Positions 1 to 64,000 of a stretch of DNA of 64,000 bases are shown piece by piece. Numbering within the stretch: the first letter of the stretch is position 1; every line of letters begins with the position of its first letter. This DNA is from an uncultured Lachnospiraceae bacterium (GTDB taxonomy: Bacteria; Bacillota; Clostridia; Lachnospirales; Lachnospiraceae): the NCBI GenBank assembly GCA_947623185.1, contig CANQGL010000004.1, forward strand, positions 1-64,000, written 5' to 3'. Position numbers and translations under genes: made by a program. A model generated the notes under the pieces. That model was not told the origin of the DNA, did no database searches, and saw only the letters and a list, made by a program, of their open reading frames with translations.

Positions 1-384
1 GCGGAGTTGGAGCCGAAGTTCTATTCGGACGTTACCTCATTTCAGGTCACATTGTATAATCTGAATTATGGGGCAAAAGCAGGCTCAAAAGCGGCCACGG
101 CTGAAAATGTTGCGATTGAGGCCGACCATGTTGCGATTAAAGTTGCGATTGATGTTGCGATTGGGAAACTAACCGCAAGTCCAAACACAATTCAGAAAGC
201 GAAGGCCGTCTTTGCGAAAGTGGGAACCGACGAAGTATTTGGTCGTTCTGACATTGCGGCGATTACAAATGATTCCGTAACTGCTGCCGGAAATATGATT
301 ACCAAGCTGAAAAAAGCAGGGCTGATTGAAGCGGTCAGCGGGTACGGTAAAGGAAAATACACTTTCAAGAATCCTGACAGATAA
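1..384 (+). CDS. C-terminal fragment of an AlbA_2 (AAA_4)-type putative DNA-binding/ATP-binding protein
   Basis: Open at the window edge: frame 1 reads from base 1 (AELEPKFYS...), so the TTG at base 7 used by the ORF track is probably internal. The segment with TSFQVTLYNLNYG resembles the end of the core of AlbA_2/AAA_4 'divergent' regulator proteins. It is followed by a low-complexity VAI-repeat linker and a winged-helix-like tail (SDIAAITNDSVTAAGNMI, then KKAGLIEAVSGYGKGKY). A DNA-binding role for the tail is inferred from that fold. The four copies of GTTGCGATT at 109-162 encode the VAI repeats. The protein's N-terminal part is outside the window, so its exact function cannot be stated. 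Confidence 0.6.
   Translation, partial: AELEPKFYSDVTSFQVTLYNLNYGAKAGSKAATAENVAIEADHVAIKVAIDVAIGKLTASPNTIQKAKAVFAKVGTDEVFGRSDIAAITNDSVTAAGNMITKLKKAGLIEAVSGYGKGKYTFKNPDR
109..165 (+). repeat. In-frame short tandem repeat (GTTGCGATT x4)
   Basis: GTTGCGATT occurs at 109, 130, 142 and 154. The last three copies are spaced exactly 12 bases apart, giving the peptide VAIK-VAID-VAIG in the linker before the winged-helix tail. Because the period is a multiple of three, copy number could change without a frameshift. Confidence 0.8.
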
Positions 385-390
385 GTCAAA

Positions 391-437
391 AGGGTATCCC
401 TCAAGTCATTTGAACCTTGATGGATGCCCTCTTTCTT
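391..437 (+). terminator. Bidirectional intrinsic terminator
   Basis: Imperfect long hairpin with arms starting AGGGTATCC and ending GGATGCCCT, followed by CTTTCTT on the plus strand and TTTT on the minus strand. It lies between the ends of two convergent genes (plus gene ending 384, minus gene ending 439) and can serve both. Confidence 0.65.
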
Positions 438-438
438 A

Positions 439-639
439 TCAGCCTCCTGCCAGTGCGGCATACTTTGCTATAATCTCCTCTTTTCGACTTGGATCATATT
501 GAAATTTCTTCATATAATCTGCAATCGTTACAGAATCCAGAGAACCTGTAAAAGAAGTCATAACAGCCTCTTTTGCCGGTTTAAGTCCGGCGACAGAGCG
601 TTTTCTTCTGTAGCCTGCGTACTTTTTGTGGACTTTCAT
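439..639 (-). CDS. Small protein of unknown function (66 aa)
   Basis: I do not recognise this protein. It is a short basic polypeptide (MKVHKKYAGYRRKR start) with a mixed C-terminal half (DYMKKFQYDPSRKEEIIAKY) and no membrane segment or signal peptide. An AGGAAG ribosome binding site lies about 10 bases before the ATG, and a good terminator follows the stop. This supports a real gene rather than a shadow. Its neighbours (AlbA_2 fragment and aspS) give no functional clue. Residues upstream of the ATG in another frame (to about 800) show another open stretch without a start, so the area may hold remnants of an older gene. Confidence 0.55.
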   Translation of the reverse strand: MKVHKKYAGYRRKRSVAGLKPAKEAVMTSFTGSLDSVTIADYMKKFQYDPSRKEEIIAKYAALAGG

Positions 640-845
640 AATTTTCCAAACTTCCTTTACCTTATCAGAGGTTCCCAGTCTATAACGGACTAAGCATTGC
701 CAAAAGTAATTCCGCCTTTATGTATCTCGTCACAGCAAGTACATATTCATCGTACCAGATGTCGGGTAAAAAGTCTACGATTTTCGTAAAATTTTTGTCG
801 AATTATGTCGTTCCCTCATATTGGTTTCTGAAAACCGGATACGGA
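640..845. other. Intergenic stretch without a recognisable gene
   Basis: About 200 bases, more AT-rich than the surroundings. On the minus strand, 680-800 reads as an open stretch (PDIWYDEYVLAVTRYIK...) that ends in a stop but has no plausible start codon or ribosome binding site. I see no convincing promoter, RNA gene or repeat in it. Confidence 0.5.
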
Positions 846-883
846 TGAAAGAAACGGCCTCCGATTTATCACCGGAAGCCGTC
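846..883 (-). terminator. Terminator of the rel-aspS operon
   Basis: On the minus strand a stem of ACGGCTTCCG and CGGAGGCCGT with one G-T mismatch is followed by TTTCTTTC. It sits about 10 bases after the aspS stop codon. Confidence 0.8.
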
Positions 884-893
884 TTATCTTTCG

Positions 894-2693
894 TTACTCC
901 GCCGCAGGATCCTGCGCCACAACGGCGATCCCCAGCTCGTCGAGCTGCTTTTTGTCCACCTCGGAAGGCGCTTCCATCAGCATACAGGAGGCGTCCTTTA
1001 CCTTCGGGAACGCGATCACGTCGCGGATGCTGTCCGCGCCCACCATCAACATGACGACGCGGTCAAGGCCGTACGCCAGTCCGGCGTGCGGCGGAACTCC
1101 GTACTTGAACGCCTCAAGCAGGAATCCGAACTGATCCTCGGCGCGCTCCTTTGTAAAGCCGAGAACCTCGAACATCTTCTCCTGCACGTCGGCCTGATGG
1201 ATCCGGACGGAGCCTCCGCCAAGTTCCGTCCCGTTCAGGACGATATCGTAAGCCTTTGCGCGGACTGCGCCGGGATCGGTATCGATGAGCGGCAGGTCCT
1301 CCTCCATCGGCATCGTGAACGGATGGTGCATGGCGACATAGCGCCCTTCCTCCTCGGAGTACTCCAAAAGCGGGAACTCCGTCACCCAGAGGAACTTAAA
1401 GTCATCCTTCTTTAACAAATCAAGCTGTCTCGCCAGCTCAAGGCGCAGATTTCCGAGCACATCGAATACGACCTTGTCCTTATCCGCCGCAAAGAACAGC
1501 AGATCGCCCGGCTTCGCGTCCATCGCCGCGACAAGCGCGTCCAGCTCCTCCGGCTTCATGAACTTTCCGAACGAGCATTTGTAGGTGCCGTCGGCGTTCA
1601 CCGCCAGATAGGCCAGTCCCTTCGCGCCGAAGCCCTTCGCGAACTCGACCAGCGCGTCGATCTTCTTTCTCGGCATACCGGCCTGTCCCTCCGCGTTGAT
1701 CGCGCGGACGGAGCCGCCCGCCTCCAGCGCGCTCTTAAACACAACGAACTCGCAGTCCTTTACGACGTCGGAAACGTTCTTAAGCTCCATGCCGAAGCGC
1801 ATATCCGGCTTGTCGGAGCCGAAGCGGTCCATGGCCTCGCGCCAGGTCATCCGCTGGATCGGCAGCTGCACGTCGAAATCGCAGATCTCCTTAAACAGCT
1901 TCTTAAGCATCCGCTCGTTGACGTCCAGAACGTCGTCGACATCGACAAACGAAAGTTCCATGTCGATCTGGGTAAATTCCGGCTGGCGGTCCGCCCGCAG
2001 GTCCTCGTCGCGGTAGCAGCGCGCAAGCTGGAAATAGCGGTCAAAACCGGAGCACATCAGAAGCTGCTTCAAAAGCTGCGGGGACTGCGGCAGCGCGTAA
2101 AAGCTGCCGGGATGCACACGGCTCGGCACCAGATAATCGCGCGCGCCCTCGGGCGTGCTCTTGATCAGCGTCGGCGTCTCGATCTCAAGGAAGCCCTCGT
2201 CGGCCAGAAACTGGCGTACCATCGTCGCCACCCGGCTCCTCGTCATGATGTTTCTCTGCAGATCCGGACGGCGAAGGTCCAGATAGCGGTATTTCAACCG
2301 CAGTTCCTCTCTCGTCCGCGAGTTCTCCTCGATTGGGAACGGCGGCACCTCGGACTCCGAGAGGATGCGCAGCGCCTTCGCGCGCACCTCGATCGTTCCC
2401 GTCTTCAGATTCGGATTGGCCGCGCCGGAACGTTTCTCGACGACGCCGGTAACCGCGACCGCAAATTCGCTCCGCAGCCGTTCCGCCTTCTCAAAGCTCT
2501 CCGTCCCGCAGTCGCTCTCCTCGAAGATGATCTGGATGATGCCGGAACGGTCGCGCAGATCCGTAAAGATGATCCCGCCCTTGTTTCTGCTCTTCTGGAC
2601 CCAGCCCATCAGGGTCAGCTCCTGTCCGATATTCGCCTCTGTAACCTCGGTACAGCGGCAGGACCTCTTAAGGCCCGCCATTGATTCTGCCAT
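894..2693 (-). CDS. aspS: Aspartyl-tRNA synthetase
   Basis: Class II aminoacyl-tRNA synthetase (599 aa) that charges tRNA-Asp in the cytoplasm. An N-terminal OB anticodon-binding domain (GWVQKSRNKGGIIFTDLRDRSG) comes first. The catalytic core follows, with motif 2 region FYALPQSPQLLKQLLM and RCYRDEDLRADRQPEFTQ, the bacterial GAD insertion (about residues 285-420), and motif 3 GLAYGLDRVVML. The ORF track starts 23 codons earlier. I chose ATG 2693 because AGGAGGAGACAGGC directly precedes it and the extra residues are not synthetase-like. It is the last gene of the rel-MBL-hemZ-hisS-aspS series, followed by a terminator. Confidence 0.97.
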   Translation of the reverse strand: MAESMAGLKRSCRCTEVTEANIGQELTLMGWVQKSRNKGGIIFTDLRDRSGIIQIIFEESDCGTESFEKAERLRSEFAVAVTGVVEKRSGAANPNLKTGTIEVRAKALRILSESEVPPFPIEENSRTREELRLKYRYLDLRRPDLQRNIMTRSRVATMVRQFLADEGFLEIETPTLIKSTPEGARDYLVPSRVHPGSFYALPQSPQLLKQLLMCSGFDRYFQLARCYRDEDLRADRQPEFTQIDMELSFVDVDDVLDVNERMLKKLFKEICDFDVQLPIQRMTWREAMDRFGSDKPDMRFGMELKNVSDVVKDCEFVVFKSALEAGGSVRAINAEGQAGMPRKKIDALVEFAKGFGAKGLAYLAVNADGTYKCSFGKFMKPEELDALVAAMDAKPGDLLFFAADKDKVVFDVLGNLRLELARQLDLLKKDDFKFLWVTEFPLLEYSEEEGRYVAMHHPFTMPMEEDLPLIDTDPGAVRAKAYDIVLNGTELGGGSVRIHQADVQEKMFEVLGFTKERAEDQFGFLLEAFKYGVPPHAGLAYGLDRVVMLMVGADSIRDVIAFPKVKDASCMLMEAPSEVDKKQLDELGIAVVAQDPAAE

Positions 2694-2774
2694 GCCTGTC
2701 TCCTCCTGGATCGGATCGCCGGAGCCCTGCTGCCACGCAGTCCTTTTCCCCGGCCTCCGCAAATGTTGTCGCCT

Positions 2775-4040
2775 TCAGCGTTTCAATTCTTCTTTATAAA
2801 ACTCCTTAAATTCCCCGTAGCCCTCTTTCGCGAGCTGCTCCTTCTGGAATTTACGGTTTTTGTTCATCTGCGCGACCAGAACGGTCTTTCCCGCCGCGCG
2901 CTCCGCCATCGCTTCCTTCATGATCGAAGCTATGCGCCCCGCGTCCATGCCCTTTTCGAAAAGCCACGCCTGCTTTTCGCTCCCGCCGGGGACCGTAAAG
3001 CCCGCGTCCATGAGGATCGTCACGATGCGCTCGAAGCCGATCGAAAAGCCGCAGGCCGGCGTGTCCATGCCGGTAAACTTCCCGATCATCTTATCGTAGC
3101 GCCCGCCGCCCGCGACGGATACGCCCAGTCCCTCCATGGAGACCTCAAAGATCGTGCCGGTATAATAGCCCATGCCGCGCACCAGCGTCGGATCGAAGGC
3201 CAGTTTAAAGCTCCCGCCGGAGATCTCCGCCACCGATTCCATGATCTGCGCCAGATTTTCAGCCGCGCCTTCCTCCAGGACGCCCTCGAGGATCGCGCCC
3301 ATTTTCCGGACTCCGGCCGCGTCGTTCGACGCCGATTCCATCAGCCCGAGATATTTTTCGGCAGCTTCCTCCGGATAACCGTTTTCCTTAAGCTCCGCCT
3401 TGACGCCGTCGCGTCCGATCTTGTCCATCTTATCGACCGTGATAAAGACTTTATCGATGTCATCTTCCGCGAAACCGGACCAGACCGCCATGGCCTTAAG
3501 GAGCCTGCGGTCGTTCACGCGCACCTCGAAGCCGTTGTCCGGGCAGATCTTTTTGAGCGCCGTCGTGGTGGCGACGATCAGCTCGATCTCCGCTTGGTTC
3601 GTCGCGTCGCCCAGAATATCGATATCACACTGCATGAACTGGCGGAAACGCCCCTTCTGGGGACGGTCCGCGCGCCATACGTTCCCGACCTGCAGCGCCT
3701 TAAACGGCGACGGGAGCGACGCCGCGTTGTTGGAATAATATCTGGAAAGCGGCAGCGTCAGATCGTAGCGCAGGCCGCTGTCGGTCAGGTCGTTCTCGGT
3801 CTCCGCCGTCTCAAGATCCAGCTTCTCGCCGCGCTTTAATACCTTGAAGATCAGCTTTTCGTTGTCGCCGCCCTGTTTGCTGAGCAGGTTTTCGATGTGT
3901 TCGACGCAGGGCGTCTCGATCGCGGAATATCCGAACCCGCGGTAAGTCTCCTTGATCTGATTCAGAACGTAGTCCCGGATCTGCATCTCGGCAGGCAGGA
4001 TGTCCTTCATGCCGGTGACCGGTTTCTTCTTTAAAGCCAT
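2775..4040 (-). CDS. hisS: Histidyl-tRNA synthetase
   Basis: Class II synthetase (421 aa) that attaches histidine to tRNA-His. Recognisable pieces are the N-terminal GMKDILP, motif 1 FGYSAIETPCVEH, motif 2 YYSNNAASLPSPFKALQVGNVWRADRPQKGRFRQF, the histidine signatures RGMGYYTGTIFEVS and VAGGGRYDKMIG, and a C-terminal anticodon-binding domain (VLVAQMN...). Its ATG lies inside the end of hemZ (10-base overlap), preceded by AGAGGAAAAAG. aspS follows after 81 bases, the usual pairing in Firmicutes. Confidence 0.97.
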   Translation of the reverse strand: MALKKKPVTGMKDILPAEMQIRDYVLNQIKETYRGFGYSAIETPCVEHIENLLSKQGGDNEKLIFKVLKRGEKLDLETAETENDLTDSGLRYDLTLPLSRYYSNNAASLPSPFKALQVGNVWRADRPQKGRFRQFMQCDIDILGDATNQAEIELIVATTTALKKICPDNGFEVRVNDRRLLKAMAVWSGFAEDDIDKVFITVDKMDKIGRDGVKAELKENGYPEEAAEKYLGLMESASNDAAGVRKMGAILEGVLEEGAAENLAQIMESVAEISGGSFKLAFDPTLVRGMGYYTGTIFEVSMEGLGVSVAGGGRYDKMIGKFTGMDTPACGFSIGFERIVTILMDAGFTVPGGSEKQAWLFEKGMDAGRIASIMKEAMAERAAGKTVLVAQMNKNRKFQKEQLAKEGYGEFKEFYKEELKR

Positions 4041-5590
4041 TTCTTTTTCCTCTCAATCATCTCGTCGATCCTGTCGATATACTGTTCGACGTTCTTGACG
4101 TTTTCTGCGCGCTCGACGCGGTTTTCCGCCGGGAACACCACCTTTGTGGTCGTTCCGGCTCCGCAGGCGGCGATCGTCTGTTTTTCTTCCATAATAAGCA
4201 CGTTGTAGATGCACGCTTTGCCCGGAGCCGCATAGCCGACGTTCTCGAAATTTCCGGCCATGTTCTTCTGGCGGTAGAGATAGTATGGCAGAAGTCCCAT
4301 GCCGCGCGCGCACTCTGCGGTCAGATCGATCATCTCCTGCGTGTTCGTGATCTTAAGATCCGCGTACCGCTCGCGGAACATATTGAGTCTGGCCGCCCGC
4401 TTGATCGCCAGCGAATGGACGGTCACGCTGTCCGGGGCGAGCTTTCGGATCTCCTCCATCGTCGTCCGCACGTCGTCGATCGTCTCCTCCGGCAGACCGA
4501 TGATCAGGTCCATATTGATATTGTCAAAACCGAGCTCCCTCGCCAGATAATACTTCTCTTTGATCATCTCGACCGTATGCAGGCGTCCGATCAGATCGAG
4601 CGTCGACTGCTTCATGGTCTGCGGATTGATAGAGATGCGGGTGATCCCGTGCTTTCGCAGCACACGCAGTTTGTCCTCCGTGATGCTGTCGGGCCGCCCC
4701 GCCTCGACGGTAAATTCCTTCGCTGCTGGAAGATCGAACAGCTCTCCGATCCTGGAAAGGAGCGCATCCAGATCGTCCGCCCCAAGCGAGGTCGGCGTTC
4801 CGCCGCCGAAATAGACGGTATCGAGCGTCCGTCCGCGCATCGTCTCCGCCACATAGGCCAGCTCCCTATAAAGAGCGTCCAGATACTCCGGGATCCGTTT
4901 GCGCCAGACCCCGATCGGGAACGAAGTGAACGAACAGTACAGGCAGGTCGTGGGACAGAACGGGATCCCAACGTAAAGGCTGTAGCCGTTTTCATAGTCG
5001 AGCGTTTTTAAAAGCTCCCGTTCGCGCTCCGCGATCTCGATCGCCAGATCGATCTTCTGCGGGCTCGTCAGATACTGCCCGCGCATGAACGCGCGGATCT
5101 CATCCTCGGACTGTCCCGCATCCAGCCTAGTCAGGGTGATCTTGGTCGGGCGGATGCCGGTCAGCGTTCCCCATGGAAGCGTTTTTTTCGTCCGCTCCGA
5201 GAGCAGGCCGTAAAGCTCGCGTTTGATCGCGGTCTTGGCCGCCAGCCGGTTTTTGTAGTCGATCGCAAAAACGCGCTCGCCGCTCACCGTATCCGCAGGC
5301 CCCGCATTTTCCGGACCGGTTTTGGCGTCCCCGTTTTCGAGGATCCGCAGACGAAAACGAGCGAACTCAGTCGCCTCCCCGTTCTCCGGTTTTTCGCCGC
5401 AAACCTCCTCCGGGGCGCTGCCGCGCGTGGACCCGCAGTGCGCCTCCGTCTCCGGCAGATACGTCCCCTCGACGTAAAATGCGGCTTCCTCCGACCGCTC
5501 GTGCACAAAGCCCTCGCCCGGGTAGAAAGCCATCAAAAGCTCGCGGATATCCTGTTCATAGGAGCTGTCGTTCAGCAATATTCCCAGCAT
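4031..5590 (-). CDS. hemZ: Oxygen-independent coproporphyrinogen III oxidase-like radical SAM enzyme HemZ
   Basis: Radical SAM protein (519 aa) of the HemN/HemZ group. The first 170 residues are the HemZ-specific extension. The SAM iron-sulfur motif CPTTCLYCSF lies at about residue 175, then VYFGGGTPTSL, the HemN-like EAGRPDSIT, and NINMDLIIGLPEET. The family is linked to oxidative decarboxylation of coproporphyrinogen III in heme synthesis. No other heme gene is in the window and HemN relatives include HemW-type heme chaperones, so the exact reaction is inferred. The start is 2 bases after the stop of the MBL gene and the end overlaps hisS, so translation is likely coupled. Confidence 0.85.
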   Translation of the reverse strand: MLGILLNDSSYEQDIRELLMAFYPGEGFVHERSEEAAFYVEGTYLPETEAHCGSTRGSAPEEVCGEKPENGEATEFARFRLRILENGDAKTGPENAGPADTVSGERVFAIDYKNRLAAKTAIKRELYGLLSERTKKTLPWGTLTGIRPTKITLTRLDAGQSEDEIRAFMRGQYLTSPQKIDLAIEIAERERELLKTLDYENGYSLYVGIPFCPTTCLYCSFTSFPIGVWRKRIPEYLDALYRELAYVAETMRGRTLDTVYFGGGTPTSLGADDLDALLSRIGELFDLPAAKEFTVEAGRPDSITEDKLRVLRKHGITRISINPQTMKQSTLDLIGRLHTVEMIKEKYYLARELGFDNINMDLIIGLPEETIDDVRTTMEEIRKLAPDSVTVHSLAIKRAARLNMFRERYADLKITNTQEMIDLTAECARGMGLLPYYLYRQKNMAGNFENVGYAAPGKACIYNVLIMEEKQTIAACGAGTTTKVVFPAENRVERAENVKNVEQYIDRIDEMIERKKKWL

Positions 5591-5592
5591 CC

Positions 5593-6231
5593 CTAGTACC
5601 CCGCCAGCGGATTGTATTTTTTCTCAAATCCGATCGTCGTTTCCGACTCGTGTCCCGGATAGACCTTAACGTCCTCCGGCAGCTCCGAAAGAAGCCGTTT
5701 CACCGACGCTGCCATCTCACGCCCGCTTCCGGTCGGGAAATCGATCCTCCCGTAGGAAAGGTGGAACAGCGTGTCGCCGGAAAAGAGGATCTTCTCGTCT
5801 TCCATATAATAACAGCAGGACCCGGCCGTATGGCCCGGCGTCTCAAGCACTCTGAATTTCATGCCCGCAGCCTCGACCTCATCGCCCTCCGAGACCAGGA
5901 CGTCCGCCGTCAGGCTGTATGTCCCACGGTAAAACTCCGAGACAAGGTTCAGCTTCCCGTCCGCCAGGATGGGGGCCTCCTTTTCGCAGGCGTAGATCTT
6001 TGCCTCCCATTCCGAGCGCAGTTCTTCCGCCGCCAGGATATGGTCGAAATGTCCGTGCGTGAGCAGGATCGCCTCCGGCGTGACCTGCAGTTTCCGGCAC
6101 TCGGATCCGATCCGGCCGGCATCGTCGCCCGGATCGATCACGACGGCCCGCTTTGTCCCGGCGTCGTATACGATATAGCAGTTGGTCGCCACCATGCCGA
6201 CCACCATGCTTTTAACACAGATCTCGCTCAT
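5593..6231 (-). CDS. MBL-fold metallohydrolase (glyoxalase II-like)
   Basis: Metallo-beta-lactamase-fold hydrolase (212 aa) with the metal-binding motif THGHFDH and further ligands at TPGHTAGS and YPGHESETT. The short relatives of glyoxalase II hydrolyse thioesters such as S-lactoylglutathione; the real substrate in anaerobes is usually unknown. The ORF track begins seven codons upstream, but the internal ATG at 6231 has AGGGGG five bases before it and the first ATG has no ribosome binding site. It lies between rel and hemZ with very short gaps, so it belongs to this operon. Confidence 0.85.
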   Translation of the reverse strand: MSEICVKSMVVGMVATNCYIVYDAGTKRAVVIDPGDDAGRIGSECRKLQVTPEAILLTHGHFDHILAAEELRSEWEAKIYACEKEAPILADGKLNLVSEFYRGTYSLTADVLVSEGDEVEAAGMKFRVLETPGHTAGSCCYYMEDEKILFSGDTLFHLSYGRIDFPTGSGREMAASVKRLLSELPEDVKVYPGHESETTIGFEKKYNPLAGY

Positions 6232-6266
6232 CGTTACCCCCTGTTCTTGCATACGGAAACGTCAAA

Positions 6267-8552
6267 TCAGCCCGTCGTCCGCTCGATATCCAGAATGCCT
6301 TCGACCTGGCGGAGTTTCGCCATCACGCTGTTCAGCTCGTCGACCCCGTGGATGTCGAAGGACATGGTGATCGTCGCCTTGCCCTGCTTGTTGGTACGCA
6401 CATTTAAGGACTTGATGTCGATCTCCCGCTCCGTAAAGATCTTGGAGATATCGACAAACATACCGATCCGGTTGTTGGCGAAGATCGAGATCTCCGCGGA
6501 GTAGGTGGCCGCTTCCTTCGAGTCCCCGCTCTGCTGCCATTCGGCGTCGATCAGACGGCTGCGCTCGATCTCGGGCAGGTTCATGATGTTGACGCAGTCG
6601 GTCCGGTGGATCGTGATCCCGCGCCCGCGCGTCACGAATCCGACGATCTCGTCTCCGGGGACCGGATTGCAGCATTTCGAGAAACGCACCGCCAGATCAT
6701 GGATGCCCTTGACGACGATCCCGCTCTTCGATTTCGTCTGGATCGGCACGATCGCCGCCGGTTTCCCGTTCTCGCTGATGATGTCGAGGATCGTCGCGTC
6801 GGTCACCTCGCGCTTTAACTTCTTGTCGCGCTCCTCGAGCATCTTGTTGATGACTTGGCCCTCTTTCAGGCCGCCGTGGCCGATCGAGGCGAGCACCGAA
6901 TCCCAGTCCTGAAACGCATAGCGCTTCATGACCTTTTCCATAAATTCCGGCTTGGAGAGCTCCGCGTAGTTGATCCCCTTCGCCTTGCAGTAACGGTCGA
7001 GCAGCTCGCGGCCGCGGATGATGTTGTCGCCCTTGCGCTGCTGCTTGAACCATGCGTTGATCTTGTTCTTGGCCTGGCTGCTCTTGACAAGCGACAGCCA
7101 GTCGCGGCTCGGCCCCTTCGAGTTCTGTGAGGTCATGATCTCGATCTGGTCGCCGTTCTGGATCACATAGTCGATGTTCACCAGCTTGCCGTTGACGCGC
7201 GCGCCCACCATCTTGTTTCCGACCGCCGTATGGATCAGATAGGCGAAGTCGATCGGCGTTGAGCCGCGCGGCAGGGCCTTGACGTCTCCGGTAGGCGTAA
7301 AGCAATACACGCTGTCGGAGAACATGTCGAGATCGCTCTTTAACATGCCGAGAAATTCCTTACTGTCGGACATGTCCTGCTGCCACTCGAGGATCTGGCG
7401 CAGCCAGCTTAACTTCTTCTCCTCGTCGCCGGCCGCGATCTCGCCGCTGCCGCTCTCCTTGTACTTCCAGTGCGCCGCGATACCGTATTCAGCAGTGCGG
7501 TGCATCTCGAAGGTACGGATCTGGATCTCGAACGGCTGGCCGTTGTTGCCGATCAGCGTCGTATGAAGCGACTGGTACATGTTCGGTTTCGGCATCGCGA
7601 TATAGTCTTTGAAGCGGCCGGGGATCGGTTTATACATCTCATGGATGACGCCGAGCGCCGCATAGCAGTCCTTGACCGTATCGACGATGATGCGCACGGC
7701 GAAAATATCGTAGATCTGGTCCAGCGTCTTGTTCTGGTTCATCATCTTTTTGTAGATGCTGAAGAAGTGCTTGACGCGGCCCTCGACTTCGCACTTGATC
7801 TCGGCGTTCTCCATGTGGTTTTTGATCTCACCGATGATCTCGTTGATAAAGTTCTGGCGCGCTTCCTTGGTAAGCGCGATCTTCTCCTCGAGCTCCTTAT
7901 AGATCTCCGGCTCCAGATATTTGAGCGAGAGGTCGTCGAGCTCGGTCTTGATGCGGGAGATACCGAGCCTGTCGGCAAGCGGAGCGTAGATCTCGATCGT
8001 CTCGCGTGCCTTTTCCTTCTGTTTCTCCGGCTTCATATATTTAAGCGTCCGCATGTTGTGCAGGCGGTCCGCCAGCTTGATCAGGATCACCCGGATGTCC
8101 TTCGCCATCGCGAGGAGCATCTTCCTTAAGTTTTCCGCCTGGAGCTCCACCTTGTCGGCGGACCAGGAGAGCTGGGTCAGCTTGGTGACGCCGTCCACCA
8201 GCAGCGCGACTTCTTTTCCGAATATCTTTGCGAGCTCCTCCTCCGTAATGACCGTGTCCTCGACGACGTCATGCAGGATGCCCGCGATGATCGTCTCCTT
8301 ATCCAGTTCGAGGTCGGCCAGGATGATCGCCACGCAAAGCGGGTGGATAATATAAGGTTCCCCCGATTTCCGCTTCTGGTCTTTATGTGCGTCGCGCGCG
8401 ATCTGATACGCGCGCTCGATCATTCCGAGATCGCCGGAAGGATGGTACCTCCGGATGCTCTTCACGAGCTCGCCGTAAAGCACCTCCGGACTTGTAAAGT
8501 CCGCAGGCGTCTCAAGCTCGATCCCGAGATCTTTTCGCATGAAATCCGCCAC
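6267..8552 (-). CDS. rel: Bifunctional (p)ppGpp synthetase/hydrolase Rel
   Basis: RelA/SpoT homologue (761 aa), the stringent response enzyme. The HD hydrolase domain is intact (GILHDVVEDT, residues about 70-80). The synthetase domain has RFKDYIAMPKPNMYQSLHTT; its RFKD matches the RXKD loop of bifunctional Rel proteins rather than the EXDD of RelA. TGS (about 385-445), a Cys/His-containing region (RFSKCCNPVPGD) and a C-terminal ACT domain follow. I start at GTG 8552, with AAAGAGG eight bases upstream. The track ATG at 8630 overlaps the -35 box and would lie upstream of the likely transcription start. First gene of its operon. Confidence 0.95.
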   Translation of the reverse strand: MADFMRKDLGIELETPADFTSPEVLYGELVKSIRRYHPSGDLGMIERAYQIARDAHKDQKRKSGEPYIIHPLCVAIILADLELDKETIIAGILHDVVEDTVITEEELAKIFGKEVALLVDGVTKLTQLSWSADKVELQAENLRKMLLAMAKDIRVILIKLADRLHNMRTLKYMKPEKQKEKARETIEIYAPLADRLGISRIKTELDDLSLKYLEPEIYKELEEKIALTKEARQNFINEIIGEIKNHMENAEIKCEVEGRVKHFFSIYKKMMNQNKTLDQIYDIFAVRIIVDTVKDCYAALGVIHEMYKPIPGRFKDYIAMPKPNMYQSLHTTLIGNNGQPFEIQIRTFEMHRTAEYGIAAHWKYKESGSGEIAAGDEEKKLSWLRQILEWQQDMSDSKEFLGMLKSDLDMFSDSVYCFTPTGDVKALPRGSTPIDFAYLIHTAVGNKMVGARVNGKLVNIDYVIQNGDQIEIMTSQNSKGPSRDWLSLVKSSQAKNKINAWFKQQRKGDNIIRGRELLDRYCKAKGINYAELSKPEFMEKVMKRYAFQDWDSVLASIGHGGLKEGQVINKMLEERDKKLKREVTDATILDIISENGKPAAIVPIQTKSKSGIVVKGIHDLAVRFSKCCNPVPGDEIVGFVTRGRGITIHRTDCVNIMNLPEIERSRLIDAEWQQSGDSKEAATYSAEISIFANNRIGMFVDISKIFTEREIDIKSLNVRTNKQGKATITMSFDIHGVDELNSVMAKLRQVEGILDIERTTG

Positions 8553-8601
8553 GTCATCTACCTCTTTCCACAAATTCCGCGTTGACAAATAGATAAACCC
8601 T

Positions 8602-8630
8602 ATTATAGTTATTTTCTTCCCAAAATGCAA
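8602..8630 (-). promoter_or_regulatory. SigA-type promoter of the rel operon
   Basis: On the minus strand TTGCAT, a 17-base spacer and TATAAT, about 50 bases before the rel GTG. It is a near-consensus housekeeping promoter. Confidence 0.85.
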
Positions 8631-8681
8631 TCATTTTATTTCCCGCGGCCGCCCGTATTCCGCCATTCCGGAGCAAACAGG

Positions 8682-8722
8682 AAAAACCGACGGTTCAGAC
8701 GGCACACCGTCCGAACCATCGG
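8682..8722 (-). terminator. Terminator of the LUD-CBS unit
   Basis: Strong minus-strand hairpin of 16 base pairs (CCGATGGTTCGGACGG against CCGTCTGAACCGTCGG, two G-T/mismatch positions, TGTG loop) followed by TTTTTCC. It lies 27 bases past the CBS gene stop and insulates the rel promoter. Confidence 0.9.
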
Positions 8723-8748
8723 TCCTCTTTTTGATCCCTGTTTCGCTC

Positions 8749-9147
8749 TTATTTGTTTTCTTTCAGATACTTTAAAATGTCCTTTCTTGTCACGATCCCG
8801 ATAAACGACCTGCCGTCGTCAAGGACGGGAACAAAGTTCTGATTCAGCGCGCGCTCCATCAGGTCTTCCATCCTGCTGTTCGCGCTGACCGGTTCATAGT
8901 ATCTGTGTTTCGGCACCTCGGAAAGGGAAATGTGCTCCGCCTGCCTGAGGTCGAGCTCCAGCTGATTCTTTATGTACCAGAGCAGATCCCCTTCGGTCAG
9001 CGTCCCCATGTACTTTCCTCTCCGACTCACGACCGGCACGGTCGTATAGCGGTGCTTCTCCATTTTCTCAAGCGCCTGCCGCAGGGTGTCATCGTTGTAG
9101 ACATATACTACATCTCGTTTCGGTGTGAGAAAAAACAATATATTCAT
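8749..9147 (-). CDS. CBS-domain pair protein
   Basis: Small cytoplasmic protein (132 aa) made only of two CBS modules: about residues 12-60 (DDTLRQALEKMEKHRYTTVPVV, GTLTEGDLLWYI) and 75-130 (NSRMEDLMERALNQNFVPVLDD, FIGIVTRKDILKYL). CBS pairs bind adenosyl nucleotides and act as energy or ligand sensors. With no attached effector domain its target is unknown. It begins 12 bases after the LUD gene and is followed by a strong terminator, so the two genes form a short unit separate from the catabolic locus upstream. Confidence 0.85.
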   Translation of the reverse strand: MNILFFLTPKRDVVYVYNDDTLRQALEKMEKHRYTTVPVVSRRGKYMGTLTEGDLLWYIKNQLELDLRQAEHISLSEVPKHRYYEPVSANSRMEDLMERALNQNFVPVLDDGRSFIGIVTRKDILKYLKENK

Positions 9148-9159
9148 TAAAAATATCTC

Positions 9160-9759
9160 CTAGTATCCCAATTCTTCGTCGATAAACAGGATCTCCGTTT
9201 CCATGCCATTCATCGGGCGTTCCAGGATCACGGTCGCGTTGCAGATCCGTTCCGGGCTGTTGCAGTCGAAACAGCGCTCCCCGCCCGTCGCCACACAGGG
9301 CGTTTTCTTGTTGAAGCGAATGGCGTTTTTCGTGGCGGCCACGTTGCGCGCCCGTTTCATGGCAGACGGAAGATCCGGTTCGATCTTGTTTTTTCCGACT
9401 ACATAGACGACCTTTTTCGGTCCGAAAAGACTGGCGGCCAGACGGTTCCCGGTCCCGTCCACATTGACGAGCTCGCCGGTCGCGGATACGCCGTTCGCGC
9501 TCAGGATATAGACCGTGGCGTCGCGGGCCTGAAGCCTTGCAGCCTGCGCGTCGTCGCTCTTCCAATGCCAGATCACGGTATTGTCCTTTCCGAGCAGCTC
9601 ATAGAGCCCCATCTCCTGCGCCGTCATGCTTCCGCCGAACCCGACGGTCTCGCCGTGTATCCGGTCGGCCAGATAGGAGGCGGCTTCCTCTTTCGTCGCG
9701 AAGTAAGCCGTCTTAAATCTATGATTTTCAAAGTTTTTCTTCAGCAATGCATAATCCAT
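9160..9759 (-). CDS. LUD-domain protein (lactate utilisation-like)
   Basis: Single LUD (DUF162) domain protein of 199 aa, with the typical GFGGSMTAQEMGLYELL, ANGVSATGELVNVDG and VVYVVGKNKI segments. LUD proteins include LutC of the L-lactate dehydrogenase complex, but stand-alone copies are common in Clostridia and their role is unclear; no lutA or lutB lies nearby. Cysteines near the C-terminus (CVATGGERCFDCNSPERIC) could hold a metal or iron-sulfur site (inference). AAGGAGGGG precedes the ATG. It has its own promoter and is not part of the locus upstream. Confidence 0.8.
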   Translation of the reverse strand: MDYALLKKNFENHRFKTAYFATKEEAASYLADRIHGETVGFGGSMTAQEMGLYELLGKDNTVIWHWKSDDAQAARLQARDATVYILSANGVSATGELVNVDGTGNRLAASLFGPKKVVYVVGKNKIEPDLPSAMKRARNVAATKNAIRFNKKTPCVATGGERCFDCNSPERICNATVILERPMNGMETEILFIDEELGY

Positions 9760-9808
9760 ACCAGATCCCCTCCTTGGAAATTCAGCAAAATGCTTTGATC
9801 ATGGTTGT

Positions 9809-9839
9809 ATTGTAGCACATCTTTCTTTAATTTGTGCAA
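9809..9839 (-). promoter_or_regulatory. Probable promoter of the LUD-CBS unit
   Basis: On the minus strand TTGCAC, a 19-base spacer and TACAAT with an extended -10 (TGCTACAAT), about 50 bases before the LUD gene start. The long spacer is offset by the extended -10. Confidence 0.55.
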
Positions 9840-9875
9840 ACATGTAATGAACTTTTTATTAACTTTTTCCGCACA

Positions 9876-9927
9876 GGAAAAGAGCCCGGAAACTGCCGTC
9901 CTCCCGGCAGGCCCCGAACCCTTTTCC
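9876..9927 (-). terminator. Large hairpin after the catabolic locus, possible terminator or processing site
   Basis: Arms GGAAAAG and CTTTTCC enclose an inner CTGCCG/CGGCAG stem, 16 bases beyond the stop of the flavoprotein gene. The sequence after the hairpin on the minus strand is not T-rich, so an intrinsic terminator is uncertain; a 3' end stabilising hairpin is as likely. Confidence 0.45.
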
Positions 9928-9942
9928 CGTTTTATTATGCCT

Positions 9943-12411
9943 CTAAACCTGCTGTCCCAGGTCAACCATCTCGATATTGCCGTTCGGACACCGGTTGTAG
10001 CACATGCCGCAGGCCACGCATTCCTCCCTGCGGATATGCATCGTATCGGTATCGGATATCTCCGGCGCGAAATCGGTGCAGATCGTTTTGCAGAGCTGGC
10101 AGCCTTCGCCGCAGCCGCAGTTTAAGCACCGGGCCGCCTCCTTCCTGGCCTCTTCTTCGGTCATCACCCGGCTCTGGAATTCGAACCCGGCGATCCTCTC
10201 TTCGGCAGGCCGGTTCAGCCTGACCGGGTTCGGGTCCCGTTTCAGATATCCCGTGCGTTTGCGCACGAGCTCCAGGCTTACCGTCCGGACCTCGCCCACC
10301 GGTTTCAGGGCTCCGTTTTCTCCCATGATCCTGCGGTCAATGGCAGCCGCCCCGTTCTTTCCCGCGGCAATGGCGGCAGCGATATTGCCGGCTTTCGATC
10401 CGGTCCCGATCAGTACCTGTCCGCAGGACAGTTCCATAAGGATCCCGGCCTGCTCCAGGCGTATCTTTCCCGGAAGGATCTCAAGGACTTCTGCGCCTTC
10501 CAGCACGGCGACGCCCTCTTCTCTCGCCAGCGCCAGCACTTCCCTGTCATAGCTCAGCTTTCCCGGCATCCGGCGCAGCAGCATGACCTTTTTCGCGCCG
10601 AGCCGGACCGCGCTTCTCGCTGCGTCCGCGGCGTCGTACCCGTCTCCGATCACCGTCACGCATTCTTCTGTTTTCGGGCATCCGCCTCCGTTCAGTTCTT
10701 TCAGATACGCCAGAGCCGATCCGGCGTATTCCGCGCCTTTTAGCATGTCCGTCTTGCCGCCCGTATCTGCGTTTTCGGATCCGCCGGACACATACACGCC
10801 GTCAAATCCGTTTTTCCGCAGTTCTTCTTCCGTCACATCCTGTCCGAAGCAGAACCGGATCCCCTGTCTGCAGAGGAACTCGACCTCCGTATCGATCGCC
10901 TCCGCCGGAAGCGCATAGTCCGGGATGCCGAACCGCATCCGGCCGCCCGCTTCATTGTCTTTTTCAAACACCGTGACCTCATAGCCGCCCTTTGCCAGCT
11001 CCGCGGCGCAGGCAAGTCCGGACGGACCGGAACCGATCACGGCCGCCTTATGGCCGTTCGGTTTCGCGGCTGCCCAGGCCGGTTCCCATCCCTGCCGGCG
11101 TCCGTAGTCCAGAACAAAGCGTTTGATCTCTTTGATCTTTACCGGCGAGTCGTAGCCGCCGCGCACGCAGGCGTCCTCGCACGGATGCGCGCAGGCCAGG
11201 GCGCAGAGGTTCTGGAGCGGATTCCGCTCCGTGATCAGATCATAGGCCGCGCGGTAATCGCCAGCCGCCACCTTCTGAATATACGCCTGCGCCGGAACGT
11301 GAAGCGGACACGCGCTCTTGCAGGGCGCGGACAGATTCGGATCTTTGATCCTGGCGTAGCCCGCATAGAGCGTAACGTCGGTCGCGGTCCGCATCTGCGG
11401 AACGACGAGGCCGCGCATCTGATCCAGGCTCTCATATCCGTGTTCTTCCATATACTCATGCAGTCCGGCGATCATCGGGCGCACGATATCATAGCCGGAG
11501 ATCAGCGTCTCGGCGCATATTCCCAGGAGCGTTCCGCCGCAAAGCACCATCTCGACGGCGTCCTTCCAGTTTCGGATACCGCCGGTCGCCGTGACCGGGA
11601 CTTCGTTTCCGCAGACTTTGCGGATCTCGTAGGTATCGCGCTGCGCCAGCGGTTTCAGCCATCCGCTGCTGTAACAGCCCATCGAGATCTCCTTCTGGAG
11701 GTGATAAAACGCCTTCCCCGGATCGTCAAGATCGATCGGGGGCATCCCCAGCCGGTTGCCCGTCCCGCCGACCGCGTCGGCTCCGGCCGCATAGAGGGCT
11801 TTCGCCACCTGCGCGATCTGTCCGCCCTCCGGCGTCAGTTTGACGAACAGCGGGATCCGGAGCTCCTTTTTGATCGCCTCGACGATCTCTGCCGCAATGT
11901 CGGCATGCTGTCCCATGCTGGCTCCGGTCTGCTTGGCGGCGTGCTCGCTGCCGCCGCTCGTCATTTCCAGATTGTAGCTCATATTCGGGCAGCACATGTT
12001 GAGCTCGATGATGTCCGCTCCGGCCGCCTCGAACCGCTTCGCCATATTGACCCAGCCCCGGGGGCCGTCGTCTCCGGCGTAGGTGATGTTCGCCATCAGT
12101 TTCAGATCGTGGAGTTTCGGTTTCGCCTCCGAGACGAGCCGCAGACCTTCCTCAAACGTCAGGCGTTTTTCGGCCGTGAACGCCAGGGCGTTCCGGTCCT
12201 TGAACAGACTGTAGCGCGGCTTCCGGTTGATGTAGGGAGCAGGGTCGATGCTCAGCTTGATGCTGGCCGCCGCCCATCCGGTCTCCTCGATCCGCACGAG
12301 CTGCCGCACCGATTTTGTGGTCGGGCCGGAAGCCACATAGAAGGGATTTTTAAAGGTGATCCCGCCGACCGTGACCGGGATCCGGATCTCGTTGAACTCC
12401 TGTTTCATCAT
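9943..12411 (-). CDS. Fused PreA/PreT-like flavoprotein (dihydropyrimidine dehydrogenase-type modules, permuted order)
   Basis: Predicted iron-sulfur flavoprotein reductase of 822 aa. Residues about 10-340 are a dihydroorotate-dehydrogenase-like FMN barrel (PreA type), with active-site Cys141 in LNMCCPN. Residues 360-440 carry the cysteines of a GltD/PreT N-terminal domain (CKSACPLHVP, CALACAHPCEDACVRG). FAD (AVIGSGPSGLACAAEL) and NAD(P) (VTVIGDGYDAADAA) sites follow, and the last 60 residues have 4Fe-4S cysteines (CVACGMCYNRCPNGN). In mammalian dihydropyrimidine dehydrogenase the GltD part comes first, so the order here is permuted. Pyrimidine-contacting residues appear changed (TGNRLG for TNTVSG), so the substrate may not be uracil. 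ATG 12411 has GGAGGG upstream and starts one base after the Gfo/Idh stop; the track start is too long. Confidence 0.8.
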   Translation of the reverse strand: MMKQEFNEIRIPVTVGGITFKNPFYVASGPTTKSVRQLVRIEETGWAAASIKLSIDPAPYINRKPRYSLFKDRNALAFTAEKRLTFEEGLRLVSEAKPKLHDLKLMANITYAGDDGPRGWVNMAKRFEAAGADIIELNMCCPNMSYNLEMTSGGSEHAAKQTGASMGQHADIAAEIVEAIKKELRIPLFVKLTPEGGQIAQVAKALYAAGADAVGGTGNRLGMPPIDLDDPGKAFYHLQKEISMGCYSSGWLKPLAQRDTYEIRKVCGNEVPVTATGGIRNWKDAVEMVLCGGTLLGICAETLISGYDIVRPMIAGLHEYMEEHGYESLDQMRGLVVPQMRTATDVTLYAGYARIKDPNLSAPCKSACPLHVPAQAYIQKVAAGDYRAAYDLITERNPLQNLCALACAHPCEDACVRGGYDSPVKIKEIKRFVLDYGRRQGWEPAWAAAKPNGHKAAVIGSGPSGLACAAELAKGGYEVTVFEKDNEAGGRMRFGIPDYALPAEAIDTEVEFLCRQGIRFCFGQDVTEEELRKNGFDGVYVSGGSENADTGGKTDMLKGAEYAGSALAYLKELNGGGCPKTEECVTVIGDGYDAADAARSAVRLGAKKVMLLRRMPGKLSYDREVLALAREEGVAVLEGAEVLEILPGKIRLEQAGILMELSCGQVLIGTGSKAGNIAAAIAAGKNGAAAIDRRIMGENGALKPVGEVRTVSLELVRKRTGYLKRDPNPVRLNRPAEERIAGFEFQSRVMTEEEARKEAARCLNCGCGEGCQLCKTICTDFAPEISDTDTMHIRREECVACGMCYNRCPNGNIEMVDLGQQV

Positions 12412-12412
12412 A

Positions 12413-13483
12413 TCAGCCCTCCATACGATCGTTCCTGATACGGATCCCCTCTCTTGCCGAGCGGTAGATCCGGTCGATGACTCTGAGCGTCTCCAGCCCA
12501 TCCTTTCCGCGCAAACCGACCTGCGCTTCTTTTCCGGCAAGTGCACACTCCACAAAATGGAGGATCTCGTCGCAGTAGCCGAGGCTGTATTTTTCGTCGA
12601 CTGCCGGTGTGGACCAGCCGGTCGTGATCTCCGCTTTTTCGACCGTATAATCGAGTCCCGGGATCGAGAATACCTTCACCGGGCCCGAAAACGACAGATC
12701 GACATGGATGCAGCCCTGCTCGCAGTAAATATCGAGAACGTCTTCCATTCCGCCGACCGTCACATAATTGGCCTCCAGCGTGGCGTAAGTCCCATCCGCG
12801 AAGCGGATAAACACGCCTGCCCAGTCCTCGCCCTCCATCTTTTGGTGGACCAGGTTGGTCTCCCCGCCGCCGGAGGTCATCGCCGTCAGTTCGCTCCACC
12901 GGTTGTCCTTAAGCGCCAGCATGAATCCCACCGGATGGACTCCCAGATGGACCATGCATCCGCCGCCGCAGTAGCGGATCGACTGCGCGAACGGACTGTG
13001 CGAACCGCTGTGACATTCGCGCGCCCGGATATAGAGCGGCCGGCCGAGCTGCCCGCTCTCTAAGATCGCCTTTGCTTTTCTGAAAGCCGGGGCGAAAAGC
13101 CAGTCCTCCGCATAATAGATCTGTTTTCCGAGGCGTTCCGCCGTGGCGACCATGTCCTCCGCGTCCTCCACCGTGGTCGCCAGCGGTTTCTCGCAGATGA
13201 TATCCCGTCCGGCGTTCAGCGCTTTGATCGCCACTTCGTGGTGCAGGAAATTCGGCATACAGATATCGACCAGATCGCAGTCGCAGTCTTCGATCGCCGT
13301 ATTGAAATCATCGTACGCCCTGTAGCCGGTAAAACCGTACCGCTCCGCCAGTTCTTTGATCCGTCCCGTGTCTTTGTCGCAGATCCCCGCGATCTCGACA
13401 AGATCCGGGATACGGCTGTACCCGTCGGAATGGAGATCGGCGGAAAAAGCCGCTCCCACCAGCAATACTCTTAGCTTTTTCAT
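12413..13483 (-). CDS. Gfo/Idh/MocA family oxidoreductase
   Basis: NAD(P)-dependent dehydrogenase of 356 aa. The N-terminal Rossmann fold (LRVLLVGAAFSADLHSDG) is followed by CDKDTGRIKELAERYG and the family motif CEKPLA. The C-terminal substrate domain has GVHPVGFMLAL in the position of the catalytic histidine region. Members oxidise hydroxyl groups of sugars, cyclitols and glycosides, often at C3. The glycine motif (GAAFSA) is atypical. AAGAGGTGATTCC precedes ATG 13483; the track start is 21 codons too early. It follows the creatininase-family gene by 16 bases and nearly touches the flavoprotein gene, so all three are probably one pathway. Substrate unknown. Confidence 0.88.
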   Translation of the reverse strand: MKKLRVLLVGAAFSADLHSDGYSRIPDLVEIAGICDKDTGRIKELAERYGFTGYRAYDDFNTAIEDCDCDLVDICMPNFLHHEVAIKALNAGRDIICEKPLATTVEDAEDMVATAERLGKQIYYAEDWLFAPAFRKAKAILESGQLGRPLYIRARECHSGSHSPFAQSIRYCGGGCMVHLGVHPVGFMLALKDNRWSELTAMTSGGGETNLVHQKMEGEDWAGVFIRFADGTYATLEANYVTVGGMEDVLDIYCEQGCIHVDLSFSGPVKVFSIPGLDYTVEKAEITTGWSTPAVDEKYSLGYCDEILHFVECALAGKEAQVGLRGKDGLETLRVIDRIYRSAREGIRIRNDRMEG

Positions 13484-13499
13484 CGGAATCACCTCTTGA

Positions 13500-14240
13500 T
13501 CAGAAATAGCTGTAATTATACTTTTCCTTTTTTGCCATGTATTCAAACTCTTTCGTCAGATCGTCCACGATCAGCTCGGTCATGCGGGCGAAGATCTTCT
13601 CCCCCTTTTCGGCCGTCCCCTTGGTGGCCTCGCCCCAGACGCCCGATTTGCTTGCCCGCAGGACTCCTCCGTAATTCAGCCATGCGCGCGGGACCGTCGG
13701 GACCTCGTCGACCGCAAGGTCCATGTGTACGGTTTCGGGCGCGATCGCCAGCATCATGGATGTCTCGCTTTCGCCCGCGTGCAGTTCCGTACTCGTTTCG
13801 AGGATCCCCTCTTTGTAGAGAACGGAACCGTAATTGCAGGTGTCAGCCAGAGCCACCAGAAGATCCGGATTGTTCTTCGCGTTCAGGTCGCGGACCAGCG
13901 GAGTCATGATAAAGATCCCGCCGTGGCACTGGATGATGCCGATCCGCTTAAACCCCTGCAGTTTTAAGCTCATGGCGATGTCCGTCATCATCTGGTAGAA
14001 CGTCACCGGCTCCATCCAGACCGAGCCCTTCTTTCCCATCTGTTCGCGGCAGGTCGAGATCGGAAAGGCCGGGAGCAGATAGGCGTCCATCTTTTCCGCC
14101 ACCCGTTTCCCGAGCTCCGTCGCGATCGCCCAGTCCGTCATGATCGGAAGATGGGGGCCGTGCTGCTCGATCGAGCCGACCGATATCAATGCAAGTTCCG
14201 GATCCTTTTCATGGATCTCGTCGATCGTTTTCTGATACAT
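13500..14240 (-). CDS. Creatininase-family metal-dependent hydrolase
   Basis: Creatininase-fold protein of 246 aa with the signature GSIEQHGPHLP. Glu25, His27, Asp36, His106 (in QCHGG) and Glu159 (in HAGESETS) align with metal-binding positions of the family, so it looks catalytically competent. The usual NGHGGN is replaced by QCHGGI. The family includes creatinine amidohydrolase, FAPy deformylase, MftE and the inosose hydrolase IolN, so the bond cleaved could be a cyclic amide or a ring C-C bond. Sitting beside a Gfo/Idh/MocA dehydrogenase, an IolN-like role is one plausible reading (inference). GAAGGAGAACG precedes the ATG. Confidence 0.85.
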   Translation of the reverse strand: MYQKTIDEIHEKDPELALISVGSIEQHGPHLPIMTDWAIATELGKRVAEKMDAYLLPAFPISTCREQMGKKGSVWMEPVTFYQMMTDIAMSLKLQGFKRIGIIQCHGGIFIMTPLVRDLNAKNNPDLLVALADTCNYGSVLYKEGILETSTELHAGESETSMMLAIAPETVHMDLAVDEVPTVPRAWLNYGGVLRASKSGVWGEATKGTAEKGEKIFARMTELIVDDLTKEFEYMAKKEKYNYSYF

Positions 14241-14264
14241 TATCGTTCTCCTTCCTCACAGATA

Positions 14265-14299
14265 GACCGGCAGCCCGGCAGACGGGCCGCCGTCCGGTC
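14265..14299 (-). other. Intergenic hairpin between NagB-like and creatininase-family genes
   Basis: GACCGG and CCGGTC arms with an inner GCCCG/CGGGC stem, covering the stop codon of the NagB-like gene. There is no T-tract, so it is more likely an mRNA stability or processing element than a terminator. Confidence 0.35.
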
Positions 14300-15062
14300 A
14301 CAGGATCTTCGACGCGCTGTCCCGGTCCAGATACAGCGCCGCGTTCTTATGGCGGCGCAGGATGCTCGACGGACAGGCCGTTGCGACCGGCCCGTAAAGC
14401 GCATTGTAGACCGCGTTCGCCTTGCGGTCCGTCGGGACCACACAGATCGCTTCCGGCACGGACATGATATACGACATCGAGAGCGTCATCGCCTGATTCG
14501 GCACGTCGTCGAACGTATCGAAGCACCCGTCGTTGACCTGCTGCTGGCGGCAAACGTCATCCAGTTCCACCACCTTGATGCTCTTCGGATCGTCGAAATC
14601 CGCCACGGCCGGATCGTTGAAAGCCAGATGTCCGTTCTCGCCGATCCCCAGAAAGATCAGGTCGGTCGGATATTTCTTCAGGAGCTCCGCATATTCGTCG
14701 CATTTCTCCTCCGCTCTGTCCTCGTCGCAGAGAAGAAAATAGGATTCCTTAAAGGGCGCCTTATCGAAGATCGCACGCCGCAGGAAATTGCCGAATCCCG
14801 CCGGCTCCTCCTCGTCGATCCCGATGTATTCGTCCTGATGGAAACCGCGGACTTTCGTCCAGTCGATGTCCTCTTTCAGGAGATTTTCCAGAAGCTCGTT
14901 CTGGGACGGCGCGGCCGCAAATACAATGTTCGCCACCCCGTTTTTTTCGATGATCGCATTGATCCTCTGCGCCGCGTCCTTCGCCGCGGCCCGGCCGAGC
15001 TCCTTGCGGTCGTCATATACATAGACCGGAAGATTTTCTACTTTTCTAGTCAAAATTTCCAC
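14298..15062 (-). CDS. NagB-like (glucosamine-6-phosphate deaminase/isomerase family) protein
   Basis: Protein of 254 aa with the NagB/6-phosphogluconolactonase fold. Asp77 in FHQDEYIGI matches the proton-transfer Asp72 of E. coli NagB, and His145 in GIGENGHLAFNDP matches His143. NagB Asp141 is Asn143 here and Glu148 is Asp150. The GGTP-type phosphate loop reads AAAPSQNE. These changes mark a divergent subfamily, and no sugar kinase is encoded in the locus, so an unphosphorylated sugar-like substrate is possible (inference). GTG start at 15062 with AGGAGG eight bases upstream. It begins 14 bases after the transporter genes and is the first enzyme of the series. Confidence 0.8.
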   Translation of the reverse strand: MEILTRKVENLPVYVYDDRKELGRAAAKDAAQRINAIIEKNGVANIVFAAAPSQNELLENLLKEDIDWTKVRGFHQDEYIGIDEEEPAGFGNFLRRAIFDKAPFKESYFLLCDEDRAEEKCDEYAELLKKYPTDLIFLGIGENGHLAFNDPAVADFDDPKSIKVVELDDVCRQQQVNDGCFDTFDDVPNQAMTLSMSYIMSVPEAICVVPTDRKANAVYNALYGPVATACPSSILRRHKNAALYLDRDSASKIL

Positions 15063-15076
15063 TTTTACTCCTCCTG

Positions 15077-15793
15077 TCAGTTTCTTTCAGAGCCAAGATA
15101 AGCGGCAGCCACCTCCGGATTGTTGAGCATTTCGCTGCCGGTCCCGGACAGTACGACCCGCCCGGTTTCGATTACATATGCACGGTCACAGATCCCAAGG
15201 GATTTTTTTGCATTCTGTTCGACGAGGATGACCGTGATCCCCTCGTCCCGGATCCGCACGATGTTGCGGAACACTTCGTTCACCACGACGGGCGCCAGGC
15301 CGAGCGACGGTTCGTCGAGCATCAGGATCCTGGGCTTTCCCATCAGACCGCGGCAGATCGCGAGCATCTGCTGTTCGCCGCCGGAAAGCGTGCCCGCATC
15401 CTGCTTTTTCCGTTCCCCCAGCCGGGGAAACAACGCATACTGTTCCTCCAGGAGCCGGTTGATCTCCTTGCGGTCCTTCACCGTGTAAGCGCCTGCCAGA
15501 AGATTTTCCTCCACCGTCAGTCCGGCGAATATCTTTCTTCCCTCCGGCACCTGGATGATCCCGTCCTTAACGATACGGTTCGCCTTGTCGGAGAGCGGTT
15601 TTCCGTTGTAAAGGATCTCCCCCTGTCGCTTTACCATGCCGGATATCGCATTGATGATCGTCGTTTTCCCGGCCCCGTTGGAGCCGATGATCGCGGTGAT
15701 CGTTCCCTCGGCTATGTCCATATCCACGCCGCACACCGCTTCGTGGACTCCGTAGAATACCTTCAGATTCCGAATCTCAAGAATCCCCGCCAT
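15077..15793 (-). CDS. Liv-type ABC transporter ATP-binding protein (LivF-like)
   Basis: ATPase of 238 aa with Walker A GSNGAGKTT, signature LSGGEQQMLAICRGL and Walker B ILMLDEPSLGL, followed by the LivF-type ending (VVLSGTGSEMLNNPEVAAAYLG). With the LivG-like protein it powers an importer of the branched-chain amino acid/amide (HAAT) family. These importers also carry urea, amides and aromatic acids, so the family does not define the substrate. It starts three bases after the stop of the LivG-like gene. Confidence 0.93.
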   Translation of the reverse strand: MAGILEIRNLKVFYGVHEAVCGVDMDIAEGTITAIIGSNGAGKTTIINAISGMVKRQGEILYNGKPLSDKANRIVKDGIIQVPEGRKIFAGLTVEENLLAGAYTVKDRKEINRLLEEQYALFPRLGERKKQDAGTLSGGEQQMLAICRGLMGKPRILMLDEPSLGLAPVVVNEVFRNIVRIRDEGITVILVEQNAKKSLGICDRAYVIETGRVVLSGTGSEMLNNPEVAAAYLGSERN

Positions 15794-15796
15794 CCG

Positions 15797-16570
15797 TCAC
15801 TCCTCCTCCCCGAGATACGCTTTCAGTACCAGCGGATTGTTCCGGATCTCATCCGGCTTTCCCTTCGCGATCGTCTCACCGAAATCCTGCACATAGATGT
15901 AATCGCTGAGGTTCATGACCAGGTCCATGCGGTGCTCGATCACCAGGATCGCCAGTTTCGGATACTTCGTTTTGATCGCGCGGATGAAATCGACCAGCTG
16001 GAACACCTCCTCCGGGTTCAGTCCGGCCGCCGGTTCATCCAGCATCAGCACCTTGGGATCCGAGACGAGCGCGCGGGCGATCTCCACACGGCGCTGTATG
16101 CCGTAAGGCAGGTTCTCCGGGCGCGCTTCCGCATAGCGGTCCAGCTCGAGAAGCTTTAAGCAGGCCATCGCGCGGGCGGTCGTCTCCTTCTCCGTGCGGA
16201 ATCTGCGCGGAAGCAGGAGCATCGCCTCAAGCAGTGTATATTTGCCCGCGAAATCCAGCGCCACCTTCACGTTGTCGAGAACGCTCAGTCCCGTAAACAG
16301 TCTGGTATTCTGGAAGGTGCGGGAGACGCCCATACGAGCGGTCTCGATCTGCGTTTTGCCCGTGATATCCGTTCCGTCAAACTCGATCGTTCCCTTATCG
16401 GGCTGATAGATCTTGGAGATCAGGTTGAAGATCGTGGTCTTCCCGGCCCCGTTCGGGCCGATGATCGCCAGGATCTCCCCTTCGCGGATCTCAAAACTGA
16501 AGTCCTGGACCGCGATAACGCCGCCGAAGTTTTTATGCAGATGTTCCGTTTTCAGGATCGGTCCGCTCAT
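15797..16570 (-). CDS. Liv-type ABC transporter ATP-binding protein (LivG-like)
   Basis: ATPase of 257 aa with Walker A GPNGAGKTT, Walker B VLMLDEPAAGLNPEE and the longer loop typical of LivG. The LSGGQ signature is replaced by LPYGIQRRVEIARAL, as is usual for this subunit. Partner of the LivF-like ATPase on the cytoplasmic face of the importer. Its ATG overlaps the stop of the LivM-like gene by four bases (ATGA). Confidence 0.93.
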   Translation of the reverse strand: MSGPILKTEHLHKNFGGVIAVQDFSFEIREGEILAIIGPNGAGKTTIFNLISKIYQPDKGTIEFDGTDITGKTQIETARMGVSRTFQNTRLFTGLSVLDNVKVALDFAGKYTLLEAMLLLPRRFRTEKETTARAMACLKLLELDRYAEARPENLPYGIQRRVEIARALVSDPKVLMLDEPAAGLNPEEVFQLVDFIRAIKTKYPKLAILVIEHRMDLVMNLSDYIYVQDFGETIAKGKPDEIRNNPLVLKAYLGEEE

Positions 16571-17472
16571 GTGCTTTCCCCTCCTTCCCTGTCACGCGGT
16601 TTTCCTGCGAACAGGCCGCGAAGGAATGAAAGGCTCAGCTCCCGCTCGCCGAGGAGCCCCTTCGTGCGAAGATTGATGACAACAATGATCAGCAGGCAGT
16701 AGATGATCGTCTTGCAGTTCTGCAGATCGATGCCGAACAGTTTGACGCCTTTCAGGAATTCGGGCAGCACCTTCAGGCAGGCAGCGGAGATCACCGAGCC
16801 GGTCAGGGAATTCGTGCCGCCGAAGAATAGAAGGATCTGCATTTCCGCCGAGAGCGACCAGTCGAAGGCATCGGGAGAGATGACCCGATTCCTGAGACCG
16901 TAGCAGATCCCACCGACGCCGGCGATCAGCGACGCGATGACGTAGATCTTGACCCTCAGACCGTGCACGTCGATCCCAAAACTGCGGGCTGCGATATCAT
17001 CGTTCTTTAAGGCAATACACATGCGGCCGAACCGCGAATACTTGAGATTGCGCACCATGAACACGATCAGCACCGTGATTGCCAGGATTATGTAGACCAG
17101 ATTGTTCACCTTCGGGATCTTGGAAAAACCGATCGCCGCGTTTGTATATTTGTCAAGCAGAATAATGATCGACTGCACCATCTGCCCGAATCCGATCGTC
17201 ATCAGTGCCAGGTAATCACGCCGCAGTCGCAGAGTCGGCATACCGATCACAAAGGCGACGAGCGCACAGCCCGCCAGACCGATGATCGACGTGACCCAGA
17301 CCGGCAGGTTCTGATATCTTGCGATACAGAAAGTCAGATAGGCGCTGATCGCCATGTAAGAAGCCTGCCCCAGCGAGAACATGCCCGCAAGGCTTGTGAT
17401 CGCGAACACGCCGCAGACCGTGATGATGGAGATGCAGGCCAGCATGATCAGGGAAAGTTGGTAATTACTCAT
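16567..17472 (-). CDS. Liv-type ABC transporter permease (LivM-like)
   Basis: Membrane protein of 301 aa, mostly hydrophobic helices, with the permease signatures SLGQASYMAISAYLTF near the N-terminus and GMPTLRLRRDYLALMTIGFGQ after it. A charged cytoplasmic tail (LRGLFAGKPRDREGGEST) ends the protein. It forms the translocation channel with the LivH-like subunit. Its ATG, with GGAGG upstream, lies 11 bases after the LivH-like gene. Confidence 0.92.
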   Translation of the reverse strand: MSNYQLSLIMLACISIITVCGVFAITSLAGMFSLGQASYMAISAYLTFCIARYQNLPVWVTSIIGLAGCALVAFVIGMPTLRLRRDYLALMTIGFGQMVQSIIILLDKYTNAAIGFSKIPKVNNLVYIILAITVLIVFMVRNLKYSRFGRMCIALKNDDIAARSFGIDVHGLRVKIYVIASLIAGVGGICYGLRNRVISPDAFDWSLSAEMQILLFFGGTNSLTGSVISAACLKVLPEFLKGVKLFGIDLQNCKTIIYCLLIIVVINLRTKGLLGERELSLSFLRGLFAGKPRDREGGEST

Positions 17473-17483
17473 AGCCAGCCTCC

Positions 17484-18365
17484 TTATACTTTGTCTTTGG
17501 CAAATCTGCCGGAAATGCCCTCCGGGCGCACCGTCAGAAACAGCAGCATGATCCCGAACAGCACGATCGGGGTAGACAGCGATCCGAGCCAGTAGGTGAG
17601 GAAGATCTCCACCACACCCAGTGCGATCGCCGCCACGATCGCGCCGCCCAGGCTTCCGAGACCGCCGATGACCGAAACGATAAATCCTTTGGTCATCATA
17701 GACGGCCCGAGCGACGGATAAACCGAAAACTTTGTGCCTAAAAGCACGCCGGATATCCCGGCCAGCGCTCCCGCGATCGCGAAAACAGCCATGATGACGA
17801 CACTGGAGTTGATCCCCATAAGCTGGCTCGTGGAAGGACTGATGGCGACCGTGCGGATCGCAAGTCCGATCTTGGTCTTATTGATCACAAAGATCAGAGC
17901 GCTTAAGATCGCAAGCGAGATCACCATGATCAGCGTATCGATCGAAGAAAAACGAAGTCCGCCGATGCTGAACGTCGTGCTGGAAAAGATCGGCGCATAT
18001 GTGTGAAGGTTCTTCCCGAAAAAGACGCTTAAGATCTGTTCGATCAAAATCGCGACTGTGATCGACATCAGGAAATAGTAAAGACCCGGAGCCTGTTTTT
18101 TTCGGATATTGCGATACGCGATCGTGTCGATCAGAAGCGCCATCAGGACTCCGACGCCCGTGGTGAAAAGCGCAGTTACAATAAAAGGCGGCGGTTCTTC
18201 AAACGAACTTTGAAAAAAGTATCCGATAAACGCACAGGCGCTGATCATGCCGCCATGAGCTATATTGCTGAATTTGAATATACTGAACACAATGGCAAAT
18301 CCGACCGCGATCAGCGCATAGACCGCGCCAAGAGAGAACCCGCTGATTAGTAATTGAAGTGTCAT
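17484..18365 (-). CDS. Liv-type ABC transporter permease (LivH-like)
   Basis: Membrane protein of 293 aa that begins with the LivH-type segment LLISGFSLGAVYALIAVGFAIVFS. It also has FSNIAHGGMISACAFIGYF and GGLGSLGGAIVAAIALGVVE. It is the second channel subunit of the importer. The track ORF starts 19 codons earlier; ATG 18365 is chosen because AAGGAGG lies upstream and the protein then starts at the conserved first helix. It lies 114 bases after the binding-protein gene, with a terminator-like hairpin in between. Confidence 0.92.
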   Translation of the reverse strand: MTLQLLISGFSLGAVYALIAVGFAIVFSIFKFSNIAHGGMISACAFIGYFFQSSFEEPPPFIVTALFTTGVGVLMALLIDTIAYRNIRKKQAPGLYYFLMSITVAILIEQILSVFFGKNLHTYAPIFSSTTFSIGGLRFSSIDTLIMVISLAILSALIFVINKTKIGLAIRTVAISPSTSQLMGINSSVVIMAVFAIAGALAGISGVLLGTKFSVYPSLGPSMMTKGFIVSVIGGLGSLGGAIVAAIALGVVEIFLTYWLGSLSTPIVLFGIMLLFLTVRPEGISGRFAKDKV

Positions 18366-18414
18366 AGCATAGATTCCTCCTTGATAGATCATAAAAAGAA
18401 AGCAACGTTTCTTT

Positions 18415-18445
18415 AAAAACATGGGCGGGCAAAACGCCCGCCCAT
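18415..18445 (-). terminator. Intra-operon terminator between binding-protein and permease genes
   Basis: Perfect 10-bp stem (ATGGGCGGGC and GCCCGCCCAT, five-base loop) followed on the minus strand by GTTTTTAAAG. It lies between the substrate-binding protein gene and the permease gene. Partial termination here would give more binding protein than membrane components, as is common in ABC importer operons. Confidence 0.85.
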
Positions 18446-18479
18446 CAGGTAACGCCTCCGACCGGCTGTGATGTGAGAA

Positions 18480-19754
18480 TTATTCTGCTTTGTAGTCGGA
18501 GGTCAGATAAGTTTGAACTTCCTCTGTGGTGCCGTCTTCATTGTAAGTAACGATAAACATACCCATGTCGCGTGTCGGACGGTGCGTCTCGGGGACAAGA
18601 GTAATATTGACTTCACCGGCAGACTCGATATCCACGGTCTTGTTTTCAAGGATGTCGCGGACTTCCTCGCCGTTGGTCGGATCCTCAGCCTGCTGCATGG
18701 CGCTTGCCAGAACCTGAACCGCATCCCAGCCGAAACCTACATTGCCCGACGGATAATCCGTTCCGGTTTCTTCCATATGGACCTTTACGAGGTCGGCGAT
18801 CTTTCCGGAAGTAAAGTCATAGTTCTTAACATAATAGCAGTCCTTGACCGGATTCTTCACCAGCGTGTTAAACGGCGCGGCCATGGTGTTTGCTCCCAGA
18901 ATGTATCCCTCATACCCGGCATCGCGCAGGTTGTCGTAAGCCGTGACCATCTGATTTGCATAGTCGGTCAGAAGCACAGCGTCCGGATTCAGGGAAGCGA
19001 TCTTCTGCGCCTGTGCGGAATAATCGGTATCGGCCCAGCCGAAGGTCTCCTCGGCAAGGACCTCGCCGCCGTTGTTTACGAAATAATCAACGAACGGTTT
19101 TTCCTGCGTAACAGCGAACGCGTTCGAGGTATTGTAAAGAGAAGCAACACTCTTGATGCCCAGTTCATCCAGCGCATATTTTGCAAGAATGTATCCCTGA
19201 ACGGCGCTCGACGGCTCGACGAGGAACATATACGGATAGGCTTCTCCGGTGTCCGGATCCGTCGTACAGATCTCATCCATGAAATGTCCGACGATCGGAA
19301 CCTTATCCTCGGTCGCCAGGTCCACCCATGCGGAAGCCGGGTTGGACAGAGGCGGGCCAATGATGGCGCAAACGCCGACTTCATCGACCAGCTCGCGGTA
19401 AACGGTCACGCCGACCTCGGTGTCATTCTGGCAGTCACGGCAGTAGATCTCGATCGGACGGCCGTTGATCCCGCCGTTTTCATTGATGATCCTCACCGCA
19501 TATTCGGCTCCCCACTGGTTCGGCTGTCCGGCGCTGGATGCGCCGCCGGTCGTATCCTGAATACATCCGATCTTGATCGGATCCGTATTGGCCTCAGCCT
19601 GGGGCTCTGCCGCTTCTTTTTCCGCCGCCGGAGCTTCCGTTTCGGCAGACGCCGCCTGCGTTGCCGGAGCCGTGGATCCGCCGCCGGAGCAGCCGATCAG
19701 CTGGCTTGCAGTCAGAGCACAGATCAAAAATGCTGCAAAAAGTTTTTTCATCAT
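18480..19754 (-). CDS. Liv-type ABC transporter substrate-binding lipoprotein
   Basis: Extracellular binding protein of 424 aa. The signal peptide ends in the lipobox QLIGC, so it is a membrane-anchored lipoprotein. An Ala/Glu/Pro-rich linker follows to about residue 55, then a type 1 periplasmic-binding fold of the LivK/HAAT group (IKIGCIQDTTGGASSAGQPNQ, GGINGRPIEIYCRDCQND, ALYNTSNAFAVTQEKPF...). It captures the imported compound; the ligand cannot be read from the sequence. ATG 19754 has GGAGG five bases upstream, and the track start is 22 codons too early. It is the first gene after the promoter with two operators. Confidence 0.93.
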   Translation of the reverse strand: MMKKLFAAFLICALTASQLIGCSGGGSTAPATQAASAETEAPAAEKEAAEPQAEANTDPIKIGCIQDTTGGASSAGQPNQWGAEYAVRIINENGGINGRPIEIYCRDCQNDTEVGVTVYRELVDEVGVCAIIGPPLSNPASAWVDLATEDKVPIVGHFMDEICTTDPDTGEAYPYMFLVEPSSAVQGYILAKYALDELGIKSVASLYNTSNAFAVTQEKPFVDYFVNNGGEVLAEETFGWADTDYSAQAQKIASLNPDAVLLTDYANQMVTAYDNLRDAGYEGYILGANTMAAPFNTLVKNPVKDCYYVKNYDFTSGKIADLVKVHMEETGTDYPSGNVGFGWDAVQVLASAMQQAEDPTNGEEVRDILENKTVDIESAGEVNITLVPETHRPTRDMGMFIVTYNEDGTTEEVQTYLTSDYKAE

Positions 19755-19848
19755 CGTTTCCTCCATTCCTTTTTTCATTCTATCTATCACAACGCGTGCT
19801 GTTTCTGCGTCTGCGAACATGGGATACGGACACCAAAGAGACTCATCG

Positions 19849-19874
19849 AGGGTTAGAAAACGTTTTCTAACCCT
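19849..19874. promoter_or_regulatory. LacI-type operator O1 (perfect 26-bp palindrome)
   Basis: A perfect palindrome around the core AGAAAACGTTTTCT with a central CG, the hallmark of LacI-family operators. It lies about 90 bases downstream of the predicted transcription start and about 95 bases before the binding-protein gene. Confidence 0.8.
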
Positions 19875-19966
19875 TTTTACTGAAAAATCAGCAAATTAAT
19901 GAATTAAATATCATGTGAAAAAATCTGTCGATGGTAACGTGGAAATTTACTGTCTTATTTAACTTG

Positions 19967-19995
19967 ATTATACTGACATTAAAGAGAAAATGCAA
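19967..19995 (-). promoter_or_regulatory. Promoter of the catabolic/transport operon
   Basis: On the minus strand TTGCAT, a 17-base spacer and TATAAT. It lies between two copies of the operator core and reads into the binding-protein gene, leaving a leader of about 200 bases. Confidence 0.85.
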
Positions 19996-20027
19996 GTCTT
20001 TTTTCAAAAATTCTTGATAATTTTAAT

Positions 20028-20041
20028 AGAAAACGTTTTCT
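20028..20041. promoter_or_regulatory. LacI-type operator O2
   Basis: AGAAAACGTTTTCT, identical to the 14-base core of O1, centred about 173 bases from it and upstream of the -35 box. The pair brackets the promoter, an arrangement suited to repression by looping. Confidence 0.8.
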
Positions 20042-20069
20042 GGCATCTTGACGGTGCGGCTGAGAATCG

Positions 20070-21128
20070 TTATAATGACCGTAACGGGTCCGGATCTCTG
20101 GGCGCGACCGTGCTGCGGATCACCAGCCGGGGAGCCAGGTTCATCGAGATCGCCATGCCCTGCGTCTCCAGAACATCCAGCAGCATCAGCGCCGCGAGAC
20201 GCCCCGTCTCCACCGCGGGATAATGGACCGTCGTGAGCGGCGGGATAAAGGCGCCGGCAAACGGAATATCGTCGAACCCCATCACGGATACGTCCTCGGG
20301 CACCCGCTTTCCGCTCTGAAGAAACGTCCGGATCATGCCGATCGCCAGCATGTCGTTGATGCACAGAACGGCCGTCGCCGGGCAGTTCCGTTTCAGGAAA
20401 TCTTCCGCGATCCGGCATCCGGTCTGCATCTCAAAATCGCCGGGTGCTTCCGCATGGGACATCGCGCACTCGAAAACGAGTTCCTTCTCGAGCGGCAGTC
20501 CGGCCATCAGCAGGGCCTCGCGATACCCTTCGTACATCTCGACACGCGTCCAGCGCGTCATCTCCGTCGTTGCGAAGGCGATCTTCCGGTGCCCCTGCTC
20601 GATCAGATAGTTCACCGCCATGCGCGCTCCGGCCCTTGAATCGAAGTTGATACCCGGGCTGTCCACGCCCTCGATCATCTGATCCAGCATGATAAACTTC
20701 ATTCCGAGTTTGGAATATCTCTGCACCAGCTGCGCGTTGTCGTCGACCGAGGAGAGTATGACCCCTCTGGTCTGGCGTTCGTAAAGGCGGCTCAGAAACT
20801 TCCGCTCCTGTCCGGCGTCGCGCATGGTATTGCACAGGATCATATCGTAGGAATTTTTTGCAAGTACGTCGTTGATCCCCAGCATCGCCTGCAGATAGAA
20901 CGGGTTCGACACGTTCGGGATCACCAGGCCGATATCGCGGCAGCCGTCGCCCCGCAGCGAACGGGCCATCACGTTCGGAACATACTCGAGCTGCTCGGCA
21001 GCTTCCTTCACTTTCTGGCGCAGTTTTGCATTGACGGGATAATCGGGATTGTTTAGGGCGCGGGAGGCCGTAGCGACCGAAACTCCTGCCAGTTTCGCCA
21101 CATCGCGGATCGTTGTCTGTCTGCTCAT
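20070..21128 (-). CDS. LacI-family transcriptional regulator
   Basis: Regulator of 352 aa. The N-terminal helix-turn-helix (TTIRDVAKLAGVSVATASRALN) and hinge helix (VPNVMARSLRG) are typical of LacI. A periplasmic-binding-like effector domain follows (DIGLVIPNVSNPFYLQAMLGIND, GRLAALMLLDVLE). It very likely controls the adjacent transport and enzyme genes through the two palindromes just downstream. LacI regulators usually sense sugars or sugar derivatives, a hint to the substrate class. ATG 21128 follows AAGGAAG; the track start adds 19 unlikely residues. Confidence 0.93.
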   Translation of the reverse strand: MSRQTTIRDVAKLAGVSVATASRALNNPDYPVNAKLRQKVKEAAEQLEYVPNVMARSLRGDGCRDIGLVIPNVSNPFYLQAMLGINDVLAKNSYDMILCNTMRDAGQERKFLSRLYERQTRGVILSSVDDNAQLVQRYSKLGMKFIMLDQMIEGVDSPGINFDSRAGARMAVNYLIEQGHRKIAFATTEMTRWTRVEMYEGYREALLMAGLPLEKELVFECAMSHAEAPGDFEMQTGCRIAEDFLKRNCPATAVLCINDMLAIGMIRTFLQSGKRVPEDVSVMGFDDIPFAGAFIPPLTTVHYPAVETGRLAALMLLDVLETQGMAISMNLAPRLVIRSTVAPRDPDPLRSL

Positions 21129-21203
21129 ATCGGATCTTCCTTTCGTGATCGGTGATTTCGACTGCCTGTACTTATAGTTTATCACAATCGTTCAGAAACG
21201 CAA

Positions 21204-21217
21204 CAGAAATGTTTCTG
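21204..21217. promoter_or_regulatory. Possible degenerate LacI-type operator
   Basis: CAGAAATGTTTCTG is a near-palindrome similar to the O1/O2 core but with a TG centre. It lies in the divergent region between the regulator gene and the AEC permease gene. Autoregulation or control of the permease is possible but unproven. Confidence 0.35.
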
Positions 21218-21230
21218 GAAAGGATTTCTC

Positions 21231-22151
21231 ATGAAAACTGACGAGCTGTTCTTCTTTTTCGCAATGATCCTCATCGGCTATTTTTCGGCCAAATACTGCC
21301 TGCTGCCCGCGCAGGCCGCGGACGTCCTGCCTGCGCTCCTTCTCAATATCTGCTATCCCGCGATCGTTCTGGATACGTTCCTCTCGGTCGATACGGATAC
21401 TCTTCTGCACTCCGGGCTTCCGATCGCGGCCGCGACCTTCTTCGTGACCCTTCTCCTGTTTCCGGCCAGCCTGCTCCTGTTCAGGAACCAGCCGCCCGAC
21501 AGGAAGCCGCTGCTCTGCTTTATATGCGCGGTCGGAAACGTCACCTACGTCGCGATCCCCCTGATGAGCGTATTTATCGGCACAAGGGGCCTGCTTGCTG
21601 CCGTGGTCCACGGGACCGCGCAGGATCTGCTGATCTGGAGCATGTATCACCAACTCTTTCTGGGAAGCAATGTAAAGGGCCGCGGCGAGCTGATAAAGAA
21701 AATGGCCGCCAGTCCCTGCCTGATCGCCGTGCTTCTCGGCATACTGCTGGCCGTGCTTCGGATCCCGCTCCCCTCCGCCCTGACCGGCGCTCTCGGGCGT
21801 ATCGGCTCCGTCACGTCGCCCGCCGCCCTCATCCTCCTCGGTTTCCTGATCCACAGCTACGGGCCGGGTGCATGGATCCGCGACCGCGCGGCGATCCTTT
21901 ACGCATTTTTCAAGGTCCTCCTGTTTCCCTGCGTCCTGTTTCTGCTTCTCAGGCCGTTCCTCACCCTGCAGGATGCGCTCCTGACGGCGATCCTCTTTGC
22001 AAGCCCCGCTCCCGTCATCAGCATCATATGGAGCCGCGAGTACGGCGGGGATACCGGGCTGGCCGTAAACTGCGTCATGTCGTCGACGCTCCTGTTTCTG
22101 GTCTGCATGAGCGGCGCGCTGGCGTACTTCTCCTGTCAGGGGATCCTATAA
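21231..22151 (+). CDS. AEC-family permease (auxin efflux carrier-like)
   Basis: Integral membrane protein of 306 aa, roughly ten hydrophobic helices in two five-helix halves, with the family's opening (FFFFAMILIGYFSAKYCLLP) and the mid-protein NVTYVAIPLMSVFIGTRG. Bacterial AEC transporters move small organic acids such as malate or malonate; the substrate here is unknown. AAAGGATTTCTC precedes the ATG. It is divergent from the LacI gene and could export or import a product of the neighbouring pathway (inference from position only). Confidence 0.85.
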   Translation: MKTDELFFFFAMILIGYFSAKYCLLPAQAADVLPALLLNICYPAIVLDTFLSVDTDTLLHSGLPIAAATFFVTLLLFPASLLLFRNQPPDRKPLLCFICAVGNVTYVAIPLMSVFIGTRGLLAAVVHGTAQDLLIWSMYHQLFLGSNVKGRGELIKKMAASPCLIAVLLGILLAVLRIPLPSALTGALGRIGSVTSPAALILLGFLIHSYGPGAWIRDRAAILYAFFKVLLFPCVLFLLLRPFLTLQDALLTAILFASPAPVISIIWSREYGGDTGLAVNCVMSSTLLFLVCMSGALAYFSCQGIL

Positions 22152-22196
22152 AAAACGCCCGGCTGCCTCCGTCATTCAGACGGCCCGGCAGACCGG
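22150..22196 (-). terminator. Terminator of the spoIID-spoIIQ unit
   Basis: Interrupted hairpin (CCGG, CTGCC and CCGTC pairing with GACGG, GGCAG and CCGG) followed on the minus strand by CGTTTTTTATA. It lies between convergent genes, just after the M23-like gene stop. Confidence 0.65.
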
Positions 22197-22210
22197 ACGT
22201 TCTTTCGCCC

Positions 22211-22993
22211 TCACTCCAGATAATCCAGAGCATCTATGGGCTCGTTTTCATGGAAAAACTCAAAATAGAGGTTGTTGCCTTCGATCGAATAATACTTGGT
22301 TGGTTCGGCGATGTAGCCGAGCACGTCCCCTTTATGGAGATACTCGTTCTCCACGACCGGGATCTCCTTGAGCTGGCCGCAGAGCGCCGTATAACCGTTT
22401 CCGAGATCCAGTCTCAGGTAGGAGCCGATCTCCTCGTTGCTTCCGAGCTCAATGACCCGCGCGTCCGCCGGAGCCCTGACCGGGGTGCTGACGTCACTCT
22501 GGATCACCGTGGCCGGATTGCACCGGTACTGTTCCAGCGTCGGGAACCATGTCGTCGTATCCATGCTGTAGCCCAGGATCACGTTCCCCTCGACCGGCCA
22601 TGCGAGCCTGTCCTCTCCGGTGAAGTCCAGGACCAGCGACTCATTCGCCACCGCTCCCGCTTCTTCGGCTTCCGGCTCCGCAACCGCCGCGATATCCGTA
22701 TGGGAGGCCGTCTCCTGATTCTCCGGCTTCGGGTTTTCCTTCTCCTGCGCCTCCTCTTTTGCGATACCGGCCACATCTGCCGCGTCGGAACTTCCCTCCG
22801 CGATCAGTTCCTCCTTCGCTTCCTTCGCGATGATCCCTTCAGACTCACGGATCTCAAGATATGGACTCTCCTCCGCCTGCCCGTTTCTTCTGACCGTTAC
22901 AGCACCGGCCGCCGCCACGATGGCCAGCAGGCCCAGCACAAGCATCACAAGGACGAGTTTATCCCTGAAAAGCTGATTTACTTTTTCTTTCAC
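22211..22993 (-). CDS. spoIIQ: M23-like (LytM-fold) protein, SpoIIQ-type
   Basis: Protein of 260 aa with one N-terminal transmembrane helix (LVLVMLVLGLLAIVAAAGAVTV), an acidic Glu/Ala-rich linker and a C-terminal LytM/M23 fold (LAWPVEGNVILGYS... to the end). The zinc ligands of active M23 peptidases are missing: the HxGxD region reads GYSMDTTTW and the final HxH position reads NLYFEFF. It is therefore probably a structural protein like SpoIIQ, which sits in the forespore membrane and binds SpoIIIAH. The position directly after spoIID supports this. GTG start with GAGGTGAT upstream. Confidence 0.8.
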   Translation of the reverse strand: MKEKVNQLFRDKLVLVMLVLGLLAIVAAAGAVTVRRNGQAEESPYLEIRESEGIIAKEAKEELIAEGSSDAADVAGIAKEEAQEKENPKPENQETASHTDIAAVAEPEAEEAGAVANESLVLDFTGEDRLAWPVEGNVILGYSMDTTTWFPTLEQYRCNPATVIQSDVSTPVRAPADARVIELGSNEEIGSYLRLDLGNGYTALCGQLKEIPVVENEYLHKGDVLGYIAEPTKYYSIEGNNLYFEFFHENEPIDALDYLE

Positions 22994-23046
22994 GTTTTAT
23001 CACCTCGGTAATAGTCTTACCAAAGCGACCTAAGTTATTCAGCGTT

Positions 23047-23991
23047 TTACAGAATGTTTTCGATTTCCACGTTCTGGAAATAGTAGTTTAACAGATCGCG
23101 CCATCCGTATCCGTCGCGTTCCAGCGCGTTCGCCCCGGCCTGCGAAAAACCGTAGCCGTGGCCGATCCCTTTCGTCGTGACCCGGATCTTTCCCTCGTAT
23201 TCGTCAAAGCTGTAGCAGGCGGACTGCAGATCCAGCGCCGCCTGTACCTCCTCGCCGGTGTAGGTTTTCCCTCCGATCTGGATCCGAAGGACGTACCCGG
23301 CTCCGTCGCGCTCGGCGATCTGGATCTCTTCGGGCAAAGAATCAGGAGAAACGGAGACCGAGCCCGGGATCGATCCGATCCGCGCCGCAAGCCGGTCCGC
23401 GGTCCACAGATCCGTGCCGAGAAAGCCGTCCGCTTCCGTATCGCCGGGACTGTCCGTCTGTTTCAGATACGGATACTCCTCCCCGCGGCTCCGCGTTTTG
23501 CCCGAAGCGGCCCGGCAGAAAAAGGGCTCGATGAATTCTCCCCCGTATGTGACCGCGATCCCGGCCGTATCCGCCACGGCGCTCCCGAACTTCGCATACG
23601 TCTCCGCAAAATCCCCGCTCCCCCAGAGCCGCTCCATCTGCGCCCGGCTCAAAACGTCGATATCCAGCGCCTCCTCCTCGATCTCCGGCCTTCCGTCCAT
23701 CTCGCGGTAAATGTATGTACGCGTTAAAACCGCCTGTGCGCGCAGCGTCTCGGGCCCGTACTGCGGCGGGATCTGGGCCGCCAGCGCCCCGATCAGGAAT
23801 TCTTCGGCCGGAACGGCCAGTTCGCGCCCGTTCCGCTCCGTAATGATCTTCTTTTCGGCCGCCCGGACGGCAAATTCCGGCGACGGCGCATCCGGGGCCG
23901 TCTGTACGCCCTCCGGACGGCCTGTCCAGGCAAGCGTCGTCAGATAAGGGATCGCCGCCGCCACGATCAGCATCATCAGAAATCGTCTCAT
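23047..23991 (-). CDS. spoIID: Stage II sporulation protein D
   Basis: Protein of 314 aa with an N-terminal membrane anchor (FLMMLIVAAAIPYLTTLAW) and the SpoIID domain. SpoIID is a lytic transglycosylase that cuts peptidoglycan during engulfment. Typical segments are VPAEEFLIGALAAQIPPQYGPETLRAQAVLTRTY, AVADTAGIAVTYGGEFIEPFFCRAASGKTRS and GIGHGYGFSQAGANALERDGY. The ATG directly follows the T-tract of the upstream glgP terminator, and the only ribosome-binding-like sequence (GAGG) lies in that hairpin's 3' arm. spoIIQ follows after 53 bases. Confidence 0.93.
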   Translation of the reverse strand: MRRFLMMLIVAAAIPYLTTLAWTGRPEGVQTAPDAPSPEFAVRAAEKKIITERNGRELAVPAEEFLIGALAAQIPPQYGPETLRAQAVLTRTYIYREMDGRPEIEEEALDIDVLSRAQMERLWGSGDFAETYAKFGSAVADTAGIAVTYGGEFIEPFFCRAASGKTRSRGEEYPYLKQTDSPGDTEADGFLGTDLWTADRLAARIGSIPGSVSVSPDSLPEEIQIAERDGAGYVLRIQIGGKTYTGEEVQAALDLQSACYSFDEYEGKIRVTTKGIGHGYGFSQAGANALERDGYGWRDLLNYYFQNVEIENIL

Positions 23992-24042
23992 AAAAAACCC
24001 GCCTCACAGACTGTTGTTATTATAAACAGTCTATGAGACGGG
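23992..24042 (-). terminator. Terminator of the ileS-glgP unit
   Basis: Minus-strand stem of 18 bp with two G-T mismatches (CCCGTCTCATAGACTGTT against AACAGTCTGTGAGGCGGG, TATAATAAC loop) followed by TTTTTT. The T-tract runs straight into the spoIID ATG. Confidence 0.9.
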
Positions 24043-24071
24043 CATTCATTTTAGAACCGTTTTCGTCCCGT

Positions 24072-26591
24072 TCAGACGGTGACCGGCTTCTTTCTGACCG
24101 GAGTCTTTTCGGACTCGGCCACCGGGATCCCGACTTTCGGCAGAGTGACCGTGACTTTCTTAAGATGCCAGATGTCCCGGACATACTCTTCGATGGTACG
24201 GTCGGAAGAGAACTTTCCGCTGCTGGCCGTATTCAGGATGGCCGCCTTCGCCCACCACTTCTCGTCGCGGTACGCGCGGTCGATGCGTTCCTCCGCCTCG
24301 GCGTAGGAGCGGAAATCCTTCAGGATAAAGTAGGTGTCCGCCCGGTCGCTGGACTGCGTGTTGAGCAGCGAATTGTAGATGTCGCGGAACAGCTCCGGAT
24401 CCTGCGGCGAGAAATAGCCGTTGATGAGCTGCATCAGCACGCGGCGGATCTCCTGATCGTTGTTGAAGATCTCCATCGGATTGTAGCCGCCGTACTTCTC
24501 CATGCTGATGATCTCGTCCGAGGACGCTCCGAAGATGAACATGTTCTCTTCGCCGACTTCCTCGGCCATCTCGACGGTGGCTCCGTCCATGGTGCCGACC
24601 GTGAGGGCTCCGTTCAGCATGAATTTCATGTTTCCGGTACCGGACGCCTCCTTGCTGGCGGTCGAGATCTGCTCGCTGACGTCCGCGGCCGCAAAGATCA
24701 TCTCGGCGTTCGACACGCAGTAGTCCTCGATAAAGACGACCTTTAACTTGTCGCCGATCGTCCAGTCATTATTGACCACATCGGCAACGGCGTTGATCAG
24801 CTTGATCGTCAGCTTCGCGCGGTGGTATCCGGCCGCGGCCTTGGCTCCGAAGATAAAGGTGCGCGGGATCACGTCGCGGTTCGGATCATCCTTGATCTGG
24901 TTGTAAAGATAGATCACATGCAGGATGTTCATAAGCTGGCGCTTGTACTCATGCAGGCGCTTTACCTGTACGTCGAAGATCGAGCGCGGATTCACGTCGA
25001 TCCCGTTATGTTCCTTGATATATGCGGCCAGACGGAGCTTGTTCTGATACTTGATGTTCATGAACTCCTGCTGGCACTTCTCATCGTCGGCATAGACGGC
25101 GAGCTTTTTGATCTGGGAGAGATCGGTGATCCACTCCGGACCGATCTTGTCGGTCACCCAGTTGGCAAGCAGCGGATTGCCGTGGAGCAGGAACCGTCTC
25201 TGGGTAATGCCGTTCGTCTTGTTGTTGAACTTCTGCGGCATCATCTCATAGAAGTCCTTCAGCTCCTGGTTCTTTAGGATCTCAGTGTGCAGTCTCGCAA
25301 CGCCGTTTACCGAAAAGCTTCCGGCGATCGCCAGATGCGCCATACGCACCTGTCCGTCATAGATGATCGCCATCCTGCGGATCTTGTCGTTATCGCCCGG
25401 GTAGATGCGCTTAATGTCCTCGATGAAACGGCGATTGATCTCCTCGACGATCTGATAAATTCTCGGAAGCAGACGGGAGAACAGCTCGATCGGCCATTTC
25501 TCCAGCGCTTCGGACATGATCGTGTGGTTCGTATACGCGCAGGTCTTCGTCGTGACCGCCCACGCCTCGTCCCAGGTCAGGTTTTCTTCATCGAGCAGCA
25601 CGCGCATCAGCTCCGCGACCGCTACGGTCGGGTGCGTGTCGTTCAGCTGGAACACCGCCTTCTCGTAGAACTTCCGGACGTCGTCGTGCGTCTCCTTATA
25701 CTTTTTCACGGCGCGCTGCACACTGGCGGAAATGAAGAAATACTGCTGCTTTAAGCGCAGCTCCTTGCCCGAATAGTGGTTGTCGTTCGGGTAGAGCACC
25801 TCGCAGATCGTCTTGGCAAGGTTCTCCTGCTCGACCGCCTTCTGGTAATTTCCCTTGTCGAAGTCGGCGAGGTTGAACGTGTTGACCGGCTGCGCATCCC
25901 AGATGCGGAGCGAGTTCACCACGTTGTTGTTGTAGCCTACGATCGGGATATCATAGGGGACCGCCATAACGGACTGATAGCCCTTCTGGACGAAGTGGTT
26001 CCGCTGTCCGTCCCAGACCGTCTCCACATAGCCGCCGAATTTTACTTCGGTCGCGTACTCGGCGCGGCGGATCTCAAACGGATAACCGTCCTTCAGCCAC
26101 TCGTCCGGCACTTCGATCTGGAACCCGTTCTCGATCTTCTGCTTGAACATTCCGTAACGGTAGCGAATGCCGCAGCCGTAGGCGGGATAGCCGAGCGTCG
26201 CCAGAGAATCGAGGAAGCAGGCCGCAAGACGGCCCAGGCCGCCGTTTCCGAGCGCCGGGTCGCGCTCCTGGTCCTCAAGCGCGTTGAGATTGAAGCCGAG
26301 CTCCTCAAGCGCCTCGCGGATCTCCTTCTGCGAGCAGATATTGATGATGTTGTTGCCGAGGAAACGCCCGGTCAGGAATTCCATGGACATGTAGTAAACG
26401 ATCTTAACATCCTGCTTGTCGTATTCCTTATGGGTGGCGATCCAGCGGTCCACGATCAGATCCTTGACGGCCAGAGCGACCGCCTGGTAGACCATGGCCG
26501 GAGTCGCCTCGTCGATGGTCTTTCTGTAAACGCTTTTTACATTGTAGACGACTAATCTCTTAAACTCTTCCTTATCAACCGTATGATTCAC
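24072..26591 (-). CDS. glgP: Glycogen/alpha-glucan phosphorylase
   Basis: GT35 phosphorylase of 839 aa, the usual length for bacterial enzymes. It releases glucose-1-phosphate from alpha-1,4-glucans using pyridoxal phosphate. Signature stretches include LGNGGLGRLAACFLDS, YGIRYRYGMFKQ, VKRLHEYKRQLMN and the PLP-lysine motif EASGTGNMKFMLNGALTVGTMDGA. GTG start with AGGAGG ten bases upstream. It lies 32 bases after ileS and a strong terminator follows, so it is probably co-transcribed with ileS. Confidence 0.96.
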   Translation of the reverse strand: MNHTVDKEEFKRLVVYNVKSVYRKTIDEATPAMVYQAVALAVKDLIVDRWIATHKEYDKQDVKIVYYMSMEFLTGRFLGNNIINICSQKEIREALEELGFNLNALEDQERDPALGNGGLGRLAACFLDSLATLGYPAYGCGIRYRYGMFKQKIENGFQIEVPDEWLKDGYPFEIRRAEYATEVKFGGYVETVWDGQRNHFVQKGYQSVMAVPYDIPIVGYNNNVVNSLRIWDAQPVNTFNLADFDKGNYQKAVEQENLAKTICEVLYPNDNHYSGKELRLKQQYFFISASVQRAVKKYKETHDDVRKFYEKAVFQLNDTHPTVAVAELMRVLLDEENLTWDEAWAVTTKTCAYTNHTIMSEALEKWPIELFSRLLPRIYQIVEEINRRFIEDIKRIYPGDNDKIRRMAIIYDGQVRMAHLAIAGSFSVNGVARLHTEILKNQELKDFYEMMPQKFNNKTNGITQRRFLLHGNPLLANWVTDKIGPEWITDLSQIKKLAVYADDEKCQQEFMNIKYQNKLRLAAYIKEHNGIDVNPRSIFDVQVKRLHEYKRQLMNILHVIYLYNQIKDDPNRDVIPRTFIFGAKAAAGYHRAKLTIKLINAVADVVNNDWTIGDKLKVVFIEDYCVSNAEMIFAAADVSEQISTASKEASGTGNMKFMLNGALTVGTMDGATVEMAEEVGEENMFIFGASSDEIISMEKYGGYNPMEIFNNDQEIRRVLMQLINGYFSPQDPELFRDIYNSLLNTQSSDRADTYFILKDFRSYAEAEERIDRAYRDEKWWAKAAILNTASSGKFSSDRTIEEYVRDIWHLKKVTVTLPKVGIPVAESEKTPVRKKPVTV

Positions 26592-26623
26592 GATATTCTG
26601 TCCTCCTAACAGCAGTGCAGGGT

Positions 26624-29785
<3,162 letters not shown>

Positions 29786-29901
29786 GACACAGTTTCCTCC
29801 AATCTTGTTTTACGCGCTGCTTTCTCTTCACAGCTCTTTCGATGTGTGTCGTTAAGCTCACAGGGTGCCCCGCCCTCCGGCCGGGCAAAATAAGCAAAAC
29901 T

Positions 29902-29930
29902 ATTATAAATATTTAGGCGTTAAAAGTCAA
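29902..29930 (-). promoter_or_regulatory. Promoter of ileS-glgP
   Basis: On the minus strand TTGACT, 17-base spacer, TATAAT. It leaves a leader of about 110 bases with a GC-rich hairpin but no T-box motif. Confidence 0.88.
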
Positions 29931-30044
29931 TCGTTTCCGGAGTGATTCTGCGTGAAATCTGCATAAAATCCGTTTAAAACCGAATTAAAAGCCGGGGCGG
30001 GACCGCTTTCCGGGAGGCGCCGTCCCCAAACCCGCGCAAAATAC
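29931..30044. other. Region between divergent ileS and pncB promoters
   Basis: About 115 bases between the two -35 boxes. It holds an AT-rich half and a GC-rich half (GGGGCGGGACC...) with no clear operator, ORF or RNA gene. Confidence 0.5.
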
Positions 30045-30073
30045 TTGCAAAGCATACAAATTGATGTTAAGAT
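30045..30073 (+). promoter_or_regulatory. Promoter of pncB
   Basis: TTGCAA, 17-base spacer, TAAGAT, about 50 bases before the pncB ATG. Confidence 0.8.
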
Positions 30074-30126
30074 AGAAAAAAATTCGGGTCGTTTACAAAA
30101 GCCGCGGATTTACAAGGAGAACCATT

Positions 30127-31587
30127 ATGAGCGAGCGCAATCTTACCCTGCTGACAGATCTCTATGAACTGACGATGATGCAGGGGTATTTTCATGAGAA
30201 GGACGCAAACGAGACCGTGATCTTCGACGCGTTTTACCGCTCCAATCCGGATGGGAACGGATTCGCGATCGCAGCCGGTCTTGAGCAGGTGATCGAATAC
30301 ATCGAGAACCTGCATTTCGAAAAGGAGGATATCGATTACCTCCGAAGCGTGGGACTGTTCGGCGAAGATTTTCTTGAATACCTTGCGACATTCCGCTTCA
30401 CCGGCGACATTTATTCCGTTCCGGAAGGGACCGTGGTCTTCCCGCGTGAGCCGCTTGTCAAGGTCGTCGCCCCCATTATGCAGGCGCAGCTTGTCGAAAC
30501 GGCTCTCCTCAATATCATCAACCATCAGAGCCTGATCGCCACCAAGGCCTCCCGCATCGTCCATGCGGCCGCGGGCGACGGGGTAATGGAATTCGGCCTG
30601 CGCCGCGCGCAGGGCCCGGACGCCGGCATCTACGGCGCGAGAGCGGCGATGATCGCGGGCTGCGTCGGCACTTCGAACGTGCTCTGCGGGCAGATGTTCG
30701 ACGTTCCGGTCAGCGGTACCCACGCGCACAGCTGGATCATGAGCTTTCCGGATGAGCTGACCGCGTTCCGCGCCTATGCGAAGCTGTATCCGAACGCCTG
30801 CATCCTGCTGGTCGATACCTACGACACCCTGCGGTCCGGCATCCCGCATGCGATCCGGGTGTTCAAGGAGATGCGCGAGGCGGGCGTCCCGCTGACGCGC
30901 TACGGGATCCGGCTGGATTCCGGCGACCTTGCCTATCTCTCAAAAGAGGCGAAGAAGATGCTCGACGCCGAGGGCTTTACCGACGCGATCATCTCGGCCT
31001 CGAACGATCTGGACGAGAATCTGATCGTCAGCCTCAAGAACCAGGGCGCCGCCATCAATTCGTGGGGCGTCGGCACCAATCTGATCACCTCGAAGGACTG
31101 CCCGTCCTTCGGCGGCGTGTACAAGCTGGCGGCCATCATGGACCGCAAGACCGGAAAGTTCATCCCCAAGATCAAACTCTCCGAGAACGCCGAAAAGATC
31201 ACCAACCCGGGCGACAAGACGATCCGCCGGATCTACAGCCGCGAGAGCCACAAGCTGATCGCGGATCTGATCTGCCTCACCAGCGAGAGCTTCGACGAGA
31301 CAAAATCCCTGCTGCTCTTCGATCCGGTCGCCACATGGAAAAAGACGCTGCTCTCGCCGGGGACCTACACCATGCGCGAACTGCTGGTCCCGGTCTTTAA
31401 GAACGGAAAATGCGTCTACCGTTCCCCGAAGGTCATGGAGATCCAGGCATACTGCAAGAAGGAACTGGACACGCTGTGGGAGGAGACGAAACGTCTCGTG
31501 AACCCGCATGAGGTCCATGTCGATCTGTCCAACGAGCTGTGGCACATGAAGGCGCAGCTTCTGGATTCCTATCATTTTAACGACTGA
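30127..31587 (+). CDS. pncB: Nicotinate phosphoribosyltransferase
   Basis: Enzyme of 486 aa that joins nicotinate and PRPP to form nicotinate mononucleotide in NAD salvage. It has the family start LLTDLYELTMMQGYF, the segment EFGLRRAQGPDAG with the phosphorylatable-His region replaced by later VSGTHAHSWIMSF, and TRYGIRLDSGDLAYLSKEA and WGVGTNLITS around the PRPP site. AAGGAGAACC precedes the ATG. It is followed by the DUF436 gene after 11 bases, under the promoter at 30045-30073. Confidence 0.95.
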   Translation: MSERNLTLLTDLYELTMMQGYFHEKDANETVIFDAFYRSNPDGNGFAIAAGLEQVIEYIENLHFEKEDIDYLRSVGLFGEDFLEYLATFRFTGDIYSVPEGTVVFPREPLVKVVAPIMQAQLVETALLNIINHQSLIATKASRIVHAAAGDGVMEFGLRRAQGPDAGIYGARAAMIAGCVGTSNVLCGQMFDVPVSGTHAHSWIMSFPDELTAFRAYAKLYPNACILLVDTYDTLRSGIPHAIRVFKEMREAGVPLTRYGIRLDSGDLAYLSKEAKKMLDAEGFTDAIISASNDLDENLIVSLKNQGAAINSWGVGTNLITSKDCPSFGGVYKLAAIMDRKTGKFIPKIKLSENAEKITNPGDKTIRRIYSRESHKLIADLICLTSESFDETKSLLLFDPVATWKKTLLSPGTYTMRELLVPVFKNGKCVYRSPKVMEIQAYCKKELDTLWEETKRLVNPHEVHVDLSNELWHMKAQLLDSYHFND

Positions 31588-31598
31588 GGTGATATAAC

Positions 31599-32177
31599 AT
31601 GAGTGCAACCGATATTGCAAGATCCGTCGACGTCGATCTGGATGTGATCTCGGAACAGACGGCCGCCGTCGCGAAGGAACTGCTCGCCGTCGCCGGTATG
31701 AAAGAAGGGCAGATCCTCGTCGTCGGCTGTTCCTCCAGCGAGATCGCCGCACACAAGATCGGCTGTTATTCCAGCCGCGAGATCGGCGAAGCCGTTTTCA
31801 ACGCGCTTTATAAAGTGACGAGGCTGAACGGGCTCTATCTGGCCGCCCAGTGCTGCGAGCACCTGAACCGGGCGATCATCATCGAGGAAGAGGCGGCGGT
31901 CCGCTACGGGCTCGAACCCGTGAACGTCGTCCCGCAGTTAAAGGCCGGAGGCTCCTTCTCCACCGCCGCATGGAACGGTTTTACCTCCCCCTGCGCGGTC
32001 GAGCGGATCCAGGCGCACGCCGGGATAGATATCGGAGACACGCTGATCGGAATGCATCTGCGTCCCGTGGCCGTCCCCGTCCGCACCGAACACAACGCGA
32101 TCGGTTCCGCGCACGTTGTCTGCGCCCGGACAAGGCTCAAATACATCGGCGGAGAGCGGGCCGCATATCTGAAATAA
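31599..32177 (+). CDS. DUF436/TIGR01440 family protein (YwlG-like)
   Basis: Protein of 192 aa of the conserved but uncharacterised YwlG family. It contains the conserved VVGCSSSEIAAHKIG, AAQCCEHLNRAIIIEEE, AWNGFTSPCAVE and GMHLRPVAVPVR segments; the clustered Cys, His and Arg suggest a phosphate or metal site (inference). In B. subtilis ywlG lies near glyA, but here it follows pncB. GAGGTGATATAAC precedes the ATG. A strong terminator follows. Confidence 0.88.
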   Translation: MSATDIARSVDVDLDVISEQTAAVAKELLAVAGMKEGQILVVGCSSSEIAAHKIGCYSSREIGEAVFNALYKVTRLNGLYLAAQCCEHLNRAIIIEEEAAVRYGLEPVNVVPQLKAGGSFSTAAWNGFTSPCAVERIQAHAGIDIGDTLIGMHLRPVAVPVRTEHNAIGSAHVVCARTRLKYIGGERAAYLK

Positions 32178-32184
32178 AACGGTT

Positions 32185-32222
32185 CAGGGGCAGTTCATTG
32201 CGAACTGCCCCTGTTTCTTTTG
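32185..32222 (+). terminator. Terminator of pncB-DUF436
   Basis: Perfect 12-bp stem (CAGGGGCAGTTC and GAACTGCCCCTG, five-base loop) followed by TTTCTTTTG. Confidence 0.92.
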
Positions 32223-32262
32223 TATTTTTATCCGACGTCGTGTTTTCTTATGTAACAACCTC

Positions 32263-32291
32263 AATATAGCACATTTCCCGAACCGCGTCAA
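32263..32291 (-). promoter_or_regulatory. Orphan promoter-like sequence reading toward the DUF436 3' end
   Basis: On the minus strand TTGACG, exactly 17 bases, TATATT. It lies downstream of the cysteine desulfidase gene with no ORF ahead of it, so it could drive a short RNA antisense to the DUF436 terminator region, or be fortuitous. Confidence 0.45.
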
Positions 32292-32314
32292 TTTTTAAAA
32301 TCTGGAAATTCGCG

Positions 32315-33592
32315 TCAGCATCCGATCATGATGTTGATGATCTCCGCGTTCGTCTCTTTCATTCCGTCCTTCGCCAGACGTCCCACATTGCGGATGGTGT
32401 TCTCCACGCCGCTGGTGACGATCCCGTCGCCGCTGTTGAACTGCTGGCCGCGGACATGCATGTTGTAGCCGATCAGCCCGGCGTCCACCGCCTCGGCGAT
32501 CTTGGCCGCGCAGGACGCCTTCGCGCCGTCGCAGACCATTCCGGAAAGGATCGCGACCGCGTTGACGACCGTGTGCTCGACGGCCTCGCAGTCCCCTCCG
32601 CGGAGATACGCGATGCCGGCTCCCGCTCCCGCTCCCGCGTTGACCGCGCCGCAGTAGGCGGAAAGCCTTCCGATCGGCGTCTTCTGGTGGATCGCGGTCA
32701 GGTTGGAAAGCACCAGCGCGCGATAGAGCTTTTCTTCATCCGCCCCGAGTTCGTGCGCGTAGACGATGACCGGCACGGAGGCCGTGATCCCCTGGTTCCC
32801 GCTTCCGGAGTTGATGATAACAGGAAGCTCGCATCCGTTCATGCGCGCGTCGGAACCCGCCGCGGCATAGGCGCGCGCTTTCGTGCGCAGGTCGGCCCCG
32901 TACATATCCAGCAGGACCGAGCCGATGTTTGCGCCGTAATCCCCTTTAAGCCCCTCCTCGGCGATCGTCATATTGTAATGGATCTGCCGGTCGAGCGTCT
33001 CTTTCACATCGGCGATATCCACGGTGTTCGCGAAATCCCAGATGTCCTTGATGTTGAGCAGGCTGCGGTCCGTCAGGCCCTCCTCCTCTTCTCCCGCCAC
33101 CGGGATATCCAACAGCTTCTTCCCATCCTTTTCGATCAGCACGACATTCGTATGATAGTTCGCGATCCGCACTCTGGCGCTGGATTCCCCTTTCCAGAGC
33201 GTAACGATGATGTCGAAGGTCAGGCCGTTGTCCACATATTCCACTTTGATGTCCGTATTCTCTAAAAACTCCCGCATCCCGCGGATCTGCTCGGGCGTCA
33301 CGTTCGCAATGACCTCGAGTTCCCGGTCCGGATCCCCGGCCACGATCCCGGCCGCAGCCGCCGCGGGGATCCCCTTCAGATGATCCGTGTTCGGCACGAT
33401 GACCGATTTTACGTTCTTGATGATGCTGCCGCTGGCTCCGATCAGCACGCGGTCCGGCATCTCCCCGAGCGTTCTGCGCGCGACGGCCGCCGCATAAGCG
33501 AGGGCGATCGGCTCGGTACAGCCCATTGCCGGGCGGAGTTCTTCATTCAGAATCTGAATATAGGCGTTGTATTTCTCGTCTGTTTTTTTCAT
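32315..33592 (-). CDS. L-cysteine desulfidase family protein (UPF0597, CyuA/CdsB-like)
   Basis: Protein of 425 aa of the UPF0597/serine-dehydratase-alpha-like family. Members such as CyuA (YhaM) degrade L-cysteine to pyruvate, ammonia and sulfide with a [4Fe-4S] cluster. Cys25 in AMGCTEPIA matches the conserved N-terminal active-site cysteine; likely cluster cysteines lie in YCGAVNAG, GGDCEAV and GMVCDGAKASC, and INSGSGNQG is the substrate loop. AAGGGGAAACG precedes the ATG, which lies 17 bases after a winged-helix regulator gene. Cysteine or another small 2-amino acid is the probable substrate. Confidence 0.85.
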   Translation of the reverse strand: MKKTDEKYNAYIQILNEELRPAMGCTEPIALAYAAAVARRTLGEMPDRVLIGASGSIIKNVKSVIVPNTDHLKGIPAAAAAGIVAGDPDRELEVIANVTPEQIRGMREFLENTDIKVEYVDNGLTFDIIVTLWKGESSARVRIANYHTNVVLIEKDGKKLLDIPVAGEEEEGLTDRSLLNIKDIWDFANTVDIADVKETLDRQIHYNMTIAEEGLKGDYGANIGSVLLDMYGADLRTKARAYAAAGSDARMNGCELPVIINSGSGNQGITASVPVIVYAHELGADEEKLYRALVLSNLTAIHQKTPIGRLSAYCGAVNAGAGAGAGIAYLRGGDCEAVEHTVVNAVAILSGMVCDGAKASCAAKIAEAVDAGLIGYNMHVRGQQFNSGDGIVTSGVENTIRNVGRLAKDGMKETNAEIINIMIGC

Positions 33593-33609
33593 GCGCCGTT
33601 TCCCCTTCC

Positions 33610-34470
33610 TTATTCTTCTGTCCTGTCTCCTGCTTTTACCTTTCCCGCCATATTGTAAGTCGCGTCCGCGGGCATTTCAAACACGCCTCCGTGCGAGGCG
33701 GTATCGGTGATGCGCATCGCTCCGCTCAGCTTCTCCATCGCTTCCCGAAACGTCATGCGCGGCGCCGTGCTCTGCGGGCGGTTCCTGGTCTCCGTCCTGC
33801 TTTCCTGTTTCGCGGACGGTTCGACCGTTTTTTCCGTCACGGCTTTCGTTTCGGCCGGCCGCTCCGGTTTTTCCGCTTCCTGGATATCCGTCTTTGCGTC
33901 CGCCGTCTCCTTCGGTTCTTTGCTTTCCTTCTTCTCTTCCTTCTTTTGCTTTAACGGGATCTCCGTCACCGGCGCGGAGATCATCGTGATGCTCCGGCTC
34001 TTCTGGCCCGGTTTTTCGGAAAGTACATCGTACTTTGCGATCAGCGCGAACAATTCCTGCAGAAACTCCGAGAACTCCCTGTCGGAAAGGCGCAGGGTAT
34101 TGCCCGTAAAGAACAGCATGTCCTTCTCGGAATCGCTGTCGGGGCGCTCGTAATAATCCTCAAAGTCGCCGATCATCTTGAGCAGCGTATTGAAGGTGTC
34201 CTGGCGTTCCTTTTCCTTCCGGCTCTTCCCGCGCATCACATCCTGATTTACCGCATACTCCCTCTCGTAGGTCCCGCGGATCTTTACCTCGCGCGTGACC
34301 TTCAGATAGCCCTCGCTGTGCAGCAGGTTGACGTGCCGGTAAAGCGTTGTGCGGGGAACTTCCGGCAAGACCTCGGACAACTGTCCCGGAGTCGCGCTCC
34401 CGTTTCTCATAAGGTGCTGTAGGATCTGCATCCGCACCGGATGCAGAAGGATCTCTCTGCGTGATTTCAT
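33610..34470 (-). CDS. Winged-helix transcriptional regulator with long charged C-terminal tail
   Basis: Protein of 286 aa. Residues 1-70 form an ArsR-like winged helix (LLHPVRMQILQHLMRNGSATPGQLSEVLPEVPRTTLYRHVNLLHSEGYL). A helical middle part (about 80-165) resembles the effector half of HTH_20/YdfH-type regulators. From about 175 to 245 the chain is low-complexity, rich in Lys, Glu and Thr (KQKKEEKKESKEPKETADAK), then ends with a short ordered stretch (MTFREAMEKLSGAMRITD). The tail is unusual for this class. It probably regulates the cysteine desulfidase gene just after it and/or the MFS gene before it. Confidence 0.75.
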   Translation of the reverse strand: MKSRREILLHPVRMQILQHLMRNGSATPGQLSEVLPEVPRTTLYRHVNLLHSEGYLKVTREVKIRGTYEREYAVNQDVMRGKSRKEKERQDTFNTLLKMIGDFEDYYERPDSDSEKDMLFFTGNTLRLSDREFSEFLQELFALIAKYDVLSEKPGQKSRSITMISAPVTEIPLKQKKEEKKESKEPKETADAKTDIQEAEKPERPAETKAVTEKTVEPSAKQESRTETRNRPQSTAPRMTFREAMEKLSGAMRITDTASHGGVFEMPADATYNMAGKVKAGDRTEE

Positions 34471-34592
34471 GTCTGGTACGACCGCTCCTTTCCGTTCTGC
34501 GGATCTCTTCTCCGCTCCGTCCGCAGCATCATAATATTATAATAATGCCAAATTCGGAAATAATCAAGTGCTTTTTCGCCGCCCGGACACGG

Positions 34593-35864
34593 TCATCCCC
34601 GTTTTTTCGCAAGGGCCCTTCCCTCAAAGGCGGCCAGGATCAGGACGATCGCGATCAGCGCGGCGCTTGTGAAGATCGTAAGACGGTAGCTGCCGGTCCT
34701 GTCGTAAAACGTACCGAACAGCATGTTGAAGGGGGACGCGAGCAGCGTCCCGAACATAGAGACATAGGAATACGCGCTTCCGTATGTATCGCCCTTCCAG
34801 AACAGGCGGCAGAACAGCGGAAGCATGACCGACGAGAGCGGAGGCGTGATCCCGAACAGGAGCGCCCCGGCCATCATCCCGCCGGGGATCCCCGCAAAGA
34901 GGAGGGCGTGCCCGGCGATCGCGATCAGAGCCGAGACCTCGAGCGTGCGGATCGCGCCGAAGCTGTCGCTCGCACGGCCAAGGAACAGTTTGCTGATCAT
35001 GTTTCCGAACAGGGCGAGCGTCGTCATCATGGTGGCGGCGGTCATCGCGAGCCCGACCGCGCTGCCGCAGCTGGTGAGGAAATTATTGAGGTACGAACCG
35101 GCGAGCGAGCACGCGTAGGCCGTCAGAGCGACGTAAAACACCGGCTGCCGCACAAAGACCGAAAGAGCGGGGCGCGGTCCCGCCTCTTTTCGCACGGCGG
35201 AGGGATCCGAAGGTCCCGCGGTCTCCGTTTGCGGCGTCTCTTCCGCTCCGTACGCCTTCATCCCGAGGTCCTCCGGTCTGTACCGGAGAATGAAGACCGA
35301 GACCGGGAGCGTCAGGCCGGTGCTCAGAAGGCCCACGATCACATAGCTTGCGCGCCATCCGAACCCGGGTATCAGGAACCCAAGCGCGCTGCTGCCCAGC
35401 ATACCTGCCAGACCGGAGAACGCCGCGGAGATCCCCACCGCCATCCCGGTCTTTTTGTAAAACCAGTTTCCGAGCAGGATCGGGGCCGGAAGAAAGCAGA
35501 GGAACGAGGACGCGATCCCCTGCACGGTCCCGATCACATACCAGTGCCACAGCTGCGACGACATGCCCATCGCTGCGCTGCAGAAACCCAGGACAACGGA
35601 CGCCGCGCTTATCACGATCCGCACGTCGAACCGCTGCAGGCTCTTCGCCACGAAGGGGAGCGCAAACGCGGAACTCAGCGCATAGAACGTCCTGTAAAGC
35701 GTGAAACGTCCCATCTCGAATCCCAGGTCCTCGCAGACGGGCATAAAAAAGACGCCCACGCAGTTATTGATCAGGCCGAGGCTGGCGCCCTGCATGATGC
35801 AGCACGCCCCCAGGATCAGCCATGCATAGTGTATCGTTCTCTTTCCCTTCGTCCCTGACGCCAT
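34593..35864 (-). CDS. MFS transporter
   Basis: Major facilitator of 423 aa with about twelve hydrophobic segments and a central cytoplasmic loop (YRPEDLGMKAYGAEETPQTETAGPSDPS). RPEDLGMKAYG before the central loop is common in the oxalate/formate-antiporter-like and monocarboxylate-type MFS group, so an organic acid is possible. It lies between a ferredoxin-like gene (30 bases) and the winged-helix regulator gene (122 bases) on the same strand. The substrate cannot be deduced; a link to cysteine-derived pyruvate would be speculation. Confidence 0.85.
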   Translation of the reverse strand: MASGTKGKRTIHYAWLILGACCIMQGASLGLINNCVGVFFMPVCEDLGFEMGRFTLYRTFYALSSAFALPFVAKSLQRFDVRIVISAASVVLGFCSAAMGMSSQLWHWYVIGTVQGIASSFLCFLPAPILLGNWFYKKTGMAVGISAAFSGLAGMLGSSALGFLIPGFGWRASYVIVGLLSTGLTLPVSVFILRYRPEDLGMKAYGAEETPQTETAGPSDPSAVRKEAGPRPALSVFVRQPVFYVALTAYACSLAGSYLNNFLTSCGSAVGLAMTAATMMTTLALFGNMISKLFLGRASDSFGAIRTLEVSALIAIAGHALLFAGIPGGMMAGALLFGITPPLSSVMLPLFCRLFWKGDTYGSAYSYVSMFGTLLASPFNMLFGTFYDRTGSYRLTIFTSAALIAIVLILAAFEGRALAKKRG

Positions 35865-35894
35865 CCGGGTCCCCGCTTTCTTCTTCCCTGTTGT

Positions 35895-37220
35895 TTACTG
35901 TCCGGCCTCCGCTTTCTCCCTGCGCTTTTTCTCGACCTGCGCGGAGAGCAGCTTATCCAGGTAGACGGACTTGAACTGCTTGCTGGCGAGCGCCTGCTTT
36001 GCCGGCGGCAGATTCAGGATGACCGACAGGAGCGCGGCCATGGCCCTGTGGTTGGCGAACGCCTCGTTGTCGAAGATCAGGTTTTGCAGCGTTCCCTTCT
36101 CGATCGCCTGCAGAACGAAACGGTGCGTGTTGTTGACCGGCGTAATGATCTGGATCGGGCGCTTTTCGAGCATGATCGTCTTGGTCGGGCAGTTGCGCGC
36201 GCAGACGCCGCAGCCAAGGCAGATCTCGCGGTTTAAGACCGGGCGCTTTTTATGCGTCGTTTCGTCCTCCACCATGGAGATCGCCAGCACCGGACATACC
36301 TTCGCGCACTTTCCGCATCCCACGCAGCTGTCCATGCAGCCCTCTTTTCCGATGTTCGGGATGTAGTTGGTCGTGGCGACCGGCTGCATGGGGGCGAACC
36401 GTCTTGCCGCCTGCAGCGCCTCGCAGCAGCATCCGCAGCAGTTGCAGATGAACGCCGGATCTTCCCGCACGTTCTCTCCGATCTGGACCAGATTGGCCGC
36501 GTAGGAGCGCTCGAGCACATCCTTCGCTTCCTCCTTGGAGATCAGGCGGGCGTAGCCGCCGTGTTCGGAGATCGAACGAGCCACGTTCCCAAACGTCAGG
36601 CAGACGTCCCACGGCGCGTTGATCTCGCAGGGATGGCCCTCGTGGTACGCCTTATGGCGGCAGTAGCAGAGACCGACCCCGATGTAGTCGGCTTCTTCGA
36701 TGATATGGGTCGCGCGCTCATAATCGAGGATGTGGTTCATATGCTCGTTCGTCAGGACCGGCTCCTGCACGAAAACGCGCCCCAGCTTCGTCTCGGTCGC
36801 GAAGAACAGATCCTTGACGAAGTCCTCCTCGACGTTCATGTACTGATAATAAAGCTGGCTTAAATATTTCTGATCGATGTCTCCGCGCGTGCGCATGAGC
36901 GCGAACTCGATAAATCCGGCCATTGGCGGCGGCATTACGAATTTACGGACGCCGTTGTGCTCCGAATCCACCAGCAGCGCCTTTTCGCAGAGATGATCCA
37001 GCACCTTTTCCGCCTTCGCCTCCGACGTGTTCCAGATACGCGCCGCGCGCTTGATCGTAAACGGACGCACGGGCAGAAGCGACATGACCCGCGCTTCTTT
37101 TTCCGTAAAAAGCACCTGCAGGATCTTATAGAAGGTCTCCGACGCGGGCGCTCCCTGCGTGAACCAGTTGATCCGCTCTTCCAGGCTCTTATACGCGTCT
37201 TTTGTTGTAAGATGTCCCAT
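35895..37220 (-). CDS. 4Fe-4S ferredoxin-domain protein with N-terminal winged-helix-like region
   Basis: Protein of 441 aa. Residues about 40-95 look like a winged helix (EARVMSLLPVRPFTIKRAARIWNTSEAKAEKVLDHLCEKALLV). The middle has Cys-rich GLCYCRHKAYHEGHPC and ICNCCGCCCEAL. Then come two classical [4Fe-4S] motifs, CVGCGKCAKVCPVLAI and CLGCGVCARNCPTKTI. A basic helical tail ends the chain. Similar proteins are found in anaerobes as electron-transfer or redox-sensing proteins of unknown role. ATG 37220 follows GGACGGAG; the track start is 22 codons early. It heads the co-directional run to MFS, regulator and cysteine desulfidase. Confidence 0.8.
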   Translation of the reverse strand: MGHLTTKDAYKSLEERINWFTQGAPASETFYKILQVLFTEKEARVMSLLPVRPFTIKRAARIWNTSEAKAEKVLDHLCEKALLVDSEHNGVRKFVMPPPMAGFIEFALMRTRGDIDQKYLSQLYYQYMNVEEDFVKDLFFATETKLGRVFVQEPVLTNEHMNHILDYERATHIIEEADYIGVGLCYCRHKAYHEGHPCEINAPWDVCLTFGNVARSISEHGGYARLISKEEAKDVLERSYAANLVQIGENVREDPAFICNCCGCCCEALQAARRFAPMQPVATTNYIPNIGKEGCMDSCVGCGKCAKVCPVLAISMVEDETTHKKRPVLNREICLGCGVCARNCPTKTIMLEKRPIQIITPVNNTHRFVLQAIEKGTLQNLIFDNEAFANHRAMAALLSVILNLPPAKQALASKQFKSVYLDKLLSAQVEKKRREKAEAGQ

Positions 37221-37395
37221 TTCTCCGTCCTTTCCGCGGCGTCCCGCAGCCGCCCGCCCGAAGCCCGATGCGCCGCTATGCCGCATCTCTCCGCGCTTTT
37301 CTGCTCCCCGGGGCCGCCGTCTCTGATTCTTTAAATCAAGTTTACCACTTTCCTTTTCTTTTTCCTAGATTTTTTCATTTTTTTCCGCAAAAATA

Positions 37396-37424
37396 TTGCA
37401 GGTTGCAAAATAAGTAATTATAAT
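37396..37424 (+). promoter_or_regulatory. Promoter of ilvE
   Basis: TTGCAG, 17-base spacer, TATAAT, about 30 bases before the ilvE ATG. The preceding 37221-37395 is a GC-rich then AT-rich stretch with no other feature I can support. Confidence 0.85.
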
Positions 37425-37456
37425 AGTGAAAAAAGAATTGACTGGAGGAGATTCCT

Positions 37457-38482
37457 ATGGCTAAGAAAGATATCGATTGGGCAAATATCGGGTTCGGTTA
37501 CAGACAGACCGATTACAGATATGTTTCCAATTACAAAAACGGAGCGTGGGATGAGGGCGGTCTGACGACCGATCCGACGATCACCATGAGCGAGTGCGCC
37601 TGCGTTCTTCAGTACTCCCAGAGCTGCTTCGAGGGCCTGAAGGCTTACACCACCCAGGACGGCCACATCGTGACCTTCCGTCCGGACCTCAACGCCGAGC
37701 GTATGTTCAACTCCGCCAAGAGGCTCGAGATGCCGTCCTTCCCGAAGGACCGCTTTGTAGACGCCGTCACGCAGGTCGTCGCCGCGAACGAGGACTATGT
37801 TCCGCCTTACGGCTCCGGCGCTACGCTCTATATCCGTCCGTTCATGTTCGGCTCCGATTCGATCATCGGCGTAAAGCCCGCGAACGAATATCAGTTCCGT
37901 ATCTTTACGACCCCGGTCGGCCCGTACTTTAAGGGCGGCGCAAAGCCGATCACGATCCGCGTCAGCGATTTTGACCGCGCGGCGCCCCACGGCACCGGCC
38001 ATATCAAAGCGGGACTGAACTACGCGATGAGCCTCCACGCGATCGTGGACGCGCACAATCAGGGCTTTGACGAGAACATGTATCTCGACCCCGCGACCAG
38101 AACGAAGGTCGAGGAGACCGGCGGCGCGAACTTCATCTTCGTCACGAAGGACAACACCGTCGTGACCCCGAAGTCCGGCAGCATCCTTCCGTCGATCACC
38201 CGCCGCTCGCTGCTCTATGTGGCGGAGCACTATCTCGGCTTAAAGACCGAGGAGCGTGAGGTCCTGTTCGACGAGGTCAAGGACTTCGCGGAGTGCGGAC
38301 TGTGCGGCACGGCGGCCGTCGTCTCTCCGGTCGGAAAGATCAACGACCACGGCAAGGAGATCTGCCTGCCGAGCGGTATGGAAAAGATGGGCCCGGTCAT
38401 CCAGGAGCTCTACGATACCCTGACCGGCATCCAGATGGGACGCATCGAAGCGCCCGAAGGCTGGATCCATGTGATCAAATAA
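37457..38482 (+). CDS. ilvE: Branched-chain amino acid aminotransferase
   Basis: PLP-dependent class IV aminotransferase of 341 aa that makes or breaks down Leu, Ile and Val with 2-oxoglutarate as partner. Recognisable are YSQSCFEGLKAYTTQDGHIVTFRPDLNAERM, GSGATLYIRPFMFGSD, the PLP-lysine region GTGHIKAGLNYAMSLHA, EETGGANFIFV and ECGLCGTAAVVSPVGKI. GGAGGAG precedes the ATG. It is a single-gene unit with its own promoter and terminator; no T-box or attenuator is visible. Confidence 0.95.
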   Translation: MAKKDIDWANIGFGYRQTDYRYVSNYKNGAWDEGGLTTDPTITMSECACVLQYSQSCFEGLKAYTTQDGHIVTFRPDLNAERMFNSAKRLEMPSFPKDRFVDAVTQVVAANEDYVPPYGSGATLYIRPFMFGSDSIIGVKPANEYQFRIFTTPVGPYFKGGAKPITIRVSDFDRAAPHGTGHIKAGLNYAMSLHAIVDAHNQGFDENMYLDPATRTKVEETGGANFIFVTKDNTVVTPKSGSILPSITRRSLLYVAEHYLGLKTEEREVLFDEVKDFAECGLCGTAAVVSPVGKINDHGKEICLPSGMEKMGPVIQELYDTLTGIQMGRIEAPEGWIHVIK

Positions 38483-38496
38483 CCGATATATATAGT

Positions 38497-38530
38497 ACGG
38501 CGGCGGGAACGGTTCCCGCCGCCGTTTTCT
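38497..38530 (+). terminator. Terminator of ilvE
   Basis: GC-rich stem (CGGCGGCGGGA and TCCCGCCGCCG, ACGGT loop) followed by TTTTCTTTTG. Confidence 0.88.
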
Positions 38531-38544
38531 TTTGAACTTCCGTT

Positions 38545-39885
38545 TTAGTCCTTTTCCGCCAGGATCGCGTCGTACGCCTTATCCATACCGTCCTCTGTGA
38601 TGAGCCGGTACCACTTCTCCACCTCCGGCAGCAGTTCCGTCAGATCCTCTCCCCAGTAATCCGTTCTCTTTAAGATATCGGCCACGGAAGCGGTCTTCAT
38701 GAAGCTCATGATCTCCTCGCCGTCGTTCGCTTCGTCAGTGCGGTAGAACGCGATCAGAGCCGCGAGCGAGAATATCAGCGCGTGCGGATAGTTTCCGGTC
38801 TTCTCCTTATACTCCAGGATCGTCGGCAGCACCCTTGCTTTGAACTTGGAGACGGAATTCAGCGCGATCGACAGGAGCAGGTGCCGGATAAACGGGTTGG
38901 AGAAACGCTCGAGCACGGCCGCGCCGAACGCCCGGTTGTCCTCGGTGTCCCCGATTGTCGGGATGATCTCCTCAAAGATGCATTTCTTAAGCAGCGCCGA
39001 CACTTTCGGATCCTTCATGCACTCTCCCACCGTCTCGAGACCGTACAGTCTCGCGCCGAGGACCATGGAGGTATGCGCGCCGTTTAGGATGCGCACTTTT
39101 CTCTTTTTGTACGGATCGACGTTGTCGGTCCAGACCACGTTGTAGCCCGCTTTCTGAAGCGGAAGCTCATCCTCGTGGTTCCCCTGGATGACCCAGAGAT
39201 GGAAGATCTCCGCGGTATCCATCATATTGTCCTGTTCGCCGATCCGTTCGCAGAGCGCCGCGTGCTCGTCGCGCGGGAAACCGGTCACGATCCGGTCGAC
39301 CAGCGTCGAGCAGAAATCGTTCTCGTTTTTCAGCCAGTTTTTAAAGTCCTCGCCGAGTTCCCAGAGATCGGCGTACTGTAAGCAGCATTTTTCAAGCTCT
39401 TCGCCGTTGTGGTCGATCAGCTCGCAGGAAAGAATGATAAAGCCGCGGAGCCCGAGCTGAAAGCGCTTATAAAGAAGCTGTGTGAGCTTTCCGGGGAAGG
39501 AGACCGCCGGGGTATCCGTAAACCGGTTTCCCGCGACAAATTCGATCCCCGCTTCCGTCGTGTTGGAAACGATAAAACGGAAATCGGGATTTTCCGCCAG
39601 CTTCATGTAGCCCTCAAAATCTTCATACGGGTTCACACAGCGCGAGATCACGCTGATATGCGTGTGCTCGTCGACGACCTGTCCGTTGTCGATCCCCCGC
39701 AGAAACAGGTTGTACTCGCAGTTCTGCTTCATCAGCATGTCGCACATTCCCTTTGCGATCGGCTGCACCACGACCACCGAGCCGTCAAACAGTCCCTTAT
39801 CCGTCAGTTTCTGGAAAAAATAATCAACAAATCCGCGGAGAAAACCGCCTTCGCCAAACTGAATCACTGTTTCTTTTCGTTCCAT
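38545..39885 (-). CDS. uxaB: Tagaturonate reductase (altronate oxidoreductase) family protein
   Basis: Polyol dehydrogenase-family enzyme of 446 aa. UxaB reduces D-tagaturonate to D-altronate with NADH in galacturonate breakdown. The N-terminal motif VIQFGEGGFLRGFVDYF binds NAD. Family regions include DNVDPYKKRKVRILNGAHTSMV and GDTEDNRAFGAAVLERFSNPFIRH. No uxaA, uxaC or kdg gene is near, which is unusual for an uronate pathway, so its true substrate may be another keto-uronate. ATG 39885 follows AAAGGA; the track start would overlap the preceding gene. It lies after the metallophosphoesterase gene on the same strand. Confidence 0.88.
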   Translation of the reverse strand: MERKETVIQFGEGGFLRGFVDYFFQKLTDKGLFDGSVVVVQPIAKGMCDMLMKQNCEYNLFLRGIDNGQVVDEHTHISVISRCVNPYEDFEGYMKLAENPDFRFIVSNTTEAGIEFVAGNRFTDTPAVSFPGKLTQLLYKRFQLGLRGFIILSCELIDHNGEELEKCCLQYADLWELGEDFKNWLKNENDFCSTLVDRIVTGFPRDEHAALCERIGEQDNMMDTAEIFHLWVIQGNHEDELPLQKAGYNVVWTDNVDPYKKRKVRILNGAHTSMVLGARLYGLETVGECMKDPKVSALLKKCIFEEIIPTIGDTEDNRAFGAAVLERFSNPFIRHLLLSIALNSVSKFKARVLPTILEYKEKTGNYPHALIFSLAALIAFYRTDEANDGEEIMSFMKTASVADILKRTDYWGEDLTELLPEVEKWYRLITEDGMDKAYDAILAEKD

Positions 39886-39941
39886 AGCTTCAGATCCTTT
39901 CTCTTTCTTTGTATGAAAAAGCCGCTTAAACGGCAGTTCCG

Positions 39942-41843
39942 TCACTTTCTGATCGTATAGCTGTCCAGTTCCTCGACCGATCCGTCCCGGTCCTGATAAG
40001 TGGTGACCTCCATGGCGGTATCCGACACTTCCACCAGCGTCATGGCCGCACAGTGCTCTTCGTCAGCAAACGCCACATAGTCATGATCCGCATTGAGGAT
40101 GTCATAACATTTGCTGCCCGTCGAGGAACCCAGCGTGAAGTAGACGGTCCCCGCGGTCCCGTCTTCGGCGGGCCGGTCTCCGTCCATGACTTTGGAGCGG
40201 GTATAGATATGGTCGTGACCCGAGAATACGGCGTCCACCCCGGCCTCGCGGAACATGTCGGCGTATTCCCCGCGCGCGCTGCGGATGGACTTCTCATCCG
40301 AATGTCTTCCCGCGGAGAAGAAGGAATAGTGAAGAGCCGCCACCGTCCAGACCGGTTCGCCGTAGCGCTCCGCGCACTCTTTCCTCGCCTTCTCGATGAA
40401 CTCCGCGTGTTCGCTCACATGATCGTTGTTGGTATTTAAGCAGACGAAAAGCGTATTGCCGCGGGAGAACCAGTAGTCGCCGCTCATGTCGCCCGACGTG
40501 TCTTCCGTTTCATCGTCCACGTTCGGGAAGAAAAAGTAGCGGCTGAACAGCTCGCTCTTCTTCTCATGGTTCCCCACGACCGCCGCCAGAGGGACCGTCT
40601 TTAAAAGCGGCATGCTCATATAATAGCGGAACGGTTCCGGATCGTCGTCGGAATCGGACTGGTCCCCCAGTGACAGCACGAAGCGGGGCGTTCCCTTCTC
40701 CGAAAGGCTCTCCGCAAGGCGCTGATACGTCTCGCGCGCGTCCGGTCCCTCGCCGACGCGGATCTGCGGATCCCCGTGGCACAGGAAGAAAAAGTTCTCG
40801 TCTCTTTCCGGCACGTTAAACGTATGGATGTCGGAGGGATCCGCATCCACCGCCCGGTAAATGTAGTCTCCGGGCTCCAGCCCGCCGATCACCGCGCGGT
40901 AAGTGCAGTAACCCGTGTCCTCGTCCGAATAGACCTCATCCGCGGGGTATCGAACCGCTCCGTCCGTAAAATCGGTCCCGTTCCCGGCTTCCACCTGCAC
41001 ATACGCGTCCCTTCCGGCAGGTCCCTGCCATGTGACGAGCATCTCCGATTCATCCGAGCCCGCTCCGAGGCACAGCGTGTCGTTCCGCAGCGCGCTCGCG
41101 ATGGCCGATCCGGAGGCCAGGTCCCCAAGTTCAAAATAAATATCCGAGCTGTCCTCGTTGTCCTGATGCAGCTCTACTGCAAGTATGTTTTCGCCTTCCC
41201 GAAGCAGGGACTCATCCAGCGTGAACGTCTCCGTATCCGGGTCTACGCGCACTTCGTCACAACCGTAGGAGACGGGCGACGGATATCCGTCATCCGGTGT
41301 GTTTCCCTCGAAGATGACCTGCCCGTTGAGATAGACGATCACCGCGTCGTCATAGGTAATATCCGCGTACAGCGAAGTCCCCGTATCTTCGGCATCCGCC
41401 GTGAACGAAAGGCGGAAAAAATAAACGGGAAGCGCATCGCCGTTCGGAAGATAATGTCTCAGATAAACGTCCGGGCGCTCGTCGCCGACTTTTTCCAGTC
41501 TCCCCTTATTGGCCCCGAAGCTGCCCGAAGCGGCGAGCCAACCCGAGTCGTCAAAGTCGGCCTCCGTCCAGCTTCCGTCCGTGATCCCGTCTATCCGGGC
41601 CGGATCGTCCGTGTACCGCCAGACCCGCTCATCCGCCGACAGGATCTCCGTCAGTGTAGGAAGCGGCTCTTTTTCCGTGTTTTCGATACTTTCCCCGGAA
41701 GCGGTCTCCGCGGGAGCGGTCATCGTCGGGGCGGTCTCCGTCGGAGCGCTGCCGCTCCTGCCTGTCCCACACCCGGACAGGCACAGTGCGGCCGAAAGGA
41801 CCAGAAGCAGGATACGGAATTTTTCTTTTATCGTCTTCACCAT
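39942..41843 (-). CDS. Secreted metallophosphoesterase lipoprotein (purple acid phosphatase-like)
   Basis: Lipoprotein of 633 aa; signal peptide with lipobox LSGC, then a Thr/Glu/Ala-rich linker. Residues about 65-225 form a galactose-binding-like beta sandwich (SWTEADFDDSGWLAA, YDDAVIVYLNGQVIF). A short FnIII-like domain as in purple acid phosphatases follows (ESEMLVTWQGPAGRDAYVQVE). The catalytic domain from about 340 has CHGDPQ, LGDQSD, VGNHE, LHYSFFS and GHDHIYTRS metal-ligand motifs. It likely hydrolyses phosphate esters outside the cell. TTTAGGAGG precedes the ATG. Confidence 0.88.
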   Translation of the reverse strand: MVKTIKEKFRILLLVLSAALCLSGCGTGRSGSAPTETAPTMTAPAETASGESIENTEKEPLPTLTEILSADERVWRYTDDPARIDGITDGSWTEADFDDSGWLAASGSFGANKGRLEKVGDERPDVYLRHYLPNGDALPVYFFRLSFTADAEDTGTSLYADITYDDAVIVYLNGQVIFEGNTPDDGYPSPVSYGCDEVRVDPDTETFTLDESLLREGENILAVELHQDNEDSSDIYFELGDLASGSAIASALRNDTLCLGAGSDESEMLVTWQGPAGRDAYVQVEAGNGTDFTDGAVRYPADEVYSDEDTGYCTYRAVIGGLEPGDYIYRAVDADPSDIHTFNVPERDENFFFLCHGDPQIRVGEGPDARETYQRLAESLSEKGTPRFVLSLGDQSDSDDDPEPFRYYMSMPLLKTVPLAAVVGNHEKKSELFSRYFFFPNVDDETEDTSGDMSGDYWFSRGNTLFVCLNTNNDHVSEHAEFIEKARKECAERYGEPVWTVAALHYSFFSAGRHSDEKSIRSARGEYADMFREAGVDAVFSGHDHIYTRSKVMDGDRPAEDGTAGTVYFTLGSSTGSKCYDILNADHDYVAFADEEHCAAMTLVEVSDTAMEVTTYQDRDGSVEELDSYTIRK

Positions 41844-41884
41844 ATTCCTCCTAAAGGGAAACCGGCCGGGTCATCCCCGGCCCG

Positions 41885-42844
41885 TCACAGTCTTTCCTCG
41901 ATCAGCCCGATCAGCCCGTCCATGGTCTCCGCCTCGTTGATCTCGTTTCGCAGAGCCGCCGAATTCGGAAAACCGGAGGTGTACCAGGCCACATGCTTGC
42001 GCATCTCGAGCACGGCAGTCCGCTCTCCCTTAAACTCCGCCATCATCTTCGCATGGCGCGCGATCATCGCTTTTACTTCGCCCGCGGACGGCTTCGGAAG
42101 CAGTTCGCCCGTATCAAGATATGCCGTGATCCGGCGGAATATCCACGGATCTCCCTTCGCGCCCCGGCCGACCATGACCCCGGCGCAACCGGTCTCCGCA
42201 AGCATCCGCTCCGCGTCCTGCGGCGTCGCGATATCGCCGTTTCCGATCACCGGGATCCCGACGGCCTCCCGGACCCGGCGGATGATGTCCCAGTCAGCCT
42301 TCCCGGAATAGTACTGCTCTCTCGTCCGCCCGTGCACCGCGACCGCCGCGGCGCCGCTCTGCTCCGCGATCTTCGCGATCTCCACGGCGTTGACGGAATC
42401 ATCGTCGAATCCCTTGCGGATCTTGACCGTCACCGGCTTTTTTACGGCCTTCGCGACGGCCGATATGATCTCTCCCGCCAGTTTCGGGTTTTTCATAAGG
42501 GCCGAGCCCTCGCCGTTCTTTACGATCTTCGGCACCGGACAGCCCATGTTGATATCGAAGATATCGTAGGGGCCCTCCTCCAGCCTGGCCGCGATCCCGG
42601 CCATGATCCCCGGATCCGACCCGAAAAGCTGCAGGGAGACCGGCCGTTCGCGTCCGTCCACGGCGAGCAGCTCCCCCGAGTTTTTGTTCTTATAGAGGAT
42701 CGCCTTGGCGCTCACCATCTCCATGCAGACCAGACCGCATCCCTGTTCGCGGCAGAGGATGCGGTACGGAAGATCCGTGACGCCCGCCATGGGCGCCAGG
42801 ATCACATTGTTTTCAAGCTCCACGGTCCCGATCCGGAGCCTCAT
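41885..42844 (-). CDS. dusB: tRNA-dihydrouridine synthase
   Basis: FMN enzyme of 319 aa that reduces uridines in the tRNA D-loop. It shows APMAGVTDLPYRILCREQGCGLVCMEMVSA, the catalytic cysteine in DINMGCPVPKIVKNGEGSALMKNP, KKPVTVKIRKGFDD, VHGRTREQYYSGKADW and GNGDIATPQDA with GVMVGRGAKGDPWIF for the phosphate site. Start ATG 42844 forms an ATGA overlap with the stop of the wall-binding gene; the track start lies within that gene. Confidence 0.95.
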   Translation of the reverse strand: MRLRIGTVELENNVILAPMAGVTDLPYRILCREQGCGLVCMEMVSAKAILYKNKNSGELLAVDGRERPVSLQLFGSDPGIMAGIAARLEEGPYDIFDINMGCPVPKIVKNGEGSALMKNPKLAGEIISAVAKAVKKPVTVKIRKGFDDDSVNAVEIAKIAEQSGAAAVAVHGRTREQYYSGKADWDIIRRVREAVGIPVIGNGDIATPQDAERMLAETGCAGVMVGRGAKGDPWIFRRITAYLDTGELLPKPSAGEVKAMIARHAKMMAEFKGERTAVLEMRKHVAWYTSGFPNSAALRNEINEAETMDGLIGLIEERL

Positions 42845-43575
42845 TGGATCATGACTCCTTCCGCGTTCACATAACGGCTGTCCGGGGTATAGGTGTTCGT
42901 CAGCATGACGCCCGAATAATTGTCCAGATAATACCACAGCCCCTGTGAATTGACCCAGCCGTATGCCATCGTTCCATCCGAATTCAGGAAATAATATTTT
43001 CCGTTCTTAAGAAGCCAGCCCGTCTGCATAGCTCCCGTGCTGTTGAGATAATACCAGTTGTCGTTGACCCGCTGAAAGCCCGTCAGCATGATCCCGTACA
43101 TATCAAGGAGATAATATTTGCCGTCCACATACGCCCATTCGCTCGAGACCGGCTGCCCGTCCGGCTTTAAAAGCCGCCAGCGGCCGTCCGGGAGCTGTTC
43201 CCATGTTCCGCCCTGATAGGTACTGTAAATATAGAGCGTGATGTCCTCCAGGCGGGCAAGCTCCTGCGCTTCTTCCGATCCGGGGCCTCTCGCATAGATC
43301 CCGCTCTCGATACTGTCCCGGTTGTTCATGGGATTTCCGGTCGCGTAGCCGGGGCCGACGGTCTCCAGGCCGCTGCTCCAGCCCGTATCGTAGGCCGGAT
43401 TGTTATAATTCGGATAATATCCGGGACCGTAGTTCGCGTCCGGATAATAATATCCGTAGGAAGAGCTGTTGTAGTAATATTCCGGATACGGCTCGATATA
43501 GCCGAAAGCCGTCAAAGTCAGGCATGCGGTCAGAAAAACGGCTGCCGCGGCCGCGATCTTTCCCTTATTTTTCAT
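42841..43575 (-). CDS. Secreted cell wall-binding repeat protein
   Basis: Exported protein of 244 aa: a signal peptide (IAAAAAVFLTACLTLTAFG), a Tyr/Pro/Asn-rich region to about residue 70, a linker, then about five choline-binding-type (CW_binding_1) repeats from residue 120 (GRWRLLKPDGQPVSSEWAYVDGKYYLL, NWYYLNSTGAMQTGW, KYYFLNSDGTMAYGW, LWYYLDNYSGVMLTN). It has no catalytic domain, so it may be a structural surface protein. The start overlaps the end of the DUF6145 gene by 11 bases and the end overlaps dusB. Confidence 0.85.
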   Translation of the reverse strand: MKNKGKIAAAAAVFLTACLTLTAFGYIEPYPEYYYNSSSYGYYYPDANYGPGYYPNYNNPAYDTGWSSGLETVGPGYATGNPMNNRDSIESGIYARGPGSEEAQELARLEDITLYIYSTYQGGTWEQLPDGRWRLLKPDGQPVSSEWAYVDGKYYLLDMYGIMLTGFQRVNDNWYYLNSTGAMQTGWLLKNGKYYFLNSDGTMAYGWVNSQGLWYYLDNYSGVMLTNTYTPDSRYVNAEGVMIQ

Positions 43576-43948
43576 CTCCGTTGTTCTCCTTGATCTCTTC
43601 TCCCAGGCAGGTCACGCGGTAATACAGTTCCAGCGCCTCCAGAAGCTCGCGTTTCTCTTTCTGGTACTGCCGGATCTTAAGCTCGCTCCCGATCTCGTCG
43701 AACAGGTAATCCCCGTCGTCGACGCTGACCTTAAACTGCAGCTCCCCATCCGGAGCGAACTCCAGCGTCAGCACACCGCCTACGTCCTCGGTAAACAGCA
43801 CGCACATGATCTTCAGTTCTTTTTGGATCTCCTCCGGGAGCGCCTGAAACCGGTCGTTAAAATAATATTTCTGTTCATAGGAGCTGGCCCCGCAGAGCAC
43901 GGTGTTTCCGGAAGGAACTCCGCTCCCGATCCTGCCGTCTCCGTTCAT
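43565..43948 (-). CDS. DUF6145 family protein
   Basis: Small acidic cytoplasmic protein of 127 aa, with GASSYEQKYYFNDRFQALPEEIQKELKIMCVLFTEDVGGVLTLEF and a helical, charged C-terminus. It resembles the uncharacterised DUF6145 family seen in Lachnospiraceae; function unknown. ATG 43948 overlaps the stop of the kinase-like gene (ATGA), which argues against the longer track start. The wall-binding gene starts inside its 3' end, so the three genes are tightly coupled. Confidence 0.75.
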   Translation of the reverse strand: MNGDGRIGSGVPSGNTVLCGASSYEQKYYFNDRFQALPEEIQKELKIMCVLFTEDVGGVLTLEFAPDGELQFKVSVDDGDYLFDEIGSELKIRQYQKEKRELLEALELYYRVTCLGEEIKENNGDEK

Positions 43949-44577
43949 CGCCCGATCAGCCCCCGTGTTTTCAGATAATCGACGATGCACTCCACGCACC
44001 CGTCGACTCCGATCTTGGCGGAATTGATGATCAGATCGTAGTTGTCCAGCGCTTCCCAGTCCTTCCCGGTGTAGTATCGGTGATAGTCGCGCCGCTCGCG
44101 GTCCATGCGGCGGATGTTCTTGGGGACTTCCTCATCCGCATAATAGCCTTTGGCTTTGATCCGCTCGATCCTGGCCTCCATGTCGGAATAGATGAAGACG
44201 CGCACCAGGTTCTCCGTCCCGGCCAGGACGTAATCCGCGCAGCGGCCGATAATGATGCAGGACTCCTCCTGCGCCAGCCGCCGGATCACCGAGGACTGAA
44301 AACGGAACAGGTTATCCGCGGATACCAGATCCGATCCGAGAGAAGGCGCGCTGTTCTCCGGGATCAAGGACTGGACGATCTTGTAGAGCAGACGGTTGCC
44401 CGCCCGTTCATCCGCGAGATGGAAATAGCTTTCGCGGATCCCGCTCTCGTCCGAGGTCATTTTCAGGATCTCCTTATCGTAAACGTCAAGTCCCAGCTTT
44501 TTTCCGAGCTTCTTGCCGATCTCGGCTCCGCCGCTCCCGTACTGGCGGCCGATCGTAATGATAAGATTCTTCCCCAT
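43945..44577 (-). CDS. Cytidylate kinase-like family protein
   Basis: P-loop protein of 210 aa in the cytidylate_kin-like family. The N-terminal P-loop region reads IITIGRQYGSGGAEIGKKLGKKLG; then CIIIGRCADYVLAG and RRDYHRYYTGKDW follow. It lacks the strict Walker A GxGxxGKS, so substrate and activity are uncertain; true CMP kinase is usually encoded elsewhere. Such proteins are frequent in Clostridia. GGAGGAGGCGTC precedes the ATG. Confidence 0.8.
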   Translation of the reverse strand: MGKNLIITIGRQYGSGGAEIGKKLGKKLGLDVYDKEILKMTSDESGIRESYFHLADERAGNRLLYKIVQSLIPENSAPSLGSDLVSADNLFRFQSSVIRRLAQEESCIIIGRCADYVLAGTENLVRVFIYSDMEARIERIKAKGYYADEEVPKNIRRMDRERRDYHRYYTGKDWEALDNYDLIINSAKIGVDGCVECIVDYLKTRGLIGR

Positions 44578-44611
44578 ATCCGACGCCTCCTCCTGTGTAA
44601 TGATTTGATAA

Positions 44612-44640
44612 GTCTATATTATCATACCCGGCGGGTAATT
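44612..44640 (-). promoter_or_regulatory. Probable promoter of the kinase-like/DUF6145/wall-binding/dusB run
   Basis: On the minus strand TTAAAA, 17-base spacer, TAATAT, about 40 bases before the kinase-like ATG. It is a moderate match in an AT-rich gap. Confidence 0.5.
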
Positions 44641-44697
44641 TTAAGTCTTTTTTGATAATCTTTATAAACTTTCTAAATTTTTAGCATCCGGCGGCGC

Positions 44698-45489
44698 TCA
44701 CGCCCCTACGATCACCGTGCCGTATCCGAGGCGGCGCAGACTTTGCTCAACGGCGACGGCGTTCTCAAGGCGGCGGTACGCGCCGGCGCGCACATAAAAG
44801 AGCCCGTTGTTCTCCGTAAGGAACGCCGGGAATCCCCGTGCGGCAAGCTCCGCCAGCTCCGTATCGGCGTTGCGCCGGATCCGGTAAACGCCGGTCTGGA
44901 CCATATAGTAGCCGGGCAGTTCTCCGGCTTCCCCACCCGCGGCCGCTTCCTCCTCCTCAAAGGTCTTCAGGATCCCGTCCGCGATCGCGTCGGCGGTCGC
45001 CGCAAGATTCGCGTCGAAAAATTCGTTGTCCTTCTCGTTGTCGATAAAACCGGCCTCGACGAGGACCGCCGGCATTTCGGTCTTTCTTAAGACCACAAGT
45101 CCCGGCCGTTCCTTGACGCCCAGATCGGTCCAGCCCACGGCCGCCAGTTCGTCGCCGATGTTCTGGCCCAGACGACCGGCCGTTCCGCTGTCGGAATAGA
45201 CCAGGTTCTCGATCCCGGAAGCCGTTCCCGGCACCGGCATCGCGTTCCGGTGGATCGAAATAAAATAATCGGCGTCGGAATTGTTGCCGATCGCCGCTTT
45301 ATCGTAGGGAGAATCGTACACATCGTTCACCCGGGTATACAGTGCCCGGATCCCCCTGCGCTCAAGCGCGCTGCCAAGGTCGAATGCAAGCTGAAGCGTA
45401 TCGTTCTTCTCCTGACGTCCGTTATAAACCGCGCCCGGCTCGGCTCCGCCATGCCCGGCGTCAATGATCACTTTTCTGATTTCTGCCAA
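44698..45489 (-). CDS. N-acetylmuramoyl-L-alanine amidase with SPOR domain, CwlC-like
   Basis: Amidase_3 enzyme of 263 aa that cuts the bond between MurNAc and the stem peptide. Zinc ligands are His in IDAGHGGAEPGA, Glu in NDTLQLAFDL region and His in FISIHRNAM; catalytic Glu is in AVLVEAGFIDN. A C-terminal SPOR peptidoglycan-binding domain follows (YYMVQTGVYRIRRNADTELAEL... RRLGYGTVIVGA). There is no signal peptide, as in sporulation amidases such as CwlC that act when the mother cell lyses. TTG start; its AAGGGG ribosome binding site lies in the arm of an inverted repeat. Confidence 0.88.
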   Translation of the reverse strand: MAEIRKVIIDAGHGGAEPGAVYNGRQEKNDTLQLAFDLGSALERRGIRALYTRVNDVYDSPYDKAAIGNNSDADYFISIHRNAMPVPGTASGIENLVYSDSGTAGRLGQNIGDELAAVGWTDLGVKERPGLVVLRKTEMPAVLVEAGFIDNEKDNEFFDANLAATADAIADGILKTFEEEEAAAGGEAGELPGYYMVQTGVYRIRRNADTELAELAARGFPAFLTENNGLFYVRAGAYRRLENAVAVEQSLRRLGYGTVIVGA

Positions 45490-45497
45490 GATAACTA

Positions 45498-45540
45498 CCC
45501 CTTCTGCAGGTTTATAGTTTCAGTATATGTGCAGAAGGGG
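45498..45540. repeat. Perfect 11-bp inverted repeat before the amidase gene
   Basis: CCCCTTCTGCA and TGCAGAAGGGG separated by 21 bases. On the minus strand the downstream arm contains the amidase ribosome binding site, so folding would hide it. There is no T-tract, so it is not a good terminator for lrp. Confidence 0.7.
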
Positions 45541-45549
45541 ACAGACGTG

Positions 45550-45987
45550 CTATTCCTGTACCTGGATGCCGCGCGGCCCCACATGGGTCGCGTACACGAT
45601 CTGGGTGCTGGTCTTGCCGAACTTCTGGAGCTGGCCCAGGAAGCTGTCAAGCTGCATCGTACTCTCAAACGCGACCTTCATGATCACGGAAAATTCCCCG
45701 GTCACGCTGCTGCATTCAAGGATGTTCGGGATCGACTCCGCATAGGCGTAAAACTTCGTCTTGTCCTCCGGCAGCACGTTCAGATTGATGAAAGCAAGGA
45801 TGTGGTATCCGAGCTTCATCGGATCCACCTGCGCCTGATATCCGGCGATGATCCCGTCCTTCTCCAGCTTTTCGATCCTGGCGGAGACCGCCGGCGAGGA
45901 GAGATACGTCTTCTCGGCGATCGTCTTTAGCGACGCGCGCGCGTTCCCCTGCAGGATCCGAAGAATTTCCCTGTCGATACGATCCAT
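45550..45987 (-). CDS. Lrp/AsnC-family transcriptional regulator
   Basis: Regulator of 145 aa with an N-terminal helix-turn-helix (DREILRILQGNARASLKTIAEKTYLSSPAVSARIEKLEKDGII) and a C-terminal ligand-binding RAM domain (YHILAFINLNVLPEDK... ECSSVTGEFSVIMKV). These proteins sense amino acids and form dimers or octamers. ATG 45987 lies nine bases after the dapF stop region; AGGGGG precedes it. The track ORF starts 72 codons too early, inside dapF. Possible targets are unknown. Confidence 0.9.
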   Translation of the reverse strand: MDRIDREILRILQGNARASLKTIAEKTYLSSPAVSARIEKLEKDGIIAGYQAQVDPMKLGYHILAFINLNVLPEDKTKFYAYAESIPNILECSSVTGEFSVIMKVAFESTMQLDSFLGQLQKFGKTSTQIVYATHVGPRGIQVQE

Positions 45988-45995
45988 AGTGTACT

Positions 45996-46808
45996 CTACC
46001 CCCTGATCTCCCCACTGAACACTTCGACAGCGGGGCCTGTCATAAATACCTTTCCGTTCGCACGGTCCCATCGGATCGAGAGCGTCCCGCCGGGAAGCCC
46101 GACCTCGACCGTATCCTCCGTTCTTCCGTTTAACGCACAGGCGACCGCCACCGCGCAGGCGCCCGTTCCGCAGGCCATCGTCTCCCCGGAACCGCGCTCC
46201 CACACGCGCATCCTCACATGCGTGCGGTCGTCCACCTCCACGAACTCGGTGTTGGTCCGATCCGGGAAACGCTCATGGTTCTCAAAGGACGGCCCGATCG
46301 TTTCGATATCCAGTCCGTCGAGCCGCAGGCCGCTTTCGTCGCAGAATACCACCGCGTGCGGATTCCCCATGGACACCCCGGTGAACCGGTATTCCTTTCC
46401 GTTTACGGTGATCCGCTCGCCGATCTCCGAGGTCTGCTTTGGCTCCCCCATATCGACCGTCACGCTTTCGACGAGGCCGTCCGTCACATGGAGTTCCAGT
46501 TTCTTGATCCCGGAAGCCGTCTCGACGGTGATATCGGTCCTGTCCACGATCCCGTGATCGTAGACGTACTTTCCGACGCAGCGGATGCCGTTCCCGCACA
46601 TCGCCCCGCGGGACCCGTCCAGATTATACATATCCATCATGCAGTCCGCGACCTCGGACGGCCGGATCAGGATCAGCCCATCCGAACCGATGCCGAAATG
46701 ACGGTCGCTGACCCGTATCGCCGTCTCGGATGGATTTTCGACCGTCTCCTCGAAGCAGTTTACATAAACATAGTCGTTCCCGATACCCTGCATTTTTGTA
46801 AACTTCAT
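45996..46808 (-). CDS. dapF: Diaminopimelate epimerase
   Basis: Cofactor-free epimerase of 270 aa that converts LL- to meso-diaminopimelate for lysine and peptidoglycan synthesis. Both catalytic cysteines are present: in GAMCGNGIRCVGKYVYD and in ETMACGTGACAVAVAC. The start FTKMQGIGNDYVYVNC is typical. It lies four bases after the arsR-type gene, so these genes are likely co-transcribed with pfkA. Confidence 0.96.
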   Translation of the reverse strand: MKFTKMQGIGNDYVYVNCFEETVENPSETAIRVSDRHFGIGSDGLILIRPSEVADCMMDMYNLDGSRGAMCGNGIRCVGKYVYDHGIVDRTDITVETASGIKKLELHVTDGLVESVTVDMGEPKQTSEIGERITVNGKEYRFTGVSMGNPHAVVFCDESGLRLDGLDIETIGPSFENHERFPDRTNTEFVEVDDRTHVRMRVWERGSGETMACGTGACAVAVACALNGRTEDTVEVGLPGGTLSIRWDRANGKVFMTGPAVEVFSGEIRG

Positions 46809-46812
46809 CGCT

Positions 46813-47184
46813 CTATTCTCCTATATGTTCCATTCCCTGCGCCAGGATCGTCTCGATGTGGCTGTCCGCAAGGGAATACAGCACGCTCTTTCCGTCGCGG
46901 CGGAATTTCACCAGCCGCATTTGCTTTAAGATCCGCAGCTGATGCGAGATCGCCGACTGTCCCATCCCGAGAAGGCTGGCGATGTCACAGACGCAGAGCT
47001 CCGACTGGCTCAGCGCGCAGAGGATGCGGATCCTCGTGGAATCGGCAAAAACGCGGAAAAACTCCGCCAGATTCTGCAGTTCCTCATCTGCCGGCATAAC
47101 CTCCGTCACCCGTTTTACCACCTGTTCGTGAACATGGATAAAATCACAGTGCGGCGCGATCTTTTCGTCCTCCCGCATTCCCAT
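46813..47184 (-). CDS. ArsR/SmtB-family metal-sensing repressor
   Basis: Repressor of 123 aa with the winged helix DSTRIRILCALSQSELCVCDIASLLGMGQSAISHQLRILKQMRLV. ELCVCD matches the alpha3 metal site of CadC/ArsR proteins, and Cys/His near the N-terminus (PHCDFIHVH) could complete an alpha3N site. The last helix DSHIETILAQGMEHIGE has Asp, His, His and Glu at the same spacings as the zinc-binding alpha5 site of SmtB. A zinc or cadmium sensor is therefore likely. No metal exporter gene is in the window. AGGAGG lies eight bases before the ATG, 11 bases after pfkA. Confidence 0.88.
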   Translation of the reverse strand: MGMREDEKIAPHCDFIHVHEQVVKRVTEVMPADEELQNLAEFFRVFADSTRIRILCALSQSELCVCDIASLLGMGQSAISHQLRILKQMRLVKFRRDGKSVLYSLADSHIETILAQGMEHIGE

Positions 47185-47195
47185 TCCTCTGCCTC

Positions 47196-48173
47196 CTAAC
47201 GTCCCAACAGCCTGCTGATCTCGAACTGGTCCTCCGGAATGTCCTTCTTCATCTGAAGGGCCTCCTGGATGTCAAAATCGACAAACTGGCCGCCTTTGTA
47301 AGCCACGATCCGGTTCTTCTTCCCCTCGCAGAGAAGGCGCACCGCGGTCGCTCCCATGATCGACGCGTAGACGCGGTCCTTACAGGTCGGCGTGCCGCCG
47401 CGCTGTATGTAGCCGATGATCGTCGCGCGCGTCTCGATGCCGGTCGCCGCCTCGATCCGGCGGGCCATCGAAGTCGAATGCCCGATCCCCTCGGCGTTGA
47501 TGATGATATGATGCTTCTTTCCGCGCTTGCGGTTCTCGATGATGTGATTGATCAGGTTCTGCTCGTTCCCGTCGTAGCGCTCCGGGATCAGGATATCCTC
47601 GGCCCCGTTCGCGATGCCGCACCATAAGGCGATATAGCCCGCGTGGCGTCCCATGACCTCGATGATGCTGCAGCGCTCGTGCGAGGTCGAAGTATCGCGC
47701 ACCTTGTCGATCGCGTCCATGGCCGTGTTGACGGCGGTGTCAAAACCGATCGTGTAGTCCGTGCACGCAATGTCCAGGTCGATCGTTCCGGGAAGGCCGA
47801 CGGTATTGATCCCGTTGAGGGCCAGCTTCCCGGCTCCGCGGTAGGAACCGTCTCCGCCGATCACCACGACCGCGTCGAGTCCGTGCTTTCTGCAGATCTC
47901 CGCGCCGCGTTTCGGCCCCTCTTCCGTCATAAACTCCTCGCAGCGCGCCGTATAAAGGATCGTCCCGCCGCGGTTGATCGTCTCGGACACGCTCACGCTG
48001 TTCATGTCGACGATCTCCTCCTGGAGAAGGCCCGCGTAGCCTCTCATGATCCCTTTTACCTTCAATCCTTTATTGATCGCCGTCCGCACCACCGCGCGGA
48101 TCGCCGCATTCATCCCCGGCGCGTCGCCGCCGCTGGTAAGTACGCCGATGGTCTTTACTTCACTTTGAGCCAT
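47196..48173 (-). CDS. pfkA: 6-phosphofructokinase
   Basis: ATP-dependent phosphofructokinase of 325 aa, catalysing the committed step of glycolysis. It has TSGGDAPGMNAAIRAVVR, GGDGSYRGAGKL (Gly rather than Asp, the ATP-type residue) and PGTIDLDIACTDYTIGFDTA. In the last motif, the near-invariant Asn of TIDNDI is Leu133; the two catalytic aspartates are kept. TAGGAGG precedes the ATG. It follows dnaE by 54 bases. Confidence 0.95.
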   Translation of the reverse strand: MAQSEVKTIGVLTSGGDAPGMNAAIRAVVRTAINKGLKVKGIMRGYAGLLQEEIVDMNSVSVSETINRGGTILYTARCEEFMTEEGPKRGAEICRKHGLDAVVVIGGDGSYRGAGKLALNGINTVGLPGTIDLDIACTDYTIGFDTAVNTAMDAIDKVRDTSTSHERCSIIEVMGRHAGYIALWCGIANGAEDILIPERYDGNEQNLINHIIENRKRGKKHHIIINAEGIGHSTSMARRIEAATGIETRATIIGYIQRGGTPTCKDRVYASIMGATAVRLLCEGKKNRIVAYKGGQFVDFDIQEALQMKKDIPEDQFEISRLLGR

Positions 48174-48227
48174 TTGAATTCCTCCTATATGACACAGCTC
48201 TTTTCCGGTTCCATACCCGCCTATATT

Positions 48228-51200
48228 TTAATTCATTTTCCCTTTCTTTTCAATGCCTTTCTGAACGACCCTGACATTATTTTCACCCAGGATCGCGCAA
48301 AGCTCCGAAACCAGAGGCTCTTTCGCGTCGACGCTCCAGTTTTCCGAAAGCCGGCGAAGCTGCCTCTCTTTTTTCAGGTACATGACGACAAGATCTTTCC
48401 CGTCGGAGCCGCGCAGCCTGTCCATGACCGGATCCACCATCCGGTCGTAATACGCCTTGTCCTCGAACTGCAGCCAGAGCTCGTTGGGGATCTCCGAGAA
48501 GGGGATCACTTCCTCGCAGACGAGTTTTCCGACCGGATCGTCCCCGATCGAAACGCGCCCGCGCAGGAACACCTTCGAGTCCTCGTTCAGGTATTGTTTG
48601 CTTCTCTCGTAGAGCTTGGGGAAGACCAGCACATCGACGGTGCCGACCATGTCCTCCAGCGTGAGGAAGGCCATCAGCTGGTTCGTCTTGGTGGTCTTCA
48701 TCCGCTTCGCGGTGATCATGCCGCCCACCACCACGCTCGAATTGTCCTCCGCGACCGATTTTCCGTCCTCATCCACGACGAAATCGGAAGTCTTCGCGGT
48801 CACGTTCTTCTGCCAGATCTCGCGGTATTCCTCCATCGGATGGCCGCTGATATAGATGCCGAGCGTCTCCTTCTCAAAGGCCAGGAACGTCTCGCGGTCG
48901 AACTCGCCCACATCCGGGAACGAGGTCCGGAAGCTGCTCTTGTCCTCGTCCGCGGCAAAGTCGAACAAACTGAGCTGTCCCTCCATGACCGTCTTTTTGT
49001 CCTTGGTCTTGTTTTCAAGGAGTTCTCCGGAAACGATCAGCTTCTGCTTTCTGGTGCCCGGGAGCGAGTCGAGCGCGCCCGATTTGATGAAGTTCTCGAG
49101 CGTGCGCTTGTTGACCTCCCGGTTGGACATGCGCTCGACAAAGTCGTCGATCGTCGAGAACGGACCGTTGGCCTCGCGCTCCGCCACGATCACCTCGACC
49201 ACGGCGCGTCCGACGCTCTTGATCGCCGAAAGTCCGTAGCGGATACTCTTTCCGGAGACGGAGAAGCCGCTGACCCCCTCGTTGATGTCCGGCGGCAGGA
49301 TCGGGATACCCATGTTCCTGCACGCGAGGATATATTCGGAGACCTTCGATACGTTGTCCATCACCGACGTCATGAGCGCCGCCATGAACTCGCACGGATA
49401 GTAATATTTCAGGTAAGCCGTCTGATAGGCGACGACCGCGTAGGCCGCCGCGTGGGATTTGTTGAACGCGTACTTCGCGAAGTCGGTCATGTCGTCAAAG
49501 ATCCGGTTCGCCGTTTTCTCGTCGATCCCGTTGGCGATACACCCTTTGACGCCCTCCTCCTCGTTTCCGTAGACGAAGTTCTGCCGCTCCTTCGCCATGA
49601 CCGCCGCCTTTTTCTTGGACATCGCGCGGCGCACCAGATCGCTTCGTCCCAGCGTATACCCGGCCAGGTCGCGGACGATCTGCATGACCTGTTCCTGGTA
49701 GACGATGCAGCCGTAGGTCGGCTTTAGGATCGGCTCCAGCTGCGGGCAGGTATAGGTGATCGATGACGGATCCGACTTGCCTTTCAGGTACTTCGGGATA
49801 AAGTCCATCGGGCCGGGCCGGTAGAGCGAGATCCCGGCGATGATGTCCTCCAGGTGAGTGGGTTTCAGCTCCTTCATGAAGGTCTTGAAGCCGCCGCTTT
49901 CAAGCTGGAACACGCCTTCGTTCTTTCCGGTGCCGAGCGAATCCATGACCTTCCGGTCGTCGTAATCGATCTTTTCGAGATCCAGCTTTACGCCGTAGTC
50001 CTTCTCGATCATGTCCAGCGCGTCGCGGATCACGGTAAGCGTCCGCAGCCCGAGGAAGTCCATCTTCAGAAGTCCCAGCTCCTCCAGCGTCGTCATGGTG
50101 AACTGGGTGGTGATCGTGCCGTCCGAACCGCGCGAGAGCGGCACATACTCGTCGATCGAGGTGCGGCTGATCACCACGCCGGCCGCGTGCATGGATGTAT
50201 GGCGCGGCAGCCCCTCAAGGCGCATCGACATGTCGATCAGCTTTTTGATCTGTTCATCCGTATCGTAGAGCTGGCGCAGCTCGGGGTTTTTGACCAGCGC
50301 CTGCTCCAGCGTGATGTTGAGCTCCGCCGGGACCATTTTGGCCACCTGATCGCAAAGGCTGTACGGAAGGTCCATCACGCGGCCGACGTCGCGGATCACG
50401 CCCTTGGCCGCCAGCGTTCCGAACGTCACGATCTGCGCGACCTGATCCTTGCCGTACTTTCTCACGACATAGTCGATGACCTCCTGGCGGCGTTCGTAGC
50501 AGAAGTCCACGTCGATATCGGGCATCGAAACGCGCTCCGGGTTCAGGAAACGCTCAAACAGGAGCTGGTAGCGGATCGGATCGATGTCCGTGATCTTTAA
50601 GCTGTAGGCGACGATGCTGCCGGCCGCCGAGCCGCGGCCCGGTCCGACCGCGATGCCGTTGGATTTCGCAAAGTTGATAAAATCCCAGACGATGAGGAAA
50701 TAGTCGACGTAGCCCATGTTTTTGATGACGCCGAGCTCGTAGTCCAGACGCTTGCGCAGCGTCCCGTCGTCGTCCGGATAGCGCTCCTTAAAGCCCTCGT
50801 CGCAGAGATGGTTCAGATATCCCCATGAGTCGTAACCCTCGGGAACGTCGTAGCGAGGAAGTTTCGTCACGCCGAATTCGATCTCGACGTTGCAGCGGTC
50901 CGCGATCTCCTGCGTGTAGTCGATGGCCTCCGGCGCATAGGGAAACAGCGCGCGCATCTCATCCTCCGACTTCACATAATACTGGCCGCCCTCGTAGCGC
51001 ATCCGGTTCTCGTCGGCCAGCTTCTTGCCGGTCTGGATGCAAAGCAGGATGTCGTGCGCTTCCCAGTCCTCGGCGTTGATGTAATGACAGTCGTTCGTCG
51101 CGACGACCGGGATGTCGAGTTCGCGGGACAGGCGAAGGATCCCCTGATCGACCTGCCTCTGCATCGGGATGCCGTGATCCTGGATCTCCAGGAAATAGTT

Positions 51201-51707
51201 CCCGCGCCCGAAAATGTCCAGGTGCTCCAGAACGGCCTGTTTCGCTTCCTCATAAAGCCCGCGTTCCAGAAAACGCGGCACTTCCCCGGCCAGGCAGGCG
51301 CTTAGGGCGATGATCCCCTCATGGTACTCGCGCAGGATCTCCTTGTCCACCCGGGGGCGGTAATAAAATCCGTCCACAAAGCCCTTGGAAACGATCTTCA
51401 TCAGGTTCTGATAGCCCTGATTGTTCTCCGCGAGCAGGACAAGATGGTAATAGCGGTCCTCCCCGTCCACCTTCTCGCGGTCGAAACGCGAACCGGGAGC
51501 GACGTAGACCTCGCACCCGATGATCGGCTTGATCCCGATCTCCCGGCAGGCGCGGTAAAAGTCGATGACGCCGTACATGGCGCCGTGATCGGTGATCGCC
51601 ATGCTGTTCATCCCCAGCTCCTTTGCCCGGGCGGCAAGTTCCTTTATTTTGCTGGAGCCATCCAGCAGACTGTATTCCGTATGGACATGCAGATGGGTAA
51701 ACGCCAT
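48228..51707 (-). CDS. dnaE: DNA polymerase III alpha subunit
   Basis: Replicative polymerase of 1159 aa. The N-terminal PHP domain starts FTHLHVHTEYSLLDGSSKI. The polymerase core has GPGRGSAAGSIVAY and the catalytic aspartates in PDIDVDFCYERR. A helix-hairpin-helix region (ILPPDINEGVSGF...), OB fold (GTVDVLVFPKLYERSKQYL) and C-terminal segment follow. ATG 51707 with AAAGGAG upstream; the track start adds 53 residues without homology. Transcription from the crh side would have to pass a strong terminator, and I see no separate promoter in the short gap. Confidence 0.96.
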   Translation of the reverse strand: MAFTHLHVHTEYSLLDGSSKIKELAARAKELGMNSMAITDHGAMYGVIDFYRACREIGIKPIIGCEVYVAPGSRFDREKVDGEDRYYHLVLLAENNQGYQNLMKIVSKGFVDGFYYRPRVDKEILREYHEGIIALSACLAGEVPRFLERGLYEEAKQAVLEHLDIFGRGNYFLEIQDHGIPMQRQVDQGILRLSRELDIPVVATNDCHYINAEDWEAHDILLCIQTGKKLADENRMRYEGGQYYVKSEDEMRALFPYAPEAIDYTQEIADRCNVEIEFGVTKLPRYDVPEGYDSWGYLNHLCDEGFKERYPDDDGTLRKRLDYELGVIKNMGYVDYFLIVWDFINFAKSNGIAVGPGRGSAAGSIVAYSLKITDIDPIRYQLLFERFLNPERVSMPDIDVDFCYERRQEVIDYVVRKYGKDQVAQIVTFGTLAAKGVIRDVGRVMDLPYSLCDQVAKMVPAELNITLEQALVKNPELRQLYDTDEQIKKLIDMSMRLEGLPRHTSMHAAGVVISRTSIDEYVPLSRGSDGTITTQFTMTTLEELGLLKMDFLGLRTLTVIRDALDMIEKDYGVKLDLEKIDYDDRKVMDSLGTGKNEGVFQLESGGFKTFMKELKPTHLEDIIAGISLYRPGPMDFIPKYLKGKSDPSSITYTCPQLEPILKPTYGCIVYQEQVMQIVRDLAGYTLGRSDLVRRAMSKKKAAVMAKERQNFVYGNEEEGVKGCIANGIDEKTANRIFDDMTDFAKYAFNKSHAAAYAVVAYQTAYLKYYYPCEFMAALMTSVMDNVSKVSEYILACRNMGIPILPPDINEGVSGFSVSGKSIRYGLSAIKSVGRAVVEVIVAEREANGPFSTIDDFVERMSNREVNKRTLENFIKSGALDSLPGTRKQKLIVSGELLENKTKDKKTVMEGQLSLFDFAADEDKSSFRTSFPDVGEFDRETFLAFEKETLGIYISGHPMEEYREIWQKNVTAKTSDFVVDEDGKSVAEDNSSVVVGGMITAKRMKTTKTNQLMAFLTLEDMVGTVDVLVFPKLYERSKQYLNEDSKVFLRGRVSIGDDPVGKLVCEEVIPFSEIPNELWLQFEDKAYYDRMVDPVMDRLRGSDGKDLVVMYLKKERQLRRLSENWSVDAKEPLVSELCAILGENNVRVVQKGIEKKGKMN

Positions 51708-51751
51708 CGTATCTCTCCTTTCGGCGGTCCGGTTTCTTTTCCGTAACAGGT

Positions 51752-51788
51752 AAAAAAAGAGACTGCTCCTCTTACCCGAAGCAGTCTC
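51752..51788 (-). terminator. Terminator after the crh-like gene
   Basis: Minus-strand stem GAGACTGCT/AGCAGTCTC, 12-base loop, followed by TTTTTTTACC. It separates the hprK-crh block from dnaE. Confidence 0.85.
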
Positions 51789-51795
51789 CCGATGC

Positions 51796-52050
51796 TTAAT
51801 TGCTGCGCAGATAGTTTTCGATGTCGCTGACCGCTTTCTCCTCGTCAACTCCGTCGGCCGTAACAACGATCTGTTCGCCGGCCGGAAGTTCCAGCGTCAT
51901 CATGCCCATAATGCTCTTCGCATTGATCTTCCTGTCATCGCTCTGCACATAGATTTTGCTCTCGTAGCTGCTCGCAAGCTGTACCAGCATCGCGATCGGC
52001 CTTGCCTCCAGGCCGGAGCTCAGCTCGATAGTCACCGTCCGCTTTGTCAT
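51796..52050 (-). CDS. crh: Crh-like HPr-family protein
   Basis: HPr-fold protein of 84 aa. The phosphocarrier histidine of PTS HPr (GLHARPA) is Glu15 here (GLEARPI), so it cannot pass phosphate from enzyme I to sugars. Ser46 is present in AKSIMGMM, the site phosphorylated by HPr kinase. This is the pattern of Crh of Bacillus (Gln15, Ser46), which acts only in catabolite control. Gene order whiA-crh also matches Bacillus. ATG 52050 follows GGAGGAG. Target and partner (CcpA-like) are inferred from the family. Confidence 0.85.
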   Translation of the reverse strand: MTKRTVTIELSSGLEARPIAMLVQLASSYESKIYVQSDDRKINAKSIMGMMTLELPAGEQIVVTADGVDEEKAVSDIENYLRSN

Positions 52051-52090
52051 AGTTCTCCTCCTCATTTTCGCGGTTTCTGCCGCATACCGC

Positions 52091-53050
52091 TTAGATCTCC
52101 TCCCTCTGCTCCCGCAGCTGCCCCGCGAGTTCGCAGAGTTTCCGGAGCCGGTGGTTGACGCCCGATTTTCCGACCGGGGGGTCGAGTTCCTCTCCCAGCT
52201 CCTTTAGTGTTGCTTCCGGCTTTTCGATCCGCGCGCGGGCGATCTCCGCAAGGCCCGCGGGCAGTTCCTCAAAGCCGATCGTATCCCGTATGAATGTTAT
52301 ATCATTGATCTGCTTTACAGCAGCGGATACCGTTTTGTTGATGTTGGCCGTCTCGCAGTTGACCTGGCGGTTCACGTTTCCCCGCATCTCCCTGAGGATC
52401 CGCACGTTTTCAAACTCCATCAGGGCAAGCGGCGCCTCCATTATGCCAAGCATGTCTACGATCTGGTTTCCCTCTTTGATGTATACGACATGGGAGCGTT
52501 TCCGGATAACGGTCCTGGCGTCGATCTGGAAAGTCCCCATGATCCGGCAGAGCTGCTCCGCCTTCTCCGCGGTCGGACATACGATCTCCAGGTGGTAGAA
52601 CTTCTCCGGATCGCTGACCGATCCCGCCGCGAGGAACGCCCCGCGGAGGAACGCGCGCCGGCAGCACGGGTTCTGCACCACCACGTTGCCGACCACCGAA
52701 AGGTTCTCTCCCACTTCGCCGCTGTCCGAAAGGAGCTTCGTCGCCTGAAGGACGCGCAGCGCCTCCTCGTGACGCCGGATGATGACCGAATAGACGCGGT
52801 TTTTGCCGAGTCTGGTATTTCTCCGGACGGATATTTCTGCTCCTATATTAAATGTTTTTTTCAATAATGTAAAGTATTTTCTCGCAACTGTCACATTTTC
52901 CGTCTGGATCCGGACCTGCAGACGGTCGTCCTCCGAGATCTGGATCCGGCCGCAGAGGCTTAGGATCGCCGCGGTCTCCGCGATCCGGCAATGCCTGGCG
53001 GGACTTATCTGACGTGAAAGCTTTTCCTTGATGCGTGACGAGAACGACAT
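52091..53050 (-). CDS. whiA: DNA-binding protein WhiA
   Basis: Protein of 319 aa with an N-terminal LAGLIDADG-endonuclease-like fold (CCRRAFLRGAFLAAGSVSDPEKFYHLEI) and a C-terminal helix-turn-helix (ATLKELGEELDPPVGKSGVNHRLRKL). WhiA controls sporulation septation in Streptomyces and influences cell division and chromosome segregation in Bacillus. It begins directly after the rapZ stop, with no gap. The crh-like gene follows after 40 bases. Confidence 0.95.
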   Translation of the reverse strand: MSFSSRIKEKLSRQISPARHCRIAETAAILSLCGRIQISEDDRLQVRIQTENVTVARKYFTLLKKTFNIGAEISVRRNTRLGKNRVYSVIIRRHEEALRVLQATKLLSDSGEVGENLSVVGNVVVQNPCCRRAFLRGAFLAAGSVSDPEKFYHLEIVCPTAEKAEQLCRIMGTFQIDARTVIRKRSHVVYIKEGNQIVDMLGIMEAPLALMEFENVRILREMRGNVNRQVNCETANINKTVSAAVKQINDITFIRDTIGFEELPAGLAEIARARIEKPEATLKELGEELDPPVGKSGVNHRLRKLCELAGQLREQREEI

Positions 53051-53920
53051 CTACTTTCCACCGTCCTTCCACACGTCGCGGTGTTCCAGATGGACCTCGT
53101 ATCTTCCCTTTACGGTCAGATCGGCAAACAGCCTCTCCGCGATCGCCACCGAGCGGTGATGGCCGCCGGTACAGCCGACCGCGATCACCAGCTGCGTCTT
53201 CCCCTCCGCCTCGTAGCGCGGCAGGAGAAAGTCCAGAAGATCGGTGACGCGCTTTACGAATTCGTCGCCCGCGCCGCCCTGCATGACATAGTCCTGGACC
53301 TCTTTCTCAAGCCCGGTGCGGAAGCGCAGTTCGTTTACATAATATGGATTCGGCAGGAAACGCACGTCGAACACCAGATCGGCGTCCTCCGGCAGGCCGT
53401 TGCGGAAGCCGAAGCTCACAACCGTAACGAACAAACTGCCCTGCTCTCTCTGACGGGAGAACCGTTTTTCGAGCTCCTTGCGGAACTCGCGCGTGAGCAG
53501 ATCGCTCGTGTCGAGGACCTCGTCGGCCTGTTCCCGCAGGAAAGCCATCTTTTCGCGCTCCAGCCCGATCCCCTTCTCGACGCGTCCGTTTCGGGAAAGC
53601 GGATGGCTGCGCCTGGTCTCCTTGAAGCGCTGGACCAGCACTTCATCCCTGCAGTCGAGGAACAGGATCGAAAACGGATACGCCTGTTTCCGCCATTTTT
53701 TTATGATGTTCTCAAGGAGCGGAAGCTCGTCCCCGCTGCGGATGTCGACACCGAGGGCGATGTCCCTCGTCCCGTCGCCGCCGCCCATCGTGAGCTCCGC
53801 AAATTTGTCGATCAGAAGGACCGGAAGATTGTCCGCACAGTAGAACCCCATGTCCTCCAGCGTTTTCAGCGCGGTCGTTCTTCCCGCGCCCGACATACCC
53901 GTAACGATCACAAGCCGCAT
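53051..53920 (-). CDS. rapZ: RapZ/YvcJ-family nucleotide-binding protein
   Basis: Protein of 289 aa with an N-terminal P-loop domain and the C-terminal RapZ domain (VFDVRFLPNPYYVNELRFRTGLEKEVQDYV, AVGCTGGHHRSVAIAERL). RapZ binds small RNAs and glucosamine-6-phosphate in E. coli; YvcJ hydrolyses nucleotides in Bacillus. The Walker A reads GMSGAGRTTAL: the invariant lysine is Arg14, which may weaken ATP or GTP hydrolysis. Neighbours murB and whiA are typical, but no yvcK gene lies between rapZ and whiA as it does in Bacillus. Confidence 0.93.
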   Translation of the reverse strand: MRLVIVTGMSGAGRTTALKTLEDMGFYCADNLPVLLIDKFAELTMGGGDGTRDIALGVDIRSGDELPLLENIIKKWRKQAYPFSILFLDCRDEVLVQRFKETRRSHPLSRNGRVEKGIGLEREKMAFLREQADEVLDTSDLLTREFRKELEKRFSRQREQGSLFVTVVSFGFRNGLPEDADLVFDVRFLPNPYYVNELRFRTGLEKEVQDYVMQGGAGDEFVKRVTDLLDFLLPRYEAEGKTQLVIAVGCTGGHHRSVAIAERLFADLTVKGRYEVHLEHRDVWKDGGK

Positions 53921-53962
53921 CCCGCGCCTCCTATCCGACCCGCCCGGAAAGATCCGGCAAAG

Positions 53963-54835
53963 TCACTCCTTTGTAAACTCGCCCAGAAGCCTGACCTCCA
54001 TCTCCAGCAGAACGCCCGCGTGCTCCTGCACTCTTTTCTGCACTCTGTGGCAGAGGTTCAGGATATCGGCGGCCGTCGCATGGTCCCTGTTGATCACAAA
54101 ACCGGCGTGCTTTTCGGAGACCGACGCGCCGCCCTCCGAGCAGCCCTTGAGCCCGGCGCTCTCGATCAGCGTCCCCGCAAAATATCCGGCCGGGCGCTTG
54201 AAGGTGCTGCCCGCGCTCGGAAACTCAAGCGGCTGTTTTGCCTTTCTTCGCGCCGCCAGTTCTTCCATGCGTCCGCGGATCGACGCGGGATCCCCGGGAT
54301 CCAGTCCGAATACCGCCTCAAGGATCAGGAGCCCGTATTTCATGGCCGCGCTGGTCCGGTAGCCCAGCTCCAGCTCATCCGCACCCAGCGTGCGGACCGT
54401 CCCGTCCGTATCGAGGACCGTGACCTCCGTGAGGACGTCCTTCATCTCGGAACCGTACGCGCCCGCGTTCATCACGGCCGCGCCGCCCACGCTGCCCGGG
54501 ATCCCCGAGGCAAACTCAAGGCCCGCAAGACCCGCTCTGCAGGCCTCACCGGCAAGCTTCGCCAGGGACAGGCCCGCGCCCGCGATGATCCTGTTTCCGT
54601 CGATCTCAAGGCGGTCCAGCCGCCCCGTGCATATGATAACGCCGCGGAAGCCGCCGTCGCTCACCAGCAGGTTGCTCCCGTTTCCGATCACATACCAGTC
54701 CGCCCCGGCCCTCCGGCACTTTGCGACCACTCCGGCCAGTTCCTCCGGGGTCTCCGGGATCACGAACCAGTCCGCGGGCCCGCCGACACGGAATGAGGTA
54801 TGTTTATCCATCGGCTCATTTCTTCTTACTTCCAT
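53963..54835 (-). CDS. murB: UDP-N-acetylenolpyruvoylglucosamine reductase
   Basis: FAD enzyme of 290 aa that makes UDP-MurNAc in peptidoglycan synthesis. FAD-binding HTSFRVGGPADWFVIP and YVIGNGSNLLVSDGGFRGVIICT, the GIPGSVGGAAVMNAGAYGSEM loop, and the catalytic serine region FPSAGSTFKRP are clear; a C-terminal Glu-containing end follows. The N-terminus is short, starting just before EPMDKHTSF. It lies 24 bases after hprK. Confidence 0.95.
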   Translation of the reverse strand: MEVRRNEPMDKHTSFRVGGPADWFVIPETPEELAGVVAKCRRAGADWYVIGNGSNLLVSDGGFRGVIICTGRLDRLEIDGNRIIAGAGLSLAKLAGEACRAGLAGLEFASGIPGSVGGAAVMNAGAYGSEMKDVLTEVTVLDTDGTVRTLGADELELGYRTSAAMKYGLLILEAVFGLDPGDPASIRGRMEELAARRKAKQPLEFPSAGSTFKRPAGYFAGTLIESAGLKGCSEGGASVSEKHAGFVINRDHATAADILNLCHRVQKRVQEHAGVLLEMEVRLLGEFTKE

Positions 54836-54859
54836 ACAAAATATCAGCCTTTCCGACCG

Positions 54860-55792
54860 TTATTCGTCGTTGCCGGCGATATTCGCCTGCACACGGTTAT
54901 AGAGTTCGCGCGCCGCGTTGTAGCCCATCTTTTTCTGGCGGTAGTTGACCGCCGCGGATTCGACGATGATCGCCAGGTTCCGTCCCGGACGGATCGGGAT
55001 GTTATGGCAGACGACCTTGTTTCCCAAAAACTCCGTATACTGGTCGTCCATCCCGAGCCGGTCGTACTCGCGCTCCCGGTCCCATTCCTCAAGTTTGATG
55101 ACCATGTCGATCGACTGCGTATTCTTGACGCTCTCGACGCCGAACAGCGTCTTGACGTCGATGATGCCGATCCCGCGCAGCTCAATAAAGTATTTCGTAA
55201 TATCCGGAGCCGAGCCGACCAGCGTCTCGTCGCTCACCTTCCGGATCTCGACCACATCGTCGCTCACGAGCCGGTGTCCGCGCTTTATCAGCTCAAGAGC
55301 CGCCTCGCTCTTTCCGATCCCACTCTCGCCCATGATCAGAACGCCCTCGCCGAACACGTCGACCAGCACGCCGTGGACGGTGATGCAGGGGGCCAGCTTC
55401 GCCTTCAGCCAGCGGATCACCTCGGCCATCGTATCCGACGTGGATTTCTTCGAGAGCAGGCAGGGGACCCCGTAGTGGACGCAGAGGTCCAACACTTCCC
55501 CGTCCTCCGGGGCGCGGTCCTGACAGAATATGATACAGGGGATCTTGCTCGAGATCAGTTTGTCGTACATCGCGATCCGACGCTCATGGGCAAGCCCGGA
55601 AAGGTACGCCATCTCCACGTTCCCGAGCATCTGGACGCGCTCGTTGTCAAAATGATCGTAAAACCCCGTGAGCTGAAGCGCGGGCCGGTTGATCTCCGGC
55701 TGCGTGACGACGATCTTGTCGGTATCCAGCTCCGGCGTCAGATTCCTGAAATCCATTTTAGTGATCAGTTCGGTGATCGTAACTCCGTACAT
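54860..55792 (-). CDS. hprK: HPr kinase/phosphorylase
   Basis: Bifunctional enzyme of 310 aa that phosphorylates Ser46 of HPr and Crh and removes the phosphate, linking carbon state to catabolite control. The P-loop GESGIGKSEAAL and the downstream signature LRGIGIIDVKTLFGVESVKNT are present, as is the N-terminal hydrolase-like domain. ATG 55792 follows GAGAGGGG; the track start overlaps the promoter. Its presence two genes from rapZ and four from the Crh-like gene makes a compact carbon-control block. Confidence 0.95.
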   Translation of the reverse strand: MYGVTITELITKMDFRNLTPELDTDKIVVTQPEINRPALQLTGFYDHFDNERVQMLGNVEMAYLSGLAHERRIAMYDKLISSKIPCIIFCQDRAPEDGEVLDLCVHYGVPCLLSKKSTSDTMAEVIRWLKAKLAPCITVHGVLVDVFGEGVLIMGESGIGKSEAALELIKRGHRLVSDDVVEIRKVSDETLVGSAPDITKYFIELRGIGIIDVKTLFGVESVKNTQSIDMVIKLEEWDREREYDRLGMDDQYTEFLGNKVVCHNIPIRPGRNLAIIVESAAVNYRQKKMGYNAARELYNRVQANIAGNDE

Positions 55793-55827
55793 AGTATTCC
55801 CCTCTCGCAGCATTGATGCCACAGTTC

Positions 55828-55856
55828 ATCCTAACACAGTTTGCCTGAATTGTCAC
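55828..55856 (-). promoter_or_regulatory. Promoter of the hprK-crh block
   Basis: On the minus strand GTGACA, 17-base spacer, TAGGAT, right after the uvrC stop and about 35 bases before the hprK ATG. Confidence 0.65.
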
Positions 55857-57797
55857 TTATTTTTCGCCCGCGGGCGCTTCCGTCCGCTCCCCGGCCTTTT
55901 CGTCCGTTTCCGGGCCGCGGTCCTCATGGAAAAACCGGTAGACGCTCTCCGCCGCCCGCCTGTTCATGCCCTCGGTCCCGGCCAGTTCCTCCACGCTCGC
56001 GTCCCGCACGGCCTCCGGCGTCTTGAAACGGCGCATGAGCGCTTTTCGCCGCGCCGGACCGATCCCTTCGATCCCGTCCAGCACCGACTTTACCTGGTCC
56101 TTCCCGCGCAGACTGCGGTGGTATTCGATCGCGAAGCGGTGCGCTTCGTCCTGGATCCGCGTGATCAGCTTGAAGCCCTCGCTGTAGCGGTCGATCGGGA
56201 TCTCCACGTTGTTGTAGTAAAGCCCCCGCGTGCGGTGATTGTCATCCTTCACCATGCCGCAGACCGGGATCTCGATGCCGATCTCCTCAAGCACTTTCAG
56301 CGCGATGTTGACCTGGCCGCGGCCGCCGTCCATCATGATGAGATCCGGGAACCTCGTAAAGCTGCCGAGCTCCTCGTCCTTCCCTTCCTGCTCGATCTCC
56401 CTTTTCTCCTCCAGTCCGTGGCGGAACCGCCTCGTCAGGACCTCCTCGAGCGAGGCGTAATCGTTCGGGCCCTGGACCGTCCGGATGCGGAATTTGCGGT
56501 AATCGTTGCGTTTCGGCCTTCCGTCCTCATAGACCACCATGGAACCGACCGAATCGAAACCGCTGATATTGGAGATGTCGTACGCCTCGATCCGCCGCAG
56601 GCGGCCGAGCCCGAGCCACTCCCCGATCTGGTTCATGGCCCCGATCGTCCGAAGTTCCTCTCTCTTGATCTTTTCCTTGTCCTGCGAGAGCACAAGCTGC
56701 GCGTTCTTTGCCGCCAGCTCGACGAGTCTCTCCTTCTGGCCCTTTTTGGGGATCACGAACTTAACGTTCTGGCCGCGGCGTTTCGTGAGCCAGCGTCCCA
56801 AAAGCTCCATCTCGTCAAATTCCTGCTGCGTCCAGATCTCCCGGGGGATAAACGGCGTGCCCGCGTAGAACTGTTTGACGAAGCTGCCGATGATCGAACC
56901 GTCGTCCTCGGCAGTCGCGGCGGAGACATGGAAATGTTCGCGTCCGATCAGTTTTCCGTCGCGAACAAAAAAGACCTGCACGACGGCGTCCTCGTCGTCG
57001 CGGGCCATGGCGATGATATCGCGGTCCTCCATGCTCTGACTGGTGATCTTCTGTTTCTGGGCCACCTGGCGCACGCTTCCGAGCAGCTCGCGGTACTCGA
57101 TCGCCTTCTCGAAATCCATCTCCTCCGACGCCTCTTTCATGCGCTTTTCCAGCATCGAGAGGACAGGCGCATAATGGCCGTTTAAAAAGTCGAGCGTCTG
57201 GTCGACCGCTTTCCGGTATTCCTCCTTCGTGATCAGGCCCTGGCAGGGGGCCGAGCACTGTCTGATATGGTAGTTCAGGCACGGGCGCTCTTTCCCGATA
57301 TCGCGCGGCAGACTGCGCGTGCAGGTGCGGATCATCCACAGTTTGTGGATCAGATCGATCGTGTCCTTGACCGCCGCGGCGCTCGTATAGGGGCCGAAAT
57401 AGCGGCTCCTGTCCTTCTTCATGGTACGCGAAAAGAGCACACGGGGGAAGTCCTCCTCGACCGTCACCCGGATATACGGATACGTCTTGTCGTCCTTCAG
57501 CATCGTATTGTACCGCGGTCTGTGCTCTTTGATCAGGTTGCATTCCAGTACCAGCGCTTCCAGTTCGGAATCCGTAATGATATACTCGAAGCGGGCGATC
57601 CGCGAGACCATCTTTTCGATCTTGGCCGTCTTGTTCCTGCTGCTCTGAAAATACTGCCGTACGCGGTTTTTCAGGCTGATCGCCTTGCCGACGTAGATGA
57701 TCTCGTCATGTTTGTCATGCATGATATAAACTCCCGGCGAAGCTGGGAGTTTTTTTAATTCTTCCTCTATGTTGAAGGGCATCTCCTGTTCCGTCAA
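55857..57797 (-). CDS. uvrC: Excinuclease ABC subunit C
   Basis: Nuclease subunit of 646 aa for nucleotide excision repair, with GIY-YIG domain ([32 protein letters not shown]), UVR motif (about 200-235), RNase H-like second nuclease ([23 protein letters not shown]) and tandem helix-hairpin-helix ([18 protein letters not shown]). TTG start at 57797 overlaps the stop of the preceding small gene (TTGA), with GGAG ten bases upstream. The codons for [10 protein letters not shown] also form a terminator-like sequence on the plus strand. Confidence 0.96.
57728..57757 (+). terminator. Terminator-like sequence antisense inside uvrC
   Basis: On the plus strand AAACTCCC, nine-base loop, GGGAGTTT and a run of seven T. 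It lies within the start of uvrC in antisense orientation, so it may be coincidental to the encoded KKLPASPGV. Confidence 0.4.
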
Positions 57798-58039
57798 CGC
57801 AATCGCTCTCCGTCATATTTTCTGCGGGTCAGGATCCGTTTCTCGATCTCCTTTGCCTGATCCTCAAGACTTCCGGCAGACGGCGCCATATCAAGCACCG
57901 TGTAAATATCGTCGAATTCCTTCTGGGTCGCATTCTTTGCAAGCTGCGCCAGCGCGTTCAGCATCCGGTCGTAGTCCGTCTCGTCCTTCGCGTCCAGAAA
58001 TTCCAGAAGGAACGGGTTCACTCCCTGATCCATTTTCAT
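57794..58039 (-). CDS. Small protein of unknown function upstream of uvrC (81 aa)
   Basis: I do not recognise this protein. It is a charged, mostly helical polypeptide ([47 protein letters not shown]) with no membrane segment. AGGAGTGTGA precedes the ATG, eight bases after the DUF4015 gene stop, and its own stop overlaps the uvrC TTG. The tight coupling on both sides supports a translated gene. Confidence 0.7.
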
Positions 58040-58047
58040 TCACACTC

Positions 58048-59325
58048 CTATTTTACTGCCACGCCGCCGAAATGATAACGGTTCGCGGCGCTCCAGAGCA
58101 TCCACTCGTCATACCCGGCATCCTTCACCGCACGGATCTGCGCGGCGACCTCCTCCGGGCCGTACTCGATGTATTTTCCCTCGCCGAGGTAGGAGGCCGT
58201 GAAATCCTGCAGCCACGGCCGCACAACGGCCTGACGGCGCACGGTGATGGTATCCGACGGATCCGCCGCGGCTTCGTCGGCCGCCGCGGCCGTTTCCAGC
58301 TCGGTCCTCGACTTTTCGAGGGCCGCATAGACCGTATTGTACGGCTCGGTATCCGGATTTTCGATCCCGAAGTTTCCGCTGCTGTAATGCGACGGATAGA
58401 GCATCGGGCAGATATAGTCCAGATGTTTTGCCATCTCGGTATAGATCTGGCCGACCGCGTTGGCGTCGATCTCGCTCCCGATGATCGTTCCGAATACATC
58501 GGCCGAGACGAACAGGCCCTGCGAGGCCAGACATTCATACGCGTATTTTACGAACTCCGTGATCACGTCCGTCTTGGAACGGCCCGCGGTCACTTCCTCG
58601 TCGAAGACCACGTCGCGCATGGTCCCCTCGGTGGAGAACCGGATATAGTCGAACTGGACCTCGTCGAAGCCGACCTCCTTCGCGGCGGTCCCGACTTCCA
58701 CCAGGTAGTCCCAGACCTCCCGCCGGTACGGATCGACCCACGCCATTCCCTGGCGGTCGCGGTAAAGGCTTCCGTCCGCGACATGCAGGCTCCATTCCGG
58801 TTTTTTCTCGGCCAGATACGGATCGCGGAACGCGACGACGCGCGCGATCACATAGAGCCCTCGCTCCTTTAAGGAAGCGATCAGCTCTTCGATATCGCTG
58901 ATGTACGGTCTGCAGGCTTCGATCTCGTTCACGACGGGCGTATCGATGCTACAGGTAATACGCCCCTCGTCATCCTTCAGATCGATGACCACGGTATTGA
59001 TCTCCGTCCCGGCCGCGCTGTCGAGGATCCGCATAAAGGCGTCGGTGTTCCCGGCCATCATGCCCGAGATATAGATCCCCCGCACCTTTGTGGGGACGCG
59101 CCCCGGCATGGCCGGATCGTTCTCATCGACGATCCGGACGGATATGGTTTTGTCTTTGTTCGGTCCGACATTCTCGATGACTTTGATTCCGCTGGTCTCA
59201 TCTTCCGTAGGATCCGGCGCGGACGTCAGATTCTCCGACGACGCCGGTTCCTCCGTCGCGGATCTGCTGCATCCGACCAGGACCAGCATACCGGCCAATG
59301 AAACCGCAAATATCCATCTTCTCAT
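58048..59325 (-). CDS. DUF4015 putative glycoside hydrolase lipoprotein
   Basis: Exported lipoprotein of 425 aa with lipobox VLVGC and a short acidic linker, followed by a TIM-barrel domain of the DUF4015 (GH13-like putative glycosidase) family. Family stretches include VRGIYISGMMAGN, TEINTVVIDLKDDEGRITC, GLYVIARVVAFRDPYLAEKKPEW, DRQGMAWVDPYRREVWDYLVEV, GFDEVQFDYIRFSTEG and WLQDFTASYLGEGKYIEYGPEEVAAQIRAVKDAGYDEWMLWSA. The activity is not established for the family. It precedes the small protein and uvrC. Confidence 0.85.
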   Translation of the reverse strand: MRRWIFAVSLAGMLVLVGCSRSATEEPASSENLTSAPDPTEDETSGIKVIENVGPNKDKTISVRIVDENDPAMPGRVPTKVRGIYISGMMAGNTDAFMRILDSAAGTEINTVVIDLKDDEGRITCSIDTPVVNEIEACRPYISDIEELIASLKERGLYVIARVVAFRDPYLAEKKPEWSLHVADGSLYRDRQGMAWVDPYRREVWDYLVEVGTAAKEVGFDEVQFDYIRFSTEGTMRDVVFDEEVTAGRSKTDVITEFVKYAYECLASQGLFVSADVFGTIIGSEIDANAVGQIYTEMAKHLDYICPMLYPSHYSSGNFGIENPDTEPYNTVYAALEKSRTELETAAAADEAAADPSDTITVRRQAVVRPWLQDFTASYLGEGKYIEYGPEEVAAQIRAVKDAGYDEWMLWSAANRYHFGGVAVK

Positions 59326-59594
59326 TTTGTATCGTTCCTCGTATCGTAAATTCCCTGATTAGTATATAATAGCATAAGTATTGCCGTTTAGGGAAGAAAA
59401 ATTTTAAAAAACGCGTATTAAAATATAAATTATTGTAAGATAATAGAAAAAACTGCGTAACAGAAGAACAGAAAGCTGTTGAAATGGATCCCGATCTGAT
59501 GTAAAATATTGTCGGGCGCAGGATCTTTCGGCGCCTGTATTCTGTGTACCGCAATTCCGTATCTGTCAATCGAGACATACTAAAGGAGAGTATT
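59326..59594. other. Divergent intergenic region with plus-strand promoter
   Basis: AT-rich region of about 270 bases between the divergent DUF4015 and DUF1846 genes. The plus-strand promoter at 59479-59507 is clear. For the minus-strand gene I see several TATA-like -10 candidates (TATACT, TATTAT) but no matching -35. Confidence 0.5.
59479..59507 (+). promoter_or_regulatory. Promoter of the DUF1846 gene
   Basis: TTGAAA, 17-base spacer, TAAAAT, about 85 bases before the ATG. Confidence 0.75.
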
Positions 59595-61070
59595 ATGCGA
59601 AAGCTGGGGTTTGACAACGAGAAATATCTTTCCATGCAGTCCGATCATATCCGGGAACGGATCAGCCAGTTCGGCGACAAACTGTATCTGGAATTCGGCG
59701 GAAAGCTGTTCGACGATTATCACGCGTCCCGCGTCCTGCCGGGCTTTGAGCCGGACAGCAAGCTGCGGATGCTCATGCAGCTCGCGGACCAGGCGGAGAT
59801 CGTGATCGCCATCAACGCCGCGGATATCAGCAAAAACAAGATTCGTTACGATCTCGGGATCACATACGACCTCGACGTCCTGCGGCTGATCCGGGTCTTC
59901 ACCGACCGCGGTCTCTATGTCGGCAGCGTCGTCATCACCCACTATGTGGAAGTCCCGGCCGTCGTCCAGTTCAAGAACAAGCTGGAAAAGCTGGGCATGA
60001 AAGTTTACCGGCATTACAGCATCGAAGGTTATCCGAGCAACGTGCCGCTGATCGTGAGCGACGAGGGCTACGGAAAGAACGATTACATAGAGACCGAACG
60101 GCCGCTGATCGTCGTGACCGCTCCCGGTCCGGGAAGCGGAAAAATGGCGACCTGCCTCTCTCAGCTCTATCACGAAAACAAGCGCGGGATCAAGGCCGGA
60201 TACGCCAAGTTCGAGACCTTCCCGATCTGGAACCTGCCGTTAAAGCATCCGGTCAACCTGGCCTACGAGGCGGCCACCGCCGATCTCGCGGATGTCAACA
60301 TGATCGACCCGTTTCATCTCGAGGCGTACGGAAAGACCACCGTCAACTACAACCGCGACGTCGAGATCTTCCCCGTCCTGAGCGCCATTTTCGAGGGGAT
60401 CTTCGGCGAGTGCCCGTACAAGTCCCCGACCGACATGGGCGTCAACATGGCCGGTTTCTGCATCATAGACGACGAAGCCTGCCAGGAAGCGTCCCGGCAG
60501 GAGATCATCCGCCGCTATTACCAGGCGCTTGAAAAGATCGTCAAGGACGGTACCGCGCAGGATGAAGCCTATAAGATCGAGCTGATCATGAAACAGGCCC
60601 GGATCGTCCCGACCGACCGGCCCGTCGTCCCCGCCGCGCAGGAGCTCTCGAAGACGATCGAAGCGCCCGCCGCGGCCCTGGAGCTGCCGGACGGCAGGAT
60701 CATTGTCGGAAAGACGAAGCAGCTGCTCGGCGCGTCCGCCGCGGTCCTGCTCAACGCGGTCAAGGTGCTGGGCAGCATCGAGGACAGCCGCGATCTGATC
60801 TCCCCGCATGCGATCGCCCCCATCCAGGAGCTCAAGGTCCGCTATCTCGGCAGCGTGAACCCCAGACTGCACACCGACGAGGTCCTGATCGCCCTCTCGG
60901 CGTCGGCCGCTACCGACGAAAACGCCAGAAAGGCTCTGGATCAGCTTCCGAAGCTGCGCGGATGCCAGGTGCATACCTCGGTCCTGCTGTCTGAGGTCGA
61001 TAAGAAGATCTTCAAAAAGCTCGGGATCGACCTGACCTGCGAGCCGGTCCAGGAAGACAAGAAACACTGA
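59595..61070 (+). CDS. DUF1846 family protein
   Basis: Protein of 491 aa, a conserved single-domain family common in Firmicutes. It has the typical GFDNEKYLSMQSDHIRERI start, GKLFDDYHASRVLPGFEPDSK, a P-loop-like APGPGSGKMATCLSQ at about 180, and KFETFPIWNLPLKHPVNLAYEAATADL. The P-loop suggests nucleotide binding, but no function is known. ATG 59595 follows AAGGAGAG; the track start lies 17 codons upstream. It precedes the M20 peptidase gene on the same strand by 62 bases. Confidence 0.9.
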   Translation: MRKLGFDNEKYLSMQSDHIRERISQFGDKLYLEFGGKLFDDYHASRVLPGFEPDSKLRMLMQLADQAEIVIAINAADISKNKIRYDLGITYDLDVLRLIRVFTDRGLYVGSVVITHYVEVPAVVQFKNKLEKLGMKVYRHYSIEGYPSNVPLIVSDEGYGKNDYIETERPLIVVTAPGPGSGKMATCLSQLYHENKRGIKAGYAKFETFPIWNLPLKHPVNLAYEAATADLADVNMIDPFHLEAYGKTTVNYNRDVEIFPVLSAIFEGIFGECPYKSPTDMGVNMAGFCIIDDEACQEASRQEIIRRYYQALEKIVKDGTAQDEAYKIELIMKQARIVPTDRPVVPAAQELSKTIEAPAAALELPDGRIIVGKTKQLLGASAAVLLNAVKVLGSIEDSRDLISPHAIAPIQELKVRYLGSVNPRLHTDEVLIALSASAATDENARKALDQLPKLRGCQVHTSVLLSEVDKKIFKKLGIDLTCEPVQEDKKH

Positions 61071-61132
61071 CCGTGCGGGATCTCGGTTCCGGTCTGTAAG
61101 TTTACATAATTTTACGAAAGGAGAACATTGCA

Positions 61133-62272
61133 ATGAGCGAGATGCTGAGTAAGGAATTAAACGAATACGTCGGCGGCTGTCAGAAGGAGCTGGTCGCGCT
61201 GATCGATACGATATGCCGGATCCCGTCGCCCTCCAACCACGAGGAGCGCCGCGCCGAATTTATCCGCGACTGGTTTGAAAAAGAGGGCTGCAAGGGCGCA
61301 TACATCGACGACGCTCTAAACGTCGTCTACCCCTTCCACTGTGAGGCACAGAAGGATCTTGTGGTGATCTCCGCGCACACCGATACGGTCTTTCCGGATA
61401 TGGAGCCGTTCGACGTGAAATACGACGGCGATACCATGAGCTGCCCGGGCGTCGGCGACGATACCGCCAACGTCGCGATCCTCATGCTGCTCGCCGCATG
61501 GTTCACTAAAAACGGCCGCGTTCCCCGTCAGGGGATCCTTTTCGTCGCCAACTCCGGCGAGGAAGGGCTGGGGAACCTCAAGGGCATCCGCCGGGTCATG
61601 AAGGACTACGCCGGAAAAGTCTCGGAACACATCTCGATCGACGGCTCGTACGACGGGATCGTCACCGACGCGGTGGGCTCCCTGCGCTATAAGATCGGTC
61701 TGCATACCGAGGGCGGACATTCCTACTCCAAGTTCGGCAACCTCAACGCGATCCAGGTGCTCTCCTCCCTGATCGATACGCTCTATACCTACAAAGTCCC
61801 GCAGGGCGGAAAGAGCACATACAACGTCGGAACGATCACCGGCGGCACTTCGATCAATACGATCGCGCAGTACGCGGAAATGCTCTTTGAGTACCGCTCG
61901 GACGTCCGCGAAAATCTCGCCGCGATGAACGAATTCTTCCTCTCGGCGCTCGATACTTACCGCAAGATGGACAAAGTCGCCATCGACTGCGAGCTGCTCG
62001 GCGAGCGTCCCTGCAACGGCGATATCGACGAGGCAAAACAAAACGCGCTGCGCGATAAAGTGCTCGATACCATCGAGTCCTTTACCGGCAAACGCGTTCC
62101 CTGCAGCTCCGGTTCCACCGACTGCAACATCCCTCTCTCGACCGGGATCCCGGCCGTCTGCTTCGGCGGATATCTCGGGGTCGGCGCGCATACGCGCGAA
62201 GAGCACATCAGCATTTCAAGCCTTCATACCGGGATGCTGATCGTCGCGTCGGTCATGGAGAGTTATTTCTAA
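61133..62272 (+). CDS. M20-family metallopeptidase
   Basis: Zinc peptidase of 379 aa of the M20/M28-like clan. Metal ligands are seen in VISAHTDTVF, PGVGDDTANVAILML, ANSGEEGLGN and the C-terminal GAHTREEHI; a dimerisation domain (TEGGHSYSKFGNLNAIQVLSS) lies between. M20 members cleave di- and tripeptides or acylated amino acids. No signal peptide, so it acts in the cytoplasm. GAAAGGAGAAC precedes the ATG. Confidence 0.9.
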   Translation: MSEMLSKELNEYVGGCQKELVALIDTICRIPSPSNHEERRAEFIRDWFEKEGCKGAYIDDALNVVYPFHCEAQKDLVVISAHTDTVFPDMEPFDVKYDGDTMSCPGVGDDTANVAILMLLAAWFTKNGRVPRQGILFVANSGEEGLGNLKGIRRVMKDYAGKVSEHISIDGSYDGIVTDAVGSLRYKIGLHTEGGHSYSKFGNLNAIQVLSSLIDTLYTYKVPQGGKSTYNVGTITGGTSINTIAQYAEMLFEYRSDVRENLAAMNEFFLSALDTYRKMDKVAIDCELLGERPCNGDIDEAKQNALRDKVLDTIESFTGKRVPCSSGSTDCNIPLSTGIPAVCFGGYLGVGAHTREEHISISSLHTGMLIVASVMESYF

Positions 62273-62283
62273 AAAAGCCGTTC

Positions 62284-63222
62284 CTAAACGATACGGCCGA
62301 TCACGCTGCCGTCCCGGAAGAATCCGATCAGGTTTTCGGCGGCGATGTCCGCGACGCGGAACGCCGCTTCGCGGGTGGTAGGCGCGTAATGCGGCGTGAC
62401 GATCACGTTCGGCATGACAAACAGCGGGCTTTCCGGCTCCAGCGGCTCCCGCTCGGTGACGTCGAGCCCCGCTCCCGCGATCGTTCCGTTCTGAAGGGCG
62501 CGGATCAGCGCCGCTTCGTCCACGATCGGCCCGCGCGCGCAGTTGATAAAGACCGCCGTTTTCTTCATCAGGGAAAATTCGTGTTCCCCGACGCTGTGGC
62601 GCGTCTCGCCGTTTAGCGGACAGTGGAGCGAGATAAAATCGCTTTCCTTAAATATCAGGTCCCGGTCGGATACCAGCGTGGCTCCCTCCGGGGCCTTTTT
62701 AATGTACGGGTCGTAGACCAGAACGCGCATCCCAAAGCCCTTTGCGGCCATCGGAACGATGCGGCTCCCGATCCGTCCGCAGCCGATGATCCCCAGTGTT
62801 TTCCCGCTGATCTCGGCCCCTTCCACGCCGTTTTTCGCGGCGAATCCGATCTTTCGGTAAGCTTCGGAAACAGCCGGTATGTTCTTCGCCAGGCTCATCA
62901 GCATGGCGAACGCATGCTCGGCGACGGACAGGCTGTTGGCGTCCGGCGCGGTAGTGATCCAGATCCCGAGCCGCTTCGCCGCGTCAAGATCGAAGTTGTC
63001 CACCCCGACGCCGTGTTTGCTTATGATCTTAAGATTTTTGGCCTGCTCCATCGCGTCGGCCGGGATCGGAAGGATGCGCACCAGCATACCGTCGGCGTCC
63101 TTCATTTTTTCTCTGAGTTCCGTTTCGCTGCGCGTCTCCATGGTGACGACCTCATGTCCCGCAGCCTTCAGTTTTTCCGCCCCGATCGGATGGATCGTCT
63201 CTGTGATCAGGATCTTAGCCAT
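62284..63222 (-). CDS. D-2-hydroxyacid dehydrogenase (SerA-like, without ACT domain)
   Basis: NAD-dependent dehydrogenase of 312 aa. GIIGCGRIGSRIVPMAAKGFGMRVLVYDPY binds NAD; catalytic Arg in NCARGP, Glu in DVTEREPL and His in VTPHYAPTT are in place. It lacks the regulatory C-terminal domain of many 3-phosphoglycerate dehydrogenases, so it could reduce another 2-keto acid. GAGAGGAGG precedes the ATG. It follows the aspartate-dehydrogenase-like gene by 47 bases on the same strand. Confidence 0.88.
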   Translation of the reverse strand: MAKILITETIHPIGAEKLKAAGHEVVTMETRSETELREKMKDADGMLVRILPIPADAMEQAKNLKIISKHGVGVDNFDLDAAKRLGIWITTAPDANSLSVAEHAFAMLMSLAKNIPAVSEAYRKIGFAAKNGVEGAEISGKTLGIIGCGRIGSRIVPMAAKGFGMRVLVYDPYIKKAPEGATLVSDRDLIFKESDFISLHCPLNGETRHSVGEHEFSLMKKTAVFINCARGPIVDEAALIRALQNGTIAGAGLDVTEREPLEPESPLFVMPNVIVTPHYAPTTREAAFRVADIAAENLIGFFRDGSVIGRIV

Positions 63223-63269
63223 TGACCGGCCTCCTCTCTCCGAAGTGTTCCGTTTTTGCCGTACCGCTT

Positions 63270-64000
63270 TTACACGAACTGGAATCCCGCTCCGCCCAGC
63301 ACGCGGTCAAGACTGCCGCAGGCGGACAGCGGAGTGTATTTTCCGGTCACGCCGCCTTCCGAAAAGCTGGAGACGCGGATCGTAAAATCGATCCCCTTTC
63401 CCACAAGGTGGATCAGGTGGGTATTCGTATTGACGGACGGGTCGGCGACGATCTTCGAGTGCGTCCGGTCAAAGCCGATCCCGGCCAGCGCGATCGCCGC
63501 ATGGACGTTCACGTTGCGCGGATACAGCTCGGTCGCCTTGCGCGTGGGGCCTTCGTAGAGGACCGCATACTCGTTGTTCTTCTGTCCCAGGCTCGCCGGG
63601 TTCTTCGTGGTCTCGACCGTGACCTCCTCAAGCTCCGTGCGGCCGTCGAAGATGCCGTCCAGTCCGAGGATCGCCCCGTGCGGCAGGAACACCCGGTGTC
63701 CGTTTTCCTTCGCCGTCCCCTGTGCGCTCTCGCGCAGCTCATCGTCGCGGAACGCGGTCATCGAAAACGGCATAAAATCGGCGTATTTCAGCACGCGCAC
63801 GATAAATTCCGCCACGACCTCCGCGGTCGCGCACTCAACGACCAGGTCCAGTCCCTCAAACATGGGATCCGCGACCTCTTTTACGACCGGCGCTCCGCAG
63901 ATCTCCGCGTCCTTTGCGAACGGATCATAGACAAAAGCGACCTCGGCCGAACCGGTCTCCGTCACATGCGATATCATGGCGCGGCCGATCTTTCCGCCGC
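63270..64000 (-). CDS. Aspartate dehydrogenase-like protein (NadX family), 5' end outside window
   Basis: Truncated at the window edge: the frame continues upstream as GGKIGRAMISHVTETG, the glycine-rich NAD motif. The remainder fits the NadX/aspartate dehydrogenase family (GAPVVKEVADPMFEGLDLVVECATAEVV, RVFLPHGAILGLDGI, YPRNVNVHAAIALAGIGFDRTHSKIVADPSVNTNTHLIHL). The usual NPKTS motif near the end is replaced by GGVTGKYTPLSACGSL, so the substrate may differ from aspartate. The adjacent hydroxyacid dehydrogenase suggests a shared pathway with the missing upstream genes. Confidence 0.8.
   Translation of the reverse strand, partial: GGKIGRAMISHVTETGSAEVAFVYDPFAKDAEICGAPVVKEVADPMFEGLDLVVECATAEVVAEFIVRVLKYADFMPFSMTAFRDDELRESAQGTAKENGHRVFLPHGAILGLDGIFDGRTELEEVTVETTKNPASLGQKNNEYAVLYEGPTRKATELYPRNVNVHAAIALAGIGFDRTHSKIVADPSVNTNTHLIHLVGKGIDFTIRVSSFSEGGVTGKYTPLSACGSLDRVLGGAGFQFV

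Follow-up and report, generated by a model that had tools for sequence, protein, structure and literature searches.

P0001, an iron-sulphur (Fe-S) flavoprotein encoded at positions 9943 to 12411 of the window (the whole 64,000-nucleotide stretch of DNA from an uncultured Lachnospiraceae bacterium that was analysed here), belongs to a clade in which the NAD(P)H/FAD lobe has eroded while the FMN barrel and the Fe-S ligands have been kept. The explanation that best accounts for the evidence as a whole, to which we assign a probability of about one half, is that P0001 is a PreA-like enzyme with a substrate other than a pyrimidine, a vestigial lobe and an electron supply from an outside carrier.

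Domain layout and the origin of the ferredoxin tail

The minus strand from 12411 to 9943 is one uninterrupted open reading frame of 822 residues, and the plus-strand frame at the same coordinates is interrupted by stops. Pfam recognises DHO_dh at residues 13-321 (E 1e-23), Fer4_20 at 362-441, Pyr_redox_2 at 455-693 and Fer4 at 793-813, and the gene is laid out as follows:

9943..12411, minus strand: P0001, Fe-S flavoprotein of 822 residues with barrel, GltD-like part and ferredoxin tail (single open reading frame; Pfam; AF2 model with mean pLDDT 88)
11407..12384, minus strand: DHOD/PreA-type FMN barrel, residues 10-335, catalytic Cys141 corresponding to DPD C671 (PF01180, E 1e-23; K52, N138, C141 and K191 invariant)
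11089..11328, minus strand: Fer4_20 domain, residues 362-441, six invariant cysteines (PF14691, E 1.8e-18; cysteine table)
10312..11064, minus strand: eroded FAD/NAD(P)-binding lobe, residues 450-700 (HMM score of 160 bits against 404-532 in intact members; relaxed dN/dS in the clade)
9952..10158, minus strand: C-terminal tail, residues 752-820, ten invariant cysteines, two probable [4Fe-4S] clusters (collinear with PRK12771 positions 426-563; cysteine table)

An antisense frame of 462 codons (window 11050..12438, plus strand) fully overlaps the gene; shadow frames of this kind recur in high-GC relatives of P0001 and are probably not genes. Long antisense frames initially polluted our clusters of neighbouring genes, and a composition filter took out most of them.

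The preliminary description took the protein for dihydropyrimidine dehydrogenase modules in a new order, the PreT part having been inserted between the PreA barrel and its ferredoxin tail. The order of barrel, GltD-like part and ferredoxin is real, being kept in 79 loci that are nearly all full length, which also rules out a frameshift fusion of two genes; but it is not a novelty, since E. coli YgfK has it. Nor is the tail PreA's own, separated from its barrel by an insert: the match to the PreA model is confined to residues 13-407 of P0001, while PRK12771, a model of GltD plus ferredoxin, covers 359-646 and a C-terminal stretch that includes the tail collinearly, and the tail therefore belongs to the GltD module. 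None of the NCBIfam cut-offs is reached by P0001 (PRK12771, 288 of 516 bits; PreA, NF006183, 192 of 335; YgfK, TIGR03315, 187 of 835), and all three models match every one of the 49 relatives that were aligned. Between the barrel's end and the tail, the profile of the P0001 family aligns collinearly with YgfK (E 4e-63, the match spanning 171-879); the GltD part of YgfK begins near residue 450 of 1032 and is followed by an Fe-S tail, and the positions of these other domains imply that its barrel is N-terminal. Mammalian DPD has the order GltD, barrel, ferredoxin (PMC8097209), and in E. coli PreT and PreA are separate. Work from 2025 identified YgfK as the NAD(P)H-dependent enzyme that reduces yanthine when urate is broken down reductively; it has an FMN site, where the substrate binds, and an FAD site (modelled) (PMC12507026).

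Substrate pocket and family boundaries

Barrels were aligned with PreA and pig DPD by sequence rather than by superposition, and the DPD numbering was checked on a phmmer alignment. The equivalents of DPD K574, N668, C671 and K709 are invariant in all 78 full-length members of the family. Four pyrimidine contacts retained by both PreA and DPD are, by contrast, replaced throughout: N609 by A, T or V, N736 by G, A or S, and T737 by N, with the following V738 changed to R, in 78 of 78, and E611 by K or R in 77 of 78 (R in five, T in one). The preliminary reading of these changes by eye was correct in substance, but its mapping of the contact residues was half wrong. LNMCCPN is the active-site cysteine region, carrying the equivalents of N668 and C671, and TGNRLG aligns with the N736/T737 site. 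TYAGDDG, which had been assigned to Asn609, instead aligns with DPD 642-648; N609 and E611 (SFLNIELI in DPD) align with AFTAEKRL in P0001, the alignment near P0001 residues 80-83 being somewhat uncertain. With the catalytic set kept and the contacts exchanged, the hydride and proton machinery would appear to be conserved and pyrimidine recognition swapped for an equally strict but more cationic set, which suggests that the substrate is anionic. As far as such alignments can tell, P0001 is very probably not a pyrimidine enzyme. Thus, of the earlier proposal of a reductase for a non-pyrimidine C=C bond, the non-pyrimidine part is well supported by the lost contacts and a barrel clade of its own, and the C=C reduction is plausible, although its direction is something that we infer.

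A scan of 84,980 genomes found 79 loci with relatives of P0001, at 40-76% identity and in the same domain order, in about ten phyla (Bacillota, Chloroflexota, Planctomycetota, Verrucomicrobiota, Kiritimatiellota, Lentisphaerota, Bacteroidota, Acidobacteriota, Gemmatimonadota and Spirochaetota, together with candidate phyla). When the window's class was sampled evenly, ten other genomes proved to carry the enzyme, with barrel identities of 65-81%, and the next relatives beyond the family are standalone proteins of 393-400 residues at 33-34%, a drop that marks the family as sharply bounded. The barrel tree agrees: the P0001 family, PreA/DPD and the 393-residue group stand apart, each with 100% bootstrap, and the P0001 family is separated from PreA/DPD at 100/99. 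This subfamily of PreA/DHOD barrels fused to a GltD-ferredoxin module is new, although the YgfK-type order was already known. Its distribution close to the window is patchy, the enzyme being absent from both same-genus genomes checked and from all 298 other genomes of the same taxonomic family; the operon at 9943-21185 is therefore scattered in its occurrence, and may be a product of horizontal transfer.

Two side observations concern individual relatives. Standalone barrels of 393-400 residues with a two-cluster ferredoxin tail (L110-L115; 33% identity to P0001) also lack the pyrimidine contacts (AGAQSSLPLVD, DRR, ANMVCPNV) and are possibly UacX-like. One contig (L048) carries two copies of the enzyme, at 241-2673 and 9797-12619, one intact and one decayed; the decayed copy has lost the NAD motifs and several Fer4_20 cysteines, and is the sole full-length member in which decayed Fe-S ligands were seen.

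Relaxed constraint in the NAD(P)H/FAD lobe

A GltD/PreT-type FAD-NAD(P) part had been recognised in P0001 from the start, and a GltD-like module is indeed present, but the erosion of its lobe argues against NAD(P)H as the donor. P0001 retains the first FAD motif (GSGPSG) and is missing both the NADP loop (YRRTxDEMP) and the second FAD motif (AGGD). Among the 78 full-length members, 42 have a standard GltD lobe of 252-262 residues over the aligned stretch, with GxGxxG, GGGFTA, YRRTxDEMP and AGGD, and 36 do not, their lobes measuring 167-260 residues over the same stretch. In a tree built without the lobe, 33 degenerate members, including P0001, form one clade (support 98), and three changes altogether account for the loss of motifs; the exceptions, a pair from R. 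cellobioparum and one L048 copy, changed separately, the pair only mildly, and since the lobes of that pair still score 356-357 bits only the main clade makes a strong case. In this clade the NADP loop is lost, with the YRRT and MP columns unconserved where they are kept in 42 of 42 intact members, and 4 of 33 members keep the Asp of the second FAD motif, against 42 of 42; the first FAD motif is present in 31 of 33. These column counts, and HMM scores, were used in place of a strict scan for GGGFTA, which is too stringent for the NAD fold (P0001 has GDGYDA).

An HMM built from non-clostridial intact lobes scores the clade at 26-274 bits (P0001 at 160), against 404-470 for intact Clostridia and 404-532 for intact members overall. 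The result was replicated in an independent sample, in which six degenerate lobes (86-240 bits) and four intact ones (410-467 bits) did not overlap. Barrel scores differ little (476-527 bits in the clade, 509-548 in intact Clostridia), and mean barrel identity is 0.77 in the clade and 0.78 in its intact sister, whereas identity in the NAD region is 0.41 against 0.78; the tail is not reduced (0.76 against 0.67). Estimates of dN/dS, which are rough because they come from simple counting with dS often near saturation, are 0.18 in the clade and 0.05 in the intact sister for the NAD region, and 0.04 and 0.07 for the barrel. All 16 Fe-S cysteines are present in 76 of 78 rows, the exceptions being a contig-truncated row and the decayed L048 paralogue. 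Individual proteins illustrate the range: Pyr_redox_2 scores 116 bits in intact L026, 73 in L019, 47 in P0001, 25 in L056 and nothing in L074, the extreme case, in which Pfam finds the barrel, Fer4_20 and Fer4 with no detectable FAD/NAD domain. Compared by Foldseek with the NADP(H)-bound large subunit of NfnI, P0001 gives a TM score of 0.57 over 372 columns and intact L026 0.78 over 435. Anaerotruncus colihominis (L056), whose genome is complete, shows the erosion too. These data show a live gene with constraint relaxed in a single module, and neither a pseudogene nor an assembly artefact.

It is likely, on this evidence, that NAD(P)H is no longer the direct donor in the degenerate clade. A less probable reading is that the lobe is divergent yet functional and that the enzyme remains NAD(P)H-dependent through altered contacts. 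P0001 does retain GxGxxG, a GxGxxA-like GDGYDA (a motif partly kept across the clade) and an RR pair, so that weak binding of FAD or NAD(P)H is possible; a dN/dS of 0.18 is purifying, being far below 1, and implies that the lobe is still under selection for something; and AF2 models what remains of it with fair confidence. Against this stand the loss of both the NADP loop and the second FAD motif, shortening by up to about 90 residues, and the existence of a member, L074, in which the domain cannot be detected, and we consider continued NAD(P)H dependence unlikely.

Operon, electron partner and known systems

P0001 lies at the end of an operon whose other members are all encoded on the same strand:

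12413..13483, minus strand: Gfo/Idh/MocA dehydrogenase, 1 nt upstream of P0001 (PF01408, E 1.4e-26; likely start at an internal ATG, MKKLRV)
13500..14240, minus strand: creatininase-family metallohydrolase (PF02633, E 1e-52)
14298..15062, minus strand: NagB-like sugar isomerase/deaminase with a changed phosphate loop, AAAPSQ (PF01182, E 7e-17)
15077..19820, minus strand: Liv-type ABC transporter, comprising LivF, LivG, LivM and LivH (to 18422) and a substrate-binding protein at 18480-19820 (Pfam for LivF and the binding protein; open reading frames)
20070..21185, minus strand: LacI-family regulator, probably of the operon (PF00356/PF13377)

The Gfo/Idh gene is the most constant neighbour, lying within 400 bp in 31 of 32 degenerate and 26 of 43 other loci, and the NagB-like and creatininase genes accompany 25 of the 32 degenerate loci and 3 of the 43 others; given this difference, function may differ between the two groups. 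Liv orthologues occur in the same order in six relatives (L019, L023, L025, L028, L029 and L043). In relatives the operon is extended by malic enzyme, by KDG kinase or KDPG aldolase, by an SDR, or by a dehydrogenase of the Ldh_2 or 2-hydroxyacid type. The genome of the window carries relatives of KDG kinase but neither an Ldh_2 nor a close SDR, which leaves the window's four enzymes as the core set. In the creatininase homologue the metal-ligand motifs are intact, and the NagB homologue keeps DEY and GENGH, with AAAPSQ, invariant in the NagB-like proteins of this operon, replacing the phosphate loop; we take the meaning of all these motifs from general knowledge of the families, and the last suggests a non-phosphorylated substrate. 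A literature search found no paper on a cluster of Gfo/Idh, PreA-like and creatininase genes. From these neighbours we would tentatively place the substrate among ketone-activated acidic cyclic sugars or cyclitol derivatives, because a ketone made by the Gfo/Idh enzyme would acidify the adjoining C-H bond, as the DHOD/DPD mechanism needs.

Some intact relatives of planctomycete type (L064, L065, L069 and L082) adjoin a carbamoyltransferase-family gene, and L064 and L065 additionally have Peptidase_C26 and amidohydrolase_2 genes, all unlike the sugar-type operons. A urate-type pathway, to which such genes might point, is unsupported for the window.

Two other assignments of the barrel are much less credible. 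As kin of YgfK and UacX, P0001 might be a reductase of yanthine or another purine; the shared domain order and the profile match over 171-879 speak for this, as do the genes for amidohydrolase_3 or a carbamoyltransferase that adjoin certain intact relatives. The YgfK model, however, covers only residues 362-651 and falls far below its cut-off, the barrels have no BLAST match, the carbamoyltransferase is best matched by ornithine carbamoyltransferase models, and beside the window gene XdhD, SsnA, HyuA, YgeW, YgeY and YgeX are absent and sugar-type genes stand in their place, all of which makes a purine substrate very unlikely. An ordinary dihydropyrimidine dehydrogenase with drifted residues is less believable still: it can appeal to the PreA match of 192 bits, but that is below the cut-off of 335, every pyrimidine contact is changed with most of the replacements themselves invariant, and the operon is without dihydropyrimidinase or ureidopropionase.

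In the mechanism that we propose, Cys141 would act as proton donor or base and FMN as hydride carrier on a Calpha-Cbeta bond beside a carbonyl that the Gfo/Idh partner probably generates; the substrate, we suggest tentatively, would be an acidic cyclic sugar or cyclitol derivative, with the Liv transporter as its importer. With the NAD(P)H/FAD lobe vestigial in the clade, an external donor, for which reduced ferredoxin is the best candidate, would feed FMN through the conserved Fe-S chain; retention of the barrel and Fe-S chain alongside decay of the NAD(P)H site is the pattern to be expected if the electron partner has changed. There are precedents: PydAc, a protein without FAD/NAD domains, uses ferredoxin to reduce uracil (PMC7332683), the same is proposed for UacX with yanthine (PMC12507026), and 2-naphthoyl-CoA reductase, which has a different fold, is missing the NADPH site present in dienoyl-CoA reductase and is believed to use a ferredoxin-like donor (PMC6502838). 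We favour a ferredoxin-driven reduction, while putting its chances at roughly even, on the grounds that the GltD-linked barrels that have been characterised are reductases and that the hosts are apparently for the most part anaerobes. It counts against this view that the window operon contains no ferredoxin gene. NfnAB genes, for a ferredoxin:NADP transhydrogenase, lie upstream of the enzyme in L042, L032 and L036 (in L032 by family search), and in L042 directly before the NagB-like gene.

The same components could also run in the oxidative direction, the FMN barrel dehydrogenating a ketose or inosose, with ETF or some other acceptor receiving the electrons by way of the Fe-S tail. Cys141 would then take the alpha proton and the beta hydride would leave, converting a beta-hydroxy ketone, the first ketone of which the Gfo/Idh partner would supply, to the enol of a 1,3-diketone. 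Compounds of that type are cleaved by the creatininase-family hydrolase IolN, which the operon's hydrolase weakly matches (58 bits), and the coupling of creatininase-family and NagB-like genes to degenerate loci would fit, as would the KDG kinase and KDPG aldolase of several operons; moreover, trimethylamine and histamine dehydrogenases bind ADP in place of FAD and deliver 4Fe-4S electrons to ETF (PMC6502838). The IolN score, however, is under its cut-off (245) and lower than the scores of the MftE and creatininase models, the characterised GltD-linked barrels (DPD and YgfK) and PydAc are all reductases, and it would be an uphill reaction to pass electrons on to ferredoxin from an alcohol or a C-C bond. 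We regard the oxidative reading as improbable overall.

Fe-S flavoenzymes are assemblies of interchangeable electron modules, and while clostridial PydAc is the end state, with the module gone and ferredoxin used, the P0001 family seems to be half-way there. As intact and eroded forms occur in sister clades of equal barrel divergence, a switch of donor can be tested enzyme against enzyme. A broader and more speculative proposition, which we hold to be possible but doubtful, is that this widespread family represents a new anaerobic step in sugar-acid or cyclitol metabolism, a DHOD-type (de)hydrogenation of a Gfo/Idh-made ketone, with the change of electron partner taking place in an intact polypeptide whose NAD(P)H module degenerates in situ to a scaffold, a course that would parallel that of the OYE-type enzymes 2-naphthoyl-CoA reductase and trimethylamine dehydrogenase. 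The family also marks a conserved operon of gut and sediment anaerobes, combining Gfo/Idh and P0001-type enzymes, often with NagB-like and creatininase genes, and P0001-type proteins should not be annotated as dihydropyrimidine dehydrogenase.

Several known systems share features with P0001. YgfK has the same collinear series of barrel, Fer4_20 with FAD/NAD lobe and 4Fe-4S tail, but its barrel is unlike that of P0001 by BLAST or Pfam, and it has an intact NAD(P)H lobe and a purine pathway context (PMC12507026). Mammalian DPD and bacterial PreTA (PydA) share the catalytic K574, N668, C671 and K709, a GltD-like electron input and 4Fe-4S clusters; they are arranged as GltD, barrel and ferredoxin or as two subunits, however, and P0001 lacks their pyrimidine contacts. 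PydAc of Clostridium chromiireducens and UacX of C. difficile combine a PreA-type barrel and Fe-S clusters with no working NAD(P)H module, as P0001 putatively does, and their donor is ferredoxin, shown for PydAc and proposed for UacX; the GltD domain is wholly missing there and present but eroded in P0001, and the pocket differs. GltD-ferredoxin proteins of the PRK12771/NfnABC type are collinear with P0001 359-816, tail included, but have no DHOD barrel, and their nucleotide sites are intact. Finally, 2-naphthoyl-CoA reductase and trimethylamine and histamine dehydrogenases are precedents in their way of working, joining an FMN barrel and a 4Fe-4S cluster to a nucleotide lobe that has lost NADPH or FAD function and using an external one-electron partner (PMC6502838), but their architecture is of the OYE type, and the resemblance would be convergent.
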